Part shown: piece after piece, positions 1 to 64,000 of the stretch
Numbering within the stretch: position 1 is the first letter of the stretch
Layout of the letters: each line of letters starts with the position of its first letter
NCBI GenBank assembly: GCA_018650185.1
Contig: JABIGL010000042.1
Location: forward strand, 1-64,000
Source: Chloroflexota bacterium
GTDB taxonomy: Bacteria; Chloroflexota; Dehalococcoidia; Lucifugimonadales; Lucifugimonadaceae
Reading direction: 5' to 3'
Length of the DNA: 64,000 nt
The notes under the pieces: model-generated
Told to the model about the DNA's origin: nothing
Databases searched by the model: none
Seen by the model: only the letters and a program-made list of their open reading frames with translations
Translations under genes and position numbers: made by a program

Positions 1-573
1 CGCCTGGCGGGGCTCCGAAGCGCTTTCCTGGACAATCAGGAAGACGCTACGGTCATCGCTGCACCAAACCTGACTCACTTCGGCACCCGGCAAACACTGG
101 GCGCCGGACTTATTGATCTGGATATGGATTCACTGATGGAGTGGATCGCCGACCCTGACGATGTCAAGGAAGGTAACCGTATGAAGGATCTGGCCGCGCC
201 ATACCGGAACGACTCACTGTCATCGGACGATGTTCGACAGTTAGCGGCATATCTGCTTGAGTTGAAGCCCGTTGACGCTGACGCCGTGGTCGATGCGCCA
301 TCAGGCGGATCTGAAGGTACGGCGGTCGAGCGCGGCGCTGCGGCGTTTGCGGGTAGCTGTTCCGGTTGTCACTCAACGGGCAGCAATCCCATCGTGGGAC
401 CGGGTCTTGCAGGACTGTCCACACGCGGCGACGATGCGTACATAAAAGAATCCATAGTCAACCCGGGAGCCGTTGTAGTCGAAGGCTTCCCGAACGCCAT
501 GCCGCCGGGTTTTGATTCAACCTTCTCGGCGGAACAAATCGACGACCTTATCGCTTACCTGAAGTCACTCTAG
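1..573 (+). CDS. coxB: Cytochrome c oxidase subunit II, C-terminal part with cytochrome c domains (partial, 5' end outside window)
   Basis: The frame is open from base 1 with no start, so this is the last 190 residues of a longer protein. The first visible part (HFGTRQTLGAG, then GNRM near residue 61) resembles the half of a cytochrome c domain that follows its heme motif, as in CoxB-cytochrome c fusions. A second, complete cytochrome c domain follows: CSGCH at residues 120-124 attaches the heme and Met167 in NAMPPG is the likely sixth ligand. The protein would sit outside the membrane and pass electrons to the CuA centre or directly to subunit I. coxA starts 79 bases downstream, so it is probably the lead gene of the oxidase operon. 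The CuA domain lies outside the window. A separate membrane cytochrome c upstream of coxA is the main alternative. Confidence 0.8.
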   Translation, partial: RLAGLRSAFLDNQEDATVIAAPNLTHFGTRQTLGAGLIDLDMDSLMEWIADPDDVKEGNRMKDLAAPYRNDSLSSDDVRQLAAYLLELKPVDADAVVDAPSGGSEGTAVERGAAAFAGSCSGCHSTGSNPIVGPGLAGLSTRGDDAYIKESIVNPGAVVVEGFPNAMPPGFDSTFSAEQIDDLIAYLKSL

Positions 574-652
574 GAAATTGGTGGTGCGGCGGGCGCACGG
601 CAACCTGTCAGACGGCAGGGCCGCCCAAGCCCCATACACCGGAGGCCCATAG

Positions 653-2551
653 TTGACCACGATCGCTTTTCCAACGTTGATCAGTCGCCCTACCAGCTAC
701 ACAGGTTTGTGGAGCTGGATCGGCACTGTTGACCACAAGCGCATTGGCACGCTGTACGGCATAACGGCGTTCCTGTACTTCCTCGTCGGCGGTATAGAGG
801 CGCTGGTAATACGCGCGCAACTTGCGCAGGCAGAGAGCGACCTCGTCTCTCCGGAGGTCTTTAACCAGCTTTTCACGATGCACGGCACCACAATGGTGTT
901 CCTGGTCGTGATGCCAATGTCAGCCGCTTTCTTCAACTGGATGGTCCCGTTGTTGATCGGCGCACGTGACGTCGCCTTCCCCCGCCTGAATGCGTTCAGC
1001 TACTGGACCTTCCTGGCCGGGTCGATCTTCCTGAACCTTAGTTTCTTTCTTGGTGGCGCGCCAAATGCCGGTTGGTTCGGATACGCCAACCTGACCGGTT
1101 CCACCTACAGCCCGGGTGACGGAGTCACCTTCTGGGCGCTGGGGCTATCCATTCTGGGTGTCGCTTCCCTGGCCGCATCATTCAACTTTGTCGTCACAAT
1201 TCTGAACATGCGTGCACCCGGCATGGGTCTGATGAAGATGCCGGTGTTCGTTTGGATGGCGCTGGTCACGAACATCCTGCTGGCGCTTGCGATGCCGGTC
1301 ATCGCAGTCGCACTGGTCCAGCTTTCGCTTGACCGTGTGTGGGACACCAACTTCTTCAACCCGGCCGCCGGCGGTGACCCCGTCTTGTGGCAGCACCTCT
1401 TCTGGCTCTTTGGCCACCCCGAGGTGTACATCCTGATCCTCCCGGCGATGGGTATCGTTTCCGAGGTACTGCCGGTCTTCTCGCGAAAGCCGTTGTTCGG
1501 TTACCCGGCAGTTGTGTTCGCTGGAGCCGTGATCGGGTTCATGGGCTGGTTCGTATGGAGCCACCACATGTTCACTGTCGGCCTTGGCCCGGCCACCAAC
1601 TCCGCCTTTGCAATCTCCACAATGCTGATTGCGGTTCCAACAGGGGTCAAAATATTCAACTGGATTGGAACGACCTGGGGCGGGAAATTAAATCTCAACA
1701 CGTCGATGCTGTTCTCGCTCGGGTTTATAGGGATGTTCATCATCGGTGGACTGAGCGGGGTATCCCACGCGTCGCCGCCGACTGATGCCCAGCAACAAGA
1801 CACCTACTACATCGTTGCCCACTTCCACTACGTACTGTTTGGTGGCGCCATCCTCGGCCTGTTCAGTGGTGGCTACTACTGGTGGCCAAAGATGACCGGC
1901 AAGAGGCTGGGTGAAGGGCTGGGTAAGCTTCACTTCTGGCTAATGCTGATCGGCTTCAACCTTACGTTTGGTCCGATGCACTGGCTCGGCCTTAACGGAA
2001 TGCCACGCCGAATCGCCACCTACGCAGATGGGCTTGGCTGGGAGATGAGCAACGCCATCGCTTCGGCAGGCGCACTGCTCCTGGCGATCAGTGTTCTGAT
2101 CTTCATCATCAACGTAATTCGCACCATCTCCAGCACGCAGGAAGCGGAAGACGACCCGTGGGACGCTCGAACCCTTGAGTGGTCCATTCCGTCCCCGCCA
2201 CCTGCTTACAACTTCGCCCGCATACCGCAGGTCAAGTCTCTGGACGACTTCTGGTACACCAAGCATCCTGAGCTTCTCCACGACGAACAGGGTGTAGATG
2301 CGGAAGTTCACGAGCCTGTTGAAGAAGACACTCATGGCGGTGGAAGCATTCACCTGCCGAGCATGTCCTACTACCCGTTTGTACTGTCGATCGGCATGGT
2401 CATCGCAATCGCCGGGTTCATGCAAATTAACGTGGAACTCCCGGGGACGAACATCCAATTCCCGTGGCTGAGCGCGATCGGAATCGTGATCGGCATGTGG
2501 GGCCTTATGGGCTGGTCGATGGAACCTGTCACGGAAGAGGGCGGCCACTAA
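653..2551 (+). CDS. coxA: Cytochrome c oxidase subunit I (heme-copper oxidase, A1 type)
   Basis: This is the catalytic subunit that reduces O2 to water and pumps protons. Of its 632 residues, the core shows the low-spin heme ligand H77 in MHGTTM, the CuB ligand and cross-linked tyrosine in GHPEVY (H255, Y259), the CuB pair H304/H305 in SHHMF, and the heme a/a3 ligands H390 and H392 in HFHYV. Glu257 in HPEVY is the A1-type proton-channel glutamate. After the usual twelve helices the protein runs on by about 100 residues with two further hydrophobic segments, which resembles a fused accessory subunit. The start is TTG, with GGAGG at 641-645 eight bases upstream. It lies between coxB and coxC in the same direction. 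Confidence 0.97.
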   Translation: MTTIAFPTLISRPTSYTGLWSWIGTVDHKRIGTLYGITAFLYFLVGGIEALVIRAQLAQAESDLVSPEVFNQLFTMHGTTMVFLVVMPMSAAFFNWMVPLLIGARDVAFPRLNAFSYWTFLAGSIFLNLSFFLGGAPNAGWFGYANLTGSTYSPGDGVTFWALGLSILGVASLAASFNFVVTILNMRAPGMGLMKMPVFVWMALVTNILLALAMPVIAVALVQLSLDRVWDTNFFNPAAGGDPVLWQHLFWLFGHPEVYILILPAMGIVSEVLPVFSRKPLFGYPAVVFAGAVIGFMGWFVWSHHMFTVGLGPATNSAFAISTMLIAVPTGVKIFNWIGTTWGGKLNLNTSMLFSLGFIGMFIIGGLSGVSHASPPTDAQQQDTYYIVAHFHYVLFGGAILGLFSGGYYWWPKMTGKRLGEGLGKLHFWLMLIGFNLTFGPMHWLGLNGMPRRIATYADGLGWEMSNAIASAGALLLAISVLIFIINVIRTISSTQEAEDDPWDARTLEWSIPSPPPAYNFARIPQVKSLDDFWYTKHPELLHDEQGVDAEVHEPVEEDTHGGGSIHLPSMSYYPFVLSIGMVIAIAGFMQINVELPGTNIQFPWLSAIGIVIGMWGLMGWSMEPVTEEGGH

Positions 2552-2605
2552 AAGCCTGCTGATTCTGGTCTATTAACGGACGCACGAAGGATTAAGGGAA
2601 CGAAA

Positions 2606-3268
2606 TTGGCGCAAGCCGCCGTAGTACAAGATTCTCACGACGAGATCGCTGATACGAATACCGGCATTAGCAACCGCAAGTTGCTAATGTGGGTGTTCCT
2701 GGCGTCTGACTGTCTGTTCTTTGGATCATTCATCGCTACGTACCTGGTCTACAGGAACGAAAGCGTTGTCGGGCCATATCCGAACGAGGTGCTGGACATT
2801 CCCATCACCTCTGTCAGCACGTTCGTCCTGTTGATGAGCAGTCTGGCGATGGTACTGGCGCTCAACTACCTCCAGAAGGACCGTCTCGGATTGACCCGGT
2901 TCTGGATCCTTGCAGTTGCGGCGCTTGGCCTGGTATTCCTGGGTTTCCAGGTGGTCGAGTTCATGACCTTCGTTAGCGAAGGTTTGACGATTCACCAGAA
3001 CCTGTTCGGAACCACGTTCTTCATCCTCACGGGATTCCACGGACTACACGTGTTCGTCGGCGTTCTGTGGCTGCTGGGTATGGCCTTCGCCCACTTCAAG
3101 GGGTCGCTCACAAGCCGCTCCTCTGAAGACCTTGAGATGGCCGGCCTTTACTGGCACTTTGTTGACATCGTATGGATCGTCATCTTCACCGTCATCTACC
3201 TGATCGGATTCAGCGATGGTGAGGGTATCGAGACGATCGAACACGCAGCGACGATCATCGGGGGTTAG
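2606..3268 (+). CDS. coxC: Cytochrome c oxidase subunit III
   Basis: This 220-residue membrane protein has five or more hydrophobic segments and the subunit III signatures FLASDCLFFGSF near the N-terminus, GFHGLHVFVG in the middle and YWHFVDIVWIVIF near the C-terminus. Subunit III stabilises subunit I and its proton uptake; it carries no redox centre. The start is TTG with AAGGGA about ten bases upstream. It follows coxA after 54 bases and precedes the subunit IV gene by 11 bases, so all are likely on one transcript. The length matches the short five-helix bacterial form. Confidence 0.95.
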   Translation: MAQAAVVQDSHDEIADTNTGISNRKLLMWVFLASDCLFFGSFIATYLVYRNESVVGPYPNEVLDIPITSVSTFVLLMSSLAMVLALNYLQKDRLGLTRFWILAVAALGLVFLGFQVVEFMTFVSEGLTIHQNLFGTTFFILTGFHGLHVFVGVLWLLGMAFAHFKGSLTSRSSEDLEMAGLYWHFVDIVWIVIFTVIYLIGFSDGEGIETIEHAATIIGG

Positions 3269-3279
3269 CGGAAACAGTT

Positions 3280-3747
3280 ATGGCAAACCCGATCTCAAAA
3301 GCCTGGCGCAAGCTGTTTTACCATGACGGTGACCGCTACTTCCTTCTTCCGCAGGTAGCCTCGGCACAACCCGAGCCACCAAACGAAGGACCGTTCGGTG
3401 ACGCGGGACCCAGGGCGGTCAGTTGGTTCACCCGAATAACCTTTGGTGGCCGTCACGCAACGCCGTTTTTCTACACCGTTATCGGCATCATCCTGGCGGT
3501 CCTGACACTTCTTGAGGTCTGGTTATTCACCCTGGACGACCTGCTTGGTGCGACATTCGTTCCTTTGATGTTGTTCTTGGCGCTTGCCAAGTTCATTGTT
3601 GTTGTGGCGTTCTTCATGCACCTCAGGTTTGATAAGAACCTGTTGACGCTCGTTTTCTCGTCCGGATTCGTGATTGCCATAGCCGTGTTCATGATCCTCC
3701 TGACCGTTCAGGGCAAGGTGGCCCCGGACCCGGTGATTGCCCCGTAG
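3280..3747 (+). CDS. coxD: Cytochrome c oxidase subunit IV-like small membrane protein
   Basis: This 155-residue protein has a hydrophilic N-terminal half of about 60 residues, then three hydrophobic helices. The pattern VVAFFMHLRFD at the end of the second helix is typical of prokaryotic subunit IV (COX4/CyoD-like) proteins, which assist assembly around the CuB site. The N-terminal extension is longer than usual and its role is unclear. The gene begins with ATG 11 bases after coxC. Function is inferred from the family motif and the position. Confidence 0.85.
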   Translation: MANPISKAWRKLFYHDGDRYFLLPQVASAQPEPPNEGPFGDAGPRAVSWFTRITFGGRHATPFFYTVIGIILAVLTLLEVWLFTLDDLLGATFVPLMLFLALAKFIVVVAFFMHLRFDKNLLTLVFSSGFVIAIAVFMILLTVQGKVAPDPVIAP

Positions 3748-3864
3748 AAGAAGCCTCGCACGGACAAGCAGGACTACGATTGAGCGGTTGATTTTGCTAT
3801 CACGCTCTGTCCCTAAACAGCGGTCGCCACATGACGATGTCGACCATGCCCGAAGGCTCTGTCC

Positions 3865-4770
3865 GTGCCCCTCCTTCACATAAGCGGCGAGAGCCGTGAA
3901 CCACTGGACTCGTTCGCCGCCTTCTGGGGTGAGTGGGTGCTGGTGTCTCCGGTAACCGTTGTACTGCTGTTTCTCCTGGGGGCCTACCTGTTTGGCCTGT
4001 ACCGGCTGAATTCACGAGCATCCGCCAGCGACGCCTCCTCCATCTCTCTCGGGCGTGTCGCGTTGACGCTGCTCGGCTTTGCGGCGCTCACCTTTTCTCT
4101 GGTAGGGCCTGCGGATGCACTCGCGGAGGATCAGTTTTTCCTCCACATGATTCAGCACCTGCTGCTGACGCTCGTCGCTGCGCCCCTGATGCTGGCTGCA
4201 AGCCCCGTAGCGGCCTATCTGTGGTCTCTCCCGTCCAATATCCGGTACACCGTCACCGGATCGCTTGGAAGACGAGGTAGGACCAGTTGGTTGATGCGGA
4301 AGCTAACCTTTCCGAAGGTGGCCATCACTGTGTACATCCTCACGATGTACGTCTGGCATCTTCCGACCATGTACGAGGCGGCAATACATCATGAGTCGCT
4401 TCACTACCTGGAGCACTTGATGTTCTTTGGCGCGGCCGTACTGTTCTGGTGGCCCATCGCCGGTCCCGCTCCCGTCAGGTCCATGCTGACTTACCCTCAG
4501 CGTCTGCTGTACCTGATAGTGGCGCTGACGCCCAGCGCCGCTCTGGGTGCATGGCTAACGCTGGTCGATACGACCTTGTACACGCACTACGAGTCCACGC
4601 CAATACACTGGGGACTTGAAGCCAAGGAAGATCAGAGCCTGGGCGGTTTGATCATGTGGGTGCCCGGGAACTTTGTCCTGGTTGGCGCTGCGACCGTCTT
4701 ATTCTTCAAGTGGTACGAGTCTGAATCCCGGGATTCACGTTACAAACGGAAGGTAAACCCCGGGCCATAG
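3865..4770 (+). CDS. ctaG: CtaG-family cytochrome c oxidase assembly membrane protein
   Basis: This 301-residue membrane protein has about seven hydrophobic segments and conserved histidines in HMIQHLLLT and in HHESLHYLEHLMFF, the pattern of the caa3_CtaG family. Members take part in CuB insertion or assembly of caa3-type oxidases; this is unrelated to the Cox11-type protein that shares the CtaG name. The start is GTG, with AAGG at 3853-3856 eight bases before it. It ends the oxidase cluster. The tail after the last helix is basic (RYKRK). Confidence 0.88.
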   Translation: MPLLHISGESREPLDSFAAFWGEWVLVSPVTVVLLFLLGAYLFGLYRLNSRASASDASSISLGRVALTLLGFAALTFSLVGPADALAEDQFFLHMIQHLLLTLVAAPLMLAASPVAAYLWSLPSNIRYTVTGSLGRRGRTSWLMRKLTFPKVAITVYILTMYVWHLPTMYEAAIHHESLHYLEHLMFFGAAVLFWWPIAGPAPVRSMLTYPQRLLYLIVALTPSAALGAWLTLVDTTLYTHYESTPIHWGLEAKEDQSLGGLIMWVPGNFVLVGAATVLFFKWYESESRDSRYKRKVNPGP

Positions 4771-4915
4771 CCGCTCCCTGGTCAAACTCTGATCGAATTC
4801 GTCTTTCTGTCCCGTATGTGAGGTCTGCTAAACTCAAGTTTCAGCCCACACGGCTCCGCGCATCTCTTCCTTCAGTTCCGAGGGCGCGACCTTTTTTCGA
4901 CCAGGAAGGCCAGTC

Positions 4916-5068
4916 ATGGCGAAATCACGCGATAAAAGCAAACGGGAAAACAAGAAGAAGAAGTCAGGCGGACGCAAACAGTCCGTGACTCTTAGCTCGG
5001 CACCCGTTCCGCCGCCAGAGCCCTCCCGGGTCGAACGGCGGCGGCGCCCGGTCGACGACGACGAATAG
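4916..5068 (+). CDS. Small very basic hypothetical protein (50 aa)
   Basis: The frame ATG 4916 to TAG 5066-5068 has a good ribosome site (AGGAAGG at 4903-4909). The product begins MAKSRDKSKRENKKKKSGG, has a Pro-rich middle (APVPPPEP) and ends RRRRPVDDDE. Such charged, low-complexity peptides are common as nucleic-acid-associated or orphan small proteins. No domain is recognised. Support for it being real is the ribosome site and its place just upstream of the acylphosphatase gene in the same direction (39-base gap). Confidence 0.5.
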   Translation: MAKSRDKSKRENKKKKSGGRKQSVTLSSAPVPPPEPSRVERRRRPVDDDE

Positions 5069-5107
5069 TCGGCTCACCAGGCCTTTTCACCCGTCCCCAG
5101 AGTAAGT

Positions 5108-5446
5108 TTGCGTAATTCGGATGGCGTGTCCGGGTTCCTGACGCGCGTCACAGGTTCAGTTCAGGGAGTCGGCTTCCGCGCTTGGACGCGCCACGAGGCT
5201 TCGAAACTGGGCCTGAACGGCTACGTTCGCAACTTGCCGGACCGATCCGTTGAGGTAGTGGCAACCGGTGATGCTGCCGCGCTTGATGCGCTGCTGACCC
5301 TACTGAAATCAGGCCCACCCGGTGCGTCTGTGCAATCTCACGACACTACGTGGCTGGATGAATGTTCTAGAGACGCGCCGAATCCGTCGGTTACCGACGG
5401 ATTTCAGATCAGGTTCCAGGATGGCCGACCGCCGGTTATTTCTTAA
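5108..5446 (+). CDS. acyP: Acylphosphatase
   Basis: This 112-residue protein hydrolyses carboxyl-phosphate bonds in acyl phosphates. The active-site loop SVQGVGFRAW (Arg24) and GYVRNLPD (Asn42) are intact. The usual length is about 90 residues; here a C-terminal extension of roughly 20 residues follows the core. The start used is TTG at 5108; a GTG at 5126 is also possible and would remove the first six residues. Its last 11 bases overlap the convergent gene on the minus strand. Confidence 0.92.
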   Translation: MRNSDGVSGFLTRVTGSVQGVGFRAWTRHEASKLGLNGYVRNLPDRSVEVVATGDAAALDALLTLLKSGPPGASVQSHDTTWLDECSRDAPNPSVTDGFQIRFQDGRPPVIS

Positions 5447-5858
5447 CCGGAACCGGGCCGATGCTGTAGTCGTTCTTGCTCTCTACAAGCTTAATCAGCA
5501 GTTCGTCGGAGAGGTCCTTCATGTACAGGACGCTCGACCACGCCGTTCCCAATCCATCACGAATCTCCTCGGCCGTCATCGGCTTGTTGCCGTTGGCGAG
5601 CAGGAGACGGAACACGGCTTCGGTGAGTGGCGTTCCGGGAAGGAGATAGTCGGGCTTGGCGGAACAGCATGAGGAGATTTCCTTCATGTGCTCTTTGGCG
5701 TCACCGATAACGACTTCCATCTCGTCCAGTACCTGCTGGCACTGCCAGCATCGGCGGTTCCGGACGGTAAACGCGAACGACTTCCCGGACGCATCAAACG
5801 CCTTCACGTCAACGGCGTAACGGTGGACTACGGCTTCAGCCGTCTGGTCATCACTCAT
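5436..5858 (-). CDS. Conserved-looking cysteine-containing hypothetical protein
   Basis: The product has 140 residues. The N-terminal half has a CWQC pair near residue 37 and a CC pair (SSCCSAKPDYLLPG) about 30 residues later, so a small metal-binding site is possible. The C-terminal half, from about residue 90, reads PMTAEEIRDGLG followed by more helix, which resembles a winged-helix segment. I do not recognise a named family. It lies downstream of moeA on the same strand (100-base gap) and overlaps the 3' end of acyP by 11 bases on the opposite strand, which suggests a shared termination zone. Confidence 0.65.
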   Translation of the reverse strand: MSDDQTAEAVVHRYAVDVKAFDASGKSFAFTVRNRRCWQCQQVLDEMEVVIGDAKEHMKEISSCCSAKPDYLLPGTPLTEAVFRLLLANGNKPMTAEEIRDGLGTAWSSVLYMKDLSDELLIKLVESKNDYSIGPVPVKK

Positions 5859-5958
5859 TCTGGTGTCCCCCGGGTAATCATTTGCTTATTCAAGTGTTCA
5901 GGCCAATCCATCAGAAATAGTAACGGATGGCCTGACGTCGTGATTTCAAGTAAACAGG

Positions 5959-7272
5959 CTAGAACACGTCTTCCGGCCAGTCCAGCATCTGGACGGTGGC
6001 CGTTTCGCCTGCATTCAGTCGTGCCCGATCATCCGGGCATATCGCCAGGCCGTTCGCGCGGGCCATAGAAGTCAGTACACCGGAACTCTGGTTTCCGGTC
6101 GTCTTCGCCCTGTATTCACCGTTCTCACGATACACAACAACACGTGCGTACACCCGGCGTCCATCGAAGTTCGATACGGGATCATCGAGAATTGCCTGCA
6201 CCGTTGGTCGTGGTGCGAGATCTTTACCCATCATCTTGCGTATGGCAGGTCGTGCAAACTGTTCAAAGGCCACGAGCGCACTAACGGGATTGCCGGGTAA
6301 CCCGAGATGCGGCACCTTTCGGCCATCGGGCGCGTCCAGAGCGCCAAAGGCCAGCGGCTTCGCCGGGCGCATACGAACCGACCAGAGTGCAATCTGTCCG
6401 CGTCGCGCAAGCACGTCTTTTACGAAGTCGTAATCGCCCTTAGAGACTCCGGCAGTCGTGATAACCATGTCGGCATCAAGCGCCGAGGCCAGTGCCTCTT
6501 CGACCGAGTCCTCGGTGTCCCGTGCCACGCCGATCACTTTTGGTACTGCACCGAATGCACTAACCGAAGCCGCAACCGAGTAGTTGTTTGAGTTGTAGAT
6601 CTTGCCCGGCTCGTGTGCCTCACCCGGCTCCAGAAGCTCGTCTCCAGTGGCCAGCACGGCGACGACGGGCCTGCGGATGACCGGAACCACCTCAAGACCC
6701 AGTGAAGCCGCTACGCCGAGCTCTGACGCCCGTAGAACCGTGCCCGCCTCAAGGACGGTGGAGCCCTTCCGCACGTCCTCACCGGCCGGCCGGATGTTTT
6801 CTCCGGTCTCCGCGTCCAGTCGGACTCCAACAGATTCCATGGAACCGCCAGTGTTGCGGCGGTCCACTTCATCGGTGTCTTCAAATGCCACCACCGTGTC
6901 AGCACCTTCAGGTACAGGGGCACCGGTCATGATGCGAAGAGCTGTCCCGGATTCGACCGTCTGGTCGGACACGGTACCGGCCGGGATGTGGCCTATTACG
7001 TTTAGATCGACGGGTGATTCGGCGCTCGCACCCGACAGATCGGCGGAGCGCAGGGCATAGCCGTCCATAGCGGAGTTGTCGAGCGGCGGGATGTTTATAG
7101 GCGCTATCAATGGTGAGGCGAGAACCTGTCCGAGCGCATCCAGCAGCGGGGCGTCCACCGTCGGAAGCGCTGTGAAGAAGGTCAGGATTCGCTCAAGCGC
7201 CTCCTCGACATCCAGCATCTCGGCGTCGTAGTGGTGGCGATGAGGTCTTTCGTGCGCGTGATCTTGGTGCAT
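5959..7272 (-). CDS. moeA: Molybdopterin molybdenumtransferase
   Basis: This 437-residue enzyme inserts molybdate into adenylylated molybdopterin. It shows the MoeA signatures PPLDNSAMDGYALR, TGAPVPEGADTVV, VAVLATGDELLEPGE, TTAGVSKGDYDFV and GLPGNPVSALVAF in order, with full family length. The first 15 residues contain seven histidines, a possible metal-binding tag that is not part of the standard fold. It lies 67 bases downstream of pheT on the minus strand and may be co-transcribed. No other molybdenum-cofactor gene is in the window, but the organism must have molybdoenzymes if this is functional. Confidence 0.95.
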   Translation of the reverse strand: MHQDHAHERPHRHHYDAEMLDVEEALERILTFFTALPTVDAPLLDALGQVLASPLIAPINIPPLDNSAMDGYALRSADLSGASAESPVDLNVIGHIPAGTVSDQTVESGTALRIMTGAPVPEGADTVVAFEDTDEVDRRNTGGSMESVGVRLDAETGENIRPAGEDVRKGSTVLEAGTVLRASELGVAASLGLEVVPVIRRPVVAVLATGDELLEPGEAHEPGKIYNSNNYSVAASVSAFGAVPKVIGVARDTEDSVEEALASALDADMVITTAGVSKGDYDFVKDVLARRGQIALWSVRMRPAKPLAFGALDAPDGRKVPHLGLPGNPVSALVAFEQFARPAIRKMMGKDLAPRPTVQAILDDPVSNFDGRRVYARVVVYRENGEYRAKTTGNQSSGVLTSMARANGLAICPDDRARLNAGETATVQMLDWPEDVF

Positions 7273-7339
7273 ATAAAACCGTGGGGCTAACGCGGCTGGC
7301 CAATCGGAACCAGTTTACCGGCGAGTGGCAGCCGCTGGA

Positions 7340-9769
7340 CTACTGGGTTCTCAGCTCGGCACCGAGATTGTGCTCAAGTGCCCTGAGTATCGAGTTCTCT
7401 GCCTTTGTGAGATCTTCGGTCGTCAACGTGCGGTCGTTCGCCTGGTACACCACCCGGACGGCCAGCGATTTCTTACCTGCCGGGATGGCATCGCCCTGAT
7501 AGACGTCGAATACGGTTGCGCTGATCGCGAGCCTGTTACGTTCCACAAGCGCCAGCACGTCAGCCGCCGGGACCGTGTCGTCTATTAGAAGCGCCAGGTC
7601 TCTCGCGGAGTCCGGGAATCGGCCGAACGGCGTGTAGTCCTGTTGCCCGAGCTTCTGCAGTTCAGGCAATTTTGAGATCGCCTCGACATCCAGCTCGAAC
7701 ATCGCCACCGGGGCTGTTTCGATATCAAATGTCGCCAGCACCTCTGAGGCCACTTCGCCAAGCACGCCTATCTCGGCGCGACCTGCGGACGGGATGACGA
7801 TGCGGGCGCATCGTCCAGGTTCAAAGGTTGTCTCTTCGGCAGGGGCAAACCCGGCAGTCACGCCGAATTCGCCGAGCAATGCCTCGATGATTCCCTTGGC
7901 GTCATAAAAGTCGGAGGACTCTGGCTCTGCGGACATCCACTCAAGATCGGAACGTGGGCCTGCAACTACCCCGACGAACTTCTCGGGCTCGTTCGGAAGA
8001 CCGACGCCTTCCCCTTTATCCAGGTAAACGCGCCCGGATTCGAACATCCGTAACGGGCCTCGCCAGGTTCGCGCGTTGCGGGAAAGTACGGCGAGGATGC
8101 TGTGGCGCAGTGTGGTGCGCAACGTGGCCTGTTCTGCCGAGAGCGGATTCATGACTCGCAGTTGCTCAAGACCGTGCTCAGGTGGGCGGGCCCGCGCTTC
8201 CGCTTCAGGGGTTGTTAGCGAATATGAGATCGTCTCCTGCATGCCGTAGTCGGCCAGGATGTCTTTAATCCGCTCCCGAAGGTCACGTTCCGGACTTGGT
8301 TCCCATGCCGGAACGCTGCCCGTAATCCCAAGCGTCGGGATCATCTCGTAGCCAATAATCCGGGCGAGTTCCTCTATCAGGTCTTCCGGAATGGTGATGT
8401 CCGGCCGCCAGTAAGGGGGTGTCACGGTGTAGGTACCGTTGCCTGAAACGACCTCCATACCCAGTCGCTCTAAGGTCGACAGCACCAATTCTGACTCGTA
8501 ACTGACGCCGAGTAACCGCTCAATTCCGCTGACCGGTAGTTCCACAGGTTGAACGGCCCCCCCGTGGTCCGGCCATTCGTCAATCATTCCTGACGCCACG
8601 GTTCCGCCTGCAAGTTCAAGTATTAGCTTTGTGGCCCTGCGAACCCCATACTCCGCAAGCTCGGGGCGGAGACCTTTCTCGAACCTGAGCGTGGCCTCCG
8701 TACGTACTCCGAATCCACTCGCCGTCCGACGGTTGTTGGAGCCGTCAAAGTTAGCGGCCTCAAGGAGGACCGACTTCGTGCCGTCGGTGATTCCGGACTC
8801 GGTTCCGCCGATGATCCCGCCGAGGCCGATAGGTCGACCGGCATCGGCGATCATCAGGTTGTCGGTCGTCAGTTCTCGCGTTTCTCCGTCAAGGGTCAGC
8901 AGCGTCTCCCCGAGTCGAGCGCGCCGGACCACGACGCGGCCCTCGCTCAATTCATCGAAATCAAAAGAGTGCAGCGGCTGTCCCAGCTCGAACATGACGT
9001 AATTGGTCACGTCCACCACGTTGTTGATCGGCCGCTCGCCTATGGCACGTAGTCGGTCGGCCAGCCAGTCAGGGGACGGGCCTATGGTGACGCCCTGGAT
9101 CAGGGTCGCCGTGTAGCGTCGGCACAGATCCGGGTCTTCGATCTCCACCTTTGCGAGCGTCGAAATGTCGGGCCCATCTTCCGGATAGTCCAACGAAGGC
9201 GGCGTAGCGGTTTCACCCGTCAGGGCGGCCACTTCCCGCGCAACTCCCATAACCGCCAGGCAATCCGGTCGGTTTGGCGTCAACTCGAGATCGAGGATCG
9301 TCTCGCCGAGGTAGTCACCGAGAGGTGTACCCACGGGAGCGTCTTCTGGCAGCACGAGTATTCCTTCGTGCTCATCGCTCATTCCGAGCTCGCGTTCAGA
9401 ACAGACCATCCCGTTGGAAGTCACGCCCCGAATTTTGGACTTGCGTAGCTTTCGCTCTTCGCCCGTGTGAGCGTCGGTGAGTACCGCGCCGATGCTGGCA
9501 AAAGCGATCTTCTGGCCGGTCGCCACGTTTGGCGCACCACACACGACCTCCAGCGTCTTCGTGCCGTTGTCTACCTGCACGAGCCGGAGGCGGTCTGCGT
9601 CCGGGTGTGGCCCGACCTCTTTCGCCAGGCCCACAACCACGCCTTCATATGATCCAGTCGATTCGATCGAATCGACTTCCGTACCGGCCATCGTGAGCCG
9701 GTGCGCTAAATCTTCGAGCGGCACCGTGATCGGCACATACTCTTCAAGCCAGGAGATTGGAACTTTCAT
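7340..9769 (-). CDS. pheT: Phenylalanine--tRNA ligase beta subunit
   Basis: The product has 809 residues, normal for bacterial PheT. After MKVPISWLEEYVPI it has a tRNA-binding (EMAP-like) domain at about residues 40-150, then the B3/B4 editing region, the B5 domain, a catalytic-like core and a C-terminal anticodon-binding ferredoxin fold (YTPFGRFPDSARDLALLID). With PheS it forms the alpha2beta2 enzyme that charges tRNA-Phe; the beta subunit edits mischarged tyrosine. The gene follows pheS after 73 bases. Confidence 0.97.
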   Translation of the reverse strand: MKVPISWLEEYVPITVPLEDLAHRLTMAGTEVDSIESTGSYEGVVVGLAKEVGPHPDADRLRLVQVDNGTKTLEVVCGAPNVATGQKIAFASIGAVLTDAHTGEERKLRKSKIRGVTSNGMVCSERELGMSDEHEGILVLPEDAPVGTPLGDYLGETILDLELTPNRPDCLAVMGVAREVAALTGETATPPSLDYPEDGPDISTLAKVEIEDPDLCRRYTATLIQGVTIGPSPDWLADRLRAIGERPINNVVDVTNYVMFELGQPLHSFDFDELSEGRVVVRRARLGETLLTLDGETRELTTDNLMIADAGRPIGLGGIIGGTESGITDGTKSVLLEAANFDGSNNRRTASGFGVRTEATLRFEKGLRPELAEYGVRRATKLILELAGGTVASGMIDEWPDHGGAVQPVELPVSGIERLLGVSYESELVLSTLERLGMEVVSGNGTYTVTPPYWRPDITIPEDLIEELARIIGYEMIPTLGITGSVPAWEPSPERDLRERIKDILADYGMQETISYSLTTPEAEARARPPEHGLEQLRVMNPLSAEQATLRTTLRHSILAVLSRNARTWRGPLRMFESGRVYLDKGEGVGLPNEPEKFVGVVAGPRSDLEWMSAEPESSDFYDAKGIIEALLGEFGVTAGFAPAEETTFEPGRCARIVIPSAGRAEIGVLGEVASEVLATFDIETAPVAMFELDVEAISKLPELQKLGQQDYTPFGRFPDSARDLALLIDDTVPAADVLALVERNRLAISATVFDVYQGDAIPAGKKSLAVRVVYQANDRTLTTEDLTKAENSILRALEHNLGAELRTQ

Positions 9770-9842
9770 CAGAACTCGCTGTACAGGGTTCGTCGTCGGG
9801 TTGGAGCTTCTGTAGCGCCGTCACTCGACACGGATTACGGGT

Positions 9843-10916
9843 TTAGAACTGGCTCAAGAAGCGCATGTCGTTGGCGTAGAAGTGGCGGATGTCGTCGATG
9901 CCGTGCTTGAGCATCGCAACTCTCTCCACGCCCATACCCGCGGCAAAGCCGGAGTAGCGTTCAGGGTCATAACCGGCACGCCGAAGTACATCCGGGTGCA
10001 CCATTCCGGCCCCCAGGATCTCCAGCCACCGGGAACCACGGCAGATTCGGCAGGCGGGATCGCCTTCACAGTTGAAACAGTCGACAGCCATGTCGACACC
10101 GGGTTCAACAAACGGGAAGAAGTCGCAGCGGAAGCGGACCTTGCGCTCAGGCCCGAACACCCTGCGCGCGAACTCGAACAGCGTGCCCTTGAGATCGGCA
10201 AAGGTTATGCCCTCGTCCACCGCCATCACTTCAACCTGGTTGAAATGCCATTCGTGGCTGGCGTCGGTTGCTTCGTAGCGGTAACAACGACCTGGAACCA
10301 CCACCCGGATCGGCGGGTCCTGAGCTTCCATGACACGTGCCTGCATCGGGGAGGTGTGTGTTCGGAGAAGGATGCTTCGTGCGCCCTCCTCGTCGACACG
10401 ATCAAGCCAGAACGTGTCGAACATGTCACGGGCCGGATGGTCATCCGGGATGTTCATGGCGTTGAAGTTGTATCGGTCCAGCTCGACTTCCGGGCCTTCG
10501 ACGGTCTGGAATCCCATCGCACCGAACGCGGCTGTGATCTCTCGAACGGTTTGCGTAATCGGGTGCAACCGCCCTCCCGAGGGTTTGCGACCCGGGAGTG
10601 AAACGTCGATGGCGCCAGCCGGACCGCTGGCCGCAGTGACCTCCGCCTGTCGGGTGTCGAAGGACCCCTCAAGTTCGTTCTTGAGGCGGTTCGCCGCCTG
10701 CCCGAAGCCGGCACGCTGCTCTGCCGGAAGGGAACCGACGCTCCTGAGAAGGAGTGTCACCTCACCACTTCGGCCGATGTACTGGTTACGCCACTCCTGC
10801 AATGCGTCAGCAGAATCCGCCACAGCGAGTGCGGCTAGCGCTGCGTCTTTGACCGCATTGATGCGATCGTCCGGTGACGGCTCGCCACCGTTTGATCCGT
10901 TTACTGAGTCAGCCAA
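9843..10916 (-). CDS. pheS: Phenylalanine--tRNA ligase alpha subunit
   Basis: This 357-residue class II synthetase catalytic subunit has an N-terminal helical arm that binds tRNA (to about residue 90). Class II motifs follow: EGPEVELDRYNFNAMNIP, LLRTHTSPMQARVM, GRCYRYEATDASHEWHFNQVE (motif 2), and GFAAGMGVERVAML (motif 3). A four-cysteine insert, CFNCEGDPACRICRG, sits before motif 3 and may bind zinc. It is immediately upstream of pheT. No T-box is visible in the 130 bases before it, unlike trpS and ileS in this window. Confidence 0.97.
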   Translation of the reverse strand: MADSVNGSNGGEPSPDDRINAVKDAALAALAVADSADALQEWRNQYIGRSGEVTLLLRSVGSLPAEQRAGFGQAANRLKNELEGSFDTRQAEVTAASGPAGAIDVSLPGRKPSGGRLHPITQTVREITAAFGAMGFQTVEGPEVELDRYNFNAMNIPDDHPARDMFDTFWLDRVDEEGARSILLRTHTSPMQARVMEAQDPPIRVVVPGRCYRYEATDASHEWHFNQVEVMAVDEGITFADLKGTLFEFARRVFGPERKVRFRCDFFPFVEPGVDMAVDCFNCEGDPACRICRGSRWLEILGAGMVHPDVLRRAGYDPERYSGFAAGMGVERVAMLKHGIDDIRHFYANDMRFLSQF

Positions 10917-11046
10917 GTTGATCCTGTCTCTCGAATCCGTTCAGGTCGCTCGCACTCAGGACGTTAGTCCTGGCGCTTTTGCGGTTTGAGCGACGAGTAA
11001 TTATGCAATGTCAGGGGCCTGATCGCGTTGTATGTCGTCCAGAACC

Positions 11047-12066
11047 TCAGATTCCGTCCTCTGTGTTACCGCTTTGGTCCGCACGAAACATCTTTTCCGA
11101 TAGACGGGCAGAAGCCTCCAATTCGGCGGTTCCGTAACGTTCAGCCAGCTGCCCGATCTCCGCTTCGATATCGCCTAACGATCCTTGATCAAATGAATCC
11201 GCCAGCTGGCGCGCGGCCTGCGCGAAGGTGTCCCGAATATCGTCCGCACCTTCCGCCTGCTGGATGGATGCGTACAACCGATGGTTCTGGACCAGCAACC
11301 GGCCTGTGACGTTACCCATCGCAAGATAGGGCGGGGTGCCGAACTCCCTTAGCTCTTCGAGAGATTCGTCTTCGTTAAGCGACCGGGTGACCGCTTCTCC
11401 GAACGCCATAAGGGCGAAATGGGTCATGGTCTGGGCTATGAGCATGTAGCGGTCATGCTTCCTGGCCGTAACCTGCAAGGTGCTCGCGCCAAGCTGCTTC
11501 AAACCGTTATCGAGCCACGAAATAAGCTGTCCGTCGTCGCTATCGGTCGGAACCAAGGCCACGGTCCGGCCTGATACCGAGTCGCCGGTGATGCCAAACA
11601 GTGGATGCGTGCCGACGACCGATACTCCGTCGCCGCTCCCGGCTGTCATCTGCTCAAGTGGCGTGCTTTTGACGGACGCCATGTCGATTAGCCACGCGCC
11701 TTGAGCCAGCTTGCCGTTGAGACCATCCATCACTGATTCGATCACCGATAGCGGTGTCGCAAGCACGACCAGATCGATGTTTTCGAGCTCCGGAGGGACT
11801 TGTACCGGGTCTCGTCCGGAATCCACGACTTCGCAGTCGACCAGGCTTAGTCCCGATGTGCCGTACCGGGCACGTGCGGAATCGATGGAAGCAGGCACGT
11901 CCGCCATCGTGGATCGTGCATCGGCCGAAAGTGTCTCCAGATCGCAGAGAGTGACGCGAGAGACATCGCTCAACTCCGCAAACCAGTGGCGAGCGGCCCA
12001 AAGGCCCATGCCACCGGCCGCGCCGATAACGATTACGTGTTTGTCCGGTTTGCTGGGGTGTGGCAA
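11047..12066 (-). CDS. tyrA: Prephenate dehydrogenase family protein
   Basis: This 339-residue protein has an N-terminal Rossmann fold (VIVIGAAGGMGLWAARHW) and the family segment GTHPLFGITGDSVSGRTVAL with the substrate-binding histidine, then a helical C-terminal dimerisation domain with QTMTHFALMAFGEA. The family oxidises prephenate or arogenate towards tyrosine, so it fits beside pheS/pheT as an aromatic amino acid cluster. The start is TTG at 12066 with no clear ribosome site. The substrate (prephenate or arogenate) cannot be told from sequence alone. Confidence 0.85.
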   Translation of the reverse strand: MPHPSKPDKHVIVIGAAGGMGLWAARHWFAELSDVSRVTLCDLETLSADARSTMADVPASIDSARARYGTSGLSLVDCEVVDSGRDPVQVPPELENIDLVVLATPLSVIESVMDGLNGKLAQGAWLIDMASVKSTPLEQMTAGSGDGVSVVGTHPLFGITGDSVSGRTVALVPTDSDDGQLISWLDNGLKQLGASTLQVTARKHDRYMLIAQTMTHFALMAFGEAVTRSLNEDESLEELREFGTPPYLAMGNVTGRLLVQNHRLYASIQQAEGADDIRDTFAQAARQLADSFDQGSLGDIEAEIGQLAERYGTAELEASARLSEKMFRADQSGNTEDGI

Positions 12067-12189
12067 TTGAGGAGATTGGAGACAGGGCGAAATGACAAAA
12101 GATGCCCGTTCAGCCTATGTGGTCACAGGACGGCGCGCAACGCGCGCCGCCCCATGAGCGCAAACTCGAATTGTCTTCCTCTCGTTCGT

Positions 12190-13902
12190 CTACTGGGCGA
12201 CGAAAGACGTCTCTAACTCGCCGTTCACGAAAACGTCCCACTCGGATCCCGGCTCAAACTCAGAGCCGAGGTTAATGTTCTCCTCGTAGGTCCGGTAGAT
12301 CTCGGCGCAGACCAATCCCGGGGGTGAAACCACGTTGGTCACTTCCACGGTCACAACGTTCTTGCCGTCAGCACCGATCGTCGTCACCGCCTGGCTGCCG
12401 TGTGGCTCGATACAACTGTTCTCAAGACCGGCGACAATCTGAAGCATGTGCTGAACCGGGAAGCTCTCCAGGAACGCCACTTCAACGGATTCGATGGGCG
12501 CGGGTTGCGTTGGAATCGGGAACGGTAGTGGGTCATCACCGGTGGTCGGCGTTGGCTCAGGGACCGGTTTTGCCACGTCGATAGCAGAGCCAGCAAAACT
12601 ATCGCCAAGGGCGCCGACCAGTGCTGAAAGCGCACCCGCGTCCTCGCCAACGTACAGGACGATCACATTTCCACGAAGGAAGAAGTGCGGTGGCGCAATC
12701 CAGCGGACAGACGATACGGAACCATCAGATGATTTGATGGTGCCGCCATCGACGGTCACTCCGGAAGCTGCTCCGTCAGCCAATGCTGTGGTTTCGAACT
12801 CGTGTACTTGGATGTCCTCGTCACCCAGCTTGATGATCCCGGCATCCAGCCCGAAAACGCCGCCGATAGTCTCATCAGTCGCTTGAGGCGTAACGCCCTG
12901 CTCCGCCAGAGACAGCATGAGGGCGTCGTAGCCGGAGAGTGTTGCCACCTCGTTGATGATCCCGTTTACGGTGAACTCCAGGACCTTGTCGTTCACGGCT
13001 AGCGTGTAGGTCACACCGGGCCTGAACTCGGCACCGACTTCTCCTGAACCGAGACCAACGATTTCCTCGTAAGTTCGGTAGTTGTCGGTGCAAGCAACAT
13101 CTCCGGAGGCAGGAACGGAGTTCGATACCGTCACGCCGTATATGTGTCCGGCTATGTGGGTCACCGAACCGCCTGGCTCGGCGCACCCATTGGGCAGTCC
13201 AGCCACGATGGTCGCGGTGATCTGAACAGGGTCGCTTTCCATGATGATGAGATCGACCGATTCGATCGGTGCATTGACCAATTTTTGGAGACCGGCGGGC
13301 TCGTCCACTCCGCCAATGGTGTCGCCATCGTCCGACCTTGTCAGGAATGACCGACCGAGAATCGTGGATAGGAGGTCAATCGTGTCGGCATCTTTGCCGA
13401 TGTACATCAAGATCAGGTTGCCGGAGCCAAAGAACGCCAGTCGATCAAAATCTTCCAGTGACGCCTCGATATCTCCTCCGGGCTCCTGAGCCTCTGCCTG
13501 GACGCTTAGTCGCGTTTCAACATCCTCAAACTCGAAAACGATTGCAGGGACTTCAGAGTCCTGATCTCCACCGACTTCGATGGCACGCCCAGAGACCTCA
13601 AATACCGACGGCGGGAACACCATGTCAGACGCCGCCATCTCCACGCCGGCAGCTTCCAGCGCGTTGACCAAATCCTCGTAGCTAACGACACCGTTCGGCT
13701 CTCCGACGTCGATGCCGGGGAAGGTCGCATCCACGGGCGTTGGCACCGCCGTTGCCGCGGGCGTAACGGTACTGGTCGGTTCGGGCGTCGAACCGCCGGA
13801 TGCCGCTGGACCCGTCTCGGGATCACTCCCGCAGGCGACCGCAAGTAGGGCAATAGCGGAGGCGATGGCGACCATCAGCCCGGCTCTCTTCTTCCAGATC
13901 AT
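12190..13902 (-). CDS. Exported lipoprotein with tandem A-B-A-B repeat architecture
   Basis: The 570-residue product has a signal peptide ending in lipobox LAVAC (Cys24), then a Thr/Pro linker. Two different domains alternate. Domain A (about residues 72-187 and 323-437) ends in FFGSGNLILMYIGKDADT and FFLRGNVIVLYVGEDAGA. Domain B (about 213-312 and 470-570) contains VAGLPNGC/VAGLENSC and NYRTYEEIVGLG/IYRTYEENINLG. Each B copy carries two cysteines (240/271 and 497/532). The start is well supported by AGGGAA just upstream of ATG. Similar B domains occur in the neighbouring lipoprotein and in the one at 23064. Function is unknown; an outer-surface binding or scaffold role is a guess. Confidence 0.85.
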   Translation of the reverse strand: MIWKKRAGLMVAIASAIALLAVACGSDPETGPAASGGSTPEPTSTVTPAATAVPTPVDATFPGIDVGEPNGVVSYEDLVNALEAAGVEMAASDMVFPPSVFEVSGRAIEVGGDQDSEVPAIVFEFEDVETRLSVQAEAQEPGGDIEASLEDFDRLAFFGSGNLILMYIGKDADTIDLLSTILGRSFLTRSDDGDTIGGVDEPAGLQKLVNAPIESVDLIIMESDPVQITATIVAGLPNGCAEPGGSVTHIAGHIYGVTVSNSVPASGDVACTDNYRTYEEIVGLGSGEVGAEFRPGVTYTLAVNDKVLEFTVNGIINEVATLSGYDALMLSLAEQGVTPQATDETIGGVFGLDAGIIKLGDEDIQVHEFETTALADGAASGVTVDGGTIKSSDGSVSSVRWIAPPHFFLRGNVIVLYVGEDAGALSALVGALGDSFAGSAIDVAKPVPEPTPTTGDDPLPFPIPTQPAPIESVEVAFLESFPVQHMLQIVAGLENSCIEPHGSQAVTTIGADGKNVVTVEVTNVVSPPGLVCAEIYRTYEENINLGSEFEPGSEWDVFVNGELETSFVAQ

Positions 13903-13981
13903 GATTTCCCTTTTTCTTCCGGGTTCTTGTGGTGGCGGTCGACCGGTTTAGTTCGACCGCCGTGTAGTTACTTTCGGTGCC

Positions 13982-15067
13982 CTACTGGGCGGTGAATGTG
14001 GTCCAGGACCTGCCGTTAATTACGACGTCGTAGGTCTGCCCGGACTCGAATTCGCCACCGAGAGCGATGTTGGATTGGTGGATGCCGTAAACCTGGGCCG
14101 CCATCACATCAGTCCGTACGTAGTTCGTCATCCTGATAGCGACAACGTTGCCGTCACGTTTGACCGCGTAATCACCAAAAGTGGACGCTGCACTGGAGAG
14201 CCCGGATACGACCCACAAGGAGTACTGCGGCGGGAAGGACTCTGCGACGGTGACACCGGCAGACTCGATCGGCGCTTCCACGATCTCGATGTTTGAGGGC
14301 ACTTCGTCACCCGGGTACGGGATGGGCTCAATTGTGCTGCTACCCGAGTCGGACGAACCGGAGCCATCCGAAGACGTGGAGTCAGATTCGCACTCGTACA
14401 CCGGCATTGCGATCGGCTCGATGGTCAGGTCTTCTGGCATCGGCAAGATGGACGGCGGTGCGGACACCGGTTCCGGCGCGTCTTCGACTACCATTTCGGT
14501 CACGTCCGCCAGACCGGGTACCGGCATACCGAGGGAGATTCCATCCTGGACGTAGAGGTCCGGCGTCGGCTCGTTAACAAATGGGCCGCCGGGGTCCTCT
14601 TCCAGGGTTCCGATCTGCGGTGCGGCCTCACCGTCCTCGTCGACGTAATCCTCCAGGTCGTAGATCACTACGCCCGGCGCGGGGTCCACCGTTACCGGCT
14701 CACCCTCGATGAACAATGTCGGGTGTGAAACCGTGGCATCGCATTTGTAGTAGGGCGCGATCCCGATCGATTCTGACACCGTCTCACCACGAACACCTTC
14801 GACAACGGTTCCCGAAGTAGCCCCACCGTCGTTCCCGTCTCCCGGAACTCCTATCCCGGCAGGTGCACCAAGATTAAAGGCGGCGTCATTCTGCCCACCC
14901 TGTGCGGGCTGGGGCAGGGGATCACCTTCCGGGAGGTCCTCGTCAACGACCGATGATCCGCAGGCGACAACGGTCAACGCCATTGCGCCCACGCCCAGGG
15001 TCATGATCATTCTCTTGTGTCCCGTGAACCGGCCTAATTGACCGATCTGGTTAAGCTGGAACTTCAT
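13982..15067 (-). CDS. Exported lipoprotein with one C-terminal B domain lacking the cysteine pair
   Basis: This 361-residue protein has basic residues, a hydrophobic segment and lipobox LTVVAC (Cys36), preceded by a longer than usual N-terminal stretch. A long acidic, Pro/Ser-rich region follows. The C-terminal 95 residues match the B domain of its neighbour (SFPPQYSLWVVSGL near the start, GGEFESGQTYDVVINGRSW near the end), but both conserved cysteines are replaced by other residues. GGAG lies eight bases before ATG. It sits 79 bases upstream of the A-B-A-B lipoprotein gene on the same strand, so the two are probably one transcription unit. Function is unknown. Confidence 0.85.
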   Translation of the reverse strand: MKFQLNQIGQLGRFTGHKRMIMTLGVGAMALTVVACGSSVVDEDLPEGDPLPQPAQGGQNDAAFNLGAPAGIGVPGDGNDGGATSGTVVEGVRGETVSESIGIAPYYKCDATVSHPTLFIEGEPVTVDPAPGVVIYDLEDYVDEDGEAAPQIGTLEEDPGGPFVNEPTPDLYVQDGISLGMPVPGLADVTEMVVEDAPEPVSAPPSILPMPEDLTIEPIAMPVYECESDSTSSDGSGSSDSGSSTIEPIPYPGDEVPSNIEIVEAPIESAGVTVAESFPPQYSLWVVSGLSSAASTFGDYAVKRDGNVVAIRMTNYVRTDVMAAQVYGIHQSNIALGGEFESGQTYDVVINGRSWTTFTAQ

Positions 15068-15294
15068 CTCTAAATCTCCGTCGTCTGCCCGGTCGGCTTG
15101 TCCGTACCAGGGTGATTCGCATGGGTTGGTTGCTAGTAATGACGACGGTCCGTGCGGAAATGTTCCCGGATTGCTGAAATAGGCGTCCTGAAGCCACTTT
15201 CACTAGGAATTTTGGTGAGGTGAGAGGCGCGTCAAATAGATCCGTATCCGCTCTTGCGAGCAGAAATTACTGCGAATCCTGCGCCAGGGTCCGG

Positions 15295-16494
15295 CTAACG
15301 GCCGAAGCGACCGCCCCTGAACCCCGGACCGCCGAGACCGTTCATCCGGTTCAGTTCCATGTAGCGACGCGGATCGACCGGATTATCAGCAAAGCCGGGA
15401 TGGTCTGGTGAATACCGGTGCGCACGGAAGATGGCCGTGGAAGGTGATTCACGGACCGTTTCAACGATGGGATTGACCCACTCCCACACTATTTCGCGTT
15501 CCTTCGTGGTCTCGAACAGACGACCGGGCGCACCCTCGCACACCAACGTGTTTCCGTTGGGTAGCCGCTGTGCTCCGGAGATATGGGCGCTCAGGAACTG
15601 GATGTCCGGCGTCGCGACGTACTCCCACGCTATTTCGTCCGTCTTCGGATTCACTTCGATTACACGTGAGCGAGGCATTCCGGGTCTGTGCATTCCGTTA
15701 TCGAAAATCTGAACGTTGCCGTTCGGGAGCCATGTTGCGTTGTGCTGGTGGAACACTTCTGGCTGACCATACGACCAGGTCAACTCGCCGGTGGAGCGGC
15801 TGATAATCCCAACGCGAGAGTTGTTGCGACACGAAAACAGCACATCGCCATCCTCGTTCACGTCGATCGAATTGACATGCGACCACTCTTTTCGATCTTC
15901 AAGCGGACATATTGGATCTCGGCGCGGGTCGTGCGATTCCCAGATCTTCGCCCGCCACACTTCTTTTCCTGAAGGGTCGATCTCGTAAATCTCGTCGCCC
16001 GCCATCGGCGGACGCTTACGGGTTCTTGTTCGCTGGCCGCCCCTGACCTGCCGTTCTAACTCCTCCGGGATGTCCGCCCACTCCACGAGCACGGTGTTTC
16101 CGTTAGGTAGCCGCTTGAAGTCGTGATGCTGAAGCTCGTTTGCGTGCTCCCAGACCGTCTCGCCGTTCCAGTCCAGTTCACGTAACACGGTGGCGTTGCC
16201 GCCAAAGCCACGTACCCGCTCTTTCAGGTCTTTTGGTGGCGGAGCACCCGGCTCTCTCGGCCCTGCCGGGGCGAACTTTTTCTCTGTTCCAAGTACCGCT
16301 AGATTGCCGTTATCCAGCATCTCGGCGTTGAAGGGCCGCAGATCGGGCGTGTGCCAGCGATGGACGATCCGCCCACCCATGTCCAGCGCGTATACCGAAT
16401 CCCCGCCCAGCGGGGCGATCACTGTGTAGCCCTTGTAGGAGCGACCCGGGTGATGGTGCGTCAATCCGGTTCGCCTGAATGCTGAGTAGCCCAA
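15295..16494 (-). CDS. Arylsulfotransferase (ASST)-type beta-propeller protein
   Basis: This 399-residue protein has propeller-blade repeats such as MLDNGNLAVLG, RLPNGNTVLVEW, WLPNGNVQIFDNG and RLPNGNTLVCEG, each followed by a W-E(W/H) strand (TVWEHANE, IAWEYVAT, IVWEWVNP). This is the Arylsulfotran_2 pattern. There is no signal peptide, so it is probably cytoplasmic. Classic ASST enzymes move sulfate between phenols, but many family members are uncharacterised and activity here is not certain. The start is TTG with AGGGAGG seven bases upstream. It is divergent from the jelly-roll/isomerase/IolD group. Confidence 0.75.
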   Translation of the reverse strand: MGYSAFRRTGLTHHHPGRSYKGYTVIAPLGGDSVYALDMGGRIVHRWHTPDLRPFNAEMLDNGNLAVLGTEKKFAPAGPREPGAPPPKDLKERVRGFGGNATVLRELDWNGETVWEHANELQHHDFKRLPNGNTVLVEWADIPEELERQVRGGQRTRTRKRPPMAGDEIYEIDPSGKEVWRAKIWESHDPRRDPICPLEDRKEWSHVNSIDVNEDGDVLFSCRNNSRVGIISRSTGELTWSYGQPEVFHQHNATWLPNGNVQIFDNGMHRPGMPRSRVIEVNPKTDEIAWEYVATPDIQFLSAHISGAQRLPNGNTLVCEGAPGRLFETTKEREIVWEWVNPIVETVRESPSTAIFRAHRYSPDHPGFADNPVDPRRYMELNRMNGLGGPGFRGGRFGR

Positions 16495-16700
16495 CTTGCG
16501 CCTCCCTGTTCCGTGATCGGTCGTCGAAGCCCGGATGGTACAGGATTCGACCTCACAGACGGCCTACGGGTCGGATGCCGGCGGTGGTTAGAGCCAGTTG
16601 GTTCAAACACATCAAGGAGTGCCGCATCGAGCTAGTTAGAGTACTATCCGTCCGCGAATGGACCTCGTTTCCAACGAGTAACTGACAGGTAGAAGAAGCA

Positions 16701-17267
16701 ATGACAACAGTCTCGCTTGACCTGGAATCGCCCGCCGATCTGGTCCTCCTCAACAATGCTGTCTGGCGTTACGGCCCTGGATGGGCGCCGGGACTGCCGA
16801 ACGAAGGGCTTGTCTCGCAGGCCGTTGAAACTCCGGCCCGGTTACAGGCTTACGACGACTCCGGCTGGGAAGAACTCACAGACGTAGCGCCGGGCGGGGA
16901 CAACCCCACGTCCGGCAGTGTTGATGACCCGGGTATCCGCAAAGCACGGTCGGTCGGTTTCACGTTCGGCTGGTATCGGATTCGGGTGACGCTGCCGGAA
17001 CGCATCGGTGATTTTGAGGTCTCCGGGTCTACGCTCTGGTTCGAGACCAACATTGATGATTACGGAGAGGTGTGGATAGACGGTGAATGGGACAGCAAGG
17101 CCGGCGCGGTACAGGGTTTCAACGTAACCAACCGCGTGTGCGTCACGGACGACGCCCGTCCCGGGACCGAGCACGTGATCGCTTGTCTGGCCGTCAATGG
17201 CCCGTTCGGAATACCGGGCGGCAATATTTTTCTACGGTGGGCGCGCCTCGATTTTGAAAGGCCGTGA
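16701..17267 (+). CDS. Galactose-binding-like (jelly-roll) hypothetical protein
   Basis: This 188-residue protein is made mostly of beta strands. Features include AYDDSGWEEL, FGWYRIRVTLPE, LWFETNIDDYGEVWIDGE and IFLRWARLDF, which resemble the sugar-binding domain seen in glycoside hydrolases and related carbohydrate proteins. No catalytic residues or signal peptide are evident. Its stop overlaps the next gene's GTG start (GTGA at 17264-17267), so the two are translationally coupled and may form a functional pair in sugar handling. Confidence 0.7.
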   Translation: MTTVSLDLESPADLVLLNNAVWRYGPGWAPGLPNEGLVSQAVETPARLQAYDDSGWEELTDVAPGGDNPTSGSVDDPGIRKARSVGFTFGWYRIRVTLPERIGDFEVSGSTLWFETNIDDYGEVWIDGEWDSKAGAVQGFNVTNRVCVTDDARPGTEHVIACLAVNGPFGIPGGNIFLRWARLDFERP

Positions 17268-18112
17268 GCACCCCGAAGATCGGGGTCCAACTCAACCCGG
17301 CGTTCACCTCGTCTATCGAAAGTGGCCCTCACGGCATTACAGGTGTACTCAGAGATATCCGTGATGCCGGTTTTGATGGCGTTGAGGGCGACCTACTGTT
17401 CGGTGGCGACTATCGAAAGGCGAACGCAGCCCTGGATGATCTCGGCCTGGTTCAGTGGAGCCTCCACACGGGGTACAGACCCGGTTACGAGGTCGACCGC
17501 GAAATCGAGTATCTGGACGCGCTCGGCGGCAAGTTCATCGTCCTGTCTGGCGTTGGAGTTAACGAGGAAACGGCTGGGCTGCGTCCGTTCGAAGACGCCG
17601 CTGACATCCTGAACAGGGCGGGAGAGCGATGCCGAGATGCTGGTCTCAAATTTTGCTATCACAATCACGGCTGGGAGTTCCGCTACGTACCCGGCTTGCC
17701 CGATACTCAGCCAACGAGCGGTATCGATCGCCTGATGGAGCTAACTGGCCCGACACTGGTCGGATTCTGCATCGACGTGTTCTGGGCCAAATGGGGAGGC
17801 CGGGATCCGCTGGAGCTGATTCAGCGATACATGGATCGCCTGGCGTTCGTCCACATGAAAGATCTGAAATACACCGGTCCCGAACCACGACCTGAAGGTG
17901 TTCTCTCGCCGCTTTACCCGCGACTCCCTCTGAACGGACAGGCGGAGTACACGGAACTCGGGAGAGGTGAGGTGGACCTGCCCGGAGTGTGGGATTTGAT
18001 AGCGTCGACGAATCCCGAGTGGCTGGTGTACGAGCAGGATGAGTCGGCGCTACCCCCGGAAGAGTCGGCGACAATCAGTCGGCGTTATCTGAGGGAACGG
18101 CTAAAAATCTGA
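17264..18112 (+). CDS. Sugar phosphate isomerase/epimerase-like TIM-barrel protein
   Basis: This 282-residue protein belongs to the xylose isomerase-like TIM-barrel (AP endonuclease 2) superfamily. Metal-binding positions are suggested by CYHNHGWEF, FCIDVFWAKWGG and VHMKDLKYTG, plus a late glutamate in VYEQDES. The superfamily includes IolE, IolI, tagatose epimerases and hydroxypyruvate isomerase. Placement directly before iolD makes an inositol or cyclic-polyol step attractive, but the family alone does not decide this. The start is GTG, overlapping the preceding stop. Confidence 0.82.
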   Translation: MSTPKIGVQLNPAFTSSIESGPHGITGVLRDIRDAGFDGVEGDLLFGGDYRKANAALDDLGLVQWSLHTGYRPGYEVDREIEYLDALGGKFIVLSGVGVNEETAGLRPFEDAADILNRAGERCRDAGLKFCYHNHGWEFRYVPGLPDTQPTSGIDRLMELTGPTLVGFCIDVFWAKWGGRDPLELIQRYMDRLAFVHMKDLKYTGPEPRPEGVLSPLYPRLPLNGQAEYTELGRGEVDLPGVWDLIASTNPEWLVYEQDESALPPEESATISRRYLRERLKI

Positions 18113-18179
18113 ATTTCGGATACTGATTGAACGAATTTAATGCGGTTCCGCTTGGCGCAGATTAGAAAGGGCTCAGGAC

Positions 18180-20072
18180 ATGACTAACGAGTCTGGTGGT
18201 GGGACCGTCCGCCTCACGGTGGCGCAGGCGATCGTCAAGTTCCTGCAGGTTCAGTACAGCGAACGTGACGGTAACCGGCGGCGTTTCATTCCGGCCATGT
18301 TCGGGATCTTCGGACATGGCAACGTCCACAGCATGGGTCAGGCGTTGTATGAGTACGGCGACGATCTGCCATTCCACCGGCCGACTAACGAACAATCGAT
18401 GGTCCACACGGCGTCCGCGTTCGCGAGAACGAACCTGCGCTTGGCGACCCTGGCCTGCACCTCTTCCATTGGGCCGGGCGCAACGAACATGGTGACCGGC
18501 GCTGCGCAGGCGACTGTGAATCGTTTGCCGGTGCTGCTCCTTCCATCTGACTACTACGCCTCCCGCCGCCAGGGACCGGTTTTGCAGCAGATAGAGCATC
18601 CGCTGTCCGGTGATATAAGCGCAAACGACGCCTTCCGACCGGTCAGCCGCTACTTTGATCGCATCTCACGCCCGGAACAGATCCTGACAGCGCTTCCACA
18701 GGCGATGCGTGTGCTCACTGACCCGGTTGATACCGGAGCGGTGACGATTGCTCTACCGCAGGATGTGCAGGCCGAGGCGTTTGAATTCCCGTTGGCGTTC
18801 TTCGAGGAGCGCACGTGGCGGAATGAGCGCAAATCGCCGGACGCTGAAGCGATTGAAGACCTTGTTGGGCTTATGCGGGAAGCGAAACGCCCTGTCGTCG
18901 TCGCAGGTGGTGGAGTGATTTACTCCGACGCCTCGGAGGAACTTGAAGAGTTCTCGGCTTCATTCGGCGTACCCGTCGGGGAGACATTTGCCGGGCACGG
19001 GGCGATGCGCAACGGTTCCGAGATAGCGCTGGGCGGGCTGGGGACATCCGGGTCCAGGGCCGCAACGGAGATCGTTAGCAAGGCGGATCTGGTTATCGCC
19101 GTAGGCACTCGACTTACCGACGTGGTTACGGGATCCCGATCTATGTTCCAAAATCCTGATGTCAGGTTCGCCGGGATCAATCTGTCTGGCTTCGACGCCA
19201 CCAAGCTGGGCGCCAGACCAGTCATAGCGGATGTACAGAGCGCGTTGCGGGCGCTGACCATCGCAGCGAAAGAGGCCGGGATCAGGCCGGATGATGGCTA
19301 CGTGGGCGAGGCAAGTGCCGCCCGCGTTTCCTGGAAGCGTTACCTGAACGATGAGGTGCATCAACCAACTCCGGGCGAGGCGATGAGCCAAGCCGAGACC
19401 ATCGGAATCCTGAACGTTGAATCGCAGGCCGGAGATACGGTCATCAACGATGCGGGGACGCTGACCGGGGATTTGCACGCGCAGTGGGATGTAAGCAGCG
19501 GAACGTTCTGTCACCTGGAGTTTGGCTACTCCACGATGGGTTATGCGCTTCCGGCAGGGCTCGGCGTCCGGATGGCACGTCCTGATGGCGAAATCTATGT
19601 ATTTATCGGCGACCACACCTACCTGATGGCGCCATCGGAACTCGTCACGGCCCTTCAGGAGGACTGGAAGGTGACTGTGGTTTTGTCCGAGAATCACGGT
19701 GCTCAGTCGATACGCGCGCTCCAGATGGGGTCGGCCGGTCGAAGCTTTGGCAACGAATTGCGGCATCGAGACCCGGCCAGCAACCGCCTGGAAGGTGACT
19801 ATGTAAAGCTGGACTTAGCCAAGAACGCAGAATCGATGGGAGCACGAGCCTGGAACGTCGCGACGCCGGATGAGCTACGCACGGCGCTTCAAGAAGCGCG
19901 GAAGGAAAGGCGTTCCTGCGTGATCGTGGTTGAAACTGAAAAGCACAATTATGGGCCTGACTCGGGCGTCTGGTGGGACATTTCACCGGCGGAAGTGACT
20001 AGCGACCCGGTGACTCAGGACCTACGGCGGCAATACGAAAAAAACCGTGAGTCACAGCGGTTCCACGGCTAG
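18180..20072 (+). CDS. iolD: 3D-(3,5/4)-trihydroxycyclohexane-1,2-dione hydrolase (ThDP-dependent)
   Basis: The 630-residue protein has the three-domain layout of thiamin diphosphate enzymes. Near the N-terminus it has FGIFGHGNVHSMGQALYEY and the substrate/cofactor region PTNEQSMVHTASAFAR, which fit IolD rather than acetolactate synthase. The ThDP motif region reads GDHTYLMAPSELVTALQED, where the more usual form is GDGS. IolD opens the ring of the diketo-inositol intermediate in myo-inositol breakdown. Only a possible IolE/IolI-like gene is nearby, so the substrate in this organism could be a related cyclic polyol. Confidence 0.87.
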   Translation: MTNESGGGTVRLTVAQAIVKFLQVQYSERDGNRRRFIPAMFGIFGHGNVHSMGQALYEYGDDLPFHRPTNEQSMVHTASAFARTNLRLATLACTSSIGPGATNMVTGAAQATVNRLPVLLLPSDYYASRRQGPVLQQIEHPLSGDISANDAFRPVSRYFDRISRPEQILTALPQAMRVLTDPVDTGAVTIALPQDVQAEAFEFPLAFFEERTWRNERKSPDAEAIEDLVGLMREAKRPVVVAGGGVIYSDASEELEEFSASFGVPVGETFAGHGAMRNGSEIALGGLGTSGSRAATEIVSKADLVIAVGTRLTDVVTGSRSMFQNPDVRFAGINLSGFDATKLGARPVIADVQSALRALTIAAKEAGIRPDDGYVGEASAARVSWKRYLNDEVHQPTPGEAMSQAETIGILNVESQAGDTVINDAGTLTGDLHAQWDVSSGTFCHLEFGYSTMGYALPAGLGVRMARPDGEIYVFIGDHTYLMAPSELVTALQEDWKVTVVLSENHGAQSIRALQMGSAGRSFGNELRHRDPASNRLEGDYVKLDLAKNAESMGARAWNVATPDELRTALQEARKERRSCVIVVETEKHNYGPDSGVWWDISPAEVTSDPVTQDLRRQYEKNRESQRFHG

Positions 20073-20154
20073 TACGTCGGGCCATGGCCTGATCTGTGGC
20101 TCACAACAAGTGCGTCGCTGAGTTTAGGATCGAATGAGGGAGGTGTATGAATTC

Positions 20155-21480
20155 GTGATGCGTGTCCGCACGGCCAGGTTGCTGTCGATCTTGATAGCGG
20201 TCGTACTGATGGGTTGTTGGGGATCATCTTCGGTTGAACCGGCCCCGGAGTTGGTTTCAGCGGATCCAACTCCTTCACCCACTTCGACAAGTGTTTCTGC
20301 ACCAACTGTCATATCGGCTCCTTCGCCTACTGCAATCCCGGAGCCGACGGCCGCACCGACACCGTTCCCCAAACCCACTGCTACAACTTCACCGAGCCCC
20401 ACGCCGCTTTCACTGCCGGTACCAGTCAAATTCGTGATGTTCGTTCCCGGTATCGACGCGTTTGGGACTGGCGAATACAACGCCGAATCCAGAGCCACAG
20501 AGTCGTTCGGGGAACTGCTGTTGAACTTATTTAGCAGTTCTGGTTACACACCCGCATGGTTTAGCTACCAATCCACCGGAGGATACGAGGGAGCCAGCGG
20601 CCAGTACTCCGCGTCCGCGACGACACAAGCGCTCCAGATATCGGCGCGAGCTTTAGATGAACAGATACGCGATTTGATAGCGATGGCGCGTGACGAACAC
20701 TCTGCAGAAATCGAACCTCAAATTGTGATCGTCGCACATAGCCTTGGCGGTGCCGTCACTGCTAGATGGGCGTCGTCGGCCAACGACGAAGTATTGGATG
20801 CCGTGAAAACGGTGTTCACGTTCGATAGCCCACTGGGCGGAATCAAAGGATTGCGAAGTCTGTTTGGAGGTGCGGCTGGAGCCAATCTGCAAGATCCAAC
20901 TGAAATTGCCCGGTTTGAGTACGGAACAAGCCGCGTGGACTTCGCCCAGATTGGTAATCAGTCGGATCTTGTAGTTCAGCTTTCAGAGTCGTTCACGTCG
21001 GAGGCGTGGCAAACGTCCACCGTCTCGTGCCTGACCTCGCTGCCTTTCCATAACTGCTCGAAACTAGTTGCGGTGGAAGACGGGTTTGTAAACGATGTCC
21101 TTACCGGTGATCCGCCGATCTGGACCAACGCCACCGACCGACCAGGTCCACTTCCCAAGGATCTTCAGATCACCGATGTCGTCTGGATTGATGCGAACGG
21201 TGACGAAGTCGACGTCGTCACGGACGACACTGTCGTGACTTTGGCGGCAAGTGGGGTGGACCTAGTAGGCCTGACGATCACTGCCCATATCTTCGAAGCT
21301 GACGATCTCTCCGCCGACGATGAAATTACTGATGTTTTGATGGAATTCTCCGGGAAAGATGGGGTCGCTTCATGGACCGCTCTCGCGACGGGAGATGAAT
21401 TTGGGGACTCGGAGTACTTTTTCACCGTGTTAGGTTTCGAAGCACCTTTACTTACGGTCACTGATCGAGAACCCTCGTAG
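20155..21480 (+). CDS. Lipoprotein with alpha/beta-hydrolase (lipase-like) domain
   Basis: The product has about 441 residues. The signal peptide ends with lipobox VLMGC, followed by a Pro/Thr/Ser-rich linker of about 70 residues. The hydrolase domain starts at VKFVMFVPGIDAFG and has the nucleophile elbow AHSLGGA, matching GxSxG-type lipases/acyl esterases with Ala in the first position. A C-terminal beta-rich domain of about 100 residues follows (VVWIDANGDEVDVV onwards). AGGGAGG at 20137-20143 favours GTG 20155 or ATG 20158 over the ATG at 20134, which would place the ribosome site inside the gene. Substrate unknown. Confidence 0.75.
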   Translation: MMRVRTARLLSILIAVVLMGCWGSSSVEPAPELVSADPTPSPTSTSVSAPTVISAPSPTAIPEPTAAPTPFPKPTATTSPSPTPLSLPVPVKFVMFVPGIDAFGTGEYNAESRATESFGELLLNLFSSSGYTPAWFSYQSTGGYEGASGQYSASATTQALQISARALDEQIRDLIAMARDEHSAEIEPQIVIVAHSLGGAVTARWASSANDEVLDAVKTVFTFDSPLGGIKGLRSLFGGAAGANLQDPTEIARFEYGTSRVDFAQIGNQSDLVVQLSESFTSEAWQTSTVSCLTSLPFHNCSKLVAVEDGFVNDVLTGDPPIWTNATDRPGPLPKDLQITDVVWIDANGDEVDVVTDDTVVTLAASGVDLVGLTITAHIFEADDLSADDEITDVLMEFSGKDGVASWTALATGDEFGDSEYFFTVLGFEAPLLTVTDREPS

Positions 21481-21547
21481 CCCATTCAACGTCCAGATCG
21501 GTACCAGACGCCCACGCACAAACAACACCAAATCAAAGGGACATATC

Positions 21548-23074
21548 TTGAGAATCGCCTGCCTTGGAATGATGCACGAGACGAACACGTTCCAGTCGGT
21601 ACCGACCACCTACGAAGAGTTCGAGAACTTTGAGCTTCTCCGGGGCGAGGAGATCACGGCACAGCACTCCACCGCGAACTCAACGATGGCGGGATTCTTT
21701 GAGGGAGCGGGTCGATTCGAGTTCGATCTGGTCCCACTTGTCCATGCGTTCACGGGCCCAACGGGCACCGTTACGAAGGACGCCTTCGACCGAATCGTCG
21801 GCGAAATGATTGATGGCCTCCGGAATTCAGGCCCGTTTGACGGAATCCTCCTGGGACAGCACGGCGCTGCGGTGTCCGAGGAGTACCCGGACATGGATGG
21901 CGAGATCGCTCGGCGCGTGCGCGATGCTGTCGGCCCGGACACGCCGGTGGTGATGTGCCTCGATCTGCACTCCAACATCACCCGCGTGATGATCGACAAC
22001 GTGGATGCAACGGTCGTTTACCGCACAAACCCCCACCTGGACCCGAAGCCACGAGCGGTGGAAGCCTCCGAAATCCTGGTTAAGACGATTCGCGGTGAGG
22101 CGAAGCCGGTTCAGTGGATTGAGCAGTTGCCGATGGTCATTAACATCTCCAAGCAGCCGACCGAACTGGAACCGATGAAGTCCGTGATGGACGACGTTCG
22201 GACGGTTATCGAGCGGCCCGGAATCCTTTCCGCAAGCTGCGGCCAGGGTTACCCGTATGCGGACGTGATCGAGATGGGCGTGTCGTTCGTCGTGGTTGCG
22301 GACGGCGATGTGGACGCGGCGCGTGATGCAGCGGAATGGCTCGCGTCACGCACGTGGGCGAACAGAGCCCTCTTTGGCAACGACACGCCGACTCCATCCG
22401 AAGCACTGACGGCAGCAATAAACGCGCCCGTCGGGGAGGGCCCGACGGTGGTCATGGATATGGGCGACAACGTGGGTGGCGGTGGATCGGCTGACTCTAC
22501 ACATCTCCTACTGGAGGCTCAGAAACAGGGTGCAAGTGAACTACTCATGAGCCTGTTCGACCCCGAGGCGGTCCAACGGTGCGTGACGGCGGGACCGGGC
22601 GTGGAGATAACGCTGAAGGTCGGCGGCAAGACCGACGACATGCACGGAGACCCGATCGAGGTCACAGGGCATGTCCGCGCGATTACGGACGGTAAATACG
22701 AGGAACCGACCCCTACCCACGGAGGAATAAGGTTTTTCGATTACGGCCCGACCGTGGCGCTCGACATCTCACCCACGAACGGACTTGGTGAGGGCAACAC
22801 GCTCTTACTCCACACCAAGCGCGGCGTCGGCAACATGTCGCGACAGCAGATGTACTCGGCCGGGATCTTCCCAGAGCGTTACCGGGTCGTTATCGCTAAG
22901 GGTGTCGTATCGCCACGGGCTGCATACGAGCCAATTGCACGAGAGATCATCCTGGCAGACACGCCCGGAGTTGCAAGCGCGGATCTGGATAGTTTCAACT
23001 TCACGCAGCGTCGAAAATCACTCTACCCGTTCGAGGAAGACGCCAAATACACGCCCGGAGAGATCACGCGGTAG
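21548..23074 (+). CDS. M81-family metallopeptidase (MlrC/microcystinase C-like)
   Basis: The 508-residue protein begins with the family hallmark MRIACLGMMHETNTF and has GILLGQHGAAVSEEYPDMDGE and CLDLHSNIT, the expected metal-site region, then the MlrC C-terminal domain. The family was named for MlrC of microcystin degradation, but most members are of unknown substrate. The start is TTG. Its last 11 bases overlap the convergent lipoprotein gene. A role in degrading linear peptides or amides is inferred from the family only. Confidence 0.88.
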   Translation: MRIACLGMMHETNTFQSVPTTYEEFENFELLRGEEITAQHSTANSTMAGFFEGAGRFEFDLVPLVHAFTGPTGTVTKDAFDRIVGEMIDGLRNSGPFDGILLGQHGAAVSEEYPDMDGEIARRVRDAVGPDTPVVMCLDLHSNITRVMIDNVDATVVYRTNPHLDPKPRAVEASEILVKTIRGEAKPVQWIEQLPMVINISKQPTELEPMKSVMDDVRTVIERPGILSASCGQGYPYADVIEMGVSFVVVADGDVDAARDAAEWLASRTWANRALFGNDTPTPSEALTAAINAPVGEGPTVVMDMGDNVGGGGSADSTHLLLEAQKQGASELLMSLFDPEAVQRCVTAGPGVEITLKVGGKTDDMHGDPIEVTGHVRAITDGKYEEPTPTHGGIRFFDYGPTVALDISPTNGLGEGNTLLLHTKRGVGNMSRQQMYSAGIFPERYRVVIAKGVVSPRAAYEPIAREIILADTPGVASADLDSFNFTQRRKSLYPFEEDAKYTPGEITR

Positions 23075-23858
23075 GCGGCTTGAGCCTCAAGTTCGTCTCA
23101 CCGCCGACAAAGTCGTACTGGTTCTTGAAGTTGAGCTGCAATATGTACTCGCCTGCCGGTTCGAAATCACCGGTCAGGAGAACCCGCACTTCGTAAGGCG
23201 TGAATTCGTCCGCACAAACCGTCGTGGGGTCGACCTCCTCGAGGTTCGTAACGCTGATCCGAAGGACGTTTCCAAACAACCGGCCACCGGAACGTGTTTG
23301 AGCTACTTCGCCCCGGGTCATACAGGACGACTCCAGGCCGGAGTCAGCGACAAATTCGTATTGCAACGGCGACTCACTGATGAGTTCGAGCCGGAAGTTG
23401 ACTAGCGGTGCAAGTACAGACTGGATGCCTTCATCCAGTTTCGCTTCGGTCGTTAGCTCAAGCTGGACCACTCCGTTGACACTCACGGTGTAGTCGGTCG
23501 CAGGAGAAAGCCCGGGCAGTTCTACAGTCCGCTCGTGGGAGCCGTATACGGCGGTGCAAGCGACACGCCCGTCTTGCGGGATGGTGTTGCGGACATCAAC
23601 AACAACGACGCTATCTACGACTTTTACGGTCGTGTTCTTGTACTGCGCACAGCCGTTCGGCAGTCCTGACACAACTCTTAGCTGGTATTCCGGGTTCTGA
23701 TCTCCGACCGTGATCAACTCGGCCTCGTCGATGGGGGCGAGGACTTCGAGTCGGGGAGCGAACTCGGCATCAGGAGGCGAGTCATCGCCACATGCCGCCG
23801 CTACGACGACCAACGCCGAAATCATGAGGACAAGCCCCGTCCGCAGTGCGCCATTCAT
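23064..23858 (-). CDS. Exported lipoprotein with two B domains
   Basis: The 264-residue product has a signal peptide ending in AAAC (Cys23), then two B domains, at about residues 43-137 and 150-252. The first has VVSGLPNGC (Cys70) and VACTAVYGSHE (Cys101); the second has DSGLESSC (Cys179) and TVCADEFTPYE (Cys215). The spacing between cysteines (31 and 36) matches the B domains of the lipoprotein at 12190 (31 and 35). Domain A is absent. It stands apart from the other two lipoprotein genes, which points to a dispersed family. Function unknown. Confidence 0.85.
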   Translation of the reverse strand: MNGALRTGLVLMISALVVVAAACGDDSPPDAEFAPRLEVLAPIDEAELITVGDQNPEYQLRVVSGLPNGCAQYKNTTVKVVDSVVVVDVRNTIPQDGRVACTAVYGSHERTVELPGLSPATDYTVSVNGVVQLELTTEAKLDEGIQSVLAPLVNFRLELISESPLQYEFVADSGLESSCMTRGEVAQTRSGGRLFGNVLRISVTNLEEVDPTTVCADEFTPYEVRVLLTGDFEPAGEYILQLNFKNQYDFVGGETNLRLKPPTA

Positions 23859-24002
23859 ACGCCCATCACTCCAATGGTCAACTTGAGGGACTGATTATCC
23901 GAAACACAGGATGTTGATTGTGAATCATTCTGTCTCCTGAATCCATAACGATGAAACTGATCTTTCAGATTCCCACAGGGCATCGGAATCACTCTTGCCC
24001 GT

Positions 24003-24032
24003 TTGACGTGACGAGAAGCGGCTACATATACT
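24003..24032 (+). promoter_or_regulatory. Sigma70-type promoter before the trpS leader
   Basis: TTGACG at 24003-24008 and TATACT at 24027-24032 are separated by 18 bases, each matching the consensus at five of six positions. Transcription would begin near 24039, about 30 bases before the T-box stem I region, a sensible leader arrangement. This is a prediction from sequence alone. Confidence 0.6.
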
Positions 24033-24069
24033 CATGGGTAAGCAGAAATCGTAATGGCTGTGACAGGGA

Positions 24070-24366
24070 CTAGTACGTAGGGTTACGGGAACGAGCGAGC
24101 CGGAGTTGGTGTGAGTCCGGTATCCACGAACCTTGCCGAATGGACCCGGGAGCCGCGGAGCGAAAGGGATGGCGAACAGCCGCCCGACTAGCTTTTGCCG
24201 GAGTGGGCACCGTTATTAGAGCCCAGGGCCTCGTTTCAGGCCTCCGTGACAGGAGGCGGTGAACGGTGCCTGATTGAGATGCTGAAGCGCTTTGCGTTCC
24301 AGTAACTAGGGTGGCACCGCGTGGCTTTTTAAACCTCGCCCCTATCGGGAGCGAGGATTTTTTTTG
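24070..24366 (+). promoter_or_regulatory. T-box riboswitch leader, tRNA-Trp specific
   Basis: The conserved T-box sequence AGGGTGGCACCGCG is at 24308-24321. The stem I distal region contains GCGAGCCGG, and the 3' side of the specifier loop contains GAA followed by TGG at 24141-24143, the tryptophan codon. A terminator hairpin (CCTCGC at 24334-24339 with GCGAGG at 24351-24356) is followed by a run of Ts at 24358-24365. The UGGC in the T-box would pair with a GCCA tRNA end, which fits the G73 discriminator usual in bacterial tRNA-Trp. Uncharged tRNA-Trp should stabilise the antiterminator and switch on trpS. Confidence 0.93.
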
Positions 24367-24395
24367 CCCGGAATTTTCCGGGTTTGAGGATAAGA

Positions 24396-25427
24396 ATGGC
24401 CGAGATCGCCACGAATACCGGAAGAAAACGAATACTGACCGGCATCCGCCCAACGGGTCAGCTTCACATCGGCCACTACGTGGGCGCGCTGGAGAATTGG
24501 GTCCGGCTGCAGCACGAGTACGACGCCTACTTCCTGATCGCCGACTACCAGGCGCTGGGCGATCACATCGACGATATCCAGCTGATCCGCGATTCCGTGT
24601 TGCAGGTCGGCATCGACTGGCTGTCGGTGGGACTGGACCCGGAAGAGAGCACCTTCGTCATCCAGAGCTACGTGCCGGAACACGCCGAGCTCACGATGCT
24701 GCTCAGCTTCATTACGCCGCTCGGCATGTTGCAGAGAAATCCAACGCTGAAGGCTGAGACGGAACAGTTGCGGCCCGAGCAGTTGAACGTTGGCTTTTTC
24801 AACTACCCGATGAGCCAGGTGGCGGACATCCTGTTGCCACGAGCCGACCTGGTACCCGTTGGCGAGGACCAGGCACCGCACATCGAGATGACACGGGAGA
24901 TCGCCCGCAAGTTCAATCGGTTATTCGCTCCCGTATTCCCTGAGTCCGGCACGCTGATCGGTCGTATCCCGAGGCTTTCGGGTACCGATGGCCAGCCGAA
25001 GATGAGCAAGAGCCGTGGCAACACAATCCAGCTTGGGGACGATGCCGAATCGGTGCGCAAAAAGGTCATGAGTATGTACACGGACCCAACCCGTTTGCGT
25101 GCTACAGACCCCGGTCACGTCGAAGGCAACCCCGTTTTCGAATACCACGACGCCTTCAACCCGAACACGGCGGAAGTCGATGACTTCAAAGAGCGATATC
25201 GCGCAGGGAAGGTCGGGGATGTTGAGGTCAAGAAATCGCTAGTAGAGGCGATGAACACCTTCCTGGAGCCGATACGAGAGAAACGTGCCTACTACGAGGC
25301 GCATATGAATGAGGTCGAAGAGGCATTGATGGAGGGAACACGACGGGCGCGTGTCACGGCCGCGGAGACGATGAAGGCCGTACGGGATGCTATGAAGATC
25401 AGCAGCTACACAAGTAGCTGGGAGTAG
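24396..25427 (+). CDS. trpS: Tryptophan--tRNA ligase
   Basis: This 343-residue class I synthetase has GIRPTGQLHIGHYVGALENW (HIGH motif) and QPKMSKSRGN (KMSKS motif), and full family length. The start chosen is ATG 24396, five bases after GAGGA at 24386-24390; an upstream TTG at 24384 overlaps that ribosome site. The gene lies directly after the T-box terminator and is therefore under tRNA-Trp control. A short hairpin at its stop codon separates it from trpE. Confidence 0.97.
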   Translation: MAEIATNTGRKRILTGIRPTGQLHIGHYVGALENWVRLQHEYDAYFLIADYQALGDHIDDIQLIRDSVLQVGIDWLSVGLDPEESTFVIQSYVPEHAELTMLLSFITPLGMLQRNPTLKAETEQLRPEQLNVGFFNYPMSQVADILLPRADLVPVGEDQAPHIEMTREIARKFNRLFAPVFPESGTLIGRIPRLSGTDGQPKMSKSRGNTIQLGDDAESVRKKVMSMYTDPTRLRATDPGHVEGNPVFEYHDAFNPNTAEVDDFKERYRAGKVGDVEVKKSLVEAMNTFLEPIREKRAYYEAHMNEVEEALMEGTRRARVTAAETMKAVRDAMKISSYTSSWE

Positions 25428-25450
25428 CATCGATGATGCTTCGTATTTTT
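25426..25450 (+). terminator. Possible intrinsic terminator after trpS
   Basis: A six-base stem AGCATC/GATGCT with a three-base loop overlaps the trpS stop and is followed by TCGTATTTTT. The stem is short, so termination may be partial, which would let some T-box-controlled transcripts reach trpE 180 bases further on. No trp leader peptide with repeated TGG codons is evident in that gap. Confidence 0.4.
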
Positions 25451-25607
25451 ATGGCGTCTTATTTGCACAACGGATTCTCTAGCGTCGTCCGTTTCGGGAC
25501 AACAACGAGCGCCACGGGGGATCGGTGGGTCTGGCGAAGCTAACGGGCTTCGTTATTCACTATCGCCCCGGACCGATTCGCTATCGCCGGGATTCCCGGA
25601 GAACTCC

Positions 25608-27149
25608 ATGTACACCCCAACGCTTGAACAGTTCAAAACGCTCGCAGAAAAGAGCAACACGATCCCTGTTTACCGGGAGATCAGTGCAGATCTTGAAACG
25701 CCCGTATCGGCATATCTGAAGGTCGCTCGTGGCCCCTACTCGTTCCTGCTGGAATCGGTTGAAGGCGGCGAAAATCTTGCTCGGCACAGCTTTATAGGTG
25801 CCGAACCACTTGAGGTTCTGACGACCGGTCCGGGACAACCGGGCGGTGAGATGGATCCGCTCGACCTTTTGAAGGCCCGGCTGGCAAAGATCACTTACGC
25901 CAAGATTCCCGGCCTGCCGTACTTCTCCGGTGGGGCGGTCGGCTACGTGTCTTACGATGCGATCAAGTACTTCGAGCCACGAGTACCTCAGGCACCGGGA
26001 CGCGGGGTCGATGTGCCTGAGTCGGTTTTCATGCTGGCGGACAGCCTTCTCATCTTTGACCACGTTCAGCACAAGATCTCGGTGGTCGGTCATGCCTTCG
26101 TTGACGGGGACGTAGAAGCCGCTTACCGCGACGCCACCGAGAAGGTGGAGACGTTGGTGAACCGGCTTCAGGGTCCCTTGCCGAGGCATGCCTACCGTCG
26201 TATATCAGCGGCGAACACCGGTATGCGTTCGGCCGAAGGTGGCGCGGACTACGGGGGTGTGGTCGAACCCGGCGAACCGGTACGGTCCAGCAACGAGGAT
26301 CGAGGCTACGAAGCCGAGTCCAATATGAGTCGCGACAACTACGACCACATGATCGAGGTCGGCAAGAAAAATATTTTCGATGGCGAGGTTATTCAAGTTG
26401 TCCTCTCCCATCGGATGTCACGCCGCACCGATGTCCGGCCCTTTGACCTGTACCGGTCACTTAGAGCTGTAAACCCGTCTCCGTACATGTTCTACATCAA
26501 CCTGGATGGCTTCCAGCTTGTCGGCGCGTCGCCGGAGATGCTGGTGCAGGTGATCGATGGCACGATGGCGTTGCACCCTATCGCTGGCACGCGGCGGCGG
26601 GGCACAACACCGGAAGAAGACCTTGCCCTTGAAGCTGACCTGCGGCAGGACGAGAAGGAGCGTGCGGAACACGTGATGCTTCTGGACCTGGGCCGAAACG
26701 ACGTCGGGCGGGTCTGCAAGCCGGGTTCGGTGAAGGTGTCGCAAATGATGGACGTGGAGCGCTACTCCCACGTTATGCATCTTGTATCACACGTGACCGG
26801 TGAACTTCGGGAGGGGATGGACGCTTACGACGCATTCCGGGCGGGATTCCCGGCGGGAACAGTGTCAGGTGCGCCAAAGGTCCGGGCTATGGAGTTGATT
26901 GCGGACCTTGAACCGGACCAGCGCGGTGGTTACGCCGGAGCTGCGGGCTATTTCAGTTACGACGGAAATATGGACACCGCTATCTCGCTCCGCACGATGG
27001 TGTTCAAAGACGGCGTCGCCCACGTACAGGCCGGTGGCGGCATCGTGGCCGACTCAACGCCGGAAGGTGAATACCAGGAGACGATCAACAAGATGGCGGC
27101 GATGATGCGGGCCATCGATCACGCAGAAGAAAACATGGGCGAGGACTAG
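25608..27149 (+). CDS. trpE: Anthranilate synthase component I
   Basis: The 513-residue enzyme converts chorismate to anthranilate. It shows the chorismate-binding core motifs HPIAGTRRRG, LLDLGRNDVGRV and PAGTVSGAPKVRAMELI. The N-terminal segment SFLLESVEGGE contains the LLES element known from tryptophan feedback sites, so end-product inhibition is likely. GGAGAA precedes ATG 25608. It is the first gene of a run of trp genes; the glutaminase subunit trpG is separated from it by a cupin gene. Confidence 0.97.
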   Translation: MYTPTLEQFKTLAEKSNTIPVYREISADLETPVSAYLKVARGPYSFLLESVEGGENLARHSFIGAEPLEVLTTGPGQPGGEMDPLDLLKARLAKITYAKIPGLPYFSGGAVGYVSYDAIKYFEPRVPQAPGRGVDVPESVFMLADSLLIFDHVQHKISVVGHAFVDGDVEAAYRDATEKVETLVNRLQGPLPRHAYRRISAANTGMRSAEGGADYGGVVEPGEPVRSSNEDRGYEAESNMSRDNYDHMIEVGKKNIFDGEVIQVVLSHRMSRRTDVRPFDLYRSLRAVNPSPYMFYINLDGFQLVGASPEMLVQVIDGTMALHPIAGTRRRGTTPEEDLALEADLRQDEKERAEHVMLLDLGRNDVGRVCKPGSVKVSQMMDVERYSHVMHLVSHVTGELREGMDAYDAFRAGFPAGTVSGAPKVRAMELIADLEPDQRGGYAGAAGYFSYDGNMDTAISLRTMVFKDGVAHVQAGGGIVADSTPEGEYQETINKMAAMMRAIDHAEENMGED

Positions 27150-27231
27150 CCGGCCGGCAGCTATCGACAGAACGTTCACCTGAGACATATCAGTCCGCGA
27201 AAACTCTCCGGGCTTACGGGATCAACTTTTT

Positions 27232-27666
27232 ATGGCTAACAGCGACAACAACTCACTCCTGAACCTGCCCCGGACCAAGTTGTCCGAGCTGCTAGCGCTC
27301 CACGAGGAGACGCCGTGGAGTGAGGACGTGATCGTGAACGACCGGAACCGGGTGCGGGTGATCTACAACATGCCCGGCGAATCACTCTTCGACCTCATCA
27401 ACCCGGACAACGATGAGATCTGGATAGTGCTGTTTGGACAGGTCTCCTGGCGAATTGGCGACGAGGGAGTGACGAACGCCCGACCCGGCGACATCATTTT
27501 CGTGCCAGCCGGTACGAAGTACTCCATCAGGACGACCGGCCGTGATCCGTCCGTAAGGGTCTCAATCAATGCGCCAGATGCTCCCGAGCCGCCGGAAGTC
27601 GGGACTGCGCCAATTAACCCGGATGCGGAACGCATTCCGGGCGACCCAAGGTATCCGGGCGCTTAA
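27232..27666 (+). CDS. Cupin-domain protein within the trp operon
   Basis: The 144-residue protein is a single small beta barrel. The cupin motifs are seen as NDEIWIVLFGQVSWRIGDEG and RPGDIIFVPAGTKYSI. The usual metal-binding histidines of motif 1 (HxH) are missing, so it may not bind a metal in the standard way. The N-terminal 50 residues are polar. It sits between trpE (82-base gap) and trpG (24-base gap) in the same direction, so it is probably co-transcribed. Role unknown; a ligand-binding or metabolite-protection role is a guess. Confidence 0.75.
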   Translation: MANSDNNSLLNLPRTKLSELLALHEETPWSEDVIVNDRNRVRVIYNMPGESLFDLINPDNDEIWIVLFGQVSWRIGDEGVTNARPGDIIFVPAGTKYSIRTTGRDPSVRVSINAPDAPEPPEVGTAPINPDAERIPGDPRYPGA

Positions 27667-27690
27667 GCCCCTGCCCGAAGAGATATTCAA

Positions 27691-28278
27691 ATGCTGCTAC
27701 TAATCGATAACTACGACAGCTTTACTTACAACCTGTACCAGTATCTGTGCGAACTAGGTGCTGAGGTCGAGGTCGTCCGTAACGACGCCGCTGATCTCGG
27801 TGAACTAATCGCCATGAAACCTGAACGTGTCGTTGTGTCTCCCGGACCTTCCACACCGGAAAACGCCGGTGTTTCCGTGGAAGCCATTCAACACTTCGGT
27901 CAGCACCTGCCCGTTCTCGGCGTATGCCTTGGGCACCAGTGCATCGGTGAGGCATTCGGGGCCGAAGTGGTGCATGCGGGTGAAATCATGCACGGTAAAA
28001 CTTCCATGATCTCCAACGACGGCAAGGGCGTCTTCGCCGGATTGCCGGATCCGTTCGAGGCAGTCCGTTATCACTCCCTAGCCATCAAGCCGGACTCGGT
28101 GCCGGACGTGCTCGAGGTGACGGCACATAGCCCGGGCGGAATAATCCAGGGAGTTCGCCACCGTGAACTACAGATCGAGGGCGTGCAGTTCCACCCAGAG
28201 TCGATCATGACCGGAGAAGGCAAAAAGTTGCTTCAGAACTTCCTGAACGTGAAGTCTGCAGCGGCGGTCGAGGCCTAG
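27691..28278 (+). CDS. trpG: Anthranilate synthase component II (glutamine amidotransferase)
   Basis: This 195-residue class I amidotransferase has IDNYDSFTYNLYQYL at the N-terminus, the oxyanion and nucleophile region GVCLGHQCIGEAFG with the catalytic cysteine, and VQFHPESIMT with the catalytic His and Glu. It releases ammonia for TrpE. In some bacteria one such protein also serves PabB; no pabB is seen here. trpD begins 10 bases after its stop. Confidence 0.96.
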   Translation: MLLLIDNYDSFTYNLYQYLCELGAEVEVVRNDAADLGELIAMKPERVVVSPGPSTPENAGVSVEAIQHFGQHLPVLGVCLGHQCIGEAFGAEVVHAGEIMHGKTSMISNDGKGVFAGLPDPFEAVRYHSLAIKPDSVPDVLEVTAHSPGGIIQGVRHRELQIEGVQFHPESIMTGEGKKLLQNFLNVKSAAAVEA

Positions 28279-28288
28279 GGGCGAATTC

Positions 28289-29323
28289 ATGGACATCAAA
28301 CAAGCGATAACCGAGGTCGTCGAAGGCCGTGACCTTGCCGTAGACGATGCTGCCGACGTGATGCGACAGATCATGGGCGGTGAGGCGACCGAAGCGCAGT
28401 TCGGGTCTTTTGTGACCGGGCTGCGAATGAAGGGCGAGACTGCCGAAGAGATTGCCGGTATGGCGCGGTCCATGCGGGATGTATCGCTGCATGTGAATTT
28501 CGATGGCCGAAGCGTCGACACATGCGGTACGGGCGGTGACGGCCAGAAGACCTTCAACATCTCCACCACGGCGGCATTCGTCGTTGCCGGAGCAGGTGCG
28601 GTAGTCGCCAAGCACGGCAACCGTGCGATGTCGTCATCTTCCGGTAGCGCAGACGCACTTGAAGCTCTCGGGGTCAAGATCGACCTCGGTCCCGACGGCG
28701 TTCAGAAGTGCCTGGAACAGGTCGGCATCGGCTTCATGTTTGCACAGGCCTTCCATCCAGCAATGAAGTACGCAGGTCCGCTCAGGCCGCAGATCGGCAT
28801 CAGGACCGTATTCAACCTGTTGGGGCCCCTTACGAACCCAGCCGGGGCTCAACACCAGGTGATCGGCATGGGCGACCCCTCCGCAGCGGAGAAGGTTGCC
28901 CAGGCGCTATCCATTCTTGGAACGACCGGTGCCCTGGTGGTCTACGCGGAAGACGGAATGGACGAGATCAGCCCTGAGGGCAGGTCCCACGTGTTCCAGA
29001 TCACCGACGGACAGGTGTCTGAACGAACAGTGGAAGCGTCGGACTTTGGTCTTCCTGCGCAAAAGCGTTCCGATCTCACGGCAAATACCGTCGAAGAGAG
29101 CATCGGCCTCATCCGTGGCGTGCTTGAGGGCAAGAACTCTTCAAACGTTGAACAGGCTGCGCGGACGGTGGTGGTGATGAATACCGCTGCCGCACTCGTG
29201 GCCGTCGGACAGGCCGACACATTGCAACAGGGCGCGGAACAAGCAGCTGAGTCGATCGAAAGCGGCAGGGCACTCGCCAAGCTTGAGGCGCTGGCGGCGC
29301 TATCACAGGAGCTGGACGGGTAA
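28289..29323 (+). CDS. trpD: Anthranilate phosphoribosyltransferase
   Basis: The 344-residue protein has the phosphoribosyl-diphosphate site DTCGTGGDGQKTFNISTT, then AKHGNRAMSSSSGSADALEALG, the anthranilate-binding regions and FNLLGPLTNPAG. Length and motif order are standard. Its stop TAA at 29321-29323 overlaps the trpC ATG by one base. Confidence 0.97.
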   Translation: MDIKQAITEVVEGRDLAVDDAADVMRQIMGGEATEAQFGSFVTGLRMKGETAEEIAGMARSMRDVSLHVNFDGRSVDTCGTGGDGQKTFNISTTAAFVVAGAGAVVAKHGNRAMSSSSGSADALEALGVKIDLGPDGVQKCLEQVGIGFMFAQAFHPAMKYAGPLRPQIGIRTVFNLLGPLTNPAGAQHQVIGMGDPSAAEKVAQALSILGTTGALVVYAEDGMDEISPEGRSHVFQITDGQVSERTVEASDFGLPAQKRSDLTANTVEESIGLIRGVLEGKNSSNVEQAARTVVVMNTAAALVAVGQADTLQQGAEQAAESIESGRALAKLEALAALSQELDG

Positions 29324-30132
29324 TGATCTCGCACGGCAAATACACCGGCACGGTGCTGGACGAGATCATCACCAGCAAACGTGAAGTTCTGCTGGAATCT
29401 GAACGCGGTGTTCCGCTTGCCGAAATGCGTCGTGCGGCTGAAGAGTCGGGTGGACGCACTGACTACCTTGCCGCGTTATCAAGCCCCGGAATGTCCGTTA
29501 TCACCGAGATGAAGCGTGCCTCTGCATCTGCCGGGACGCTTGCGCCCGAGCTCGACCCGCAGGCGATGGCCAAAACCTTCATCGACGGCGGCGCTTCGGC
29601 TATCTCGGTCCTCACAGAAGCGAGCCGATTCTCCGGTTCTATTGACGACCTCCGTGCCGTGAAATCGGTTGCCGGGCCGAGGAATGTGCCAGTAATGGAG
29701 AAAGATTTCGTCTTCTCCGATTATCAGGTTTACGAAGCCGCGGCGAACGGTGCGGACGCCGTTTTGCTCATCATCGCCATACTTGAACCGGAACAGTACG
29801 CCGAGCTGTTGTCGCTCTCGCTTGGCCTGGGCCTGGGCGTGTTGGTCGAAGTGTTTACCGAGGACGAACTTGATATCGCCCTCGTCCAAAACCCACAGAT
29901 TGTCGGGATCAACAACCGCAATTTGAAGACGCTTACGACCGATATCGCTCTGTTTGAGTCGCTCGGGCCAAAGGTCCCGAAGGACAAAATCCTCGTAGCC
30001 GAGTCCGGTATGAAGGGTGTCGAAGACGTTCGTCGGATGGAAGCGGCCGGGGCGAATGCCGTCTTGATCGGCGAATCTTTGATGCGGGCCGGTGGCAGTG
30101 TGTCTGATTTAGTCACGAGTTTGTCCAGCTAG
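29323..30132 (+). CDS. trpC: Indole-3-glycerol phosphate synthase
   Basis: This 269-residue TIM-barrel enzyme makes indole-3-glycerol phosphate. It has VITEMKRASASAGTL near the N-terminus (catalytic lysine), VMEKDFVFSDYQVYEA, GINNRNLKTL and LVAESGMKGVEDVRRM in the usual order. Its start overlaps the trpD stop. It is not fused to TrpF, whose gene follows after 7 bases. Confidence 0.97.
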   Translation: MISHGKYTGTVLDEIITSKREVLLESERGVPLAEMRRAAEESGGRTDYLAALSSPGMSVITEMKRASASAGTLAPELDPQAMAKTFIDGGASAISVLTEASRFSGSIDDLRAVKSVAGPRNVPVMEKDFVFSDYQVYEAAANGADAVLLIIAILEPEQYAELLSLSLGLGLGVLVEVFTEDELDIALVQNPQIVGINNRNLKTLTTDIALFESLGPKVPKDKILVAESGMKGVEDVRRMEAAGANAVLIGESLMRAGGSVSDLVTSLSS

Positions 30133-30139
30133 GTCCGTT

Positions 30140-30802
30140 ATGCCAACTCCCCACGTCAAAATTTGTGGCCTGAGAGACGCCCACAACGCCCAGACAGCCG
30201 CCCTCTCCGGAGCGGATCTCGTAGGGTTCGTATTCGTCGAAGGCGTTCGCAGGCAACTGGACCCCACGACCGGTGCGGCCATAATCAACCGCTTCAGGAA
30301 CTCCCTGTCCGAGGACTCCATGCCCGGGCCAAGAGTGGTCGGGCTGTTCCGAAATCAACCGGTCGGGTTCGTGAATCGCGTGGTCAAGATGGCGGCGCTG
30401 GACATGGTGCAGCTTAACGGTGATGAGGATGACGCTTACTACGAACAGATGGTTGTGCCGATCCTGAGACAGGTCCGGGTGCGACCCGAAATGTCTGCCG
30501 AAGACCTTGAGGGAATCGTCAAAGATCACCTTGACGCAGGACGCATGGTTCTATTGGACGCATACGATCCGAACACCCCCGGTGGCTCGGGGAAGGTGTT
30601 CGAGTGGTCCAAGGCGGCGAACGTAGCCCACTTTGAGGGAGTCCTCCTGGCCGGTGGATTGACGCCTGAAAACGTGAGTGGTGCGATCAGTGAGCTGAAC
30701 GCATGGGGCGTGGATGTCTCAACCGGCGTGGAGACAGATGGCGACAAGGATGACGTCAAGATTCACGATTTTGTGACCGCAGCCAACGAAGTTGCTCGTT
30801 GA
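30140..30802 (+). CDS. trpF: Phosphoribosylanthranilate isomerase
   Basis: The 220-residue TIM-barrel protein has HVKICGLRDAHNAQTA with the catalytic cysteine near the N-terminus, DLVGFVFVEGVRR, MVQLNGDEDD, and the phosphate-binding LLAGGLTPENV plus GVDVSTGVETDGDKD at the end. It is the last trp gene in this run; trpB and trpA are not in the window. Confidence 0.95.
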   Translation: MPTPHVKICGLRDAHNAQTAALSGADLVGFVFVEGVRRQLDPTTGAAIINRFRNSLSEDSMPGPRVVGLFRNQPVGFVNRVVKMAALDMVQLNGDEDDAYYEQMVVPILRQVRVRPEMSAEDLEGIVKDHLDAGRMVLLDAYDPNTPGGSGKVFEWSKAANVAHFEGVLLAGGLTPENVSGAISELNAWGVDVSTGVETDGDKDDVKIHDFVTAANEVAR

Positions 30803-30836
30803 ACCGTCCCTCCGTTAGTGATCAAGAAATACGACA

Positions 30837-32207
30837 TTGAGCACCGCACTGAGCCCCCGAATGCAGTTGATCCTGCACGGGTCGATTCCCGCGGTGCTGT
30901 TGCGACTTGCCGGTCCAAACGTGGCCGCCGTGGCCGCGACTACCGCGCTCACGTTCGCAGACGTCTATTTCGTAGGCCGACTTGGAACGACTGCTCTAGC
31001 GAGCCTGGCGATAGTGTTCCCTTTCCAGACACTCATGGGAATGATGTCGAACGGCGCCATCGGCGGGGGCGTAGTGTCGTCGGTTGCACGGGCGCTGGGC
31101 GCTGGAGACTCAGACCGGGCGGAGAGCGCCGCGTGGCACGCCCTGGTGATCGGCGCGTTCATGTCGATCCTCTACGTGATCGTCCTGGGACTATTTGCGA
31201 GACCCGTGTTTTCGTTAATCATCGGTCCCGGGGAGGCGCTAGACGGTGCGGTGGACTACGCACACGTTGTTTTCGTGGGCGCGCCGATCGTCTGGCTGGC
31301 GTTTATGTTTTCGGCCTTGCTTCGAGGCACCGGCGAGATGGCGAAGGCTGCCAATCCGATCATCGTCGCCAGCATCGTTCATATCGGCCTCTCCGGGGCG
31401 CTGACCCTTGGCTGGGGGCCGTTTCCCGACCTTGGCATCACAGGTCCCGCGACGGCGATGATCGTTACTCACGGGCTTGCGGCCATCTACCTGGTCTCCC
31501 AAGTCCTCCGGGGCGAGGCGCACCTCAGGGTGCGGCCGCACAGGTTCTCCTGGACGCCGATCAAAGACATCATGCGCGTTGGCGGATTGGGGTTGATCAA
31601 CAGCACGGGCCTGGTCCTTACGGTGATCGTCGTAACGGGATTTGTCGGCAAATTCGGCTCAGACGCGCTTGCGGGTTACGGACTGGGTAGCCGACTCGAA
31701 TTGACGCTGGTACCGCTCGCTTTTGGCGTTGGCGCGGCACTGGTTACCGCCGTAGGGGGCAATGTGGGAGCCGGTCAGATTGGGCGCGCGAGACGGATCG
31801 CCTGGATTGGGGCCGGTATTACGCTGGTGGTCACGTCTGTTATCGGCATATCGGTGGCCCTGGTGCCGGATCTCTGGGTCGACCGATTCACGGCGGACCC
31901 GGCGGTGTACGCAATCGCCGCTTCTTATCTGAGTATCGCAGCCCCGATGTATGGCGTCTTCGGCGGTGGTCAGCCCCTGTCCTTCGCCAGCCAGGGAACG
32001 GGCTACATGGTCATCCCGGTCATCATCACGTACACCCGATTTCTTGTTGTGGCCGGATTCGGACTGGTCGCTACGATATTTGACCTGAGCCTCACCACTG
32101 TCTTCGTCGGAGTCGCAGCGGGATTATCCGTCGTAGGCATCGGCCAGGTGTTGAACGTGCTTCGTAGTCCGGGTTGGAGTCATGACTTAAGGCGGCCTGC
32201 AACTTAG
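30837..32207 (+). CDS. MATE-family efflux transporter
   Basis: The 456-residue membrane protein has about twelve hydrophobic segments arranged as two similar halves (GSIPAVLLRLAGPNVAAVAA near the start; IMRVGGLGLINSTGLVL opening the second half). MATE proteins export organic cations or other small molecules using Na+ or H+ gradients. The start is TTG 30837; ATG 30861 is possible. It follows trpF after 34 bases in the same direction, so export of an aromatic compound is imaginable but not shown. It converges on glmS. Confidence 0.88.
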   Translation: MSTALSPRMQLILHGSIPAVLLRLAGPNVAAVAATTALTFADVYFVGRLGTTALASLAIVFPFQTLMGMMSNGAIGGGVVSSVARALGAGDSDRAESAAWHALVIGAFMSILYVIVLGLFARPVFSLIIGPGEALDGAVDYAHVVFVGAPIVWLAFMFSALLRGTGEMAKAANPIIVASIVHIGLSGALTLGWGPFPDLGITGPATAMIVTHGLAAIYLVSQVLRGEAHLRVRPHRFSWTPIKDIMRVGGLGLINSTGLVLTVIVVTGFVGKFGSDALAGYGLGSRLELTLVPLAFGVGAALVTAVGGNVGAGQIGRARRIAWIGAGITLVVTSVIGISVALVPDLWVDRFTADPAVYAIAASYLSIAAPMYGVFGGGQPLSFASQGTGYMVIPVIITYTRFLVVAGFGLVATIFDLSLTTVFVGVAAGLSVVGIGQVLNVLRSPGWSHDLRRPAT

Positions 32208-32221
32208 GGCGATCAGCCGGG

Positions 32222-34078
32222 TTATTCCACCGTGACGGACTTCGCCAGGTTTCGTGGTTTGTCCGGGTTATGACCGAGCGCCACGCTCGTGTGATAGGCG
32301 AGTTGCTGCAATGGGACAAGCGACAGCATCGGCACTATCCACTCCGGCGCTTCCGGTAGCCAGAGCACTTCATCTGCCAGCCCCGGCATTAGCTCGTCGC
32401 CACGCGTGGCCAAAGCGATCACCTCTCCACCGCGTGACTTCACCTCATTGATGTTGCCCGCCATTTTGTCGTAGAGAGCGCCTTGTGGAGCGAGCGCTAC
32501 AGTCGGCATTTCATCCGAGATCAAGGCTATCGGGCCATGTTTCATCTCGCCCGCCGGGTAACCCTCCGCATGTAGATAGGCGAGCTCTTTCATCTTGAGC
32601 GCACCCTCCATCGCCATCGGGTGTAGCGCTCCCCGGCCGAGGTACATCAGGTGCTGTTTATTGACCAGCCGCTCACGCGCCAGCCGTTCTGCGTTGCCGC
32701 CGTCGTCGATCATCTCGGCGATCAAGCCCGGCAAACGAGATAGGTCGGATACAAAATCGCTCACCTGTGCGGCCGACAAACTGCCACGCCGTTCACCCAG
32801 ATAGACCGCGAGTTGATAGAGAACCGCCAGGGAACACATCATCGTTTTGGTGGAAGCGACGCCGATTTCCTGTCCTGCGCCCAGGTACAGGGTCCCGTTC
32901 GCCACCAACGTAGCCTGCGTGCCTTCAGCCTCCACCAACGCCAGTTGTCTTGAGCCAGACTCGGCAGACATCTCCATCGCCGCAAGCGTGTCCGCAGTTT
33001 CGCCTGATTGCGTGACCGAGATGACCAGTGTTCGATCGTTCAGAGCGGTTTGCCGATATCTAAGCTCCGATGCGTTCTCGGCCTGGGCCGGGATCCCGGC
33101 CAGCGCCTCGATCATCTGTGCCCCGTACATACAGGAATGCAGGCTCGTGCCCATTCCGGATACGACCACACGATCAATGGAACGAATCTGCTCATCCGTG
33201 AACGGGACTTCCTGGAGGTTGATCGTCCCGCCATCGAAGTCCACACGGCGTCGCATAGCGGACGAAACAGCTTCCGGCTGCTCCGCTATTTCCTTCGCCA
33301 TGAAGTGCCGGTGTTCGCCCTTCGCCGCAGCCTCAAAGCTACGCCCGGTTTTGACCACGGGACGATCCAGAGTTTCACCAGATAGGTCTGATATTTCGGC
33401 CCCGGATGGTTGAATCGTCGCTACTTCACCGCTTTGTAGATAAATAATGCCGTCTGTGTGCGGAAGGATCGCCAGGACATCGCTGGCCAGCAGGTTGAAG
33501 CCGTCACCGACACCGACGACGATGCCACCGGCATTGCCGAGTCGAACGCCTACGATCACGCCGGGTTCGTCTGCCGATGTGGCGACAAAGGAGGATGCGC
33601 CACGAATACGTTGGGCGGTGCAGCGTACGGCGGCCGCAAGCGAGTCACCTGAGTCGATGCATCTCGCAACGAGATGAGCAATTACCTCGCTGTCCGTTTC
33701 GGATGTGAATTCGATTCCGGCGTCCGATAACTCCGCACGCAGCTCCATGTAGTTCTCGACGATGCCGTTGTGAACTATCGCGACCCGACCGTCGGCGCTT
33801 GTATGCGGGTGTGCGTTGGGGACCGTAACCCCGCCATGTGTGGCCCAGCGCGTGTGCGCGATCCCAACATTCGGAACGCTGACGCACCCAGATCCATTCT
33901 GTGAGACCGCCTCTGCGAGTTGGTCAACACCAAGCGCTCGGGTGACCGAGATTTTGCTGCTACCGTTCTGGACGCCGATCCCCGCACTGTCGTATCCGCG
34001 GTACTCCAGCGTCCGGAGACCGGACACGAGTATCGGTACGGCTGACTCCGGGCCGGCGTAGGCGATGATTCCGCACAT
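32222..34078 (-). CDS. glmS: Glutamine--fructose-6-phosphate aminotransferase (isomerizing)
   Basis: The 618-residue enzyme makes glucosamine 6-phosphate for cell-wall sugars. It begins MCGIIAYAG, with Cys2 as the glutaminase nucleophile after Met removal, and has the amidotransferase motif GIAHTRWATHGG. Two sugar isomerase (SIS) domains follow, with VVSGMGTSLHS and SVTQSGETADTLAAM, and it ends LAKSVTVE as is typical. No glmS ribozyme was recognised in the 51 bases between it and plsC. Confidence 0.97.
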   Translation of the reverse strand: MCGIIAYAGPESAVPILVSGLRTLEYRGYDSAGIGVQNGSSKISVTRALGVDQLAEAVSQNGSGCVSVPNVGIAHTRWATHGGVTVPNAHPHTSADGRVAIVHNGIVENYMELRAELSDAGIEFTSETDSEVIAHLVARCIDSGDSLAAAVRCTAQRIRGASSFVATSADEPGVIVGVRLGNAGGIVVGVGDGFNLLASDVLAILPHTDGIIYLQSGEVATIQPSGAEISDLSGETLDRPVVKTGRSFEAAAKGEHRHFMAKEIAEQPEAVSSAMRRRVDFDGGTINLQEVPFTDEQIRSIDRVVVSGMGTSLHSCMYGAQMIEALAGIPAQAENASELRYRQTALNDRTLVISVTQSGETADTLAAMEMSAESGSRQLALVEAEGTQATLVANGTLYLGAGQEIGVASTKTMMCSLAVLYQLAVYLGERRGSLSAAQVSDFVSDLSRLPGLIAEMIDDGGNAERLARERLVNKQHLMYLGRGALHPMAMEGALKMKELAYLHAEGYPAGEMKHGPIALISDEMPTVALAPQGALYDKMAGNINEVKSRGGEVIALATRGDELMPGLADEVLWLPEAPEWIVPMLSLVPLQQLAYHTSVALGHNPDKPRNLAKSVTVE

Positions 34079-34129
34079 AGGCGGCAGATTGCTCCCTGGT
34101 TAACGAATTCTAAGAATTGGGTCTGACGA

Positions 34130-34810
34130 TTATCCGACAGTCTCCGTGAAAGAAAACGGTGATTCCGCGGCTTCGGCGTACACGCCGCGATAACTTTCGG
34201 GCAGTAGCGCCGCCACGCGTCCCATAATCTCGGAGGCTGCGGCTTCTGTTTCGTTCCTGGATAGCTTGCCGTCAACATTTAACCGAAACGGCTGTCCGAT
34301 CCGCACGCGTATTGTGCCTTTTGGTTTGAACGCCCTGAGCCACGATGACATCCCCTCAACCCCGGACATTCCTACGGGAAGGATCGGTGTTCCGGCCCGA
34401 GCGGCGAGTTGGACTATCCCGGACTCCGCGCGCTTCATCGCTCCGGGGTTTCGTGTGCCTTCCGGAAACAGCGCAAGCGTTGCCCCGGGCCGTTTCAGCT
34501 CAGCAAGGGCCCATCGGAGCGCCTTTAGATCCATCTGCCCCCTTCTCAGAGGCTGGGCACCGTATGAGCGCAAGAACCACACACCAAGTGGCGTAACGCC
34601 TTTGAATATTGAATCCTTCGCAAGAAAACGGGTGTCCCGTCTCAGCGATGTCGCAAGAATCGGTGGGTCCGTATTGCTCTGATGATTGGCGACGACGAGC
34701 AACGGACCATCAGAAGGAATGTTCTCGCTCCCCTCCACGGCGTAGTCCGCAAATAAAGCGAGCGTCACCCGCAACGCACGGTTGGTGAACCTGTGTACGA
34801 GGAACGCCAT
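34130..34810 (-). CDS. plsC: 1-acyl-sn-glycerol-3-phosphate acyltransferase
   Basis: The 226-residue protein has the acyltransferase motif I NHQSNTDPP (H-x4-D), motif II around GAQPLRRGQMDLKAL and motif III LFPEGTRN, with IVQLAARAGTPILPVGMSG as motif IV. It adds the second acyl chain in phosphatidic acid synthesis. Its ATG overlaps the cmk stop (TGATG at 34808-34812), so the two are translationally coupled, an arrangement seen in other bacteria. Confidence 0.93.
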   Translation of the reverse strand: MAFLVHRFTNRALRVTLALFADYAVEGSENIPSDGPLLVVANHQSNTDPPILATSLRRDTRFLAKDSIFKGVTPLGVWFLRSYGAQPLRRGQMDLKALRWALAELKRPGATLALFPEGTRNPGAMKRAESGIVQLAARAGTPILPVGMSGVEGMSSWLRAFKPKGTIRVRIGQPFRLNVDGKLSRNETEAAASEIMGRVAALLPESYRGVYAEAAESPFSFTETVG

Positions 34811-35544
34811 CAGGCACCAGTGCCCGAGAAGCCAGGCCCACGCGCCAGTTCCTCGAGGCGGTCAACGACCTCATCAATTCCGAGGTCGTCGGTCGTTAGA
34901 TCGACGGCGTCGGCGGCTCGTTTAAGCGGGGCGACCTCACGTGACGAGTCCAGATCATCCCGCCGCCTCAGGTCTTCAAGTACGGTGTCGTAAGCGATAT
35001 CGGTCCCGGACTCCTGAAGTTGCGCATGACGTCGACGCGCCCGTTCTTCGACCGATGCGTCCAGGTAAATTTTGAGTCCAGCGCCGCTCATCACGACCGT
35101 TCCGATATCACGACCGACCATCACTATCTGGCCCTTTGCCGCGATCTCACGTTGAAGGCCCACAAGCACTTCCCTGACTCCGGAAACGGCGGAGACAGCA
35201 GATACGGACCGGTCTACCTCTGGACTACGCAGGTGGTCGGTGACATCGCCGGAGCGGACGATAACCCTGCACTCTTCACCCGGCCCTCCCGTCAACTCCA
35301 TGCCGGATGAGGACGCGAGCCGGACCAAGGCATCCGGGTCGCTCAAAGCGATCTGCTTCTGTAATGCCAGGTAAGTCACGGCCCTGTACATAACGCCTGT
35401 GTCCAGGAACATATGGCCGAGGCGATCAGCGAGCACCCTGCCGACAGCCGTCTTCCCGGAGCCAACGGGTCCGTCGATCGCTATGAAGGGTGCTACGCCT
35501 GTCGACAATTGTGCTCCCCGGGCCTGATGAGACCCTGGTTCCAT
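34810..35544 (-). CDS. cmk: Cytidylate kinase
   Basis: The 244-residue protein has the P-loop IAIDGPVGSGKTAVGRVLA, DTGVMYRAVTYLAL, and VMVGRDIGTVVMSGAGLKIYL, the bacterial CMP/dCMP kinase pattern. It phosphorylates CMP and dCMP. About 17 residues precede the P-loop domain, so the true start may be slightly downstream. A perfect DnaA box lies about 130 bases upstream of its start. Confidence 0.95.
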   Translation of the reverse strand: MEPGSHQARGAQLSTGVAPFIAIDGPVGSGKTAVGRVLADRLGHMFLDTGVMYRAVTYLALQKQIALSDPDALVRLASSSGMELTGGPGEECRVIVRSGDVTDHLRSPEVDRSVSAVSAVSGVREVLVGLQREIAAKGQIVMVGRDIGTVVMSGAGLKIYLDASVEERARRRHAQLQESGTDIAYDTVLEDLRRRDDLDSSREVAPLKRAADAVDLTTDDLGIDEVVDRLEELARGPGFSGTGA

Positions 35545-35844
35545 ACCGGTGATCCGGAGGTGGCGTCGTTAAGGGACCAAAGGCCGCAGCCCGGCATCCT
35601 GATGATTCGGTTTTTGCCGCCGCCGCCAATTTTCTGGCCTGATCAGATTATATTCCGGGCGGTACCACGGTTATCCACAACGGATATTGCACGTATCGAC
35701 CGGGTCGAACGACCGGTACCGTGTTGACGACAGTCGGCGATTTCTTCGAAACTTAGTAGGTTCGTGCACGATCACACGCAGGGCGACGACCCCTACGGAT
35801 CGGTGCGCGGAACCGGAAATGTCATTAAACGAGGAGTGGATTGA
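35545..35844. other. Divergent intergenic region between cmk and cvpA
   Basis: This stretch of 300 bases separates a minus-strand gene from a plus-strand gene and should hold both promoters. On the minus strand a perfect TATAAT is at 35652-35647. A perfect DnaA box is at 35671-35679, and an imperfect inverted repeat around 35699-35717 (ACCGGGTCG/CGACCGGT) lies beyond it. I see no open frame worth calling. Confidence 0.6.
35671..35679 (+). promoter_or_regulatory. DnaA box TTATCCACA
   Basis: This is a perfect match to the classic DnaA-binding 9-mer. It sits about 18 bases upstream of the minus-strand TATAAT, in the likely -35 zone of cmk. The 14-mer GTTATCCACAACGG here is repeated exactly at 49276-49289 near ileS. 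A single box does not make an origin; a regulatory role is inferred. Confidence 0.5.
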
Positions 35845-36498
35845 ATGAGCATACTCGACTGGGTGCTGGTCGCCGTCTTTGTAGTCGGCGCCCTCCTCGG
35901 ATTGAAATGGGGCCTTGTACAGGCTGTTTTGAATTTTGTGGCTGTATACGTAGCCATGCTGGTTGGCGCTCAGTTCGCAGACGGGCTGGTTGAGCGCTTC
36001 ACCGATGACATAGAAAACGAGTCGGTAACAACCGCTATCGGCTATGTGGTCATCTTCCTCGGGGTGTTCATAGTCGCCCAGATAGTGGGGAAGATCATCC
36101 GGGCGATGTTATCGATGGTCTTCCTCGGATGGGTGGATAAGCTGGGTGGCGTCGTAGTCGGCGTCTTACTCGGAGCGATCCTCGTGACGGGCGTAGTAAC
36201 CGCAATGGCGCGGGTCGCATACCCACAGGATGAAGCGATTCTGGCGGATATCAGCGACATAGCATCCATTTCAGGCGGTATTGATGTTGACGCCGCCAAA
36301 GAACGCCTCTACCAGGAACTGGCTGAGCGATACGGTCGCGACACCATCAAAGAGTGGCTTGCCGATTCCACGATGGTTCCGAAGGTCCTGGATGCCAGGG
36401 AGAAACTCCCCGCAAACGTCCTGGGACTTATTCCGGGAGAGTTCGCATCGGCACTCAATACGCTGGAAGCTGACCTGGCGGATAACGTAGACGGTTAG
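35845..36498 (+). CDS. cvpA: CvpA-family membrane protein
   Basis: The 217-residue protein has four hydrophobic segments in its first 125 residues, starting MSILDWVLVAVFVVGALLGL, and GWVDKLGGVVVGVLLGAIL, the conserved end of the CvpA domain. The C-terminal 90 residues are soluble and helical. The family is named for colicin V production; it is widespread and its general role is membrane or envelope related. A ribosome site (GAGGAG, nine bases upstream) supports the ATG. Confidence 0.88.
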   Translation: MSILDWVLVAVFVVGALLGLKWGLVQAVLNFVAVYVAMLVGAQFADGLVERFTDDIENESVTTAIGYVVIFLGVFIVAQIVGKIIRAMLSMVFLGWVDKLGGVVVGVLLGAILVTGVVTAMARVAYPQDEAILADISDIASISGGIDVDAAKERLYQELAERYGRDTIKEWLADSTMVPKVLDAREKLPANVLGLIPGEFASALNTLEADLADNVDG

Positions 36499-36508
36499 CT
36501 GTTTTAGT

Positions 36509-36540
36509 CCTCTCGGACGTGCGAAATCTCGTCCGAGAGG
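36509..36540. terminator. Strong hairpin after cvpA
   Basis: CCTCTCGGACG at 36509-36519 pairs perfectly with CGTCCGAGAGG at 36530-36540 around a ten-base loop, 11 bases after the cvpA stop codon. The run of Ts that follows is weak (GTATGTTT), so termination may be inefficient or factor-assisted. Confidence 0.65.
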
Positions 36541-36685
36541 GTATGTTTGGCCTGAACTTCAGAGACTTTTAGCGCCGTATTGACGTATGTAACGGTTAGC
36601 TGGATCAGAACGTGTAGATATCTCTAAAGTCAGACCGACGCCTTGAGTTCATTCGCGGCCGGGCGTCGGAGGAGGCCGATGGCGC

Positions 36686-37237
36686 GTGAACCGCTCTCCA
36701 GTTTTGCTGCTGAATCAAAACTATCAGCCGTTGAACGTTTGCGACGTACGAAGGGCATTCGTGCTGCTCGGCCACGGCAAGGCTGAGACGCTTGAGATCA
36801 CTGACGCCGTAATCCGGAGCGCCTACGAAGAACACGCAGAGCCGTCAATCGTACGACTCCTCTACATGGTGAAACGCCCGTTGCACCAGCGCCGACTCTC
36901 ACGACGTGAGGTGTTTATCCGGGATCGGCACACCTGCCAGTACTGCGGCAAGAAGAGCAGGCGTTTGACGTTGGATCACGTAATGCCGCGCTCAAGAGGC
37001 GGCGAACACTCGTGGACCAACATCGTTAGCGCATGTGATCGCTGCAACCATCGGAAGGCCGGCCGCACGCCACGTGAAGCTGACATGCTGCTTCCGCGTG
37101 AGCCTGCACCACCTCGTCCAAATCCTTACGCTTTCTTCCACGCCGGTCGTATTCAAGACCAGTGGCGGCCTTATCTGCCGTGGCTCGACTCGGAAGAGAG
37201 TATGGACGGCGATTTAGCGTACGCGAGCGCTGACTAA
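36686..37237 (+). CDS. HNH endonuclease family protein
   Basis: The 183-residue protein has an N-terminal region LLLNQNYQPLNVCDVRRAFV and an HNH domain: CQYCGKKSRRLTLDHVMPRS, then NIVSACDRCNHRKAG. The two CxxC pairs hold structural zinc and the DH...N...H set forms the nuclease site. This exact architecture is common as a housekeeping-type HNH protein in Chloroflexota, Deinococcus and Cyanobacteria, and its substrate is not established. GTG 36686 is preceded by GGAGGAGG. No toxin or restriction partner is adjacent. Confidence 0.9.
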   Translation: MNRSPVLLLNQNYQPLNVCDVRRAFVLLGHGKAETLEITDAVIRSAYEEHAEPSIVRLLYMVKRPLHQRRLSRREVFIRDRHTCQYCGKKSRRLTLDHVMPRSRGGEHSWTNIVSACDRCNHRKAGRTPREADMLLPREPAPPRPNPYAFFHAGRIQDQWRPYLPWLDSEESMDGDLAYASAD

Positions 37238-37239
37238 CT

Positions 37240-37461
37240 TCAGTCCTGGACGTTCCTGAGAACGCGCCCGACGAGCCTGTCCACTGAGGCGTGAATCAAC
37301 TGGTCTTTGCCGATCACGACTGACGCCTCCTCCTCTCCAGAGGTGCCATCACAAAGCGCCACGATTACCTGATCTCCGACCGTGTTGTCCGATTCACCAG
37401 CTTCTACGAACAATACCGGTGAGTTACGGCCAATCCGGACTCCGATCACGCCCTTGCTCAA
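37240..37461 (-). CDS. Short RicT/PSP1-like beta-barrel protein
   Basis: This 73-residue protein resembles only the start of RicT/YaaT (PSP1) proteins: GVIGVRIGRNSPVLFVEAGE and TVGDQVIVALCDG correspond to their opening strands. The family usually has about 270 residues and follows holB, as here. The TTG start overlaps the holB stop (TTGA), so it is translationally coupled to holB. It could be a cut-down functional form or an eroded relic; the clean coupling favours a functional gene. Confidence 0.55.
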   Translation of the reverse strand: MSKGVIGVRIGRNSPVLFVEAGESDNTVGDQVIVALCDGTSGEEEASVVIGKDQLIHASVDRLVGRVLRNVQD

Positions 37462-38675
37462 GACGGCGTTTCGTCCCAGCCACCGCCCAAGGCTTCGTCC
37501 TCGTCAGCAGAATTCATGTTTTCGACGATCTCCGGAGGGATGGCGGGGATTTCTAGCAGCATCACCTCAAGAACCACCCGTGGCATCCCGTTGCGGCGTA
37601 GACCGTCAGCCGCTCTTGAAATGGCTTCTATCGCCAATCGAGCATCATCCGGTGCAGAAGCTGATGCCACTACAGATAGCTGCCCCGTCCACTCGACATT
37701 GGCCACAGAATTGGTGAGCTCGTGCTTAAGCAGCATGATGTCGCGCCAGATCGAGGTCCAGAGCTCCAGCTCGCGTTCCACCATCTCCCTGTTACGACTG
37801 AACTCTCGAGCCATCTCGTTGGCGTAACGGAACCTCTCCTCTATGTCCCCGGCGCTGGCGGTAAGCACTCTCAGCACGGCCTGCCGGTATCGATCTAACG
37901 TGGTCTCGTCGTTAAGCGCAGCGAACGCCCGGCCCGGCCTGCCCGCCGCAAGACGCGCTAGTTGAGCGGCGACCTCCGGGTCCGCTCCGCCTCGTTCTAT
38001 CAGGCCCTGTTCTATCTCTCCGGTCGGGACTGCATGAAGCTCAATCGGCTGACATCGCGAAATTACGGTCTGCGGAAGCGATCCGACCGTCGGGGCGAGG
38101 AGTACGATCACCACATTCTCCGGTGGCTCCTCCAGGGTCTTCAGAAGCGCATTCCAGCCCGATCCGTCCGGGGCCATTCGATGCGCTCCATCAAAAATGA
38201 CGACCCTTTTCCCACCCTCGAAGGGGTTCAATGACACATCGTGCTGCATCTCGCGTACGTGTCCGATGCTGATCAGGGTCCGGGCGGCATCCTGGTCAGG
38301 AGTGCTTTCACGCGTGCCAGAACTGACGCCAAGAAGCGGGGTGTGCGGGTCTATGGTCTTCACATCAGCGTGTACGTCCCGCGCAATTCGGTCGCAAGGC
38401 ACACATTTTCCGCATGGCGGTGGCGCGTCGTCGCCGAACATGTCCGGTGTAGGGGTGCAGTTCACGAGGCGCGCCAGGTCAAGCGCAAGCGTCCGTTTCC
38501 CTACCTGATCGGGTCCCGTGATCAGGTAGGCGTGCGCGACACGTCCAGCTTCATGCGAACGTTGCAAATACAGGCGCGCCGCGCTGTGGCCAATCGTCTG
38601 CCACCCCCCGGTATTACCGGTACTACCGGCGTCTCCGGATGTTGACGGTACGGGTGCCGCGTCTGGCATGGTCAT
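37458..38675 (-). CDS. holB: DNA polymerase III subunit delta'
   Basis: The 405-residue clamp-loader protein has LITGPDQVGKRTLALDLARL (P-loop region), a zinc-binding set with cysteines spaced as in delta' (PPPCGKCVPCDRI), RVVIFDGAHRMAPDGSGWNA and LKTLEEPPENVVIVLLAP, and SRCQPIELH (SRC motif). It loads the sliding clamp with gamma/tau and delta. The first 20 residues are Thr/Gly-rich and may be cut if the start is further in. lysA lies upstream on the same strand. Confidence 0.92.
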   Translation of the reverse strand: MTMPDAAPVPSTSGDAGSTGNTGGWQTIGHSAARLYLQRSHEAGRVAHAYLITGPDQVGKRTLALDLARLVNCTPTPDMFGDDAPPPCGKCVPCDRIARDVHADVKTIDPHTPLLGVSSGTRESTPDQDAARTLISIGHVREMQHDVSLNPFEGGKRVVIFDGAHRMAPDGSGWNALLKTLEEPPENVVIVLLAPTVGSLPQTVISRCQPIELHAVPTGEIEQGLIERGGADPEVAAQLARLAAGRPGRAFAALNDETTLDRYRQAVLRVLTASAGDIEERFRYANEMAREFSRNREMVERELELWTSIWRDIMLLKHELTNSVANVEWTGQLSVVASASAPDDARLAIEAISRAADGLRRNGMPRVVLEVMLLEIPAIPPEIVENMNSADEDEALGGGWDETPS

Positions 38676-38682
38676 CGCTCGC

Positions 38683-40023
38683 TCACATCACGCTCGATGC
38701 GAGCAAGTCGTCGTAGGTCTCTCTCCGGCGGATGAGCTTTGCTTCGCCGTCTTTGACGAGCACAACCGCTGGCCTGAGCGACATGTTGTAGTTGCTCGCC
38801 ATCGACAGGTTGTAGGCGCCTGAAGAAGCTATGGCGACCACGTCACCCGGCGCGAGATCCGGCATCGGAGCGTCTTTTACAAGCAAGTCGCCAGATTCAC
38901 AGTACTTGCCAGCGATCGTTACATCCCCGGTCGGCGCTTCCGCTGGGCTGTTTGCTTTGACCACCGAGTAGCCAGCTCCGTACAGCGCAGGCCGGATGTT
39001 GTCACCCATACCGCCGTCCACACTGACGTATTTGCGAACGCCCGGGATGTCTTTGGTCCCGCCGACGGTATAGACGGCGACTCCTGCCCTTCCGATGATG
39101 GCGCGACCGGGTTCCAGGATCAGGCGGGGTTCGTCCAGCCCGAATCTGTCGCATGCCTCGCGGACCGAAGCGCTGATCGCGCTGGCGTACTCGGAAATCT
39201 CCGGTGGGGGCGTATCCGAGACGTAGCCGATAGCGAACCCACCTCCGGGACTGAAAACCCGCTGGTTAAGGCCATGCTCACGCATCTTCGCTACAAGTTC
39301 CAATACGTACGGAATCGCCTCTGTGTAGGGCTCAATTTCAAATAATGGAGACCCGAGATGAAAGTGGACCCCGAGGACGTCGAGGTTTGACTTGCCCAGT
39401 GCGTGCTTGATTGCCTCCTCCGCCTGGCCGGTTTCGATGGGGAAGCCGAACTTCTGATCGAGGACGCCGGTCGCTGTGAGCAGGTGGGTGTGACCGTCGA
39501 TGCTGGGCGATACACGAAGCAGGACCGGCTGCGTGATGCCTTTGTTATGGGCGACCTCGTCCAGCAGGTCGATCTCGTACATGCTGTCCACCGTAATCAG
39601 CCCGATGCCGTAATCAAGGGCCTCTTCAAGTTCTGCCCGGCCTTTGTTGTTGCCGTGGAAGTTGATCTCGGGGGCCGGAAACTCTGCGGCGCGGGCAATC
39701 GCGAGTTCGCCGCCGGTCACGACATCCATGCCGACGTGCTCTTCTTCCAAGATTTTAGCCAGTGCCGGGCTGCTAAACGCTTTAGACGAGTAAGCGATAT
39801 GCGAGTTCGGATACTCCGTCCCGAAGCCACCGACGAAGGCGCGACACATCTCACGAATCGTGTGTTCGTCATATACGTAGAGTGGGGTGCCGTACATCTC
39901 GGCAAGCGAAACGACGTCACAGCCGCCAATAGTTAGCCGGCCTGCGTCATTCAGGTCCGCTGTCATCGGGAGCAGTTCCCTGTTTGGAATCTCGGTCAAG
40001 GGTCGCCTTTCTTCGAATTTCAC
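38683..40023 (-). CDS. lysA: Diaminopimelate decarboxylase
   Basis: The 446-residue PLP enzyme makes lysine from meso-diaminopimelate. It has AYSSKAF with the PLP lysine, GVHFHLGSP, FSPGGGFAIGYV, ILEPGRAIIGRAGV and KYCESGDLL (active-site cysteine) in order. The start is uncertain: GTG 40023, TTG 39999 (after AGAAAGG) and ATG 39966 all give a complete enzyme. It is seven bases upstream of holB and divergent from selD. Confidence 0.95.
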   Translation of the reverse strand: MKFEERRPLTEIPNRELLPMTADLNDAGRLTIGGCDVVSLAEMYGTPLYVYDEHTIREMCRAFVGGFGTEYPNSHIAYSSKAFSSPALAKILEEEHVGMDVVTGGELAIARAAEFPAPEINFHGNNKGRAELEEALDYGIGLITVDSMYEIDLLDEVAHNKGITQPVLLRVSPSIDGHTHLLTATGVLDQKFGFPIETGQAEEAIKHALGKSNLDVLGVHFHLGSPLFEIEPYTEAIPYVLELVAKMREHGLNQRVFSPGGGFAIGYVSDTPPPEISEYASAISASVREACDRFGLDEPRLILEPGRAIIGRAGVAVYTVGGTKDIPGVRKYVSVDGGMGDNIRPALYGAGYSVVKANSPAEAPTGDVTIAGKYCESGDLLVKDAPMPDLAPGDVVAIASSGAYNLSMASNYNMSLRPAVVLVKDGEAKLIRRRETYDDLLASSVM

Positions 40024-40220
40024 GCATCAGAGGCGGGTAACGGATGTCGTGTTCGCACCGACGCCCTTCGAATTTCATCACATTGGTGACAGGAACGCCA
40101 TGTGGGTGGCGTCAACCCGGTACCTCGAACCAACCCGTTACGAGTGTGGCGACTATACTTCGACGATGGTCCATGCAAGTGGGCCACCGTGCGCCGCTTG
40201 AGATCAGGAATGGTTAAAGA

Positions 40221-41273
40221 ATGTCACAGCAGACGGATGTCAGGCTAACAAGTCTGGCCTCCTGCGCCGGCTGAGCTGGCAAGTACAGTCAAGCCGACCT
40301 GACGCGGGTTCTGCGTCAGCTACCAAACATCATGCCGTTTGATCCCAACGTTCTCGTGGGGTTCGATACGGGCGATGACGCCGCGATCTATCGCGTTACG
40401 GACGAGATAGCTCTCGTCTTAACGCTCGATTTCTTCCCGCCTATAGTTGACGATCCATACGACTACGGCGCTATCGCCGTAGCCAACGCTGTGAGTGACG
40501 TTTACGCCGTTGGCGGCCGTCCGATTGCCGGGCTAAACATCGCCGGGTTCCCTGACGTCCTCACTCACGAAGTGATCGCCAAGATTCTCGAGGGCGGCGC
40601 TGCTAAAGCCGCTGAAGCTGGATTTCCGGTGCTGGGCGGGCACACCGTCCGGGACGATGAGCCAAAGTACGGCATGGCCGTTACCGGGTTCGTTCACCCG
40701 GGTAAACAGGTGACTAATGCCGCTGCACAGGTCGGCGACAAGCTTGTGATTACGAAGCCGCTCGGTAACGGAATCATTGCAACCGCCGGTAAAGCGCAAG
40801 TCGCCAAACCGGAGATCATCGCCGCCGCGGTCAAATCTATGTCCACGTTAAACCGCGATGCGGCGGATGCGATGGTTGCTGTTGGTGCGCACTCCGCTAC
40901 GGATGTCACAGGATTCGGGTTGGTGGGCCATCTGATGGGCATGACGCGGGCCAGCGGCGTCAACGCAAAGGTCTGGCGCAGTTCCCTTCCCGTCCTCGAT
41001 GGAACGCTCGAACTCATCGATGCCGGGATGGTGCCCGGCGGTACCCATCGCAACCTGGATTCACTTGAAGATGGTGTCGTCTGGGCCGATGAACTCACAG
41101 ATGCAGACAAGTTCCTGATGGCAGACCCACAAACCTCTGGCGGCATGCTGATATCGGTGGCCGACGACTCACTGGATGAGCTGCTTTCACGACTACGAGA
41201 CTTTGGTACTTTGGCCGCGGACGTCGTTGGCGAGATCGTTCCCGGACCCGGCGTTGTTGAGGCGCTGAGCTAG
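40221..41273 (+). CDS. selD: Selenide, water dikinase (selenoprotein, in-frame UGA at codon 18)
   Basis: SelD makes selenophosphate from selenide and ATP. Reading from ATG 40221 gives MSQQTDVRLTSLASCAG, then TGA at 40272-40274, then AGKYSQADLTRVL and the long downstream frame with VGFDTGDDAAIYRV, DVYAVGGRP and ATDVTGFGLVGHL. The UGA falls exactly where this family has its catalytic Cys or Sec (CAG-x-AGK), and the frame is continuous otherwise, so it encodes selenocysteine. Length with Sec is 350 residues, standard. A stem-loop at 40299-40319 fits a bacterial SECIS. Without recoding the gene would be wrongly called from 40332. Confidence 0.95.
40299..40319 (+). promoter_or_regulatory. Bacterial SECIS stem-loop in selD
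   Basis: CTGACGC at 40299-40305 pairs perfectly with GCGTCAG at 40313-40319 around the loop GGGTTCT. The loop lies 32-38 bases after the UGA, at the far end of the window expected for SelB-dependent recoding. The loop carries the G/T residues typical of such elements. It is inside the coding region, as bacterial SECIS elements are. Confidence 0.7.
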
Positions 41274-41352
41274 CCAGAGTGGATTAGTGATTCGGAAATA
41301 CCCGGTACCGGATTAGCTAGTAGCGAAGACCACCGTCCAAATACGCTGCCCT

Positions 41353-41395
41353 TGTACTCGTGGGGACGCGATGTATCGCGTCTCTCATGAGTACA
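41353..41395. repeat. Long near-perfect hairpin downstream of selD
   Basis: TGTACTC at 41353-41359 pairs with GAGTACA at 41389-41395, and GACGCGAT at 41365-41372 pairs with ATCGCGTC at 41375-41382, with a two-base turn. Wobble pairs and one bulge fill the middle, giving a stem of about 20 pairs. No run of Ts follows on either strand. It could be a structured RNA, a palindromic repeat element or a processing site; the sequence does not decide. Confidence 0.5.
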
Positions 41396-41461
41396 GGTCC
41401 GCACACGCTTCTAAATATCCTGTGCGGGCCATGGTTTTGCGGAGTCGACGTGTAGTTCGCG

Positions 41462-44194
41462 TTGACCCGCTTGAGGCGACCAGGGGTAGGTTTGATCCAG
41501 GACGGCGATGAGGTGCCACCGGGGCATAACCCGGCGGAACGACCAGATTCAGCATCGGTAACTCGCGTACTTCACATGGACGCGAGCGGTCGGGTCGTGC
41601 ACGATCCCGGAAACGGTGATCCTCGCAGCATCGCACCTGATGCCGAACCCATCTCGCTATCAGACATCCTTCCCGAATCCGCCACCATCGATCTCATGGC
41701 GGCCATCCGGGCCGCCGCGGACACGGGAAACGCACAGTTCCTGGAGTTTGACCTGCTCTCCGAAGATGGTCTGCGCAGGATTCATGCGGAGGCAGCTCCT
41801 GATCCCGAACATCAGGGCGAGTTTGTGGTCACGTCCCGGGAATACTCCGATTCTGACGATTCCGAACTGATACGACAGGCCCGGGACGTCGATCTGTTCG
41901 CCGCTTTTTGCGCAGAGGCTCGTGAACGTGAATCCGTGTTCACGGAGTTTGCACGCGTCCTCGCCGTCCATCTGACATACGACCAGCTGAACATCGTTAC
42001 AGTTGACACTGACCGGGATCAGCAACATGTGTTGTTCTCCACGGAAGATGATCTGGACGCCGTTGTTCCCTTGTCCGGCACCGCAGTTCAGGTCGTTTCA
42101 CGAACCAACGAACGGCTTGTTGTCCCTACGGCAATTCCATCGGTGATCGTAGTTCCACTCCGTTCCTCCGGCGAAACGCTTGCCTACGTAAGCGTCCACT
42201 CAAAGGCCTGGGAGTCGTTTGACGACGACGAGCTTGAGGTCGTATCTGCTTTTTGCCCGTCCGTCGCCGCCGCGATGGCGGCCGATACATACCGGAAATT
42301 TTCTTCACGCTCCGTTCTTGAACAGAGCACATTGCAGGCGATCAGTGCTGTCTCAGCCGCCGCCGGTGATCTCGATACGATGCTCCAGGTGGTGGCCGAC
42401 AGGATCCACCGCAACGATCGGTTCGCTTACGTACGCATTGAGGCCTTCGTAACGGAATTCACCGCGGGGGCTGGTTCGAATATCCTGGCGACTCGCGGCG
42501 TCGATAGCGTCTCCACGGGAGATGTTCCTGATTTTGTTGAGGACCGGACGCCGCGGTCATGGAGCAAGGTCATTGGGGCCGGTTCTGAACCACTGGGTAA
42601 CTTTTGCGTTGACGCCGCTCAAACCGTGGAGCTCGATCACGAGGACCAGGAGTTTCTCTCGGAATGCGCCCGCAGATTGGCCCACGGAATTGAACGCATC
42701 AAGACAGAAGATGCTCTCGAACGGCTTCGCACAGAGATTGACGCTTCCCGCGAAATCGAGCGGGCAACGGCAGGGTTGTCAGACCTCGTCGCGCTCGTCG
42801 AGATAGCTTCGGAAGAGATCGTTCGCCTGGCGGAACCGGCGTTCTTGAAAATTCGCGTAACACAGCCGGGTTCTAACGAGTCACGGCACGAACACAAAAT
42901 CGCCGACCCGCTATCGCCAGGCGGACCGCAAACAGGTGATTCGGTAGGACTATCGACGGCGTCGGTCTCGCTTATCAGTCCCGCGGGTGTGGTCGGGGAC
43001 ATCCAGGCGGCGTGGAACAGCAGCGAGGAGGCCCGAACGGGGTTGCGCAGGCTTGAAGCGATGACGCCGCGGCTCGCCGAACGCATCAATGCGCTTTTGC
43101 TCATGGAACAGGCGGCTTCCGATTCCAGGGATAACGCCTGTCTTGCGGAGATCGAGTCTGCGATTCTACGCTGCACAGACCCGGCGCTTGCCCTTGAGGA
43201 AGCCACCTCGATCCTGAGCGACAGACTACAAGGCGCACGGATTTCGATCTCCGCACTTGAACCTGACGGATCAGCCTTCTCTGAAATCTCTGTAAGTGGA
43301 TTCCCGATTCCGGGATGGGCCGACGGTTCACCTCGTCAACTTCAGGGCAGCCTGGAAGAGACCCTCGTGCTCGGCACCGGGCCGGTTACAAGCGCCGGAA
43401 GCACACCCGACGCACTCGTCGCACGGTGGCCTTCAGAGGCACAGGCGATCGGTGCGGGTGTTCAGTCCCTCGTAAGTGCAGCAATCCCGACCGGTGACAC
43501 AGTGTCAGCATGGCTTTCAGCCCGGTCTCCGCAGATCACCGGATTCGGTGAGGGCGACGTTAACCTTCTCGGTAGGGCCGCTACGTTGATGGCCGGGGCC
43601 GTGTTGCGACATGGCCCAATCTCCTCAGCAACGACTTCCGGATCTGAGATGGAGATCCTTGCCCGTATTGGTCACATCAGCCAGTCTGCGGGCGGCGTCG
43701 AGGTCCCGTACGCCCGATTCTCAGCAGAGCTTGCCGGTTTGGTTGAGTTCGGACAGATCGAGATTGCAGAGTTGGGGCCATCTCGCGATGTAGCCTGGAG
43801 GGTTTACCTGAGTGGTAAGCCTGTCCCCGGCTGGGAAGCCGGTTCAGAGTTCGCCTTGCCGGGAACGGTGACCGAGGCGGTTGTACGAAGTCGGACCGGC
43901 CTTCTGGTCACCGGCCAGTCAGATACCGAGATGGCGGGTCGATTTCCCGCCCAGGCGGCTGCACTGGCGGCGGAGTTAAGGGCACTTGTTGCCGCACCGC
44001 TCGTCATCGACGGGGAGCCGGTAGGAAGCCTGATTGTTCGCTCGATGGCCCCGGAGGCGTACTCCCAGAAAGATCTCGTCGTAGTGGAGGCCGTTGCGGT
44101 CCACATTTCGGCCGCTGTTGCACGTGGCCGCCTACAAAAACGTATCGAACGTCAACGTCACGAGTCTGAAGCCCTCGCCACCATGGGATCTTGA
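41462..44194 (+). CDS. Multi-GAF sensor protein, N-terminal part of a split histidine kinase
   Basis: The 910-residue frame has a PAS-like start (to about 125) and then about five GAF-type repeats (roughly 130-275, 285-420, 425-560, 565-720, 735-890). The fourth and fifth are closely similar (SGFPIPGWADGS against SGKPVPGWEAGS). It ends ESEALATMGS and stops, where a further GAF domain would be expected to begin. That missing part continues at once in another frame, in the histidine kinase gene that follows. No transmembrane segment is seen, so the sensor is probably cytoplasmic. TTG 41462 is a tentative start. Confidence 0.75.
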   Translation: MTRLRRPGVGLIQDGDEVPPGHNPAERPDSASVTRVLHMDASGRVVHDPGNGDPRSIAPDAEPISLSDILPESATIDLMAAIRAAADTGNAQFLEFDLLSEDGLRRIHAEAAPDPEHQGEFVVTSREYSDSDDSELIRQARDVDLFAAFCAEARERESVFTEFARVLAVHLTYDQLNIVTVDTDRDQQHVLFSTEDDLDAVVPLSGTAVQVVSRTNERLVVPTAIPSVIVVPLRSSGETLAYVSVHSKAWESFDDDELEVVSAFCPSVAAAMAADTYRKFSSRSVLEQSTLQAISAVSAAAGDLDTMLQVVADRIHRNDRFAYVRIEAFVTEFTAGAGSNILATRGVDSVSTGDVPDFVEDRTPRSWSKVIGAGSEPLGNFCVDAAQTVELDHEDQEFLSECARRLAHGIERIKTEDALERLRTEIDASREIERATAGLSDLVALVEIASEEIVRLAEPAFLKIRVTQPGSNESRHEHKIADPLSPGGPQTGDSVGLSTASVSLISPAGVVGDIQAAWNSSEEARTGLRRLEAMTPRLAERINALLLMEQAASDSRDNACLAEIESAILRCTDPALALEEATSILSDRLQGARISISALEPDGSAFSEISVSGFPIPGWADGSPRQLQGSLEETLVLGTGPVTSAGSTPDALVARWPSEAQAIGAGVQSLVSAAIPTGDTVSAWLSARSPQITGFGEGDVNLLGRAATLMAGAVLRHGPISSATTSGSEMEILARIGHISQSAGGVEVPYARFSAELAGLVEFGQIEIAELGPSRDVAWRVYLSGKPVPGWEAGSEFALPGTVTEAVVRSRTGLLVTGQSDTEMAGRFPAQAAALAAELRALVAAPLVIDGEPVGSLIVRSMAPEAYSQKDLVVVEAVAVHISAAVARGRLQKRIERQRHESEALATMGS

Positions 44195-45404
44195 GCCGGA
44201 AGTCGTCGCTGAACGAGCTGCAATCGCCTTCAAACGGCTCGTTGAGTGCGAGGCGTTTGTCGTTACGGCCGTGTCGGCAGACGCGGATACCGTTCGGGTT
44301 GTCGCATCGCACGGCGTAGATGAAGTCGACCGGGAATTCTTTGCGGAACGTATGGACCGGCTGCGATCGAAATCGGACGTTCTTCTTCCCGAAGGTCGCT
44401 CAAACTACGCTTCATCGTTACAAGCAAGAATCGGTCCCATGTCCAGGCCGCTGGGCTACGTTCATGCCTTCTCTTCCGTATCTGACGCGTTTACGGGCGA
44501 CGATGCGGGCCTACTTCAACGTGTTGCCGAACAACTGGGCAGCGCATTCGAACGGGTGCGAGCTACCGACCACTCGACACGCCTGTCCGCCGAGCAGGGG
44601 CTACGGCGGATGCTGGATTCGCAAAACCGGGAGCTGAAAGAGCTCACGATCTCCAGGGATCGATTCCTCCGGACCATCGTCCACGAGCTGCACTCGCCCT
44701 TGATGTCCGTGCAGTTGATAACGGATCTGCTGATGCAGAACGCCACGGCAAACCTGGGCGAAGAGCAGTTGGCACAGCTCGGGTTAATTGCCGACAGTGG
44801 AGAGCGGCTTAAAGCGCTGGTCGGGAACCTTCTGGATGTCTCTCAAATTCAGTCCGACACATTTGTGCTGGCACCGGAAGAGTTTGACGCCATGCCGATG
44901 ATTCGTGACCTGTGTCAAACCTTTAGCGGGGTGTTGGCGCTTCACGGGCAACGTATCGAGTTGGCGATCGAGCGTCCAGATGAACCTCTCTGGCTGAACG
45001 CCGATCCAAGCCGGTTCTCTTCACTGTTATCGAATCTGATCGCAAACGCCTGCAAATATTCCGACGATGGAATGCCGATCCGTATTCAGGTTGATCGCAA
45101 GGATGTTGAGTTGCATGTGTCCGTGATCGACCAGGGTGTCGGGATCTCGGACGACGACCTGAGCCGGTTGTTCTCGCCATTTGAGCGTGGAACTAACCCG
45201 GTCGTGCTCAACCTGCCAGGGACCGGACTCGGACTGGTGATAGCTCGGTCGATTGCACGTTTGCACGGCGGTGATCTGGTGCTGGAATCTAGTTCGGGTA
45301 TCGGAACGACAGCGCTATTCCACATCCAGGGTGCGCAAGACGGCCCGTCCGAGGCATACCGGGCGGGCGAGGCAGCCAGGGCCCAGGGCCAGTCACCCGA
45401 CTAA
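44094..45404 (+). CDS. Histidine kinase with N-terminal GAF domain (C-terminal part of the split sensor)
   Basis: From about 44190 this frame carries LEPEVVAERAAIAFKRLVE (GAF start), then the HisKA box SRDRFLRTIVHELHSPLMSV with the phospho-accepting histidine in VHELHSP, and HATPase motifs NLIANACKYS, IDQGVGISDDDL and GTGLGLVIARSIARLHGG. The first 30 or so residues come from the alternative frame of the preceding gene and are probably not real. A single ancestral gene broken by a small insertion or deletion near 44190 is the simplest reading. No response regulator is adjacent. Confidence 0.8.
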   Translation: MRSTFRPLLHVAAYKNVSNVNVTSLKPSPPWDLEPEVVAERAAIAFKRLVECEAFVVTAVSADADTVRVVASHGVDEVDREFFAERMDRLRSKSDVLLPEGRSNYASSLQARIGPMSRPLGYVHAFSSVSDAFTGDDAGLLQRVAEQLGSAFERVRATDHSTRLSAEQGLRRMLDSQNRELKELTISRDRFLRTIVHELHSPLMSVQLITDLLMQNATANLGEEQLAQLGLIADSGERLKALVGNLLDVSQIQSDTFVLAPEEFDAMPMIRDLCQTFSGVLALHGQRIELAIERPDEPLWLNADPSRFSSLLSNLIANACKYSDDGMPIRIQVDRKDVELHVSVIDQGVGISDDDLSRLFSPFERGTNPVVLNLPGTGLGLVIARSIARLHGGDLVLESSSGIGTTALFHIQGAQDGPSEAYRAGEAARAQGQSPD

Positions 45405-45481
45405 CGTTGGTGACAGAGTGAATGCGCCTTCTCGAGGAGCACCAAAACCTCAAATCGCTATGCGGCGGCTTGTGATTTTTT

Positions 45482-45507
45482 CATCCTGAGCCGTAGTGAA
45501 GGATCTC
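45482..45507. repeat. Dispersed intergenic repeat (ATCCTGAG...GAAGGAT type)
   Basis: The core is ATCCTGAG-CCGTAGT-GAAGGAT, an interrupted inverted repeat with arms ATCCT/AGGAT. It matches the commonly seen intergenic sequence CATCCTGAGCGTAGTCGA followed by AGGATCTC, with one or two changes. T-runs flank it on both sides, so it may also act as a terminator. Confidence 0.55.
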
Positions 45508-45611
45508 CTGGTTTTTTTGGCGTACGTTTTTAATCGTCGGTGACATCAAAGCCGGGAACGCAATATGGTGAGGCTACGCCGTGAACTGAGACGGTTTTGA
45601 CCTCCCTCACC

Positions 45612-45640
45612 CCTGCCCTCTCCCTGCAGGAGAGGGCAGG
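45612..45640. repeat. Perfect 12-bp palindrome (CCTGCCCTCTCC/GGAGAGGGCAGG)
   Basis: The two arms at 45612-45623 and 45629-45640 are exact reverse complements around the loop CTGCA, and they follow CCTCCCTCAC. This resembles a frequent intergenic palindrome of CCCTCACCC...CTCTCCC type. No T-run follows. It could terminate transcription from both sides or be an inert mobile repeat. Confidence 0.6.
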
Positions 45641-45718
45641 CGTCTTACCCCGGTTCGTATAGGCAGACGTATTGCCATACGCCCCTAAAACGCCATTGAT
45701 CAACGAAGCCGGCGGGCT

Positions 45719-48700
45719 CTAACCCGACTTACTGACACCCAGGTTGGCGCTTACTCCGTTTACGTCTGTGGCCTCTGCGTGTGCGCCTGACGGAGCTGCG
45801 CCGTAGTTGACGCTGTCCGCCAGGGTCTCATCCCGGACATACGCCTCGTGTGTGCGTAACGGTGCGACCAACTCGTCTGGTGCTTCAACGTAGAGATCTA
45901 TCCTGTCCGATATCTCAAGACCGGCAGACTTACGCAGGTTCTGGACGTGATGCACTAGCTCCCGGACAATCCCTTCCGCTTCCAGCTCCGGCGTCAGCTC
46001 TGTTCGTACACCAGCTGCGTATCCCGCGTCCACCGATACGGCGAATCCTTCGAGCCCTGACTGTTCGATCAGGATCTCGTCAGGCTCAAGCGTGAAATCG
46101 CCAAGCGTGATCTGCTCACCGCGCTCCGATGTCCCGGCAAGTTCCGCCGGGTCTGCCGCCTCAATCGCCTGCCTGATCTTCTGGAGGTCACGGCCGTACT
46201 TCGGTCCAAGCGCTGGAAGGTTTGGCAAAATCGAAACACTTAGCAATCCACCCTGTCCGCGCGCATCGCTAACCGCCTTCACGTTCAGCTCTTCTTTGAG
46301 CTGGTCCTCGATGAGGGGCAAGAAGCTGCGCTCGCGATCCGTCCGGAGGTCCACCAGTAGCTCCGCCAGCGGCTGCCGGACCTTAAGGCGTGATGAGGCA
46401 CGTGCTGAGCGCCCCAGGCTCGCCAGACGGCGTGCCAGGTTGACCGAGTCTGACAGGTCGTCATCTATCGCAGACTCGTCCACTACGGGCCAATCGGACA
46501 GGTGGACACTGTCCGGCGCATCTGCGTCAACACGAGCCACCAGATTGCGGTACATCTCCTCCGACAGGAAGGGTGTGACCGGCGCCAACAGCCGTGACAG
46601 GGTCGTCAACGCCGTGTACAGCGTTGCGTACGCGGCCTGCTTATCGGCGTCAGACTCGCTTCTCCAGAAGCGCCGTCGGGATCGACGTACGTACCAGTTC
46701 GAGAGGCCGTCGATGAACTCCTCGATGGTGCGCATCGCCTCCATCGGACGCCACGTCTCCAGGTACTCGGTGACACGTCCTACGAGCCGGTTCAGCTCAG
46801 ACAGCAACCAGCGGTCGAGCTCAGATCGTTCCCCCGAAACGTTCAGGTCATCAGCCGTTGCCGGGTCCCAGTCGTCGAGGTTGGCATAGGTTACAAAGAA
46901 CGAATACACGTTCCAGAACGGGATCAGGAAGCGTCGACGCACCTCGTCGCCGGGTCCGTAGCCAAAGTTCAGGTTGCTGGACGGATTCTGGCGCGTGTAG
47001 AGCCAGCGCATCGTGTCCACGCCCATCTTATCGGCCGCTTCTTCGAACCAGATCGCGTTCCCGCGCGACTTGTGCATCTCCGCACCGGTCTCGTCGCGCA
47101 TAAGTGCGTAGCTGAAGACGGCTTTCGCCGGTTCTCTGTTCTCGAGTGCCGCACTCATAGCGATCAACGAGTAGAACCAGTTCCGGAACTGGCCGGGGAA
47201 GCTCTCGGATATCCAGTCTGCCGGGTACCAGTCGTTCCAGTAATCTTTATCCGTTCGGTACTTGAGCGTAGAGAACGAAACGATCCCCGCGTCCAGCCAC
47301 GGATTGCCGACGTCCGGGATCCGCGAGACCTTCTCGCCGCAATCGGTGCAGGCGATCTTGACGGCGTCGATCCACGGTCGATGTGGCGAGTGGCCTTCGA
47401 ACTGGTCCCAACCTTCAACGGCGCGCTCCTTTAGCTCCGTCTCGGAGCCCATCACGTCCACCTTGCCGCAGGACTCGCACTTGTAGATCGGCAGCGCCAG
47501 TCCCCAGTAGCGCTTCTTTGAGATCATCCAGTCGTGCATGTTGTCGAGCCAGTCCAGCTCCCGGTCCTGGCCAAACCCCGGCACCCATGTCATCTTTTTA
47601 GTTGCGTCTTTCATCGGCTCTCTGAGGTCATCCATGCCGATGAACCACTCGTCGACTAGTCGGAACACAAGCTCAGTGTTGCAACGCCAGCACACCGGGT
47701 AGCGGTGCAGGTACGGCACGACGGCGTACAGGACACCTTTCTCTTCAAGGTTCTTGAAGATGTCGTCATTCACCTCGGACACGTTCCGCCCGGATAGCCA
47801 GTCGAACCCTTCGATGTAGTCGCCGTCCTCAGTCAGTGGAGCGATTATCGGTAGGCTGTGTTCGTTTCCGAGTTGGAAGTCCTCGGCACCAGCACCTGGA
47901 GCGATGTGCACGATGCCCGTGCCCTCGTCCTCTCCAACGTCGTCCCACTCAAGCACACGATGCACCTGGCTGGCCTCGGACTGCGCCGGGAGCTCGTCAA
48001 AGGGTCCGCGGTATTTCAGCCCGGCCAGCTTTGAGCCCGGTAGTTCTTCAAGTACCTCGTGGTCGCCCTTGAGCACTTTGAGTAGCTCTTTGCCGAGGTA
48101 CAGGATTTCGTCGTTGTTACGAACTTTGACGTAGGTGTTCTCGGGGTGAACAGCTGCGGCCACGTTTGCGGCGAGCGTCCACGGCGTCGTCGTCCACACG
48201 AGCAGGCTTTCGCCCTCACGGTCCACAAGCGGGAATTTCAGGTAGACGGAGTTGTGCGTGATCTCCTGGTAGCCCTCGGTCACGATCTCGTGCTGTGAGA
48301 GGCCGGTGCCGCAACGTGGGCACCACGGCATGGTGTCACGACCCTCGTAGATCCAGCCGCGCTCGTGACAGGTCTTCAAGAAATGCCAGATGGTGTAGTT
48401 ATTTTCGTCGGATTTCGTGTGATACGAGTCGTCCCAGTCCATCCACATGGCGAGCCGTTTGGACTGCTCCGAGATGATCCCGGCGAAGCGATCCACACGC
48501 GCCTTGCACTCTTCAACGAACTTATCAATCCCGAAGTCTTCGATGTCGTGCTTGTTGCGGAAGCCGAGTTCTTTCTCGACCTCTACCTCAACCCACAACC
48601 CCTGGCCGTCGAATCCGTTCTGGAAACGCTGGCGGTAGCCCTGCATGTTGCGGAAGCGTAGAAACAGGTCTTTGTAGGTGCGGCCCCAGGCATGGTGGAC

Positions 48701-48928
48701 GCCCATCGGGTTATTGGCCGTGATCGGGCCATCAATGAACGAAAACCGCTTTTTGGCCTTCTCGTTTTTGGCGCGGTAGCGCGCATTCATGTCGTTCTCG
48801 TTCCACCACTGGAGCGTGTCGTTCTCCATGGCTACGAAGTCGACCCGCGAGTCGACAGGGGCGAAACGATCTTTTGAATCTGCGGCGCCTGAATCGTCTG
48901 ATCCGGCTGGCCGGTCGGTCGTCGTCAT
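45719..48928 (-). CDS. ileS: Isoleucine--tRNA ligase
   Basis: The 1069-residue class I synthetase has the HIGH-motif region as NNPMGVHHAWGRTYKDLF and the KMSKS-like motif as AEMHKSRGNAIW, both divergent from the usual bacterial forms. Zinc-type CxxC pairs occur as CPRCGTGLSQHE, CWRCNTELVFR, CESCGKV and CTDCGEK. The editing domain (WTTTPWTLAANVAAAVHPE) is present. ATG 48928 is chosen because GGAG lies 12 bases upstream and because any start near 49036 would fall inside the T-box and its terminator. It is under control of the T-box leader. Confidence 0.95.
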   Translation of the reverse strand: MTTTDRPAGSDDSGAADSKDRFAPVDSRVDFVAMENDTLQWWNENDMNARYRAKNEKAKKRFSFIDGPITANNPMGVHHAWGRTYKDLFLRFRNMQGYRQRFQNGFDGQGLWVEVEVEKELGFRNKHDIEDFGIDKFVEECKARVDRFAGIISEQSKRLAMWMDWDDSYHTKSDENNYTIWHFLKTCHERGWIYEGRDTMPWCPRCGTGLSQHEIVTEGYQEITHNSVYLKFPLVDREGESLLVWTTTPWTLAANVAAAVHPENTYVKVRNNDEILYLGKELLKVLKGDHEVLEELPGSKLAGLKYRGPFDELPAQSEASQVHRVLEWDDVGEDEGTGIVHIAPGAGAEDFQLGNEHSLPIIAPLTEDGDYIEGFDWLSGRNVSEVNDDIFKNLEEKGVLYAVVPYLHRYPVCWRCNTELVFRLVDEWFIGMDDLREPMKDATKKMTWVPGFGQDRELDWLDNMHDWMISKKRYWGLALPIYKCESCGKVDVMGSETELKERAVEGWDQFEGHSPHRPWIDAVKIACTDCGEKVSRIPDVGNPWLDAGIVSFSTLKYRTDKDYWNDWYPADWISESFPGQFRNWFYSLIAMSAALENREPAKAVFSYALMRDETGAEMHKSRGNAIWFEEAADKMGVDTMRWLYTRQNPSSNLNFGYGPGDEVRRRFLIPFWNVYSFFVTYANLDDWDPATADDLNVSGERSELDRWLLSELNRLVGRVTEYLETWRPMEAMRTIEEFIDGLSNWYVRRSRRRFWRSESDADKQAAYATLYTALTTLSRLLAPVTPFLSEEMYRNLVARVDADAPDSVHLSDWPVVDESAIDDDLSDSVNLARRLASLGRSARASSRLKVRQPLAELLVDLRTDRERSFLPLIEDQLKEELNVKAVSDARGQGGLLSVSILPNLPALGPKYGRDLQKIRQAIEAADPAELAGTSERGEQITLGDFTLEPDEILIEQSGLEGFAVSVDAGYAAGVRTELTPELEAEGIVRELVHHVQNLRKSAGLEISDRIDLYVEAPDELVAPLRTHEAYVRDETLADSVNYGAAPSGAHAEATDVNGVSANLGVSKSG

Positions 48929-48969
48929 TTTTACTGTTGGCTCCTGATGGCCTACGAAAATTCTGGACA

Positions 48970-49255
48970 CAAAAAAACCCATCCCAATCGTAGGGACGGG
49001 CTCTGAGAACAGAGATACCGCGGTACCACCCTGCATTTCCCGTCTAAACGGGACGCTTTACCGGTCTGATGTCCCAAGACTTTTGGGACCGAAAACCGTT
49101 GTCGCTTTAACGGCTGACACACCGTCCGGGTCTACTTGGCTAGCGCCGTTCGGCCGGAAGCTCTGGAGAGATGTTCGTTCCGGGTCCCTGCGCCCCCTCA
49201 CACCGTACGGGGCTCGCTCAGCAGATCTGGACGGAACTACTCGACTCCTTCTCAG
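48970..49255 (-). promoter_or_regulatory. T-box riboswitch leader, tRNA-Ile specific
   Basis: On the minus strand the T-box AGGGTGGTACCGCG is at 49032-49019. A terminator hairpin follows (CCCGTCCC/GGGATGGG between 48998 and 48976) with a run of seven Ts. Stem I shows GCGAGCC, and the specifier loop contains GAAC then ATC at 49172-49170, an isoleucine codon. UGGU in the T-box pairs with ACCA, fitting the A73 of tRNA-Ile; the trpS leader has UGGC instead. Both independent contacts match the gene downstream. Confidence 0.92.
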
Positions 49256-49269
49256 CTTTTGACCATACG

Positions 49270-49299
49270 AGATTAGTTATCCACAACGGCGCGCGTCAA
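49270..49299 (-). promoter_or_regulatory. Putative ileS leader promoter
   Basis: On the minus strand TTGACG (49299-49294) is followed after 18 bases by TAATCT (49275-49270). The -35 is the same hexamer and spacing as in the trpS leader promoter; the -10 is a weak match. The spacer contains a DnaA box. Confidence 0.4.
49277..49285 (+). promoter_or_regulatory. DnaA box TTATCCACA within the ileS promoter region
   Basis: This is a perfect DnaA 9-mer and part of the 14-mer GTTATCCACAACGG shared with the cmk upstream region. It lies between the putative -35 and -10 of ileS, where a bound protein would block polymerase. Regulatory meaning is inferred. Confidence 0.45.
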
Positions 49300-49426
49300 G
49301 GTTTCTTCGTGTCTCACGATGCGATTGGGCAAGATACAGATCAATCCGCCACTCACATGTGCGGAGCGCGATACTGGCCGCTCTACCATCCTGCATCCCT
49401 CAATCAAGTCACTTATGGAGTTTTCC

Positions 49427-50482
49427 ATGGCCCTCAAGGTCGTTATCTCAGGCCGCTCAATGGCACCGCTCAATCTGCTGCACGAAGCCGGTTTCGAAGT
49501 CGTGGAAGGCGACGCAACCACGACCGAAGAGCTGATCGATATCACGAAAGACGCAGATGGCGCGCTGATCGGCATCTGGCCGTTGCACGACCGCGAGGTG
49601 CTTGAGGCTTGCCCGAAGCTGAAGGTTGTTAGCCGGATGGGCGTCGGGGTGGATTCGATCGATCTGGACGCCGCCACGGAGTTGGGCATCCTGGCCTGCA
49701 ACACGCCGGGGGCGAACACCACCGAAGTGGCCGACCACGCTATGGCGATGTTGCTTGCGCAGACGCGGATCCTTGCAGAGACCGGTCAGTTCACGAAGGC
49801 CGGCGGCTGGAGTGATAACCCGGCGAAGATGAATGACTACCGCCGGAACGTGCGGCGTATCGCGGGCAACACGATGGGGATCATCGGGCTCGGCAATATC
49901 GGTCGGGCGTTTGCAACCCGGATCAAGGGCTTCGGGCCGGAGCAGATCATTGCGTACGACCCGTACGTGCCGCAGACGGTGGGTGATCTTTACGGCGTAC
50001 GGATGGTGGACCTGGACACGCTTCTCACGCAGTCAGACTTCATCACGATCCACACGCCCGCCACGGACGAGACACACCACCTAATCAACGCAGATTCACT
50101 GGCGAAGATGAAGTCGACGGCCATCTTGATCAACTGCGCACGAGGCCCGATCGTCGATCCGGTAGCGCTTCACGCGGCTTTGCGTGACGGTGAGATCGAG
50201 TCCGCAGGTATCGACGTCACGGAGTTCGAGCCGGTGGATGCTGAGGACCCGCTCCTGGGGCTGGAAAACCTTCTCATCACGCCACATCTGGCTGGCTGGT
50301 CGCCGACTTTTATCGAGCAGTCAGGTCAGCGACAGGCGGAAAACGTGATCCGGGTGCTGACGGGCGAGAAGCCGCACGGGCTAGCGAACCCCGAGGTGAT
50401 CAAGACGATCGCCGTGATGCGAGCGACAGACCCGGGCCGCTGGGAAGGCGTGCCGGACTTCTCGACTGCGATCACGGTTTAG
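49427..50482 (+). CDS. D-2-hydroxyacid dehydrogenase (SerA-like)
   Basis: The 351-residue enzyme has VVSRMGVGVDSIDLDAATE, the NAD-binding MGIIGLGNIGRAFATRI, NCARGPIVDPVALHAAL (catalytic Arg), a Glu in DVTEFEPVDAEDPLL and the catalytic His in TPHLAGWSP. The family oxidises D-2-hydroxyacids such as 3-phosphoglycerate; there is no ACT domain, so a SerA role is possible but not certain. ATG 49427 is chosen because GGAG at 49417-49420 is correctly spaced; a longer frame upstream lacks this support. It diverges from ileS. Confidence 0.9.
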   Translation: MALKVVISGRSMAPLNLLHEAGFEVVEGDATTTEELIDITKDADGALIGIWPLHDREVLEACPKLKVVSRMGVGVDSIDLDAATELGILACNTPGANTTEVADHAMAMLLAQTRILAETGQFTKAGGWSDNPAKMNDYRRNVRRIAGNTMGIIGLGNIGRAFATRIKGFGPEQIIAYDPYVPQTVGDLYGVRMVDLDTLLTQSDFITIHTPATDETHHLINADSLAKMKSTAILINCARGPIVDPVALHAALRDGEIESAGIDVTEFEPVDAEDPLLGLENLLITPHLAGWSPTFIEQSGQRQAENVIRVLTGEKPHGLANPEVIKTIAVMRATDPGRWEGVPDFSTAITV

Positions 50483-50503
50483 ACCTACATAGCTCGGTTT
50501 GAT

Positions 50504-50531
50504 CTCTAGCAATTGATAAATTGATCTAGAG
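50504..50531. repeat. AT-rich hairpin downstream of the dehydrogenase gene
   Basis: CTCTAGCAATT pairs with AATTG and CTAGAG across the loop GATA, with a two-base bulge. It begins 21 bases after the stop codon. No T-run follows, so it could be a processing site, a weak terminator or an operator for the membrane protein gene 83 bases on. Confidence 0.4.
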
Positions 50532-50613
50532 TGAATTCGTTGCGGCCCCGGGTTGAGTGATGATCGTGAGCCGTTGCTTCGAACAGCAGCGCCGCACTTG
50601 GAGGGGATGAAAT

Positions 50614-51534
50614 ATGGCTGACACTGACAGTGCCACCGATAATCAGGATGCTCCCTCTACCGTTCGTAACTCTGGCGAGCGGGTTAGCTTTACACCTCCT
50701 TGGCTCGCGCGTCTCGAGCAGATCCCTGGCTGGATGGTGTTACCACTCGCTGGAGTAGCTATGGGATGGGGTCTTGCGGTTGGGTGGGAAATCTCAGGTA
50801 GCTCAACAAAAACTCTCGCCCTCGGAGTCGCTTCGGTAGTTGGCGTGGTCGATGCAATACTAGTCACGATCGCGTTGTCAATCGCTGAACGATACCAACG
50901 CGACAGCATGGACGTGGGGGCCAAAGCACACGAGTTTGCTGAGATGTATCAAAGATCCGTATTGATGTATCCAGGGGCAGCCGAGGATCTCTATGGTCTA
51001 GATCATGAGGCCCTATACAAACTCACGAAGAAGGTCCGAAGTTCAACTGGTGCCAGATCGTTACCTAAATACGACGATTGGAGGGAAACCATCGATTCAG
51101 GCCACAATCACGCGATAACCGTTTTGAATGACATGGGACAGTCGGCATATTTTGCAGATCCCTCAACCCTTGCCCCTGCATCAGCCAACATTATCGTATT
51201 CGAACGCCAAGCTGCCCCAGCTATGAGATCCATAGGTCAATTACTTATCCAGGCTGATTGGATGAGAGAGCGATGGCGTTCAGCAACACAAATTACGCAT
51301 ACGATCACGATACTCTCGGCAACTGCAGCAGCCGCTGTCGTAGTAGCTCTATTCAATTCTGTGTCAGGATCCTTAGCGTCTTCTGAGGCACGGGTGATTA
51401 CCGTTGGACTTCTGACAGGTATGTCCGTTTGGGGTTTGGGTGAACTTCCCCGCATAGTGAGAACCCAATTCCACACCCTCGAAGATCATCTGGAGCGGGT
51501 CTGGTATTCCAACGAAGCGGGCACCAAGAAGTAG
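50614..51534 (+). CDS. Hypothetical membrane protein (four predicted helices)
   Basis: The 306-residue protein has two hydrophobic segments at about residues 38-92 (GWMVLPLAGVAMGWGLAVGW; ALGVASVVGVVDAILVTIAL), a soluble helical stretch of about 130 residues, and a second hydrophobic pair near 230-285. GAGGGG is placed well before ATG 50614. I recognise no family. Codon usage looks more AT-rich than its neighbours by eye, which hints at transfer. The flanking genes are unrelated. Confidence 0.7.
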   Translation: MADTDSATDNQDAPSTVRNSGERVSFTPPWLARLEQIPGWMVLPLAGVAMGWGLAVGWEISGSSTKTLALGVASVVGVVDAILVTIALSIAERYQRDSMDVGAKAHEFAEMYQRSVLMYPGAAEDLYGLDHEALYKLTKKVRSSTGARSLPKYDDWRETIDSGHNHAITVLNDMGQSAYFADPSTLAPASANIIVFERQAAPAMRSIGQLLIQADWMRERWRSATQITHTITILSATAAAAVVVALFNSVSGSLASSEARVITVGLLTGMSVWGLGELPRIVRTQFHTLEDHLERVWYSNEAGTKK

Positions 51535-51541
51535 CTAGGCG

Positions 51542-52213
51542 CTATTCCACCCGTTCGATCATCTCCGGGCTATCGACTCGAGAGGAGTTGACGGCTGTTG
51601 AGACGGAATACTTCTCCATTTCTTCCGCCGGGTAGGGCTGTAAGAGGGCAGATAGTCGTTCCGGGTCTTCTGTTGCCGGGTCCAGCCACAGCGCTTCCGC
51701 TTCAGCGTCCAGAATAACCGGCATACGGTCGTGGATCGGCTCCATCAGTGCGTTTGGGCCGGTCGTGATGATGGCGCAGGACCGGACTGTCTCCCCGGTT
51801 TCCCTGTTCTTCCACGTATCGAACAACCCAGCGAATCCCAGTAAGCCACCACCGTTCAGCCGGATTAGCTGTGGTTGGCGATCGCCCTTTGGCCCGGTCC
51901 ACTCGTAGAAGCCACTCGCCGGGATGATGCAGCGGGTGCGTGCGAGCGGGCGCTTCCAGAGGCCTGATGACGCTACCTTGTCATCACGGGCGTTAAAGCT
52001 GCTTCGAATCTGGTTAGCCGACTTCGCCCAGGCCGGGATCAAACCCCATCGCATTTCCTCGGCGCGGCGGGTGCCGTCCTCGTTCGTAATCGTCCAGACC
52101 TGTTGAGTCGGGGCGATATTGAACCGGGGTACCGGCGGCGTCTCGCCGGTCACCTGCACCCGAAAACGCAACCCGAGATCGGTCACGTCGATTAGAAAAA
52201 ATCTGCCGCACAT
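51542..52213 (-). CDS. SOS response-associated peptidase / abasic-site shield protein (YedK/HMCES)
   Basis: The 223-residue protein begins MCGRFF, with catalytic Cys2 exposed after Met removal. It has PRFNIAPTQQVW (conserved Asn), SGFYEWTGPKGDRQP (conserved Glu) and PIHDRMPVIL (conserved His). HMCES/YedK binds abasic sites in single-stranded DNA by a thiazolidine link to Cys2 and shields them. No LexA box was recognised near the start. It is convergent with the membrane protein gene (gap 7 bases). Confidence 0.95.
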   Translation of the reverse strand: MCGRFFLIDVTDLGLRFRVQVTGETPPVPRFNIAPTQQVWTITNEDGTRRAEEMRWGLIPAWAKSANQIRSSFNARDDKVASSGLWKRPLARTRCIIPASGFYEWTGPKGDRQPQLIRLNGGGLLGFAGLFDTWKNRETGETVRSCAIITTGPNALMEPIHDRMPVILDAEAEALWLDPATEDPERLSALLQPYPAEEMEKYSVSTAVNSSRVDSPEMIERVE

Positions 52214-52246
52214 ACATCGATTTTACGCCCGGGCCCTCGCGGCGAT

Positions 52247-52273
52247 GTGACATCAGCCCCGGGTTCGTATAAT
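52247..52273 (+). promoter_or_regulatory. Promoter of the metallo-hydrolase gene
   Basis: GTGACA at 52247-52252 and a perfect TATAAT at 52268-52273 are 15 bases apart, slightly short of ideal. Transcription would start near 52280, well before the ribosome site GGGAGGA at 52304-52310. This also argues against an upstream GTG start at 52247. Confidence 0.5.
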
Positions 52274-52318
52274 CCCAGTGTTTTTAATTGGCTAATTCGC
52301 GCCGGGAGGATCACGAAG

Positions 52319-53143
52319 TTGAAGGTCACGTTCTGCGGCACAGGAGCCGGCGGCAACTATGCTAACGATCGCGGCGGTTCCTCGGTGATGATCGACCAGG
52401 GTGGCGACGTGGTGCTTATCGACTGCGGTCCAGGTGCCGTGAGACGTGTCCAGCAAGCCGGTGTCCAGTTCGGTCAGATCAAAGCCATCCTCCTCACCCA
52501 CCTCCACTACGATCACGCGGTCAGCCTGCCAGAGCTGTTTAATCGATTCGGCAGGATGGGGAGCGATCCACCCCGGATCCTGGGACCGAAGGGGATCGGT
52601 GACTATATCGAAGATTGCATGCGACTGATAACGGTTAGCACTAGCCGTGGACTCCCGGAGCACCTGGCCGCTCTGTCCGGCGAGTCGGTCGATCTCGAAC
52701 AGTCGTACGAAGTCGCGGGAATCGTCATGAAGGCTATGGAGGTTCCACATGATCCCGATATTCAGTGCCTGTCCTGGCGGATAGAAGCCGGTGGTTCTTC
52801 CGTCGTTGTCTCGGGTGACCTGAAGACGAACGCCGACTTTATGGTGCCGTTCGCCGCGGATGCGGACCTTTTGATTCACGAGGCTTATTCGGTGCAAGGG
52901 CTGGACGCGCTGGTCAAAGGCATGCCCACCGAGATCGCAAGAGAAGGCGCCAGGCGGAAATTCGCGCCAACCCACTCAGAAGTGTCCGAGGTGGCAAAGG
53001 TCGCGCAGGCGGCGCGAGTGTCACGGCTCGCGTTGACGCACTTCGTGCCAGCCGAGGACGAAGAGGTGCTGGTAAATAGTGCGCAAGAGCTGTTCAGCGG
53101 CGACGTGTTTGCCGCCCTGGCAGGAGAGTCTGTAGAGATCTAA
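52319..53143 (+). CDS. Metallo-beta-lactamase-fold hydrolase (RNase Z/AtsA-like)
   Basis: The 274-residue protein begins LKVTFCGTGAGGNYANDRGG, the opening typical of the RNase Z/arylsulfatase branch, and has the zinc motif THLHYDHAVSLPELF (HxHxDH), VVVSGDLKTN, and later DLLIHEAYS and LALTHFVPAED. The motif set is complete. The substrate is not fixed by sequence: tRNA 3'-processing or small-molecule hydrolysis are both possible, and a true RNase Z would normally be longer. The start is TTG 52319, eight bases after GGGAGGA. Confidence 0.85.
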   Translation: MKVTFCGTGAGGNYANDRGGSSVMIDQGGDVVLIDCGPGAVRRVQQAGVQFGQIKAILLTHLHYDHAVSLPELFNRFGRMGSDPPRILGPKGIGDYIEDCMRLITVSTSRGLPEHLAALSGESVDLEQSYEVAGIVMKAMEVPHDPDIQCLSWRIEAGGSSVVVSGDLKTNADFMVPFAADADLLIHEAYSVQGLDALVKGMPTEIAREGARRKFAPTHSEVSEVAKVAQAARVSRLALTHFVPAEDEEVLVNSAQELFSGDVFAALAGESVEI

Positions 53144-53167
53144 CCCAATATGATCGCCCGGAAGGGC

Positions 53168-53584
53168 TTAGGGCAGGTTGATCGGCAGGTCCAGCTCTGC
53201 ACCGATGCTGTTGATCCAGTCGACGACCTCGCGGTGGTAGGGGATTCCGTCCCGCTTCCACTTCTCGGTCTCCTCGCCCTCCGTTAGCCCCGGGTAGAGC
53301 ACGCGATCGTACCCCGGCGCTGGCGGCGTGTTGGCCAGGCCCTCCAGGAAGGCGTTCATGTCGTCTTTAAATTTGTCCGTGTCTGTGAACGCTTCGATCT
53401 TGTATGCACCCAAGAAGTGCCCGCCCTGCTTTGATATGAACCCCGCGCCCGCTCCGTTCAGCACGTTGCACAGGATTTCGACCACCACAGCGAAACCATA
53501 TTCCTTGTGGGAGCCGTTCTCCCGGGTGCCTCCGAATGGAAGGTGAGGGGAGACGGAACTCAGTTCCGCTAAATTCTCACGCGG
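53168..53584 (-). pseudogene. C-terminal remnant of a malate/L-lactate dehydrogenase (Ldh2) family protein
   Basis: The 138 codons translate to the last part of this family: LPFGGTRENGSHKEYGFAVV, EILCNVLNGAGAGFISKQGG and a normal C-terminus. The family has about 340-360 residues; the N-terminal 200 or more are absent. It begins directly after the purK TAG, in the same frame, with no good start codon or ribosome site. Deletion joining a foreign 3' end to purK is the best explanation. Translation could only occur through stop-codon readthrough from purK, which I do not expect. Confidence 0.8.
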
Positions 53585-54739
53585 CTACCCCCGTCCGGCA
53601 GCCCGTTCACGAGCGTCTAGCGCACGCGCCAACGCCGTCTCGACATCAGGTGCCGTCACGTTAATATGCGCCATCTTCCGACCGATTCGCGCTTCGGCTT
53701 TGCCGTACAGGTGGAGTACCGCACCACGCACGCCCAGCGCTGCGTCCCAATCGGGTGTCCCACCCGCGTCGGCCCACACATCGCCCAACAGGTTCACCAT
53801 CACCACCGGGCTCAGGAGTTCCGTAGAGCCCAGCGGGAGACCGCAGATGGCACGCACCAGTTGTTCAAACTGTGATGTCGCACAACCATCCTGGGTGTAA
53901 TGACCGGAATTGTGCGGCCTCGGTGCGATCTCGTTCACCAGCAGCTCGCCGTCCGTCGTAACAAACATCTCGACCGCAACCAGCCCCACCACGTCTAATG
54001 CGTCGGCAATCCCCGATGCCAGCTTTGTTGCGGCCTCTCGGACCTCGTCGGAAATACGGGCCGGGACGATGCTCACATCCAGAATCCCGTCCACATGCTG
54101 GTTCTCGGAAGGTGGGAAGCACACAACATCGCCATCCGGCCCGCGCGCGGCGATAACCGAAATCTCCATATCGAAAGGAACGAACGACTCGAGAATCAGC
54201 GCCACGCTCTGCTGTCTAAGTCGCGAGTGCGCTTCACGCATGTCCACGGCAGAACGCAGCACGATCTGTCCCTTTCCGTCGTAGCCGGACGTGGCCGTTT
54301 TCAGAACGGCGGGAGTCCCGATCTGCTCCACCGCTTTGACCATATCCGCCATCGTGTCGACCGCGGCGTATTCGGCAACAGGGAAGCCGTTCTCGGCAAG
54401 TGCGCCTTTTTCTATGAGTCGATGCTGAGCCACCCGAAGCACATGACTTCCGGGCCGGACGAACCCGGACGCCTCGGAAGTGGCGACGGCGTCGGCATCG
54501 ACGTTCTCAAACTCGTACGTAACGACATCGCACCGCTCAACAAGCTGCTGAACCGCGCTCGCATCGGTGTACGGGGCGACGATGCGATCATCTGCGACCT
54601 GACCCGTGGGTGATTCCGGATCGGGGTCCAGCACCATTACCCGGTAGCCCATGCGGCGAGCGTCCAGTGTGAACATCCGCCCAAGCTGGCCGCCGCCGAC
54701 TACGCCAAGGGTCCCTCCCGGCAGGACTGGGCCGGTCAC
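53585..54739 (-). CDS. purK: 5-(carboxyamino)imidazole ribonucleotide synthase
   Basis: The 384-residue ATP-grasp enzyme has [20 protein letters not shown] at the N-terminus, [28 protein letters not shown] (ATP-binding), [20 protein letters not shown] and [20 protein letters not shown]. It carboxylates AIR with ATP and bicarbonate. Its start overlaps the purE stop by four bases, so the two are coupled. The Ldh2 remnant follows its stop. Confidence 0.96.
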
Positions 54740-55236
54740 TTCTGCTCCAACTCAGTCGCCTGGGCCACGACATCGCTCGCCGTTTTTGCCCGATGGGTCT
54801 CCAGGCGTGCGCGGAGATCCGGTCGACTTATCGCCAGAATCTGGGCGGCCAACAGTCCGGCATTGGTCGCTCCGGCCGAACCGATGGCCACCGTAGCTAC
54901 GGGAACGCCACGGGGCATCTGGACGATGCTGAGCAGCGAGTCCATCCCCTTTAGTGCCCGGCTTTCAACTGGCACGCCGATTACTGGCACCAGGGTTTTT
55001 GCCGCCACCATGCCCGGCAGATGCGCTGCGCCACCGGCACCGGCGATGATCACCTCGATGCCACGCCCGGCCGCGTCCTCGGCGAATTTGAACATTCGGT
55101 CAGGCGTTCGGTGGGCGGACACAATCGAGACCTCATGCGGAATTTCGAATTGATCAAGCACGTCCGCAGCGTTCTGCATCGTCTCAAGGTCTGACGTACT
55201 GCCCATGATCACGGCCACAACTGGATCGGCCATCAC
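54736..55236 (-). CDS. purE: 5-(carboxyamino)imidazole ribonucleotide mutase
   Basis: The 166-residue class I PurE has [38 protein letters not shown] (catalytic His) and [17 protein letters not shown]. It moves the carboxyl group of N5-CAIR to C4. It is first in the purE-purK pair, the standard arrangement. Confidence 0.96.
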
Positions 55237-55312
55237 TTAGTCCCCCGTTGATCATCCGGGTGGTTAATTGCGAATAGGTCGACTCAAATGTTCGCAGCGC
55301 CCGCCGCCGCTG

Positions 55313-56173
55313 TCACGCGCCAGATTTGGACGCACGTATCGTGAACATGAGCGGCAGGGGAAGCACGTCCGGGGGAAGCCGCCACAAACCGTCTTCGCCT
55401 TGCACCATGCCCTGTCGAGCTTTGTACGTGACGAAAGGGTATTCATTGAACTGCTCAATCGTAAGTCCAGCATCTAACAGTGACTGCACTATCTCCGACA
55501 TCGGATGGAACCACTCGAAAGTCGTCTCCTCGCTGGTGAAGGACGCCTCTGCGTAATCGCTGTCGTCGCCCTCGGGGTCAAACCGCAGGGGCGCTCCATT
55601 GCCAAAATACGGGTACTGCGGATATGCGGCGCTGTTTTCTGTGATTGGTCTCGACTGTTGGAGCGTGTCCATCACGGGATGGAACTCGGCAATGTAGAAA
55701 ACGCCACCCGGCTTTAGCGCACGTGCTACGACCTCTCCCCACGCTGCGAGATCACCTATCCAGCACAACGCACCGATGGAGGTGAATACACGATCGAACA
55801 GGCCATCGAACCGGTCGCCCATTTCGAGGACGTTTGCCTGTACGAATGTAGAAGGGATGCTCAATTCCGCAGACAAATCTTGGCCCCGTTCAACCGAAGC
55901 TCCGGAAATATCCACCCCGGTCGTCACCGCCCCAAGACGTGCCCAGTTAAGCGTGTCCAGTCCAAAGTGACACTGCAGGTGAAGCATCGAAAGCCCCGTG
56001 ACGTCACCGACCTCTTCGACAATGAAGTCATGCAGGACGTTTTCGCCAGTCCTGAACTTATCGAGCTGGTAGTAGTCGGAAGCGGCGTGGACCGGCGTCA
56101 CCTCGTCCCAGAACGCCTCGTTATGGGCGTACGGGTCACCTGCGTCGTTGTTAGAGGGGCGTACCGGGGCCAT
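55313..56173 (-). CDS. Class I SAM-dependent methyltransferase
   Basis: The 286-residue protein has the SAM motif I region LHLQCHFGLDTLNWARLGA, VDISGASVERGQDL (motif Post I) and ALKPGGVFYIAEFHPVMDTL (motif III/IV). The substrate is not evident. The protein opens with YAHNEAFWDEVTPVHAAS, typical of small-molecule methyltransferases in this superfamily. A four-base gap separates it from the next gene, which starts upstream of it on the same strand. Confidence 0.85.
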   Translation of the reverse strand: MAPVRPSNNDAGDPYAHNEAFWDEVTPVHAASDYYQLDKFRTGENVLHDFIVEEVGDVTGLSMLHLQCHFGLDTLNWARLGAVTTGVDISGASVERGQDLSAELSIPSTFVQANVLEMGDRFDGLFDRVFTSIGALCWIGDLAAWGEVVARALKPGGVFYIAEFHPVMDTLQQSRPITENSAAYPQYPYFGNGAPLRFDPEGDDSDYAEASFTSEETTFEWFHPMSEIVQSLLDAGLTIEQFNEYPFVTYKARQGMVQGEDGLWRLPPDVLPLPLMFTIRASKSGA

Positions 56174-56177
56174 CTGG

Positions 56178-56477
56178 CTACTCGACCTCGATCAAGACCT
56201 CGGTGTTGTGTGTCGCCGCTAACAACGGGTAGATCTGATCGAATACCTGTGTGATCCCCGGAGTGGCGCGAACTCGGTCACGGGAGTCGTCGTAATCAGC
56301 CAGTGAATCCCACGGCTGCTCAGTTATCAGAGTCCCGTGGTCGCCAAATGCGGTACGCAAGATGCGCGGACGTGCGAATCCGGCGTTCTCCATCTCCGCT
56401 GAGGCTTGTTTAACCAGCCGGAGCAGGGTGCCGCCAGTACCGGGATTTGGGACGTAGGTGCGTCGTACGACGATCAA
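56178..56477 (-). CDS. Small dimeric alpha-beta barrel (NIPSNAP/ABM-like) protein
   Basis: The 99-residue protein has the pattern of one ferredoxin-like alpha/beta barrel unit: MIVVRRTYVPNPG, then a helix with ASAEMENAGF, a strand and a second helix, ending NTEVLIEVE. Members of this fold include monooxygenases and NIPSNAP proteins. No active site is visible. It lies four bases upstream of the methyltransferase, so the two are probably co-transcribed. Confidence 0.65.
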   Translation of the reverse strand: MIVVRRTYVPNPGTGGTLLRLVKQASAEMENAGFARPRILRTAFGDHGTLITEQPWDSLADYDDSRDRVRATPGITQVFDQIYPLLAATHNTEVLIEVE

Positions 56478-56564
56478 GATGCAGCTCTTTTCGTTGATGC
56501 AGTCAGAATTGCCACGTGGCCCGGAGATTGTCGCGCCGTATTACCCGTGAGTCCTCGTCCATCA

Positions 56565-56888
56565 TCACGTGGCGACTGGAGTAGCTTTAAATTCCACGCA
56601 CCAGACGACCTCATCCGGTGGTACATCACCGTTGATACGGGTGAACGCTGCAAGGAAATCATCTCGACTTGAGTAACCTTCTGCGTTGGCGTTTTCGTCA
56701 GACACCTCGCCGATTGCTTCCTGCCACACGCGCTGTACGGATAGCAGGGCGAACGGTTCCCCGAACAGCCGTGTGCGTGCCTGGTGCGTCGATCCGGGCA
56801 ACATGCGCCGTCGTTTCCAGAGACGACGTGTCTGGGTTTTGCGACCGACCAACACCATCTCTACGTGCTCAGGTTTGAAGAGAATCAT
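56565..56888 (-). CDS. ASCH-domain protein
   Basis: The 107-residue protein begins MILFKPEHVEMVLVGRKTQT followed by RR, the ASCH hallmark, and has ALLSVQRVWQEAIGEVSDEN and the strand VVWCVEFKAT. ASCH folds resemble PUA domains and bind RNA or nucleotides; some members hydrolyse N4-acetylcytidine. The exact role here is not known. It lies 27 bases after the coiled-coil gene upstream on the same strand. Confidence 0.8.
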   Translation of the reverse strand: MILFKPEHVEMVLVGRKTQTRRLWKRRRMLPGSTHQARTRLFGEPFALLSVQRVWQEAIGEVSDENANAEGYSSRDDFLAAFTRINGDVPPDEVVWCVEFKATPVAT

Positions 56889-56915
56889 CCCGAAAGGGTA
56901 GCTAATCCGGGCGAA

Positions 56916-57812
56916 TTATGCGGAGCGGCGCTTCCTGCCAAACAATTTGCTGAGCAGGCCACCGACCTTTTCATGGGTCTTTGAGGATTCAGGAGCCTCA
57001 GGTTTGCTCATGGCCTTACGCACTTCGGCGATATTCACACGAGCAAGATCGATAAGCGCTTCGGTCTGCTCTGGCGTGCGTTCCACCGGCTTCGGGGTAG
57101 ATACCTTCATCCCTTTCTCCGCCGCCATCTCTTCCCGAACCTCGGACATCAGTTTCGCAAGTGCTCCCACCTCAGCCAGCTGCGTTTCTCTTGAGTTCAG
57201 CCCTGTTTCTTCTTCCATCTCCCGGAGCATCCTGGTCCGACGTGCCTCTCGGGCCATATGTGCGGCGGCAATTCGGCGTTCTCCGGCCAGTTTCACGTCT
57301 TCAGCATCACGCTCTGCTCGGTGTTGTCGCAATCGTTCAGCGGAATCACGCTTGATCTCGACCAGACCGCGGTACTCCGCGCTCGTCGGATCGTTCACGA
57401 CCGACCGTTCCTGTCGGTGCTCCTGATGCGCCTGTGCCGCCTGTTGTGCAACCGATGTGATCGCATCAGGCCGGTTTCTCTCAACCCTTAAGAGATTTTG
57501 GTCCCGGACGTCTGCGGCCGCATCACGTCGCCCCTTCGCCAGGGTCTGGCGCTCTGTTTCCGGATTGACTCCACGCCGTTTTTCGTCCAGACGTGCGCGT
57601 TCCAGCTCTGCTGCCCGCTCCCTGCGCGTGATCTCAAGCTCGTTGACACGTTCCTGCCGACCCTCGGTACGGTCCTTAAGGTCCTGGAGTTCAAGCGCGC
57701 GTCGTTCCCTGTGTGTGTCACGGGCGCGTCGCATCGACTGAGAGCTATCGGCCCTGTCAGGTCGGTATGTATCCCAATCGGCGCTACGTGATTGGTTTCT
57801 TTTATTCGTCAT
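56916..57812 (-). CDS. Arg/Glu-rich coiled-coil protein, family member 1
   Basis: The 298-residue protein is mostly predicted helix rich in Arg, Glu and Ala, with few hydrophobic residues. Segments include THRERRALELQDLKDR, KRRGVNPETERQTLAKGRRD and NDPTSAEYRGLVEIKRDSAE. The last residues GGLLSKLFGRKRRSA form a short basic amphipathic helix, suitable for membrane or nucleic-acid contact. The gene at 57989 is a clear paralogue. There is no signal peptide or known domain. Function unknown; a scaffold or structural role is a guess. Confidence 0.7.
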   Translation of the reverse strand: MTNKRNQSRSADWDTYRPDRADSSQSMRRARDTHRERRALELQDLKDRTEGRQERVNELEITRRERAAELERARLDEKRRGVNPETERQTLAKGRRDAAADVRDQNLLRVERNRPDAITSVAQQAAQAHQEHRQERSVVNDPTSAEYRGLVEIKRDSAERLRQHRAERDAEDVKLAGERRIAAAHMAREARRTRMLREMEEETGLNSRETQLAEVGALAKLMSEVREEMAAEKGMKVSTPKPVERTPEQTEALIDLARVNIAEVRKAMSKPEAPESSKTHEKVGGLLSKLFGRKRRSA

Positions 57813-57988
57813 ACGACTTTCTGCGGAACGATCGTCTGAGATATTTCCAGCATCCCAGCAAACTGCGTGAACAAAATCAGGGTTAACCGTCGCTCTGAAC
57901 GTCGGATTGCATCACCCGCCGTTGCGTGTTCGCTTTGTCCGACTGGTTCGCAATTCCTCAAAACGGTTTAGCGATGGCGCTGGAGAAA

Positions 57989-58861
57989 TTACGCGGCGCT
58001 AATGATTCCGCGAATCAGTTTTCGGATGAACCCTTGAGGTCCAACCGGTGATTGCGATTCACAATCAGCTTTCTCGGCCACGGGAGCGGGAATCACTTCC
58101 CGTTCGCGGGCGATTTCAAGTTCTTCTTCCAATTCATCCATCGCAGTTGGTGATGGCACCTCGACTGCAGACTTCGGTTTCGATTTCGGGTTACCTAGAA
58201 GTGCAGCGAGGGCACGAATTTCAGATCTATCGACTGCAGGTACGACCGGTTGGCTTCCGCCTTCTAACTCGCGAAGCAGACGGGTCTCCCGAGCCTGTTG
58301 AGCCATAAGTGACGCCGCACCGCGTCGCTCTTCCTCAATTTTTGACTGTTCGGTCTCGCGTTCTGATCGATACTCCTGCATACGCGCAGCAGTCTCGACC
58401 TTAGTTTCAACAAGAGCTTTGTACTGCGCGCCGTTCACATCGGTTGAGGTAGCGAACTCTTCGGCATGTTCCTGAAGTGTCTCGGCAGCTTGTAGTGCCG
58501 CCGTTGCGATGGCATCAACACGATCCGCTTCAAGCCTTAAAAGGTCAGCCTCACGGGCCACGGCCGCTGCGGCGTGCCGTTCCTTTGCCAGAGCTCGGCG
58601 TTCAGTTCCGGCGTCAATACCACGCCGTTCACGCTCCATACGCTCGAATTCAAGTTCAGCTTCACGCACTTCTCGTGTGTACGCGAGATCCTCTGCCCGT
58701 TCAAGCTTGGCTTCTTCGCTGTCCCTGTCGTCGTCAGCTTCTTGTTCTCGGCGCTCACGGTGTGTTTCCTGGGCGCGTTCAGCCGCGGCGGCTTCGATCA
58801 CTTTCCGCTCGAGGTACAGCTCCCAAAGTGAGGGTTCAGGCTGGTCATGTTCCTGTGTCAT
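57989..58861 (-). CDS. Arg/Glu-rich coiled-coil protein, family member 2
   Basis: The 290-residue protein aligns with its neighbour over most of its length: ETHRERREQEADDDRDSE, RRGIDAGTERRALAKERHAA, NGAQYKALVETKVETAARMQ and QARETRLLRELEGG correspond to the same places in member 1. Only the C-terminal third differs, being acidic (EELEEELEIAREREV resembles the same style). It ends GFIRKLIRGIISAA, again a basic amphipathic helix. The two genes are a tandem pair with a 176-base gap. Function unknown. Confidence 0.7.
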   Translation of the reverse strand: MTQEHDQPEPSLWELYLERKVIEAAAAERAQETHRERREQEADDDRDSEEAKLERAEDLAYTREVREAELEFERMERERRGIDAGTERRALAKERHAAAAVAREADLLRLEADRVDAIATAALQAAETLQEHAEEFATSTDVNGAQYKALVETKVETAARMQEYRSERETEQSKIEEERRGAASLMAQQARETRLLRELEGGSQPVVPAVDRSEIRALAALLGNPKSKPKSAVEVPSPTAMDELEEELEIAREREVIPAPVAEKADCESQSPVGPQGFIRKLIRGIISAA

Positions 58862-58888
58862 GTATCTCCCGGAAACAGGAATTGGCGT

Positions 58889-58916
58889 AGAACGATGTTT
58901 GGCGTGCCATCGTTCT
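58889..58916. repeat. Inverted repeat upstream of coiled-coil member 2
   Basis: AGAACGATG at 58889-58897 and CATCGTTCT at 58908-58916 are perfect reverse complements around ten bases. It begins 27 bases before the ATG of the minus-strand gene, so it could be a dimeric repressor operator or a 5'-leader hairpin. The rest of the 337-base gap to the next gene shows nothing else convincing. Confidence 0.45.
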
Positions 58917-59198
58917 GGTGTTCACCCAATGTCTCAAGCGGGGGATCGAAACGAATTGGAGTTATCCCGCGGTCTCAATACGTGGGATGCGTCATCGTGG
59001 AGTCGTTTTCGTTCTTTTCAAGCCCCAAATTACCCGACCTCGAGCTAGCACTGGCCTCGCTAGAAAATCTGTAGGTGGATCGTCCACAAGTCGTTGCCGT
59101 GAGATTGCTTAGCTACTCTGAGCGACTTCCCACTCGTGACTCCACTGGGTGTCTTCTATCGTCGATGGATACCAATATTCCACACACCGGGAGACAAC

Positions 59199-59807
59199 GT
59201 GGGCTTACTCAAATCCGTCAAGTCATCGATCCTCGGCATGCGCTGTGAGGAGACCGTGGGGGCCACGTCCGCGTCCCGGGCTAAAGAAGCGTCGGTCGAG
59301 CTGCGAGCTGAAGACGAAAAGACCGTGGAAAATCGAAAAATGGCGGCCATACTCGCCATACTCAAGGTCTCGCAGCTCGCCGAAAGTCGCCGAGATAAGG
59401 CTGTGGAAGCGGCGACGGATCGTGCCGCATCCGGAAATGTTGACCCGGATGTCCAGCGTCAACTGATGGCCGCTTAACGGGTGCAGGCCGCGGCAAAGGA
59501 CAAGGCGGAGTGGATCAAGCAAGCCAGGGAGAATCAGGGGAAGGCGCTCTCGGCAGCGACGGTGGAAGCCGGTCGGACGGCGAAGATCCGTCGAAAAGAA
59601 CAGACAGAACGGGACGATCCAGGCAACCCTGGACATAAGCCGGAGGAGGTGCGGCGTGCCGATGTTGCGATGGGGATCAAGGCCTACCGCAACGAACGCG
59701 ATGCCGATGAGGCGAACCAGGCCAAACAGCAGGAAGCAGCGATCATTCAGCGAGCAATGGAAGCTCGGCTGGCCCGAAATGCGCGTCTAAGCGGTGATGC
59801 TCCGTAG
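59199..59807 (+). pseudogene. Third coiled-coil family member, interrupted by an in-frame TAA
   Basis: GTG 59199, preceded by GGGAG, opens a frame that stops at TAA 59475-59477 and resumes in the same frame to 59807. The sequence on both sides aligns with members 1 and 2: ASGNVDPDVQRQLMAA, then after the stop RVQAAAKDKAEW, and DDPGNPGHKPEEVRRADVAM, KAYRNERDADEANQAKQQEA. The stop falls where member 2 has the Glu of LAKERHAA, so a GAA to TAA change would explain it. This copy carries an amphipathic segment at its N-terminus (VGLLKSVKSSILG) and no C-terminal one. It is divergent from the pair. Confidence 0.75.
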
Positions 59808-59859
59808 GAGAACTTCACCCGGATCCGAGCGCCCGCCCGGCAATTATGCAGCGGCGCCC

Positions 59860-59936
59860 TGGTACCCCGTACGGGATTCGAACCCGTGATCTCCAGCTTG
59901 AAAGGCTGGCGTGCTAGGCCGCTGCACCAACGGGGC
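59860..59936 (-). tRNA. tRNA-Glu (anticodon TTC)
   Basis: On the minus strand the 77 bases fold as a complete cloverleaf: acceptor GCCCCGT/ACGGGGT, D stem GTGC/GCAC, anticodon stem CCAGC/GCTGG with loop CTTTCAA (anticodon TTC), T stem ACGGG/CCCGT with loop TTCGAAT. CCA is encoded. The flanking coiled-coil genes make it a possible integration site, though no second copy of its 3' end was noticed. Confidence 0.95.
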
Positions 59937-60100
59937 GCGGGATGCGGTCATCTGGCCAAAGGCCGCGGACAAGCATATCAAGCGAGTCCGCCGATTCCGA
60001 GAGCGATTTCGGACGAATCGGCCAATGTTTCTACCGTGGCTCCCTCAGATTGCAGGAACCAAGTTCGATTTCTGCCTCCAACCGACCCATGCAGACACCT

Positions 60101-60868
60101 TCAAAGCGTCTGCCCGGCGCGTACCGGGCGCTTGTATTTCGGCGCCTCAAACGCCTTCGCAAATACTGGCATGGCGGCGCATATGTCCGCCATGGGACAC
60201 TCGCCACACAATGGTCGCTGCGCCTTGCAGAGTTGCCTGCCGTGCGTGATCAGCAGTACGTGATATTGAAACACGTCATCCGGGTCGATCTGCGCCTCCA
60301 TGATGTCGTGTGCATCGTCTACATTCGTCTTTAGGCCGATCAATCCGGTTCGCCTGGCGACCCGGTAGATGTGGGTGTCCACGGGCATTGCGGGCATACC
60401 CAGCGCAAAATTGAGAACCACGCCGACAGTCTTCTTGCCGACCCCGGGCAAGGAGATCAGCCACGACCGAGCTTCTTCGAGCGGCATTGTCGCCAGGAAC
60501 TCAAGTTCGAAATGACCGGTCCGCTCCAGGATGATTCGCAGGATCTCTCGTATCCGTGGTGCCTTCTGATTAGCCAGCCCGCCGTGCTTGATCGCCGCAG
60601 CAATTTCTTCAGGTCCAGCTTCAAGCACGTCGATCCAGCTTGGGAACTGCTTCTTGAGCGCGTCGTACGCCACTTCCGCGTTGCTGTCGGACGTGTGCTG
60701 GGTTAGCACCGTGAAGATCAGCTCTTCCAGGGCGTTAAAGCGTGGCTTCCACACCACGGGCCCGTAAAGTGGGTCGAGTCGACGCATCGCCTCGGCCGCC
60801 AGCGCGTTTCGGCGGGCGATGCCCCGGAGCGCGGGAATGTTGTCGGCAGAGGGTTGCGGCGATGTCAT
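60101..60868 (-). CDS. nth: Endonuclease III (DNA glycosylase/AP lyase)
   Basis: The 255-residue enzyme has FTVLTQHTSDSNAEVAYDAL, the HhH-GPD motif LPGVGKKTVGVVLNFAL with the catalytic Lys, VDTHIYRVARRTGL with the catalytic Asp, and the 4Fe-4S ligand set CKAQRPLCGECPMADIC (C-x6-C-x2-C-x5-C). It removes oxidised pyrimidines. ATG 60868 is chosen because the longer frame would run through the divergent amidohydrolase start. Confidence 0.95.
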   Translation of the reverse strand: MTSPQPSADNIPALRGIARRNALAAEAMRRLDPLYGPVVWKPRFNALEELIFTVLTQHTSDSNAEVAYDALKKQFPSWIDVLEAGPEEIAAAIKHGGLANQKAPRIREILRIILERTGHFELEFLATMPLEEARSWLISLPGVGKKTVGVVLNFALGMPAMPVDTHIYRVARRTGLIGLKTNVDDAHDIMEAQIDPDDVFQYHVLLITHGRQLCKAQRPLCGECPMADICAAMPVFAKAFEAPKYKRPVRAGQTL

Positions 60869-60943
60869 GAGAGGCCGGTATTCTAGCAACGGGACCCGCT
60901 GGGCACTTATTTTTACGATCTCCTTCTCGTCCGATTGTTCTCG

Positions 60944-62482
60944 ATGACATCTACCGCAACAGACAGAACATTCCTGTACAACGCCAACGTTTTGACGCTG
61001 GACCCTGGCGACGCACTTGCGACTGGATTGCTTATTGAAGATGGTCGCGTGGCGCAGGTAGTTCATGACGGTGACGTAATCTCCGGCGGTGATCGGATGA
61101 TCGATCTTGAGGGAGCGACGATTCTCCCCGGATTCATAGATCCACACTGCCATCCGCTGGCACTCGGTGCTGCGATGGCCTCGATCGACTGTTCCCCGGC
61201 TACTGTTTCCAGCGTCGCCGAAATTGGTGAACGCATCGCTCGTGCTGCGGCTGACACGCCGTCCGGTTGGATCAGGGCGCGCGGCCACGACGAACTACTG
61301 CTTGCCGAGAAGCGTCATCCCAATGCGGTGGATCTGGATGTCGCCGCACCGGGACGACTCATTCGTTTATCCCATGGAAGCGGTCACGGTGATGTGCTGA
61401 GCAGTGCTGCCATGTCCGCGCTCGGGATTAACAGGACTACCGTTGTCCCCCCGGGCGGCACGATCGAATGTGATTCGGTGACAGGCGAGCCGACGGGTGT
61501 GCTGTTCGAAATGGGTGGCTGGATTCGAGATCGACTCCCGAAACCGTCTGAGATCGATTTGCAGAGATATGCGAAGGCCGCGTCCGATCAGCTTGTCGGC
61601 GCAGGGGTGACCTCGGTGACGGATGCGGGCCGGGACAATTCGGCGGATAAGCTAGCGTTGTATTCCGGCCTGACAACCGATGGAAGGTTTATGCCACGGC
61701 CAACGGTGATGCTTTCTCCTGAGGCCTGTAGAACCGGTGTTGAAAACACCCGTTGCGTCAGAATCGGTGCGACCAAAATAGCGATCACGTTTTCGGGCGG
61801 TGAGATGCACCCGGAATTCGACGCACTCGTGGAGACAATCCGGACCGAACACCATGCGAACCGCCAGGTCGCAATCCACGCAGTCGAACTTGAAGCCGTA
61901 ATCATGGCCACCGAGGCGTTTGCAATCGTGGGATCTCGTATCGAGAACCTGGCACTACGACATCGGCTTGAACACGCATCTGAGTGCCCACCGGAAGTGG
62001 CGCGAAATATCGCAGATGCCGGACTGTCCGTTGTCACCCAACCGGGATTCATTCACGAACGGGGTGACAGATATCTGATTGCTCAACGATCCGGCGGGTC
62101 CAAGACCGAAGACCTGTACGCGGCGAAAAACCTCATTGACGCCGGGGTTCACGTCGCCGCCTCGTCAGACGCGCCCGTCGGACCAGCAAGTCCGTTAATC
62201 GCAATCCAGGCTGCCGTAACTCGCAATGCATCGGGCGGTGGGTCGGTCGGTCCATCTCAGGCGATCTCCGTTGGGCAGGCCCTACGTATGTACGGCCCAA
62301 ACGCTGCGTGGATGAACCATCTGGAAGCTGAAATCGGTACCATCGAGCCGGGGAAGCGGGCTGATCTGGTCGTGCTGCAGAACAATCCACACGGGGTCGA
62401 CCCCCAGCAGATCGGAAGCATCCCTGTACTGGCCACGCTGATAGGCGGGAAAACGGTTTCCGGGACACTCCCCGGCAACTAG
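60944..62482 (+). CDS. Amidohydrolase family protein (YtcJ-like)
   Basis: The 512-residue protein has the early metal motif LPGFIDPHCHPLALG (HxH), later IAIHAVELEAVI-like and RLEHASECPP histidines, and the aspartate in VAASSDAPVGPASP, the YtcJ-type arrangement. It ends with GKRADLVVLQNNPH, typical of the second beta domain. Such enzymes hydrolyse amides or esters; substrate unknown. ATG 60944 is preferred to TTG 60935. It is divergent from nth, whose start is 75 bases away. Confidence 0.9.
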   Translation: MTSTATDRTFLYNANVLTLDPGDALATGLLIEDGRVAQVVHDGDVISGGDRMIDLEGATILPGFIDPHCHPLALGAAMASIDCSPATVSSVAEIGERIARAAADTPSGWIRARGHDELLLAEKRHPNAVDLDVAAPGRLIRLSHGSGHGDVLSSAAMSALGINRTTVVPPGGTIECDSVTGEPTGVLFEMGGWIRDRLPKPSEIDLQRYAKAASDQLVGAGVTSVTDAGRDNSADKLALYSGLTTDGRFMPRPTVMLSPEACRTGVENTRCVRIGATKIAITFSGGEMHPEFDALVETIRTEHHANRQVAIHAVELEAVIMATEAFAIVGSRIENLALRHRLEHASECPPEVARNIADAGLSVVTQPGFIHERGDRYLIAQRSGGSKTEDLYAAKNLIDAGVHVAASSDAPVGPASPLIAIQAAVTRNASGGGSVGPSQAISVGQALRMYGPNAAWMNHLEAEIGTIEPGKRADLVVLQNNPHGVDPQQIGSIPVLATLIGGKTVSGTLPGN

Positions 62483-63528
62483 GACCGTCGCCCACCGGTC
62501 AGATCGGCCAGCGTCTCAAGTGCGGCGCGTTCCGTTGTCTGGGGCATTCCACTCAGGGAGTCGCGGGCTTCATCGATCATGCCCTGTGCGACATCCCGGC
62601 TGGCGTCGATAAATCCCGATGCCCGGACCGCAGCGATTGCGGTGTCCAGGGCGCCCGTATCGATCTCTCCGGAGCCGGATTTCCTTGCATCTCGCGCTGA
62701 TTTGAACCAGTCGAACACTGCATTAGATTCAGGTTCCGCCTCTATCAGCATGATCGCCGGTAGTGTTAAGACACCCTCTTTTAGATCGTTACCTGCGGGC
62801 TTGCCGAGCTCTTCCGAAGTTGAGTCGTAGTCCAGGACATCATCCAGCACCTGGTAGGCGAGACCAAGCTTGTAGCCGTAGTTCCGAAGTAGCTTGATCT
62901 CGCTCTCAGCCGCACCGCCCAGTACCGCACCGCTCTCCGATGCCGTAGTGAACAGCGAGCCGGTCTTGTCATAGATGCGCTGGTAGTAGGCCTCGCGCGT
63001 CACATGCGAGTCCTGCCCATCCAGCAACTCGTTCAGTTCGCCTCGAGACAATTCCATGATTGTCTCGGCAAAACGACGCACCAGCCGGACGCTGTTCGTA
63101 TCACAAACGAACCTTGCGGCTGCGGCAAATACATAGTCGCCCAGTAGCACCGCCACATTCCGGCCCCACAACGCGCTCGCCGTCTCCCGCCCCCTCCGCG
63201 TATCCGCCGCGTCCACTGTGTCGTCATGTATCAGCGTGGCGATGTGCAGCAACTCGACCGCTGTGCCCATCATCACGTCCAGCTCTGACGGATTGCGCCA
63301 GAGACGTGATGCAAGGAGCGTGATTGCGGGCCTGAGCCGTTTGCCGGGAGCGCTCAAGACATGTTCAAGCCGTTCGGCCATCACGCCGTCACCGGTATTC
63401 AATCCCTGGCGTTCTTCCGCCAGCGAAGCGATATTGGCGATCACAGCGCCGAGCTCGGGGCGTATCGGGTCGTATACCTCCTCATACAGACTTGTAGAGG
63501 ACATCGGCTGCGCCGGGGATTTTGTCAT
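62479..63528 (-). CDS. Polyprenyl diphosphate synthase
   Basis: The 349-residue trans-prenyltransferase has the first Asp-rich motif LLHIATLIHDDTVDAADTRR and the second motif YQVLDDVLDYDSTSEELGKP, with GKRLRPAITLLASRL near the N-terminus. Small residues before the first motif fit a long-chain enzyme (for quinone side chains or undecaprenyl-type carriers), but exact chain length is not predictable here. Its ATG overlaps the metG stop by four bases. Confidence 0.9.
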   Translation of the reverse strand: MTKSPAQPMSSTSLYEEVYDPIRPELGAVIANIASLAEERQGLNTGDGVMAERLEHVLSAPGKRLRPAITLLASRLWRNPSELDVMMGTAVELLHIATLIHDDTVDAADTRRGRETASALWGRNVAVLLGDYVFAAAARFVCDTNSVRLVRRFAETIMELSRGELNELLDGQDSHVTREAYYQRIYDKTGSLFTTASESGAVLGGAAESEIKLLRNYGYKLGLAYQVLDDVLDYDSTSEELGKPAGNDLKEGVLTLPAIMLIEAEPESNAVFDWFKSARDARKSGSGEIDTGALDTAIAAVRASGFIDASRDVAQGMIDEARDSLSGMPQTTERAALETLADLTGGRRS

Positions 63529-64000
63529 CGTGCGCTTGCCGCCGCGAGACGGTCAGCCTCTTCTTCTACGATCGAATCGTCCAATTTCTGGAACATCGGC
63601 GTTGGCGTTGGAAGGGCGGTCCCGACTTCAGGTGTGTGCCGCTGCCAGCCCGACTCAAGGACGTCGCCTTCATGCCCCAGCAGTTCGTGTAGGGTCTGTG
63701 AGGAGTGAGGTAGATATGGATAAGAGATCGTTCGCAGCGTCTCGATGATGTTCAGAGCGGTCCAAAGCGTTGTAGCCGCGCCGTCGCGGTCTTCCTTGAC
63801 CTGCTTCCAGGGAGCACGAGTGTCGATATAGCGATTCCCGTGCTGGGCGAGAGCCATAAATGACCGTAAACCCTCACGGAATCGACGTCCCGCCAGGTGC
63901 TCTCCGGCTTCCTTGAGCGCTGTATCACAGGCCTCAAGCGCGGCGTTTTCGTCGGGACCGAGTTCACCCGGTTCAGGAACGGCGTCATCGAAGTTACGCG
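63525..64000 (-). CDS. metG: Methionine--tRNA ligase, C-terminal part (partial, 5' end outside window)
   Basis: The frame is open to the end of the window with about 157 residues visible. EACDTALKEAGEHLAGRRFR, MALAQHGNRYIDTRAPWKQV and ETLRTISYPYLPHSSQTLHE are the anticodon-binding helical domain of MetRS. The C-terminus lacks a fused EMAP/tRNA-binding domain. The stop overlaps the start of the polyprenyl synthase gene (ATGA), so the two are coupled. Confidence 0.9.
   Translation of the reverse strand, partial: RNFDDAVPEPGELGPDENAALEACDTALKEAGEHLAGRRFREGLRSFMALAQHGNRYIDTRAPWKQVKEDRDGAATTLWTALNIIETLRTISYPYLPHSSQTLHELLGHEGDVLESGWQRHTPEVGTALPTPTPMFQKLDDSIVEEEADRLAAASAR

Follow-up and report, generated by a model that had tools for sequence, protein, structure and literature searches.

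The B domain, which occurs five times in the 64,000-nucleotide stretch of Chloroflexota DNA analysed here (the window), can be described with high confidence as an exported seven-strand Ig/Fn3-like sandwich with two near-invariant cysteines joined by a structural disulfide inside the domain, a bond made very probable by the fact that the rare copies lacking these cysteines have lost both at once.

B domains of the window and their predicted fold

As determined by tblastn with the B domains as queries, by alignment and by codon reading, the five copies all lie on the minus strand within three proteins identified as open reading frames, and the search of the whole genome at E ≤ 1 returned no B domain beyond them. 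The 570-residue lipoprotein encoded at 12190..13902 (minus strand) carries two copies, one at 12193..12501 with cysteines at positions 30 and 65 of the domain (C497 and C532 of the protein) and one at 12964..13272 with cysteines at 30 and 61 (C240 and C271). Two more are found in the 264-residue lipoprotein at 23064..23858 (minus strand), at 23103..23411 (Cys 30 and 66; C179 and C215) and at 23445..23738 (Cys 30 and 61; C70 and C101), the latter showing a weak fn3 match below the cut-off. The remaining copy, at 13985..14275, is the only B domain of the 361-residue lipoprotein at 13982..15067 (minus strand), and it has alanines in both aligned columns (A30 and A59 of the domain; A294 and A323 of the protein), each encoded by a GCG codon. 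A signal peptide and a lipobox could be read in the sequence of all three proteins, the lipobox of the 361-residue protein being VVACG with its cysteine at position 36. The sequence-only reading, which had described four B domains with two cysteines 31-36 residues apart and a fifth without either, was thus accurate both in positions and in spacings (35 residues for 497/532, 31 for 240/271, 36 for 179/215 and 31 for 70/101). An assembly error was ruled out as the cause of the Ala/Ala state, since two orthologues from other genomes of the genus (L122 and L123) are likewise Ala/Ala.

AlphaFold, run with 53 sequences, modelled the cysteine-containing copy at 12193..12501 with a pLDDT of 94.8 and a pTM of 0.83, and the Ala/Ala copy with a pLDDT of 95.4, a pTM of 0.82 and the same seven strands. 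These models suggest that the B domain is an Ig/Fn3-like seven-strand beta sandwich, a level beyond which no finer assignment is proposed. No Pfam model exceeded its cut-off for the host proteins or the single B domains of the window, no NCBIfam model did so for the three host proteins, and Foldseek gave no match under E 0.001. The best score of fn3 (PF00041) in the window was 18.9 bits, below the gathering cut-off of 25, and even at E ≤ 0.1 fn3 matched only 2 of 53 members; the B-domain relatives that were scanned gave weak Pfam matches only, and the PDB sequence search returned nothing beyond weak matches to S-layer proteins and receptors, the best of them at E 0.0025. At the structural level, the best match was the C-terminal part of NigD-like Bacteroides proteins (3qwn, entitled a NigD-like immunity protein, and 4pqx), with a VIA-align Z of 6.6 and an rmsd of 3.1 over 91 aligned residues, the next entries, of other kinds, reaching a Z of 5.8; at 11% identity and a Z under 8, this likeness may reflect a common arrangement only. 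The sandwich domains of GH2 enzymes also matched weakly. The seven-strand all-beta fold predicted for the B domain is also that of fn3, Big_5 (PF13205) and other Ig-like sandwiches, but the sequence similarity to fn3 is below the cut-off, the structural match to fn3 chains is weak (Z about 4.2), and the B domain differs from fn3 in its near-invariant cysteine pair, which spans the BC and DE loops. To our knowledge, ordinary fn3 domains have no such BC/DE pair. A search of titles and abstracts among open-licence papers found no description of the B domain. The B domain is an undescribed and uncatalogued family, even if the paired loss of its cysteines follows a well-known pattern.

The gene at 13982..15067 lies 79 bp upstream of that at 12190..13902 on the same strand, beyond which there are genes for prephenate dehydrogenase and phenylalanyl-tRNA synthetase, and it is flanked on its other side by an arylsulfotransferase-like gene. 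This neighbourhood is conserved in another genome of the genus (G322, locus L138), and it offers no clear clue to function. Besides its two B domains, the 570-residue lipoprotein contains two further regions of similar appearance (the implied A domains) that have no Pfam match.

Joint conservation and joint loss of the two cysteines

That one copy of five lacks both cysteines is in itself weak evidence for a bond and becomes strong only with homologues, which were collected from genomes of the class, the family and the phylum. Of 294 class genomes, 64 gave B-domain matches in a profile search; for the phylum the figure was 64 of 400, in a set that overlaps the class sample. When the Ala/Ala copy was the query, 84 of 393 class genomes gave matches, and the whole 361-residue lipoprotein matched in 32 of 76 family genomes. 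The sample also included 36 named loci, a biased subset in that the pattern used to find them contained a cysteine. The iterated HMM search yielded 402 domain rows (295 distinct), seven of which were left out because one or both cysteine columns were missing; six of these are fragments, cut at a contig end or by the frame, in which the only one of the two residues to be seen is a cysteine, and the seventh, part of L264, covers neither column.

Both columns could be aligned in 288 distinct domains, of which 284 were Cys/Cys, four were Ala/Ala and none was mixed, so that a homologue keeping only one of the two cysteines, which had been named as an observation that would speak against the bond, was found in 0 of 288 cases. 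This distribution supports the earlier proposal that joint loss in an exported protein points to a disulfide. The result did not depend on how the homologues were gathered: without the loci fetched by the cysteine-containing pattern there were 247 Cys/Cys, four Ala/Ala and no mixed domains (n = 251), clustering at 60% identity left 138 Cys/Cys and two Ala/Ala clusters (n = 140), and an HMM with the cysteine columns masked to X, applied to a smaller set of 202 distinct domains, gave 192 Cys/Cys, four Ala/Ala, six fragments and again no mixed domain. The spacing between the two cysteines ranges from 27 to 36 residues across B domains. In 21 of the 288 domains a third cysteine replaces a well-conserved glycine before strand F, and several of the proteins concerned (for example L032, L107 and L124) have a surplus of two cysteines, with which a second bond would be possible.

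The Ala/Ala state was found in four domains: the window copy, those of the orthologues L122 and L123 (from two genomes of the same genus, 58% and 48% identical to the window lipoprotein, respectively) and that of L059, a distant protein from another family. In a tree of the 288 rows, which is built on few columns and has many weak forks, the Ala/Ala state requires two changes, and the well-supported branches force two. Because L059 is placed among Cys/Cys relatives and two changes are forced, the cysteine pair was lost twice, each time to Ala/Ala; the state thus arose in two independent lineages, and no more than two loss events were seen. By branch length, the chance that two random second-site losses would fall on the same two branches is about 1.6e-5. 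The same sample contains B domains in metagenome-assembled genomes labelled Proteobacteria (L093, L096, L098, L099 and L114), which group with Chloroflexota L037 (support 89) and reflect either transfer between phyla or a binning error.

The pattern agrees in principle with the tandem loss of disulfide-bonded cysteines treated in PMC4498770, here in an undescribed Chloroflexota domain. In the PhyloCys model of that paper, bonded cysteines are lost in pairs, there is no stable single-cysteine state, and losses are commoner than gains.

Proximity of the two positions and alternative explanations

Covariation of the two cysteine columns had also been put forward as a check on the bond. The pair 30-65 does rank first of 3916 pairs by mean-field coupling, with 29-66 in second place, but the score of 30-65 is inflated by the pseudocount: when the Ala/Ala rows were removed, 29-66 ranked first (z 9.1) and 30-65 still ranked sixth. 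This coupling consequently counts for little, since a rank that persists without the varying rows is a pseudocount artefact on near-invariant columns. The flanking residues covary strongly: Gly29 is found together with Thr66, whereas Ala66 accompanies Ala or Ser29 (132/5 versus 30/32; Fisher 7e-15, a p value that ignores relatedness). Between strand B and strand E the couplings are strongest at i+j = 94-98, in an antiparallel register, and both 30-65 (sum 95) and 29-66 extend this register. Taken together, the flanking covariation and the strand B/E register would put the two cysteine positions opposite each other. The fn3 topology brings the BC and DE loops to one and the same pole, an arrangement compatible with a 30-65 bond.

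From these data we infer a bond that would form after export and tie the loop that leads from strand B into strand C to the loop preceding strand E, and whose role would be to stiffen the sandwich at that pole. Its loss in two lineages would have been stepwise: once one cysteine was gone, the other would have been left as a useless free thiol, and both would have been replaced by alanine. The fold would have been retained after both replacements, and the lipoprotein at 13982..15067 would belong to one such lineage.

In an exported domain, two cysteines that do not vary might instead form a ligand or redox site engaged in metal or thiol chemistry, and a loss of that activity in the Ala/Ala copies would also remove both. 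We consider such a site very unlikely, given that no His, Asp or Glu is the commonest residue in any column at 70% or more, that conservation is confined to columns of Ala, Pro, Ile, Leu, Gly, Tyr, Val and Asn, that the spacing of the cysteines is variable, that the cysteine parity is even, and that the flanking residues covary like packed neighbours. Slightly less probable still is a bond that links two B domains of the same protein, or two proteins. A first pass over 205 proteins found two, three and four B domains in 59, 13 and two of them, respectively, which would allow pairing between domains, but 131 of the 205 had a single B domain in frame (some of them cut by locus ends), and the register and the covariation make the two positions neighbours, an arrangement most simply reached within one chain.

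The least probable of the alternatives, and one to which we give hardly any weight, is that the paired absence came about by chance, or by relaxed drift as the domain decays. This could account for the one window copy alone, but it does not sit well with an Ala/Ala state that is kept in three orthologues 48-58% identical and that arose a second time, with an Ala/Ala domain whose remainder is well conserved and confidently modelled, or with the lack of any single loss among the 288 domains. The intradomain structural disulfide therefore stands as the preferred explanation.

Export, cysteine parity and oxidation

Further observations on the host proteins bear on export. With a rough pattern, a lipobox-like site was recognised in 136 of 199 proteins, many of whose frames are cut by locus ends, and 131 of these 136 have an even number of cysteines in the mature protein. 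Cysteines beyond the canonical pair are present in 42 proteins, in 37 of which the surplus is even (p 4e-7, ignoring relatedness); an odd surplus was found in L059 and four other proteins. An excess of even cysteine counts is described in PMC7678975 as a mark of exported proteins in disulfide-forming bacteria.

The lipoprotein at 13982..15067 has three cysteines, C36 of the lipobox and C109 and C226 in the linker, all of them invariant in the three orthologues, where the linker around C109 and C226 is otherwise poorly conserved. At a guess from these sequences, C109 and C226 may form a replacement bond. A bolder version, which we consider doubtful, is that in this genus the disulfide was moved and not simply lost, with C109 and C226 making a new long-range bond that would be formed without VKOR or DsbB, either by an exported oxidase that has escaped recognition or, in oxic water, without a catalyst. 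In the orthologue L123:1105-2100, about 40 residues of the linker are duplicated in tandem, and the cysteine is kept in one copy only.

With regard to the oxidation pathway, 60 of the 294 class genomes had a VKOR match over the cut-off, and 19 of the 294 a DsbB match. One or the other was present in 32 of 64 B-domain carriers and in 46 of 230 other genomes, figures that are uncorrected for genome size, so that the enrichment may reflect it; in the remaining 32 of the 64 carriers neither was over the cut-off. VKOR was over the cut-off in 20 of 76 family genomes and was not recognised in any of eight genomes of the window's genus, and DsbB was absent from the four genomes of the genus in which it was sought (G000, G257, G319 and G322). 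In the window's own genome (G000), where neither VKOR nor DsbB was found, a DsbA-like search gave a single match, below the cut-off. A link between the Ala/Ala state and the absence of VKOR was considered and rejected: all four Ala/Ala genomes are without VKOR, but so are 42 of the 64 class carriers, and two Ala/Ala lineages therefore prove no such link.

The paired loss of cysteines described here confirms an established rule and does not change it. The B domain raises the question of how exported cysteines are oxidised in a group where half of the carriers show neither VKOR nor DsbB, and what is gained is a defined, uncatalogued exported domain of the Chloroflexota with a well-supported predicted disulfide.

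Follow-up and report, generated by a model that had tools for sequence, protein, structure and literature searches.

A putatively genus-specific islet of predicted long-helix proteins and an ASCH-domain partner beside tRNA-Glu in uncultured Dehalococcoidia

Closest described systems

MinD/FtsA-type proteins carry a terminal amphipathic membrane-targeting helix on a linker. Two tandem genes, P1 and P2, of an uncultured Dehalococcoidia bacterium (Chloroflexota) resemble this type in that a body is followed by a variable linker and a short conserved basic amphipathic terminal helix. However, together with a third gene, P3, they lack an ATPase or actin-like domain, their bodies are made of long charged helices only, and they have no sequence relation to this type. 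P3 is reminiscent of PspA/Vipp1/ESCRT-III in that an MG-amphipathic N-terminal helix precedes long helices, but there is no profile similarity, the fold matches are not significant, and in P1 and P2 the segment is C-terminal. A small ASCH-domain protein is encoded next to P1, and it can be compared with the YqfB-type ASCH amidohydrolases. The catalytic residues of YqfB are Lys, Thr, Arg and Glu (K21, T24, R26 and E74; PMC9599836). The ASCH domain, a length of about 105 aa and the four catalytic positions are shared with this type, whereas the overall identity to YqfB is just 21%. An operon of an ASCH gene with helical proteins has not been reported in the literature searched.

For the helical proteins, the profiles of Pfam, PHROGs, NCBIfam and PADLOC and a PDB sequence search gave no match, and fold searches yielded no significant relative. 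This is in agreement with a first-pass annotation of the DNA, which had recognised no family, and the helical family is undescribed in the libraries searched. Sequence-based tools give no functional assignment for it.

The helical proteins: homology, predicted body and end segments

The genes are located in a window of 64,000 nucleotides (the whole stretch of DNA that was analysed) from a 3.08-Mb draft genome of 212 contigs, which is 94% complete (G000). The three helical genes are:

56916..57812, minus strand: P1, 298 aa, predicted to have three long charged helices, a variable linker and a C-terminal basic amphipathic helix
57989..58861, minus strand: P2, 290 aa, with an acidic body, paralogue of P1
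59199..59807, plus strand: P3, distant paralogue with the same predicted three-helix body and the N-terminal segment MGLLKSVKSSILGMR, reading toward tRNA-Glu

P1 and P2 had been described as tandem paralogues from the first inspection, and this was verified by BLASTP, which aligned nearly their whole length (37% identity over 295 aa, E 3e-31). P3 had been regarded as a third, divergent and broken copy. Its distant relationship was confirmed by a profile comparison with P1/P2 (97% probability, E 6e-11), which was co-linear across 173 columns including the two conserved elbows described below, and the gene in this genome is indeed one frame with a single in-frame TAA at 59475-59477. The description as a merely broken copy did not hold, since P3 is intact in the sister genomes G005 (199 aa) and G004 (212 aa), and the comparisons indicate a separate conserved subfamily. 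P3 was compared with the G005 gene (dN 0.14, dS 1.74), and the constraint was alike on both sides of the stop, indicating that the stop is recent, polymorphic or an assembly error.

Structure prediction with AF2 placed helices at residues 9-80, 84-139 and 145-202 of P1 and at residues 4-73, 80-136 and 146-194 of P3, with breaks at both elbows and a mean pLDDT of 78; the P1 model has, in addition, a linker of low confidence and a terminal helix of its own. The pTM values were low (0.26 and 0.30), so that the packing of the helices is uncertain, and the terminal segments had low pLDDT. According to these models, the body would consist of three long, highly charged helices that are joined by two conserved Gly/Asp-Pro elbows:

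57528..57578, minus strand: elbow 1 of P1 (RRGVNPETERQTLAKGR), the break between helices 1 and 2 and the best-conserved stretch, aligned with GNVDPDVQRQLMAAER in P3
57357..57398, minus strand: elbow 2 of P1 (NDPTSAEYRGLVE region), the break between helices 2 and 3

The elbows correspond to the block RRG[IV]xxxTERxxLAK and the Y-x-LVE-K region, both of which had been noticed at first reading as common to the proteins. The mean pairwise identity was 67% in elbow 1, 54% in elbow 2 and 43-57% in the helices; it was lowest in the linker (25%) and rose again to 44% in the C-terminal 15 residues. Helices 2 and 3 of P1/P2 matched helices 2 and 3 of P3 (E 4e-7 and 2e-7), and within one protein no helix convincingly resembled another (best E 0.015 in an internal-repeat test). 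The net charge of the body is opposite in the tandem pair, about -19 in P2 and about +8 in P1, and it lies between -5 and +6 in the single-copy relatives.

The first-pass annotation had proposed that the body serves the assembly of a filament or scaffold. The coiled-coil route to such an assembly was not supported by the predicted helices, which showed no 3.5/3.6-residue hydrophobic periodicity (heptad/hendecad) and anti-correlation at lags 4 and 7, in a test of limited power (a PspA control peaked at 3.55-3.7 residues but was not significant as a single sequence). Hydrophobic residues occur all around the helix, a distribution that speaks against long coiled coils. In the regions 57222-58834 and 59250-59790 the hydrophobicity period peaked near 2.9 residues, which is unusual for helices; P was 0.0005 for all six helices, 0.10 for P1/P2 alone and 0.01 for P3 alone, the two groups being homologous. 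A single alpha-helix (ER/K) domain was also considered and rejected, because opposite charges were not in excess from i to i+4 (z between -0.5 and 1.3); among the charge pairs, i+1 alone tended to enrichment.

The sequences known comprise five of the P1/P2 type and three of P3. Their ends were compared with shuffles of the same proteins, using a combined score of basic, amphipathic and hydrophobic character. The two C-terminal segments of the tandem pair are:

56919..56963, minus strand: basic amphipathic segment of P1, GGLLSKLFGRKRRSA, shuffle p 0.0005 on the combined score
57992..58036, minus strand: basic amphipathic segment of P2, QGFIRKLIRGIISAA, shuffle p < 0.0005 on the combined score

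All five C-termini exceeded the shuffles (p <= 0.001), as did the three N-termini of P3 (p about 0.003-0.004), and the position of the C-terminal segment was conserved in 5/5 P1/P2-type proteins. The short basic amphipathic ends that had been noticed at the outset are thus conserved and non-random, and they lend support to the membrane contact that had been suggested for them: the segments may mediate peripheral membrane binding. The segments are short, and those of G005 and G001 are very basic and only weakly hydrophobic, so that they could bind nucleic acid instead.

The islet at tRNA-Glu: layout, distribution and loss

The gene order is nth - tRNA-Glu - P3 <-> (P2-)P1 - ASCH - NIPSNAP/ABM-like - methyltransferase-like, and the unit is the islet tRNA-Glu / P3 <-> (P2-)P1-ASCH. 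Two features lie at its ends:

59860..59936, minus strand: tRNA-Glu(ttc), bordering the islet, 3' end toward P3
56565..56888, minus strand: gene of an ASCH-domain protein of 107 aa, the final one in the P2-P1-ASCH operon, outside the interval of the first-pass annotation

In this genome and in G005, P3 and P1/P2 read away from each other, and P3 and tRNA-Glu toward each other. The arrangement spans two contigs in G004, where P3 adjoins tRNA-Glu on a separate contig, and G001 has a P1/P2-type gene and the ASCH gene alone, without P3 and without a convincing P3 remnant in the gap. The interruption of P3 here and its absence from G001 indicate that it is not strictly needed by P1/P2-ASCH. The synteny that the first-pass annotation had named as a check was found in part: the divergent pair of P3 and P1/P2 is kept at tRNA-Glu, while the tandem of P1 and P2 is present in this genome only, G005 having a P1-type copy and G004 and G001 a P2-type copy.

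The ASCH protein matched Pfam ASCH (PF04266) with 26.8 bits at a curated cut-off of 21.2, and 4/4 copies of the genus were above the cut-off. Its gene starts about 28 bp after the last helical gene in every carrier and is confined, within the genus, to the same four of eight genomes as P1/P2. K17, T20, R22 and E70 are present in all four copies and align with K21, T24, R26 and E74 of YqfB. The putative activity would be compatible with that of an N4-acylcytidine amidohydrolase, at an overall identity to YqfB of only 21%. More distant ASCH relatives occur in other families of the class. Those of one Dehalococcoidia family (f37; L029:1264-1866 and L030:1279-1854) have 41-47% identity and an Ala in place of the catalytic Thr, and their neighbours (L029:1-1155 and L030:3-1102) were judged by eye to be phage-tail/injection-machine-like.

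An Rfam scan of the region matched the tRNA alone, and a sigma-70 promoter scan gave no match. Two non-coding elements were noticed:

59099..59178, plus strand: non-coding block upstream of P3, 71% DNA identity to G005, with invariant runs shared also with G004
57871..57885, minus strand: element TAACCCTGATTTTGT upstream of P1, with a similar copy preceding P2 at 58950-58964

The approximately 110 bp that precede P3 are conserved across three genomes, at a distance at which synonymous sites there are near saturation. The block at 59099-59178, which has no Rfam match, is likely to be a control region of P3 or a leader. The TAACCCTGATTTTGT element has two matches in the window, which is not above chance alone, and G005 shares the conserved block that precedes P1; the element could conceivably be a shared promoter or operator of P1 and P2.

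Comparison with G005 gave a dN of about 0.24 and a dS of about 1.55 for P1, and a dN of 0.13 with saturated synonymous sites for the ASCH gene. The constraint on the flanking methyltransferase gene was similar to that on the islet genes (dN 0.14, dS 1.93). The substitution rates indicate that P1, P2 and P3 are under purifying selection.

The helical family was found in four of the eight genomes of the genus (G000, G001, G004 and G005). No relative was present in the 68 other genomes of the family or among the remaining genomes of a class-level sample of 393, the family, class and phylum samples being overlapping. When about 85,000 species genomes were scanned by pattern, G005 and G004 were alone among the matches listed, and phages, plasmids and viral contigs (IMG/VR) contained no relative of the helical proteins. 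A weak match to 72 residues of a 794-aa frame in G740, which belongs to a different family of the phylum (E 1.4e-4 for a single genome of the 400 sampled), was set aside as a charge-rich similarity. By these searches, the helical locus appears to be specific to one genus of uncultured Dehalococcoidia.

In the non-carriers G002, G003 and G007 the site consists of nth - tRNA-Glu - about 240-260 bp - ABM-like - methyltransferase-like; the contig of G006 stops at the tRNA. Two gene tails persist in the spacer of G003: that of P3 (QRALETRQAPDARQNGEVA-stop), with 68% identity to G005, and, on the opposite strand and separated from it by a few bases, that of the ASCH gene (EVV-stop-CVEFSATPV). Both tails are in the right order and orientation, and both beat all 300 dinucleotide shuffles (p 0.003 each, the floor of the test). 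This shows that the islet was deleted in G003, from inside ASCH to inside P3, and thus that it was lost there and not newly gained elsewhere. G002 and G007 have a weaker P3-like tail (RAGRDIRLKGHTA-stop) with the stop at the matching place (p 0.01-0.02), and no ASCH remnant was found in their spacers. In a tree of the flanking genes the non-carriers were placed among the carriers, while monophyly of the non-carriers was not rejected (AU test, p 0.16). Gain versus loss is therefore settled for G003 by the scar and not by the tree. It follows that the locus is dispensable and that it existed before G003 separated from some, if not all, of the carriers. The comparisons indicate a locus that is real and constrained, yet optional, and that was lost in some members of the genus.

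Possible explanations and meaning

The locus might be what is left of a mobile element, either an integrative islet or a phage satellite, that inserted on the 3' side of tRNA-Glu, was domesticated in the ancestor of the genus and is now decaying, the helical proteins being former element proteins. The position at a tRNA 3' end would fit, as would the absence outside the genus, the stop in P3, the lost copies of P1, P2 and P3, the deletion scar and the one ASCH relative in another family that lies beside a tail-like gene. However, the islet contains neither an integrase nor a further gene of integrase size, the boundaries that were compared showed no flanking repeat, a comparison of filled and empty sites revealed no tRNA-end repeat at the far boundary, and no relative was found in phages, plasmids or viral contigs. 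Purifying selection is strong and all carriers have the locus at the same position, and this origin is considered unlikely. A phage-defence or toxin-antitoxin-like unit, in which the ASCH protein would sense or hydrolyse modified nucleotides or RNA and the cationic C-terminus of a helical effector would permeabilise the membrane, seems quite improbable. The patchy presence with loss, the cationic and amphipathic C-termini, which are like membrane-active peptides, and the kept catalytic residues of the ASCH protein speak for it; but PADLOC gave no match, a single MukB-like match (E 0.035) covers only a long charged helix, it would be unusual for a unit of this kind to have two or three long paralogues, and the flanks (nth, tRNA-Glu, NIPSNAP-like and methyltransferase-like) include no defence neighbours.

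Two further explanations concern the helical bodies themselves. That P1, P2 and P3 are coiled-coil filament or scaffold proteins is very unlikely: long helices are predicted with high local confidence, but a hydrophobicity peak at about 2.9 residues with negative lags 4 and 7 is the opposite of a coiled-coil stripe. Membrane remodelling similar to that by PspA/ESCRT-III, with P3 polymerising on the membrane via its MG-start N-terminal amphipathic helix and its long helices, is hardly probable. Among nine PDB fold matches that P3 gave, five were ESCRT-III or PspA, the P3 N-terminus is similar by eye, and this genome has no PspA_IM30; yet all fold matches had E values of about 5-9 (best 4.9) and TM of 0.2-0.3 with a P3 model of pTM 0.30 and uncertain packing, which gives this negative result little weight, hhalign against E. 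coli PspA gave 0.3% probability, Pfam gave no match at E <= 1, and P1/P2 bear their helix at the opposite, C-terminal end. PspA/IM30 (PF04012), which had no match in the 94% complete G000, was present in 9/14 control genomes.

The explanation that is tentatively preferred, with a probability just short of even, is a dispensable, genus-specific accessory locus of mainly vertical inheritance, which encodes peripheral-membrane helical rods and an ASCH partner. P1 and P2 would attach to the cytoplasmic membrane through a basic amphipathic helix that sits at the C-terminus behind a flexible linker, and P3 through its N-terminal basic amphipathic helix. It is probable that P3 acts jointly with the divergently oriented P2-P1-ASCH operon, and the helical bodies may form a short membrane-associated rod or bundle. 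The ASCH protein would be a soluble YqfB-like hydrolase or an RNA-binding partner, and a joint complex with the helical proteins may exist. A conditional benefit, e.g. under envelope stress or in defence, fits the pattern of loss. It is more speculative, and distinctly doubtful, that the locus forms a two-sided membrane rod system of a new type, an optional trait of the genus in which the same three-helix body is anchored C-terminally in P1/P2 and N-terminally in P3, and in which paired rods direct both anchors to a single membrane or connect two membrane faces, the ASCH enzyme being linked to the system.

Taken together, the analysis documents an orphan family of one genus: its partner gene is conserved, there is evidence of selection, and a deletion scar has been preserved. 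It offers a clean small case of a lineage-specific cluster that is useful enough to be kept under constraint and is nevertheless dispensable. Should the membrane-rod reading be true, the helical proteins would represent an additional kind of protein, in which paralogous bodies carry their anchors at opposite ends.
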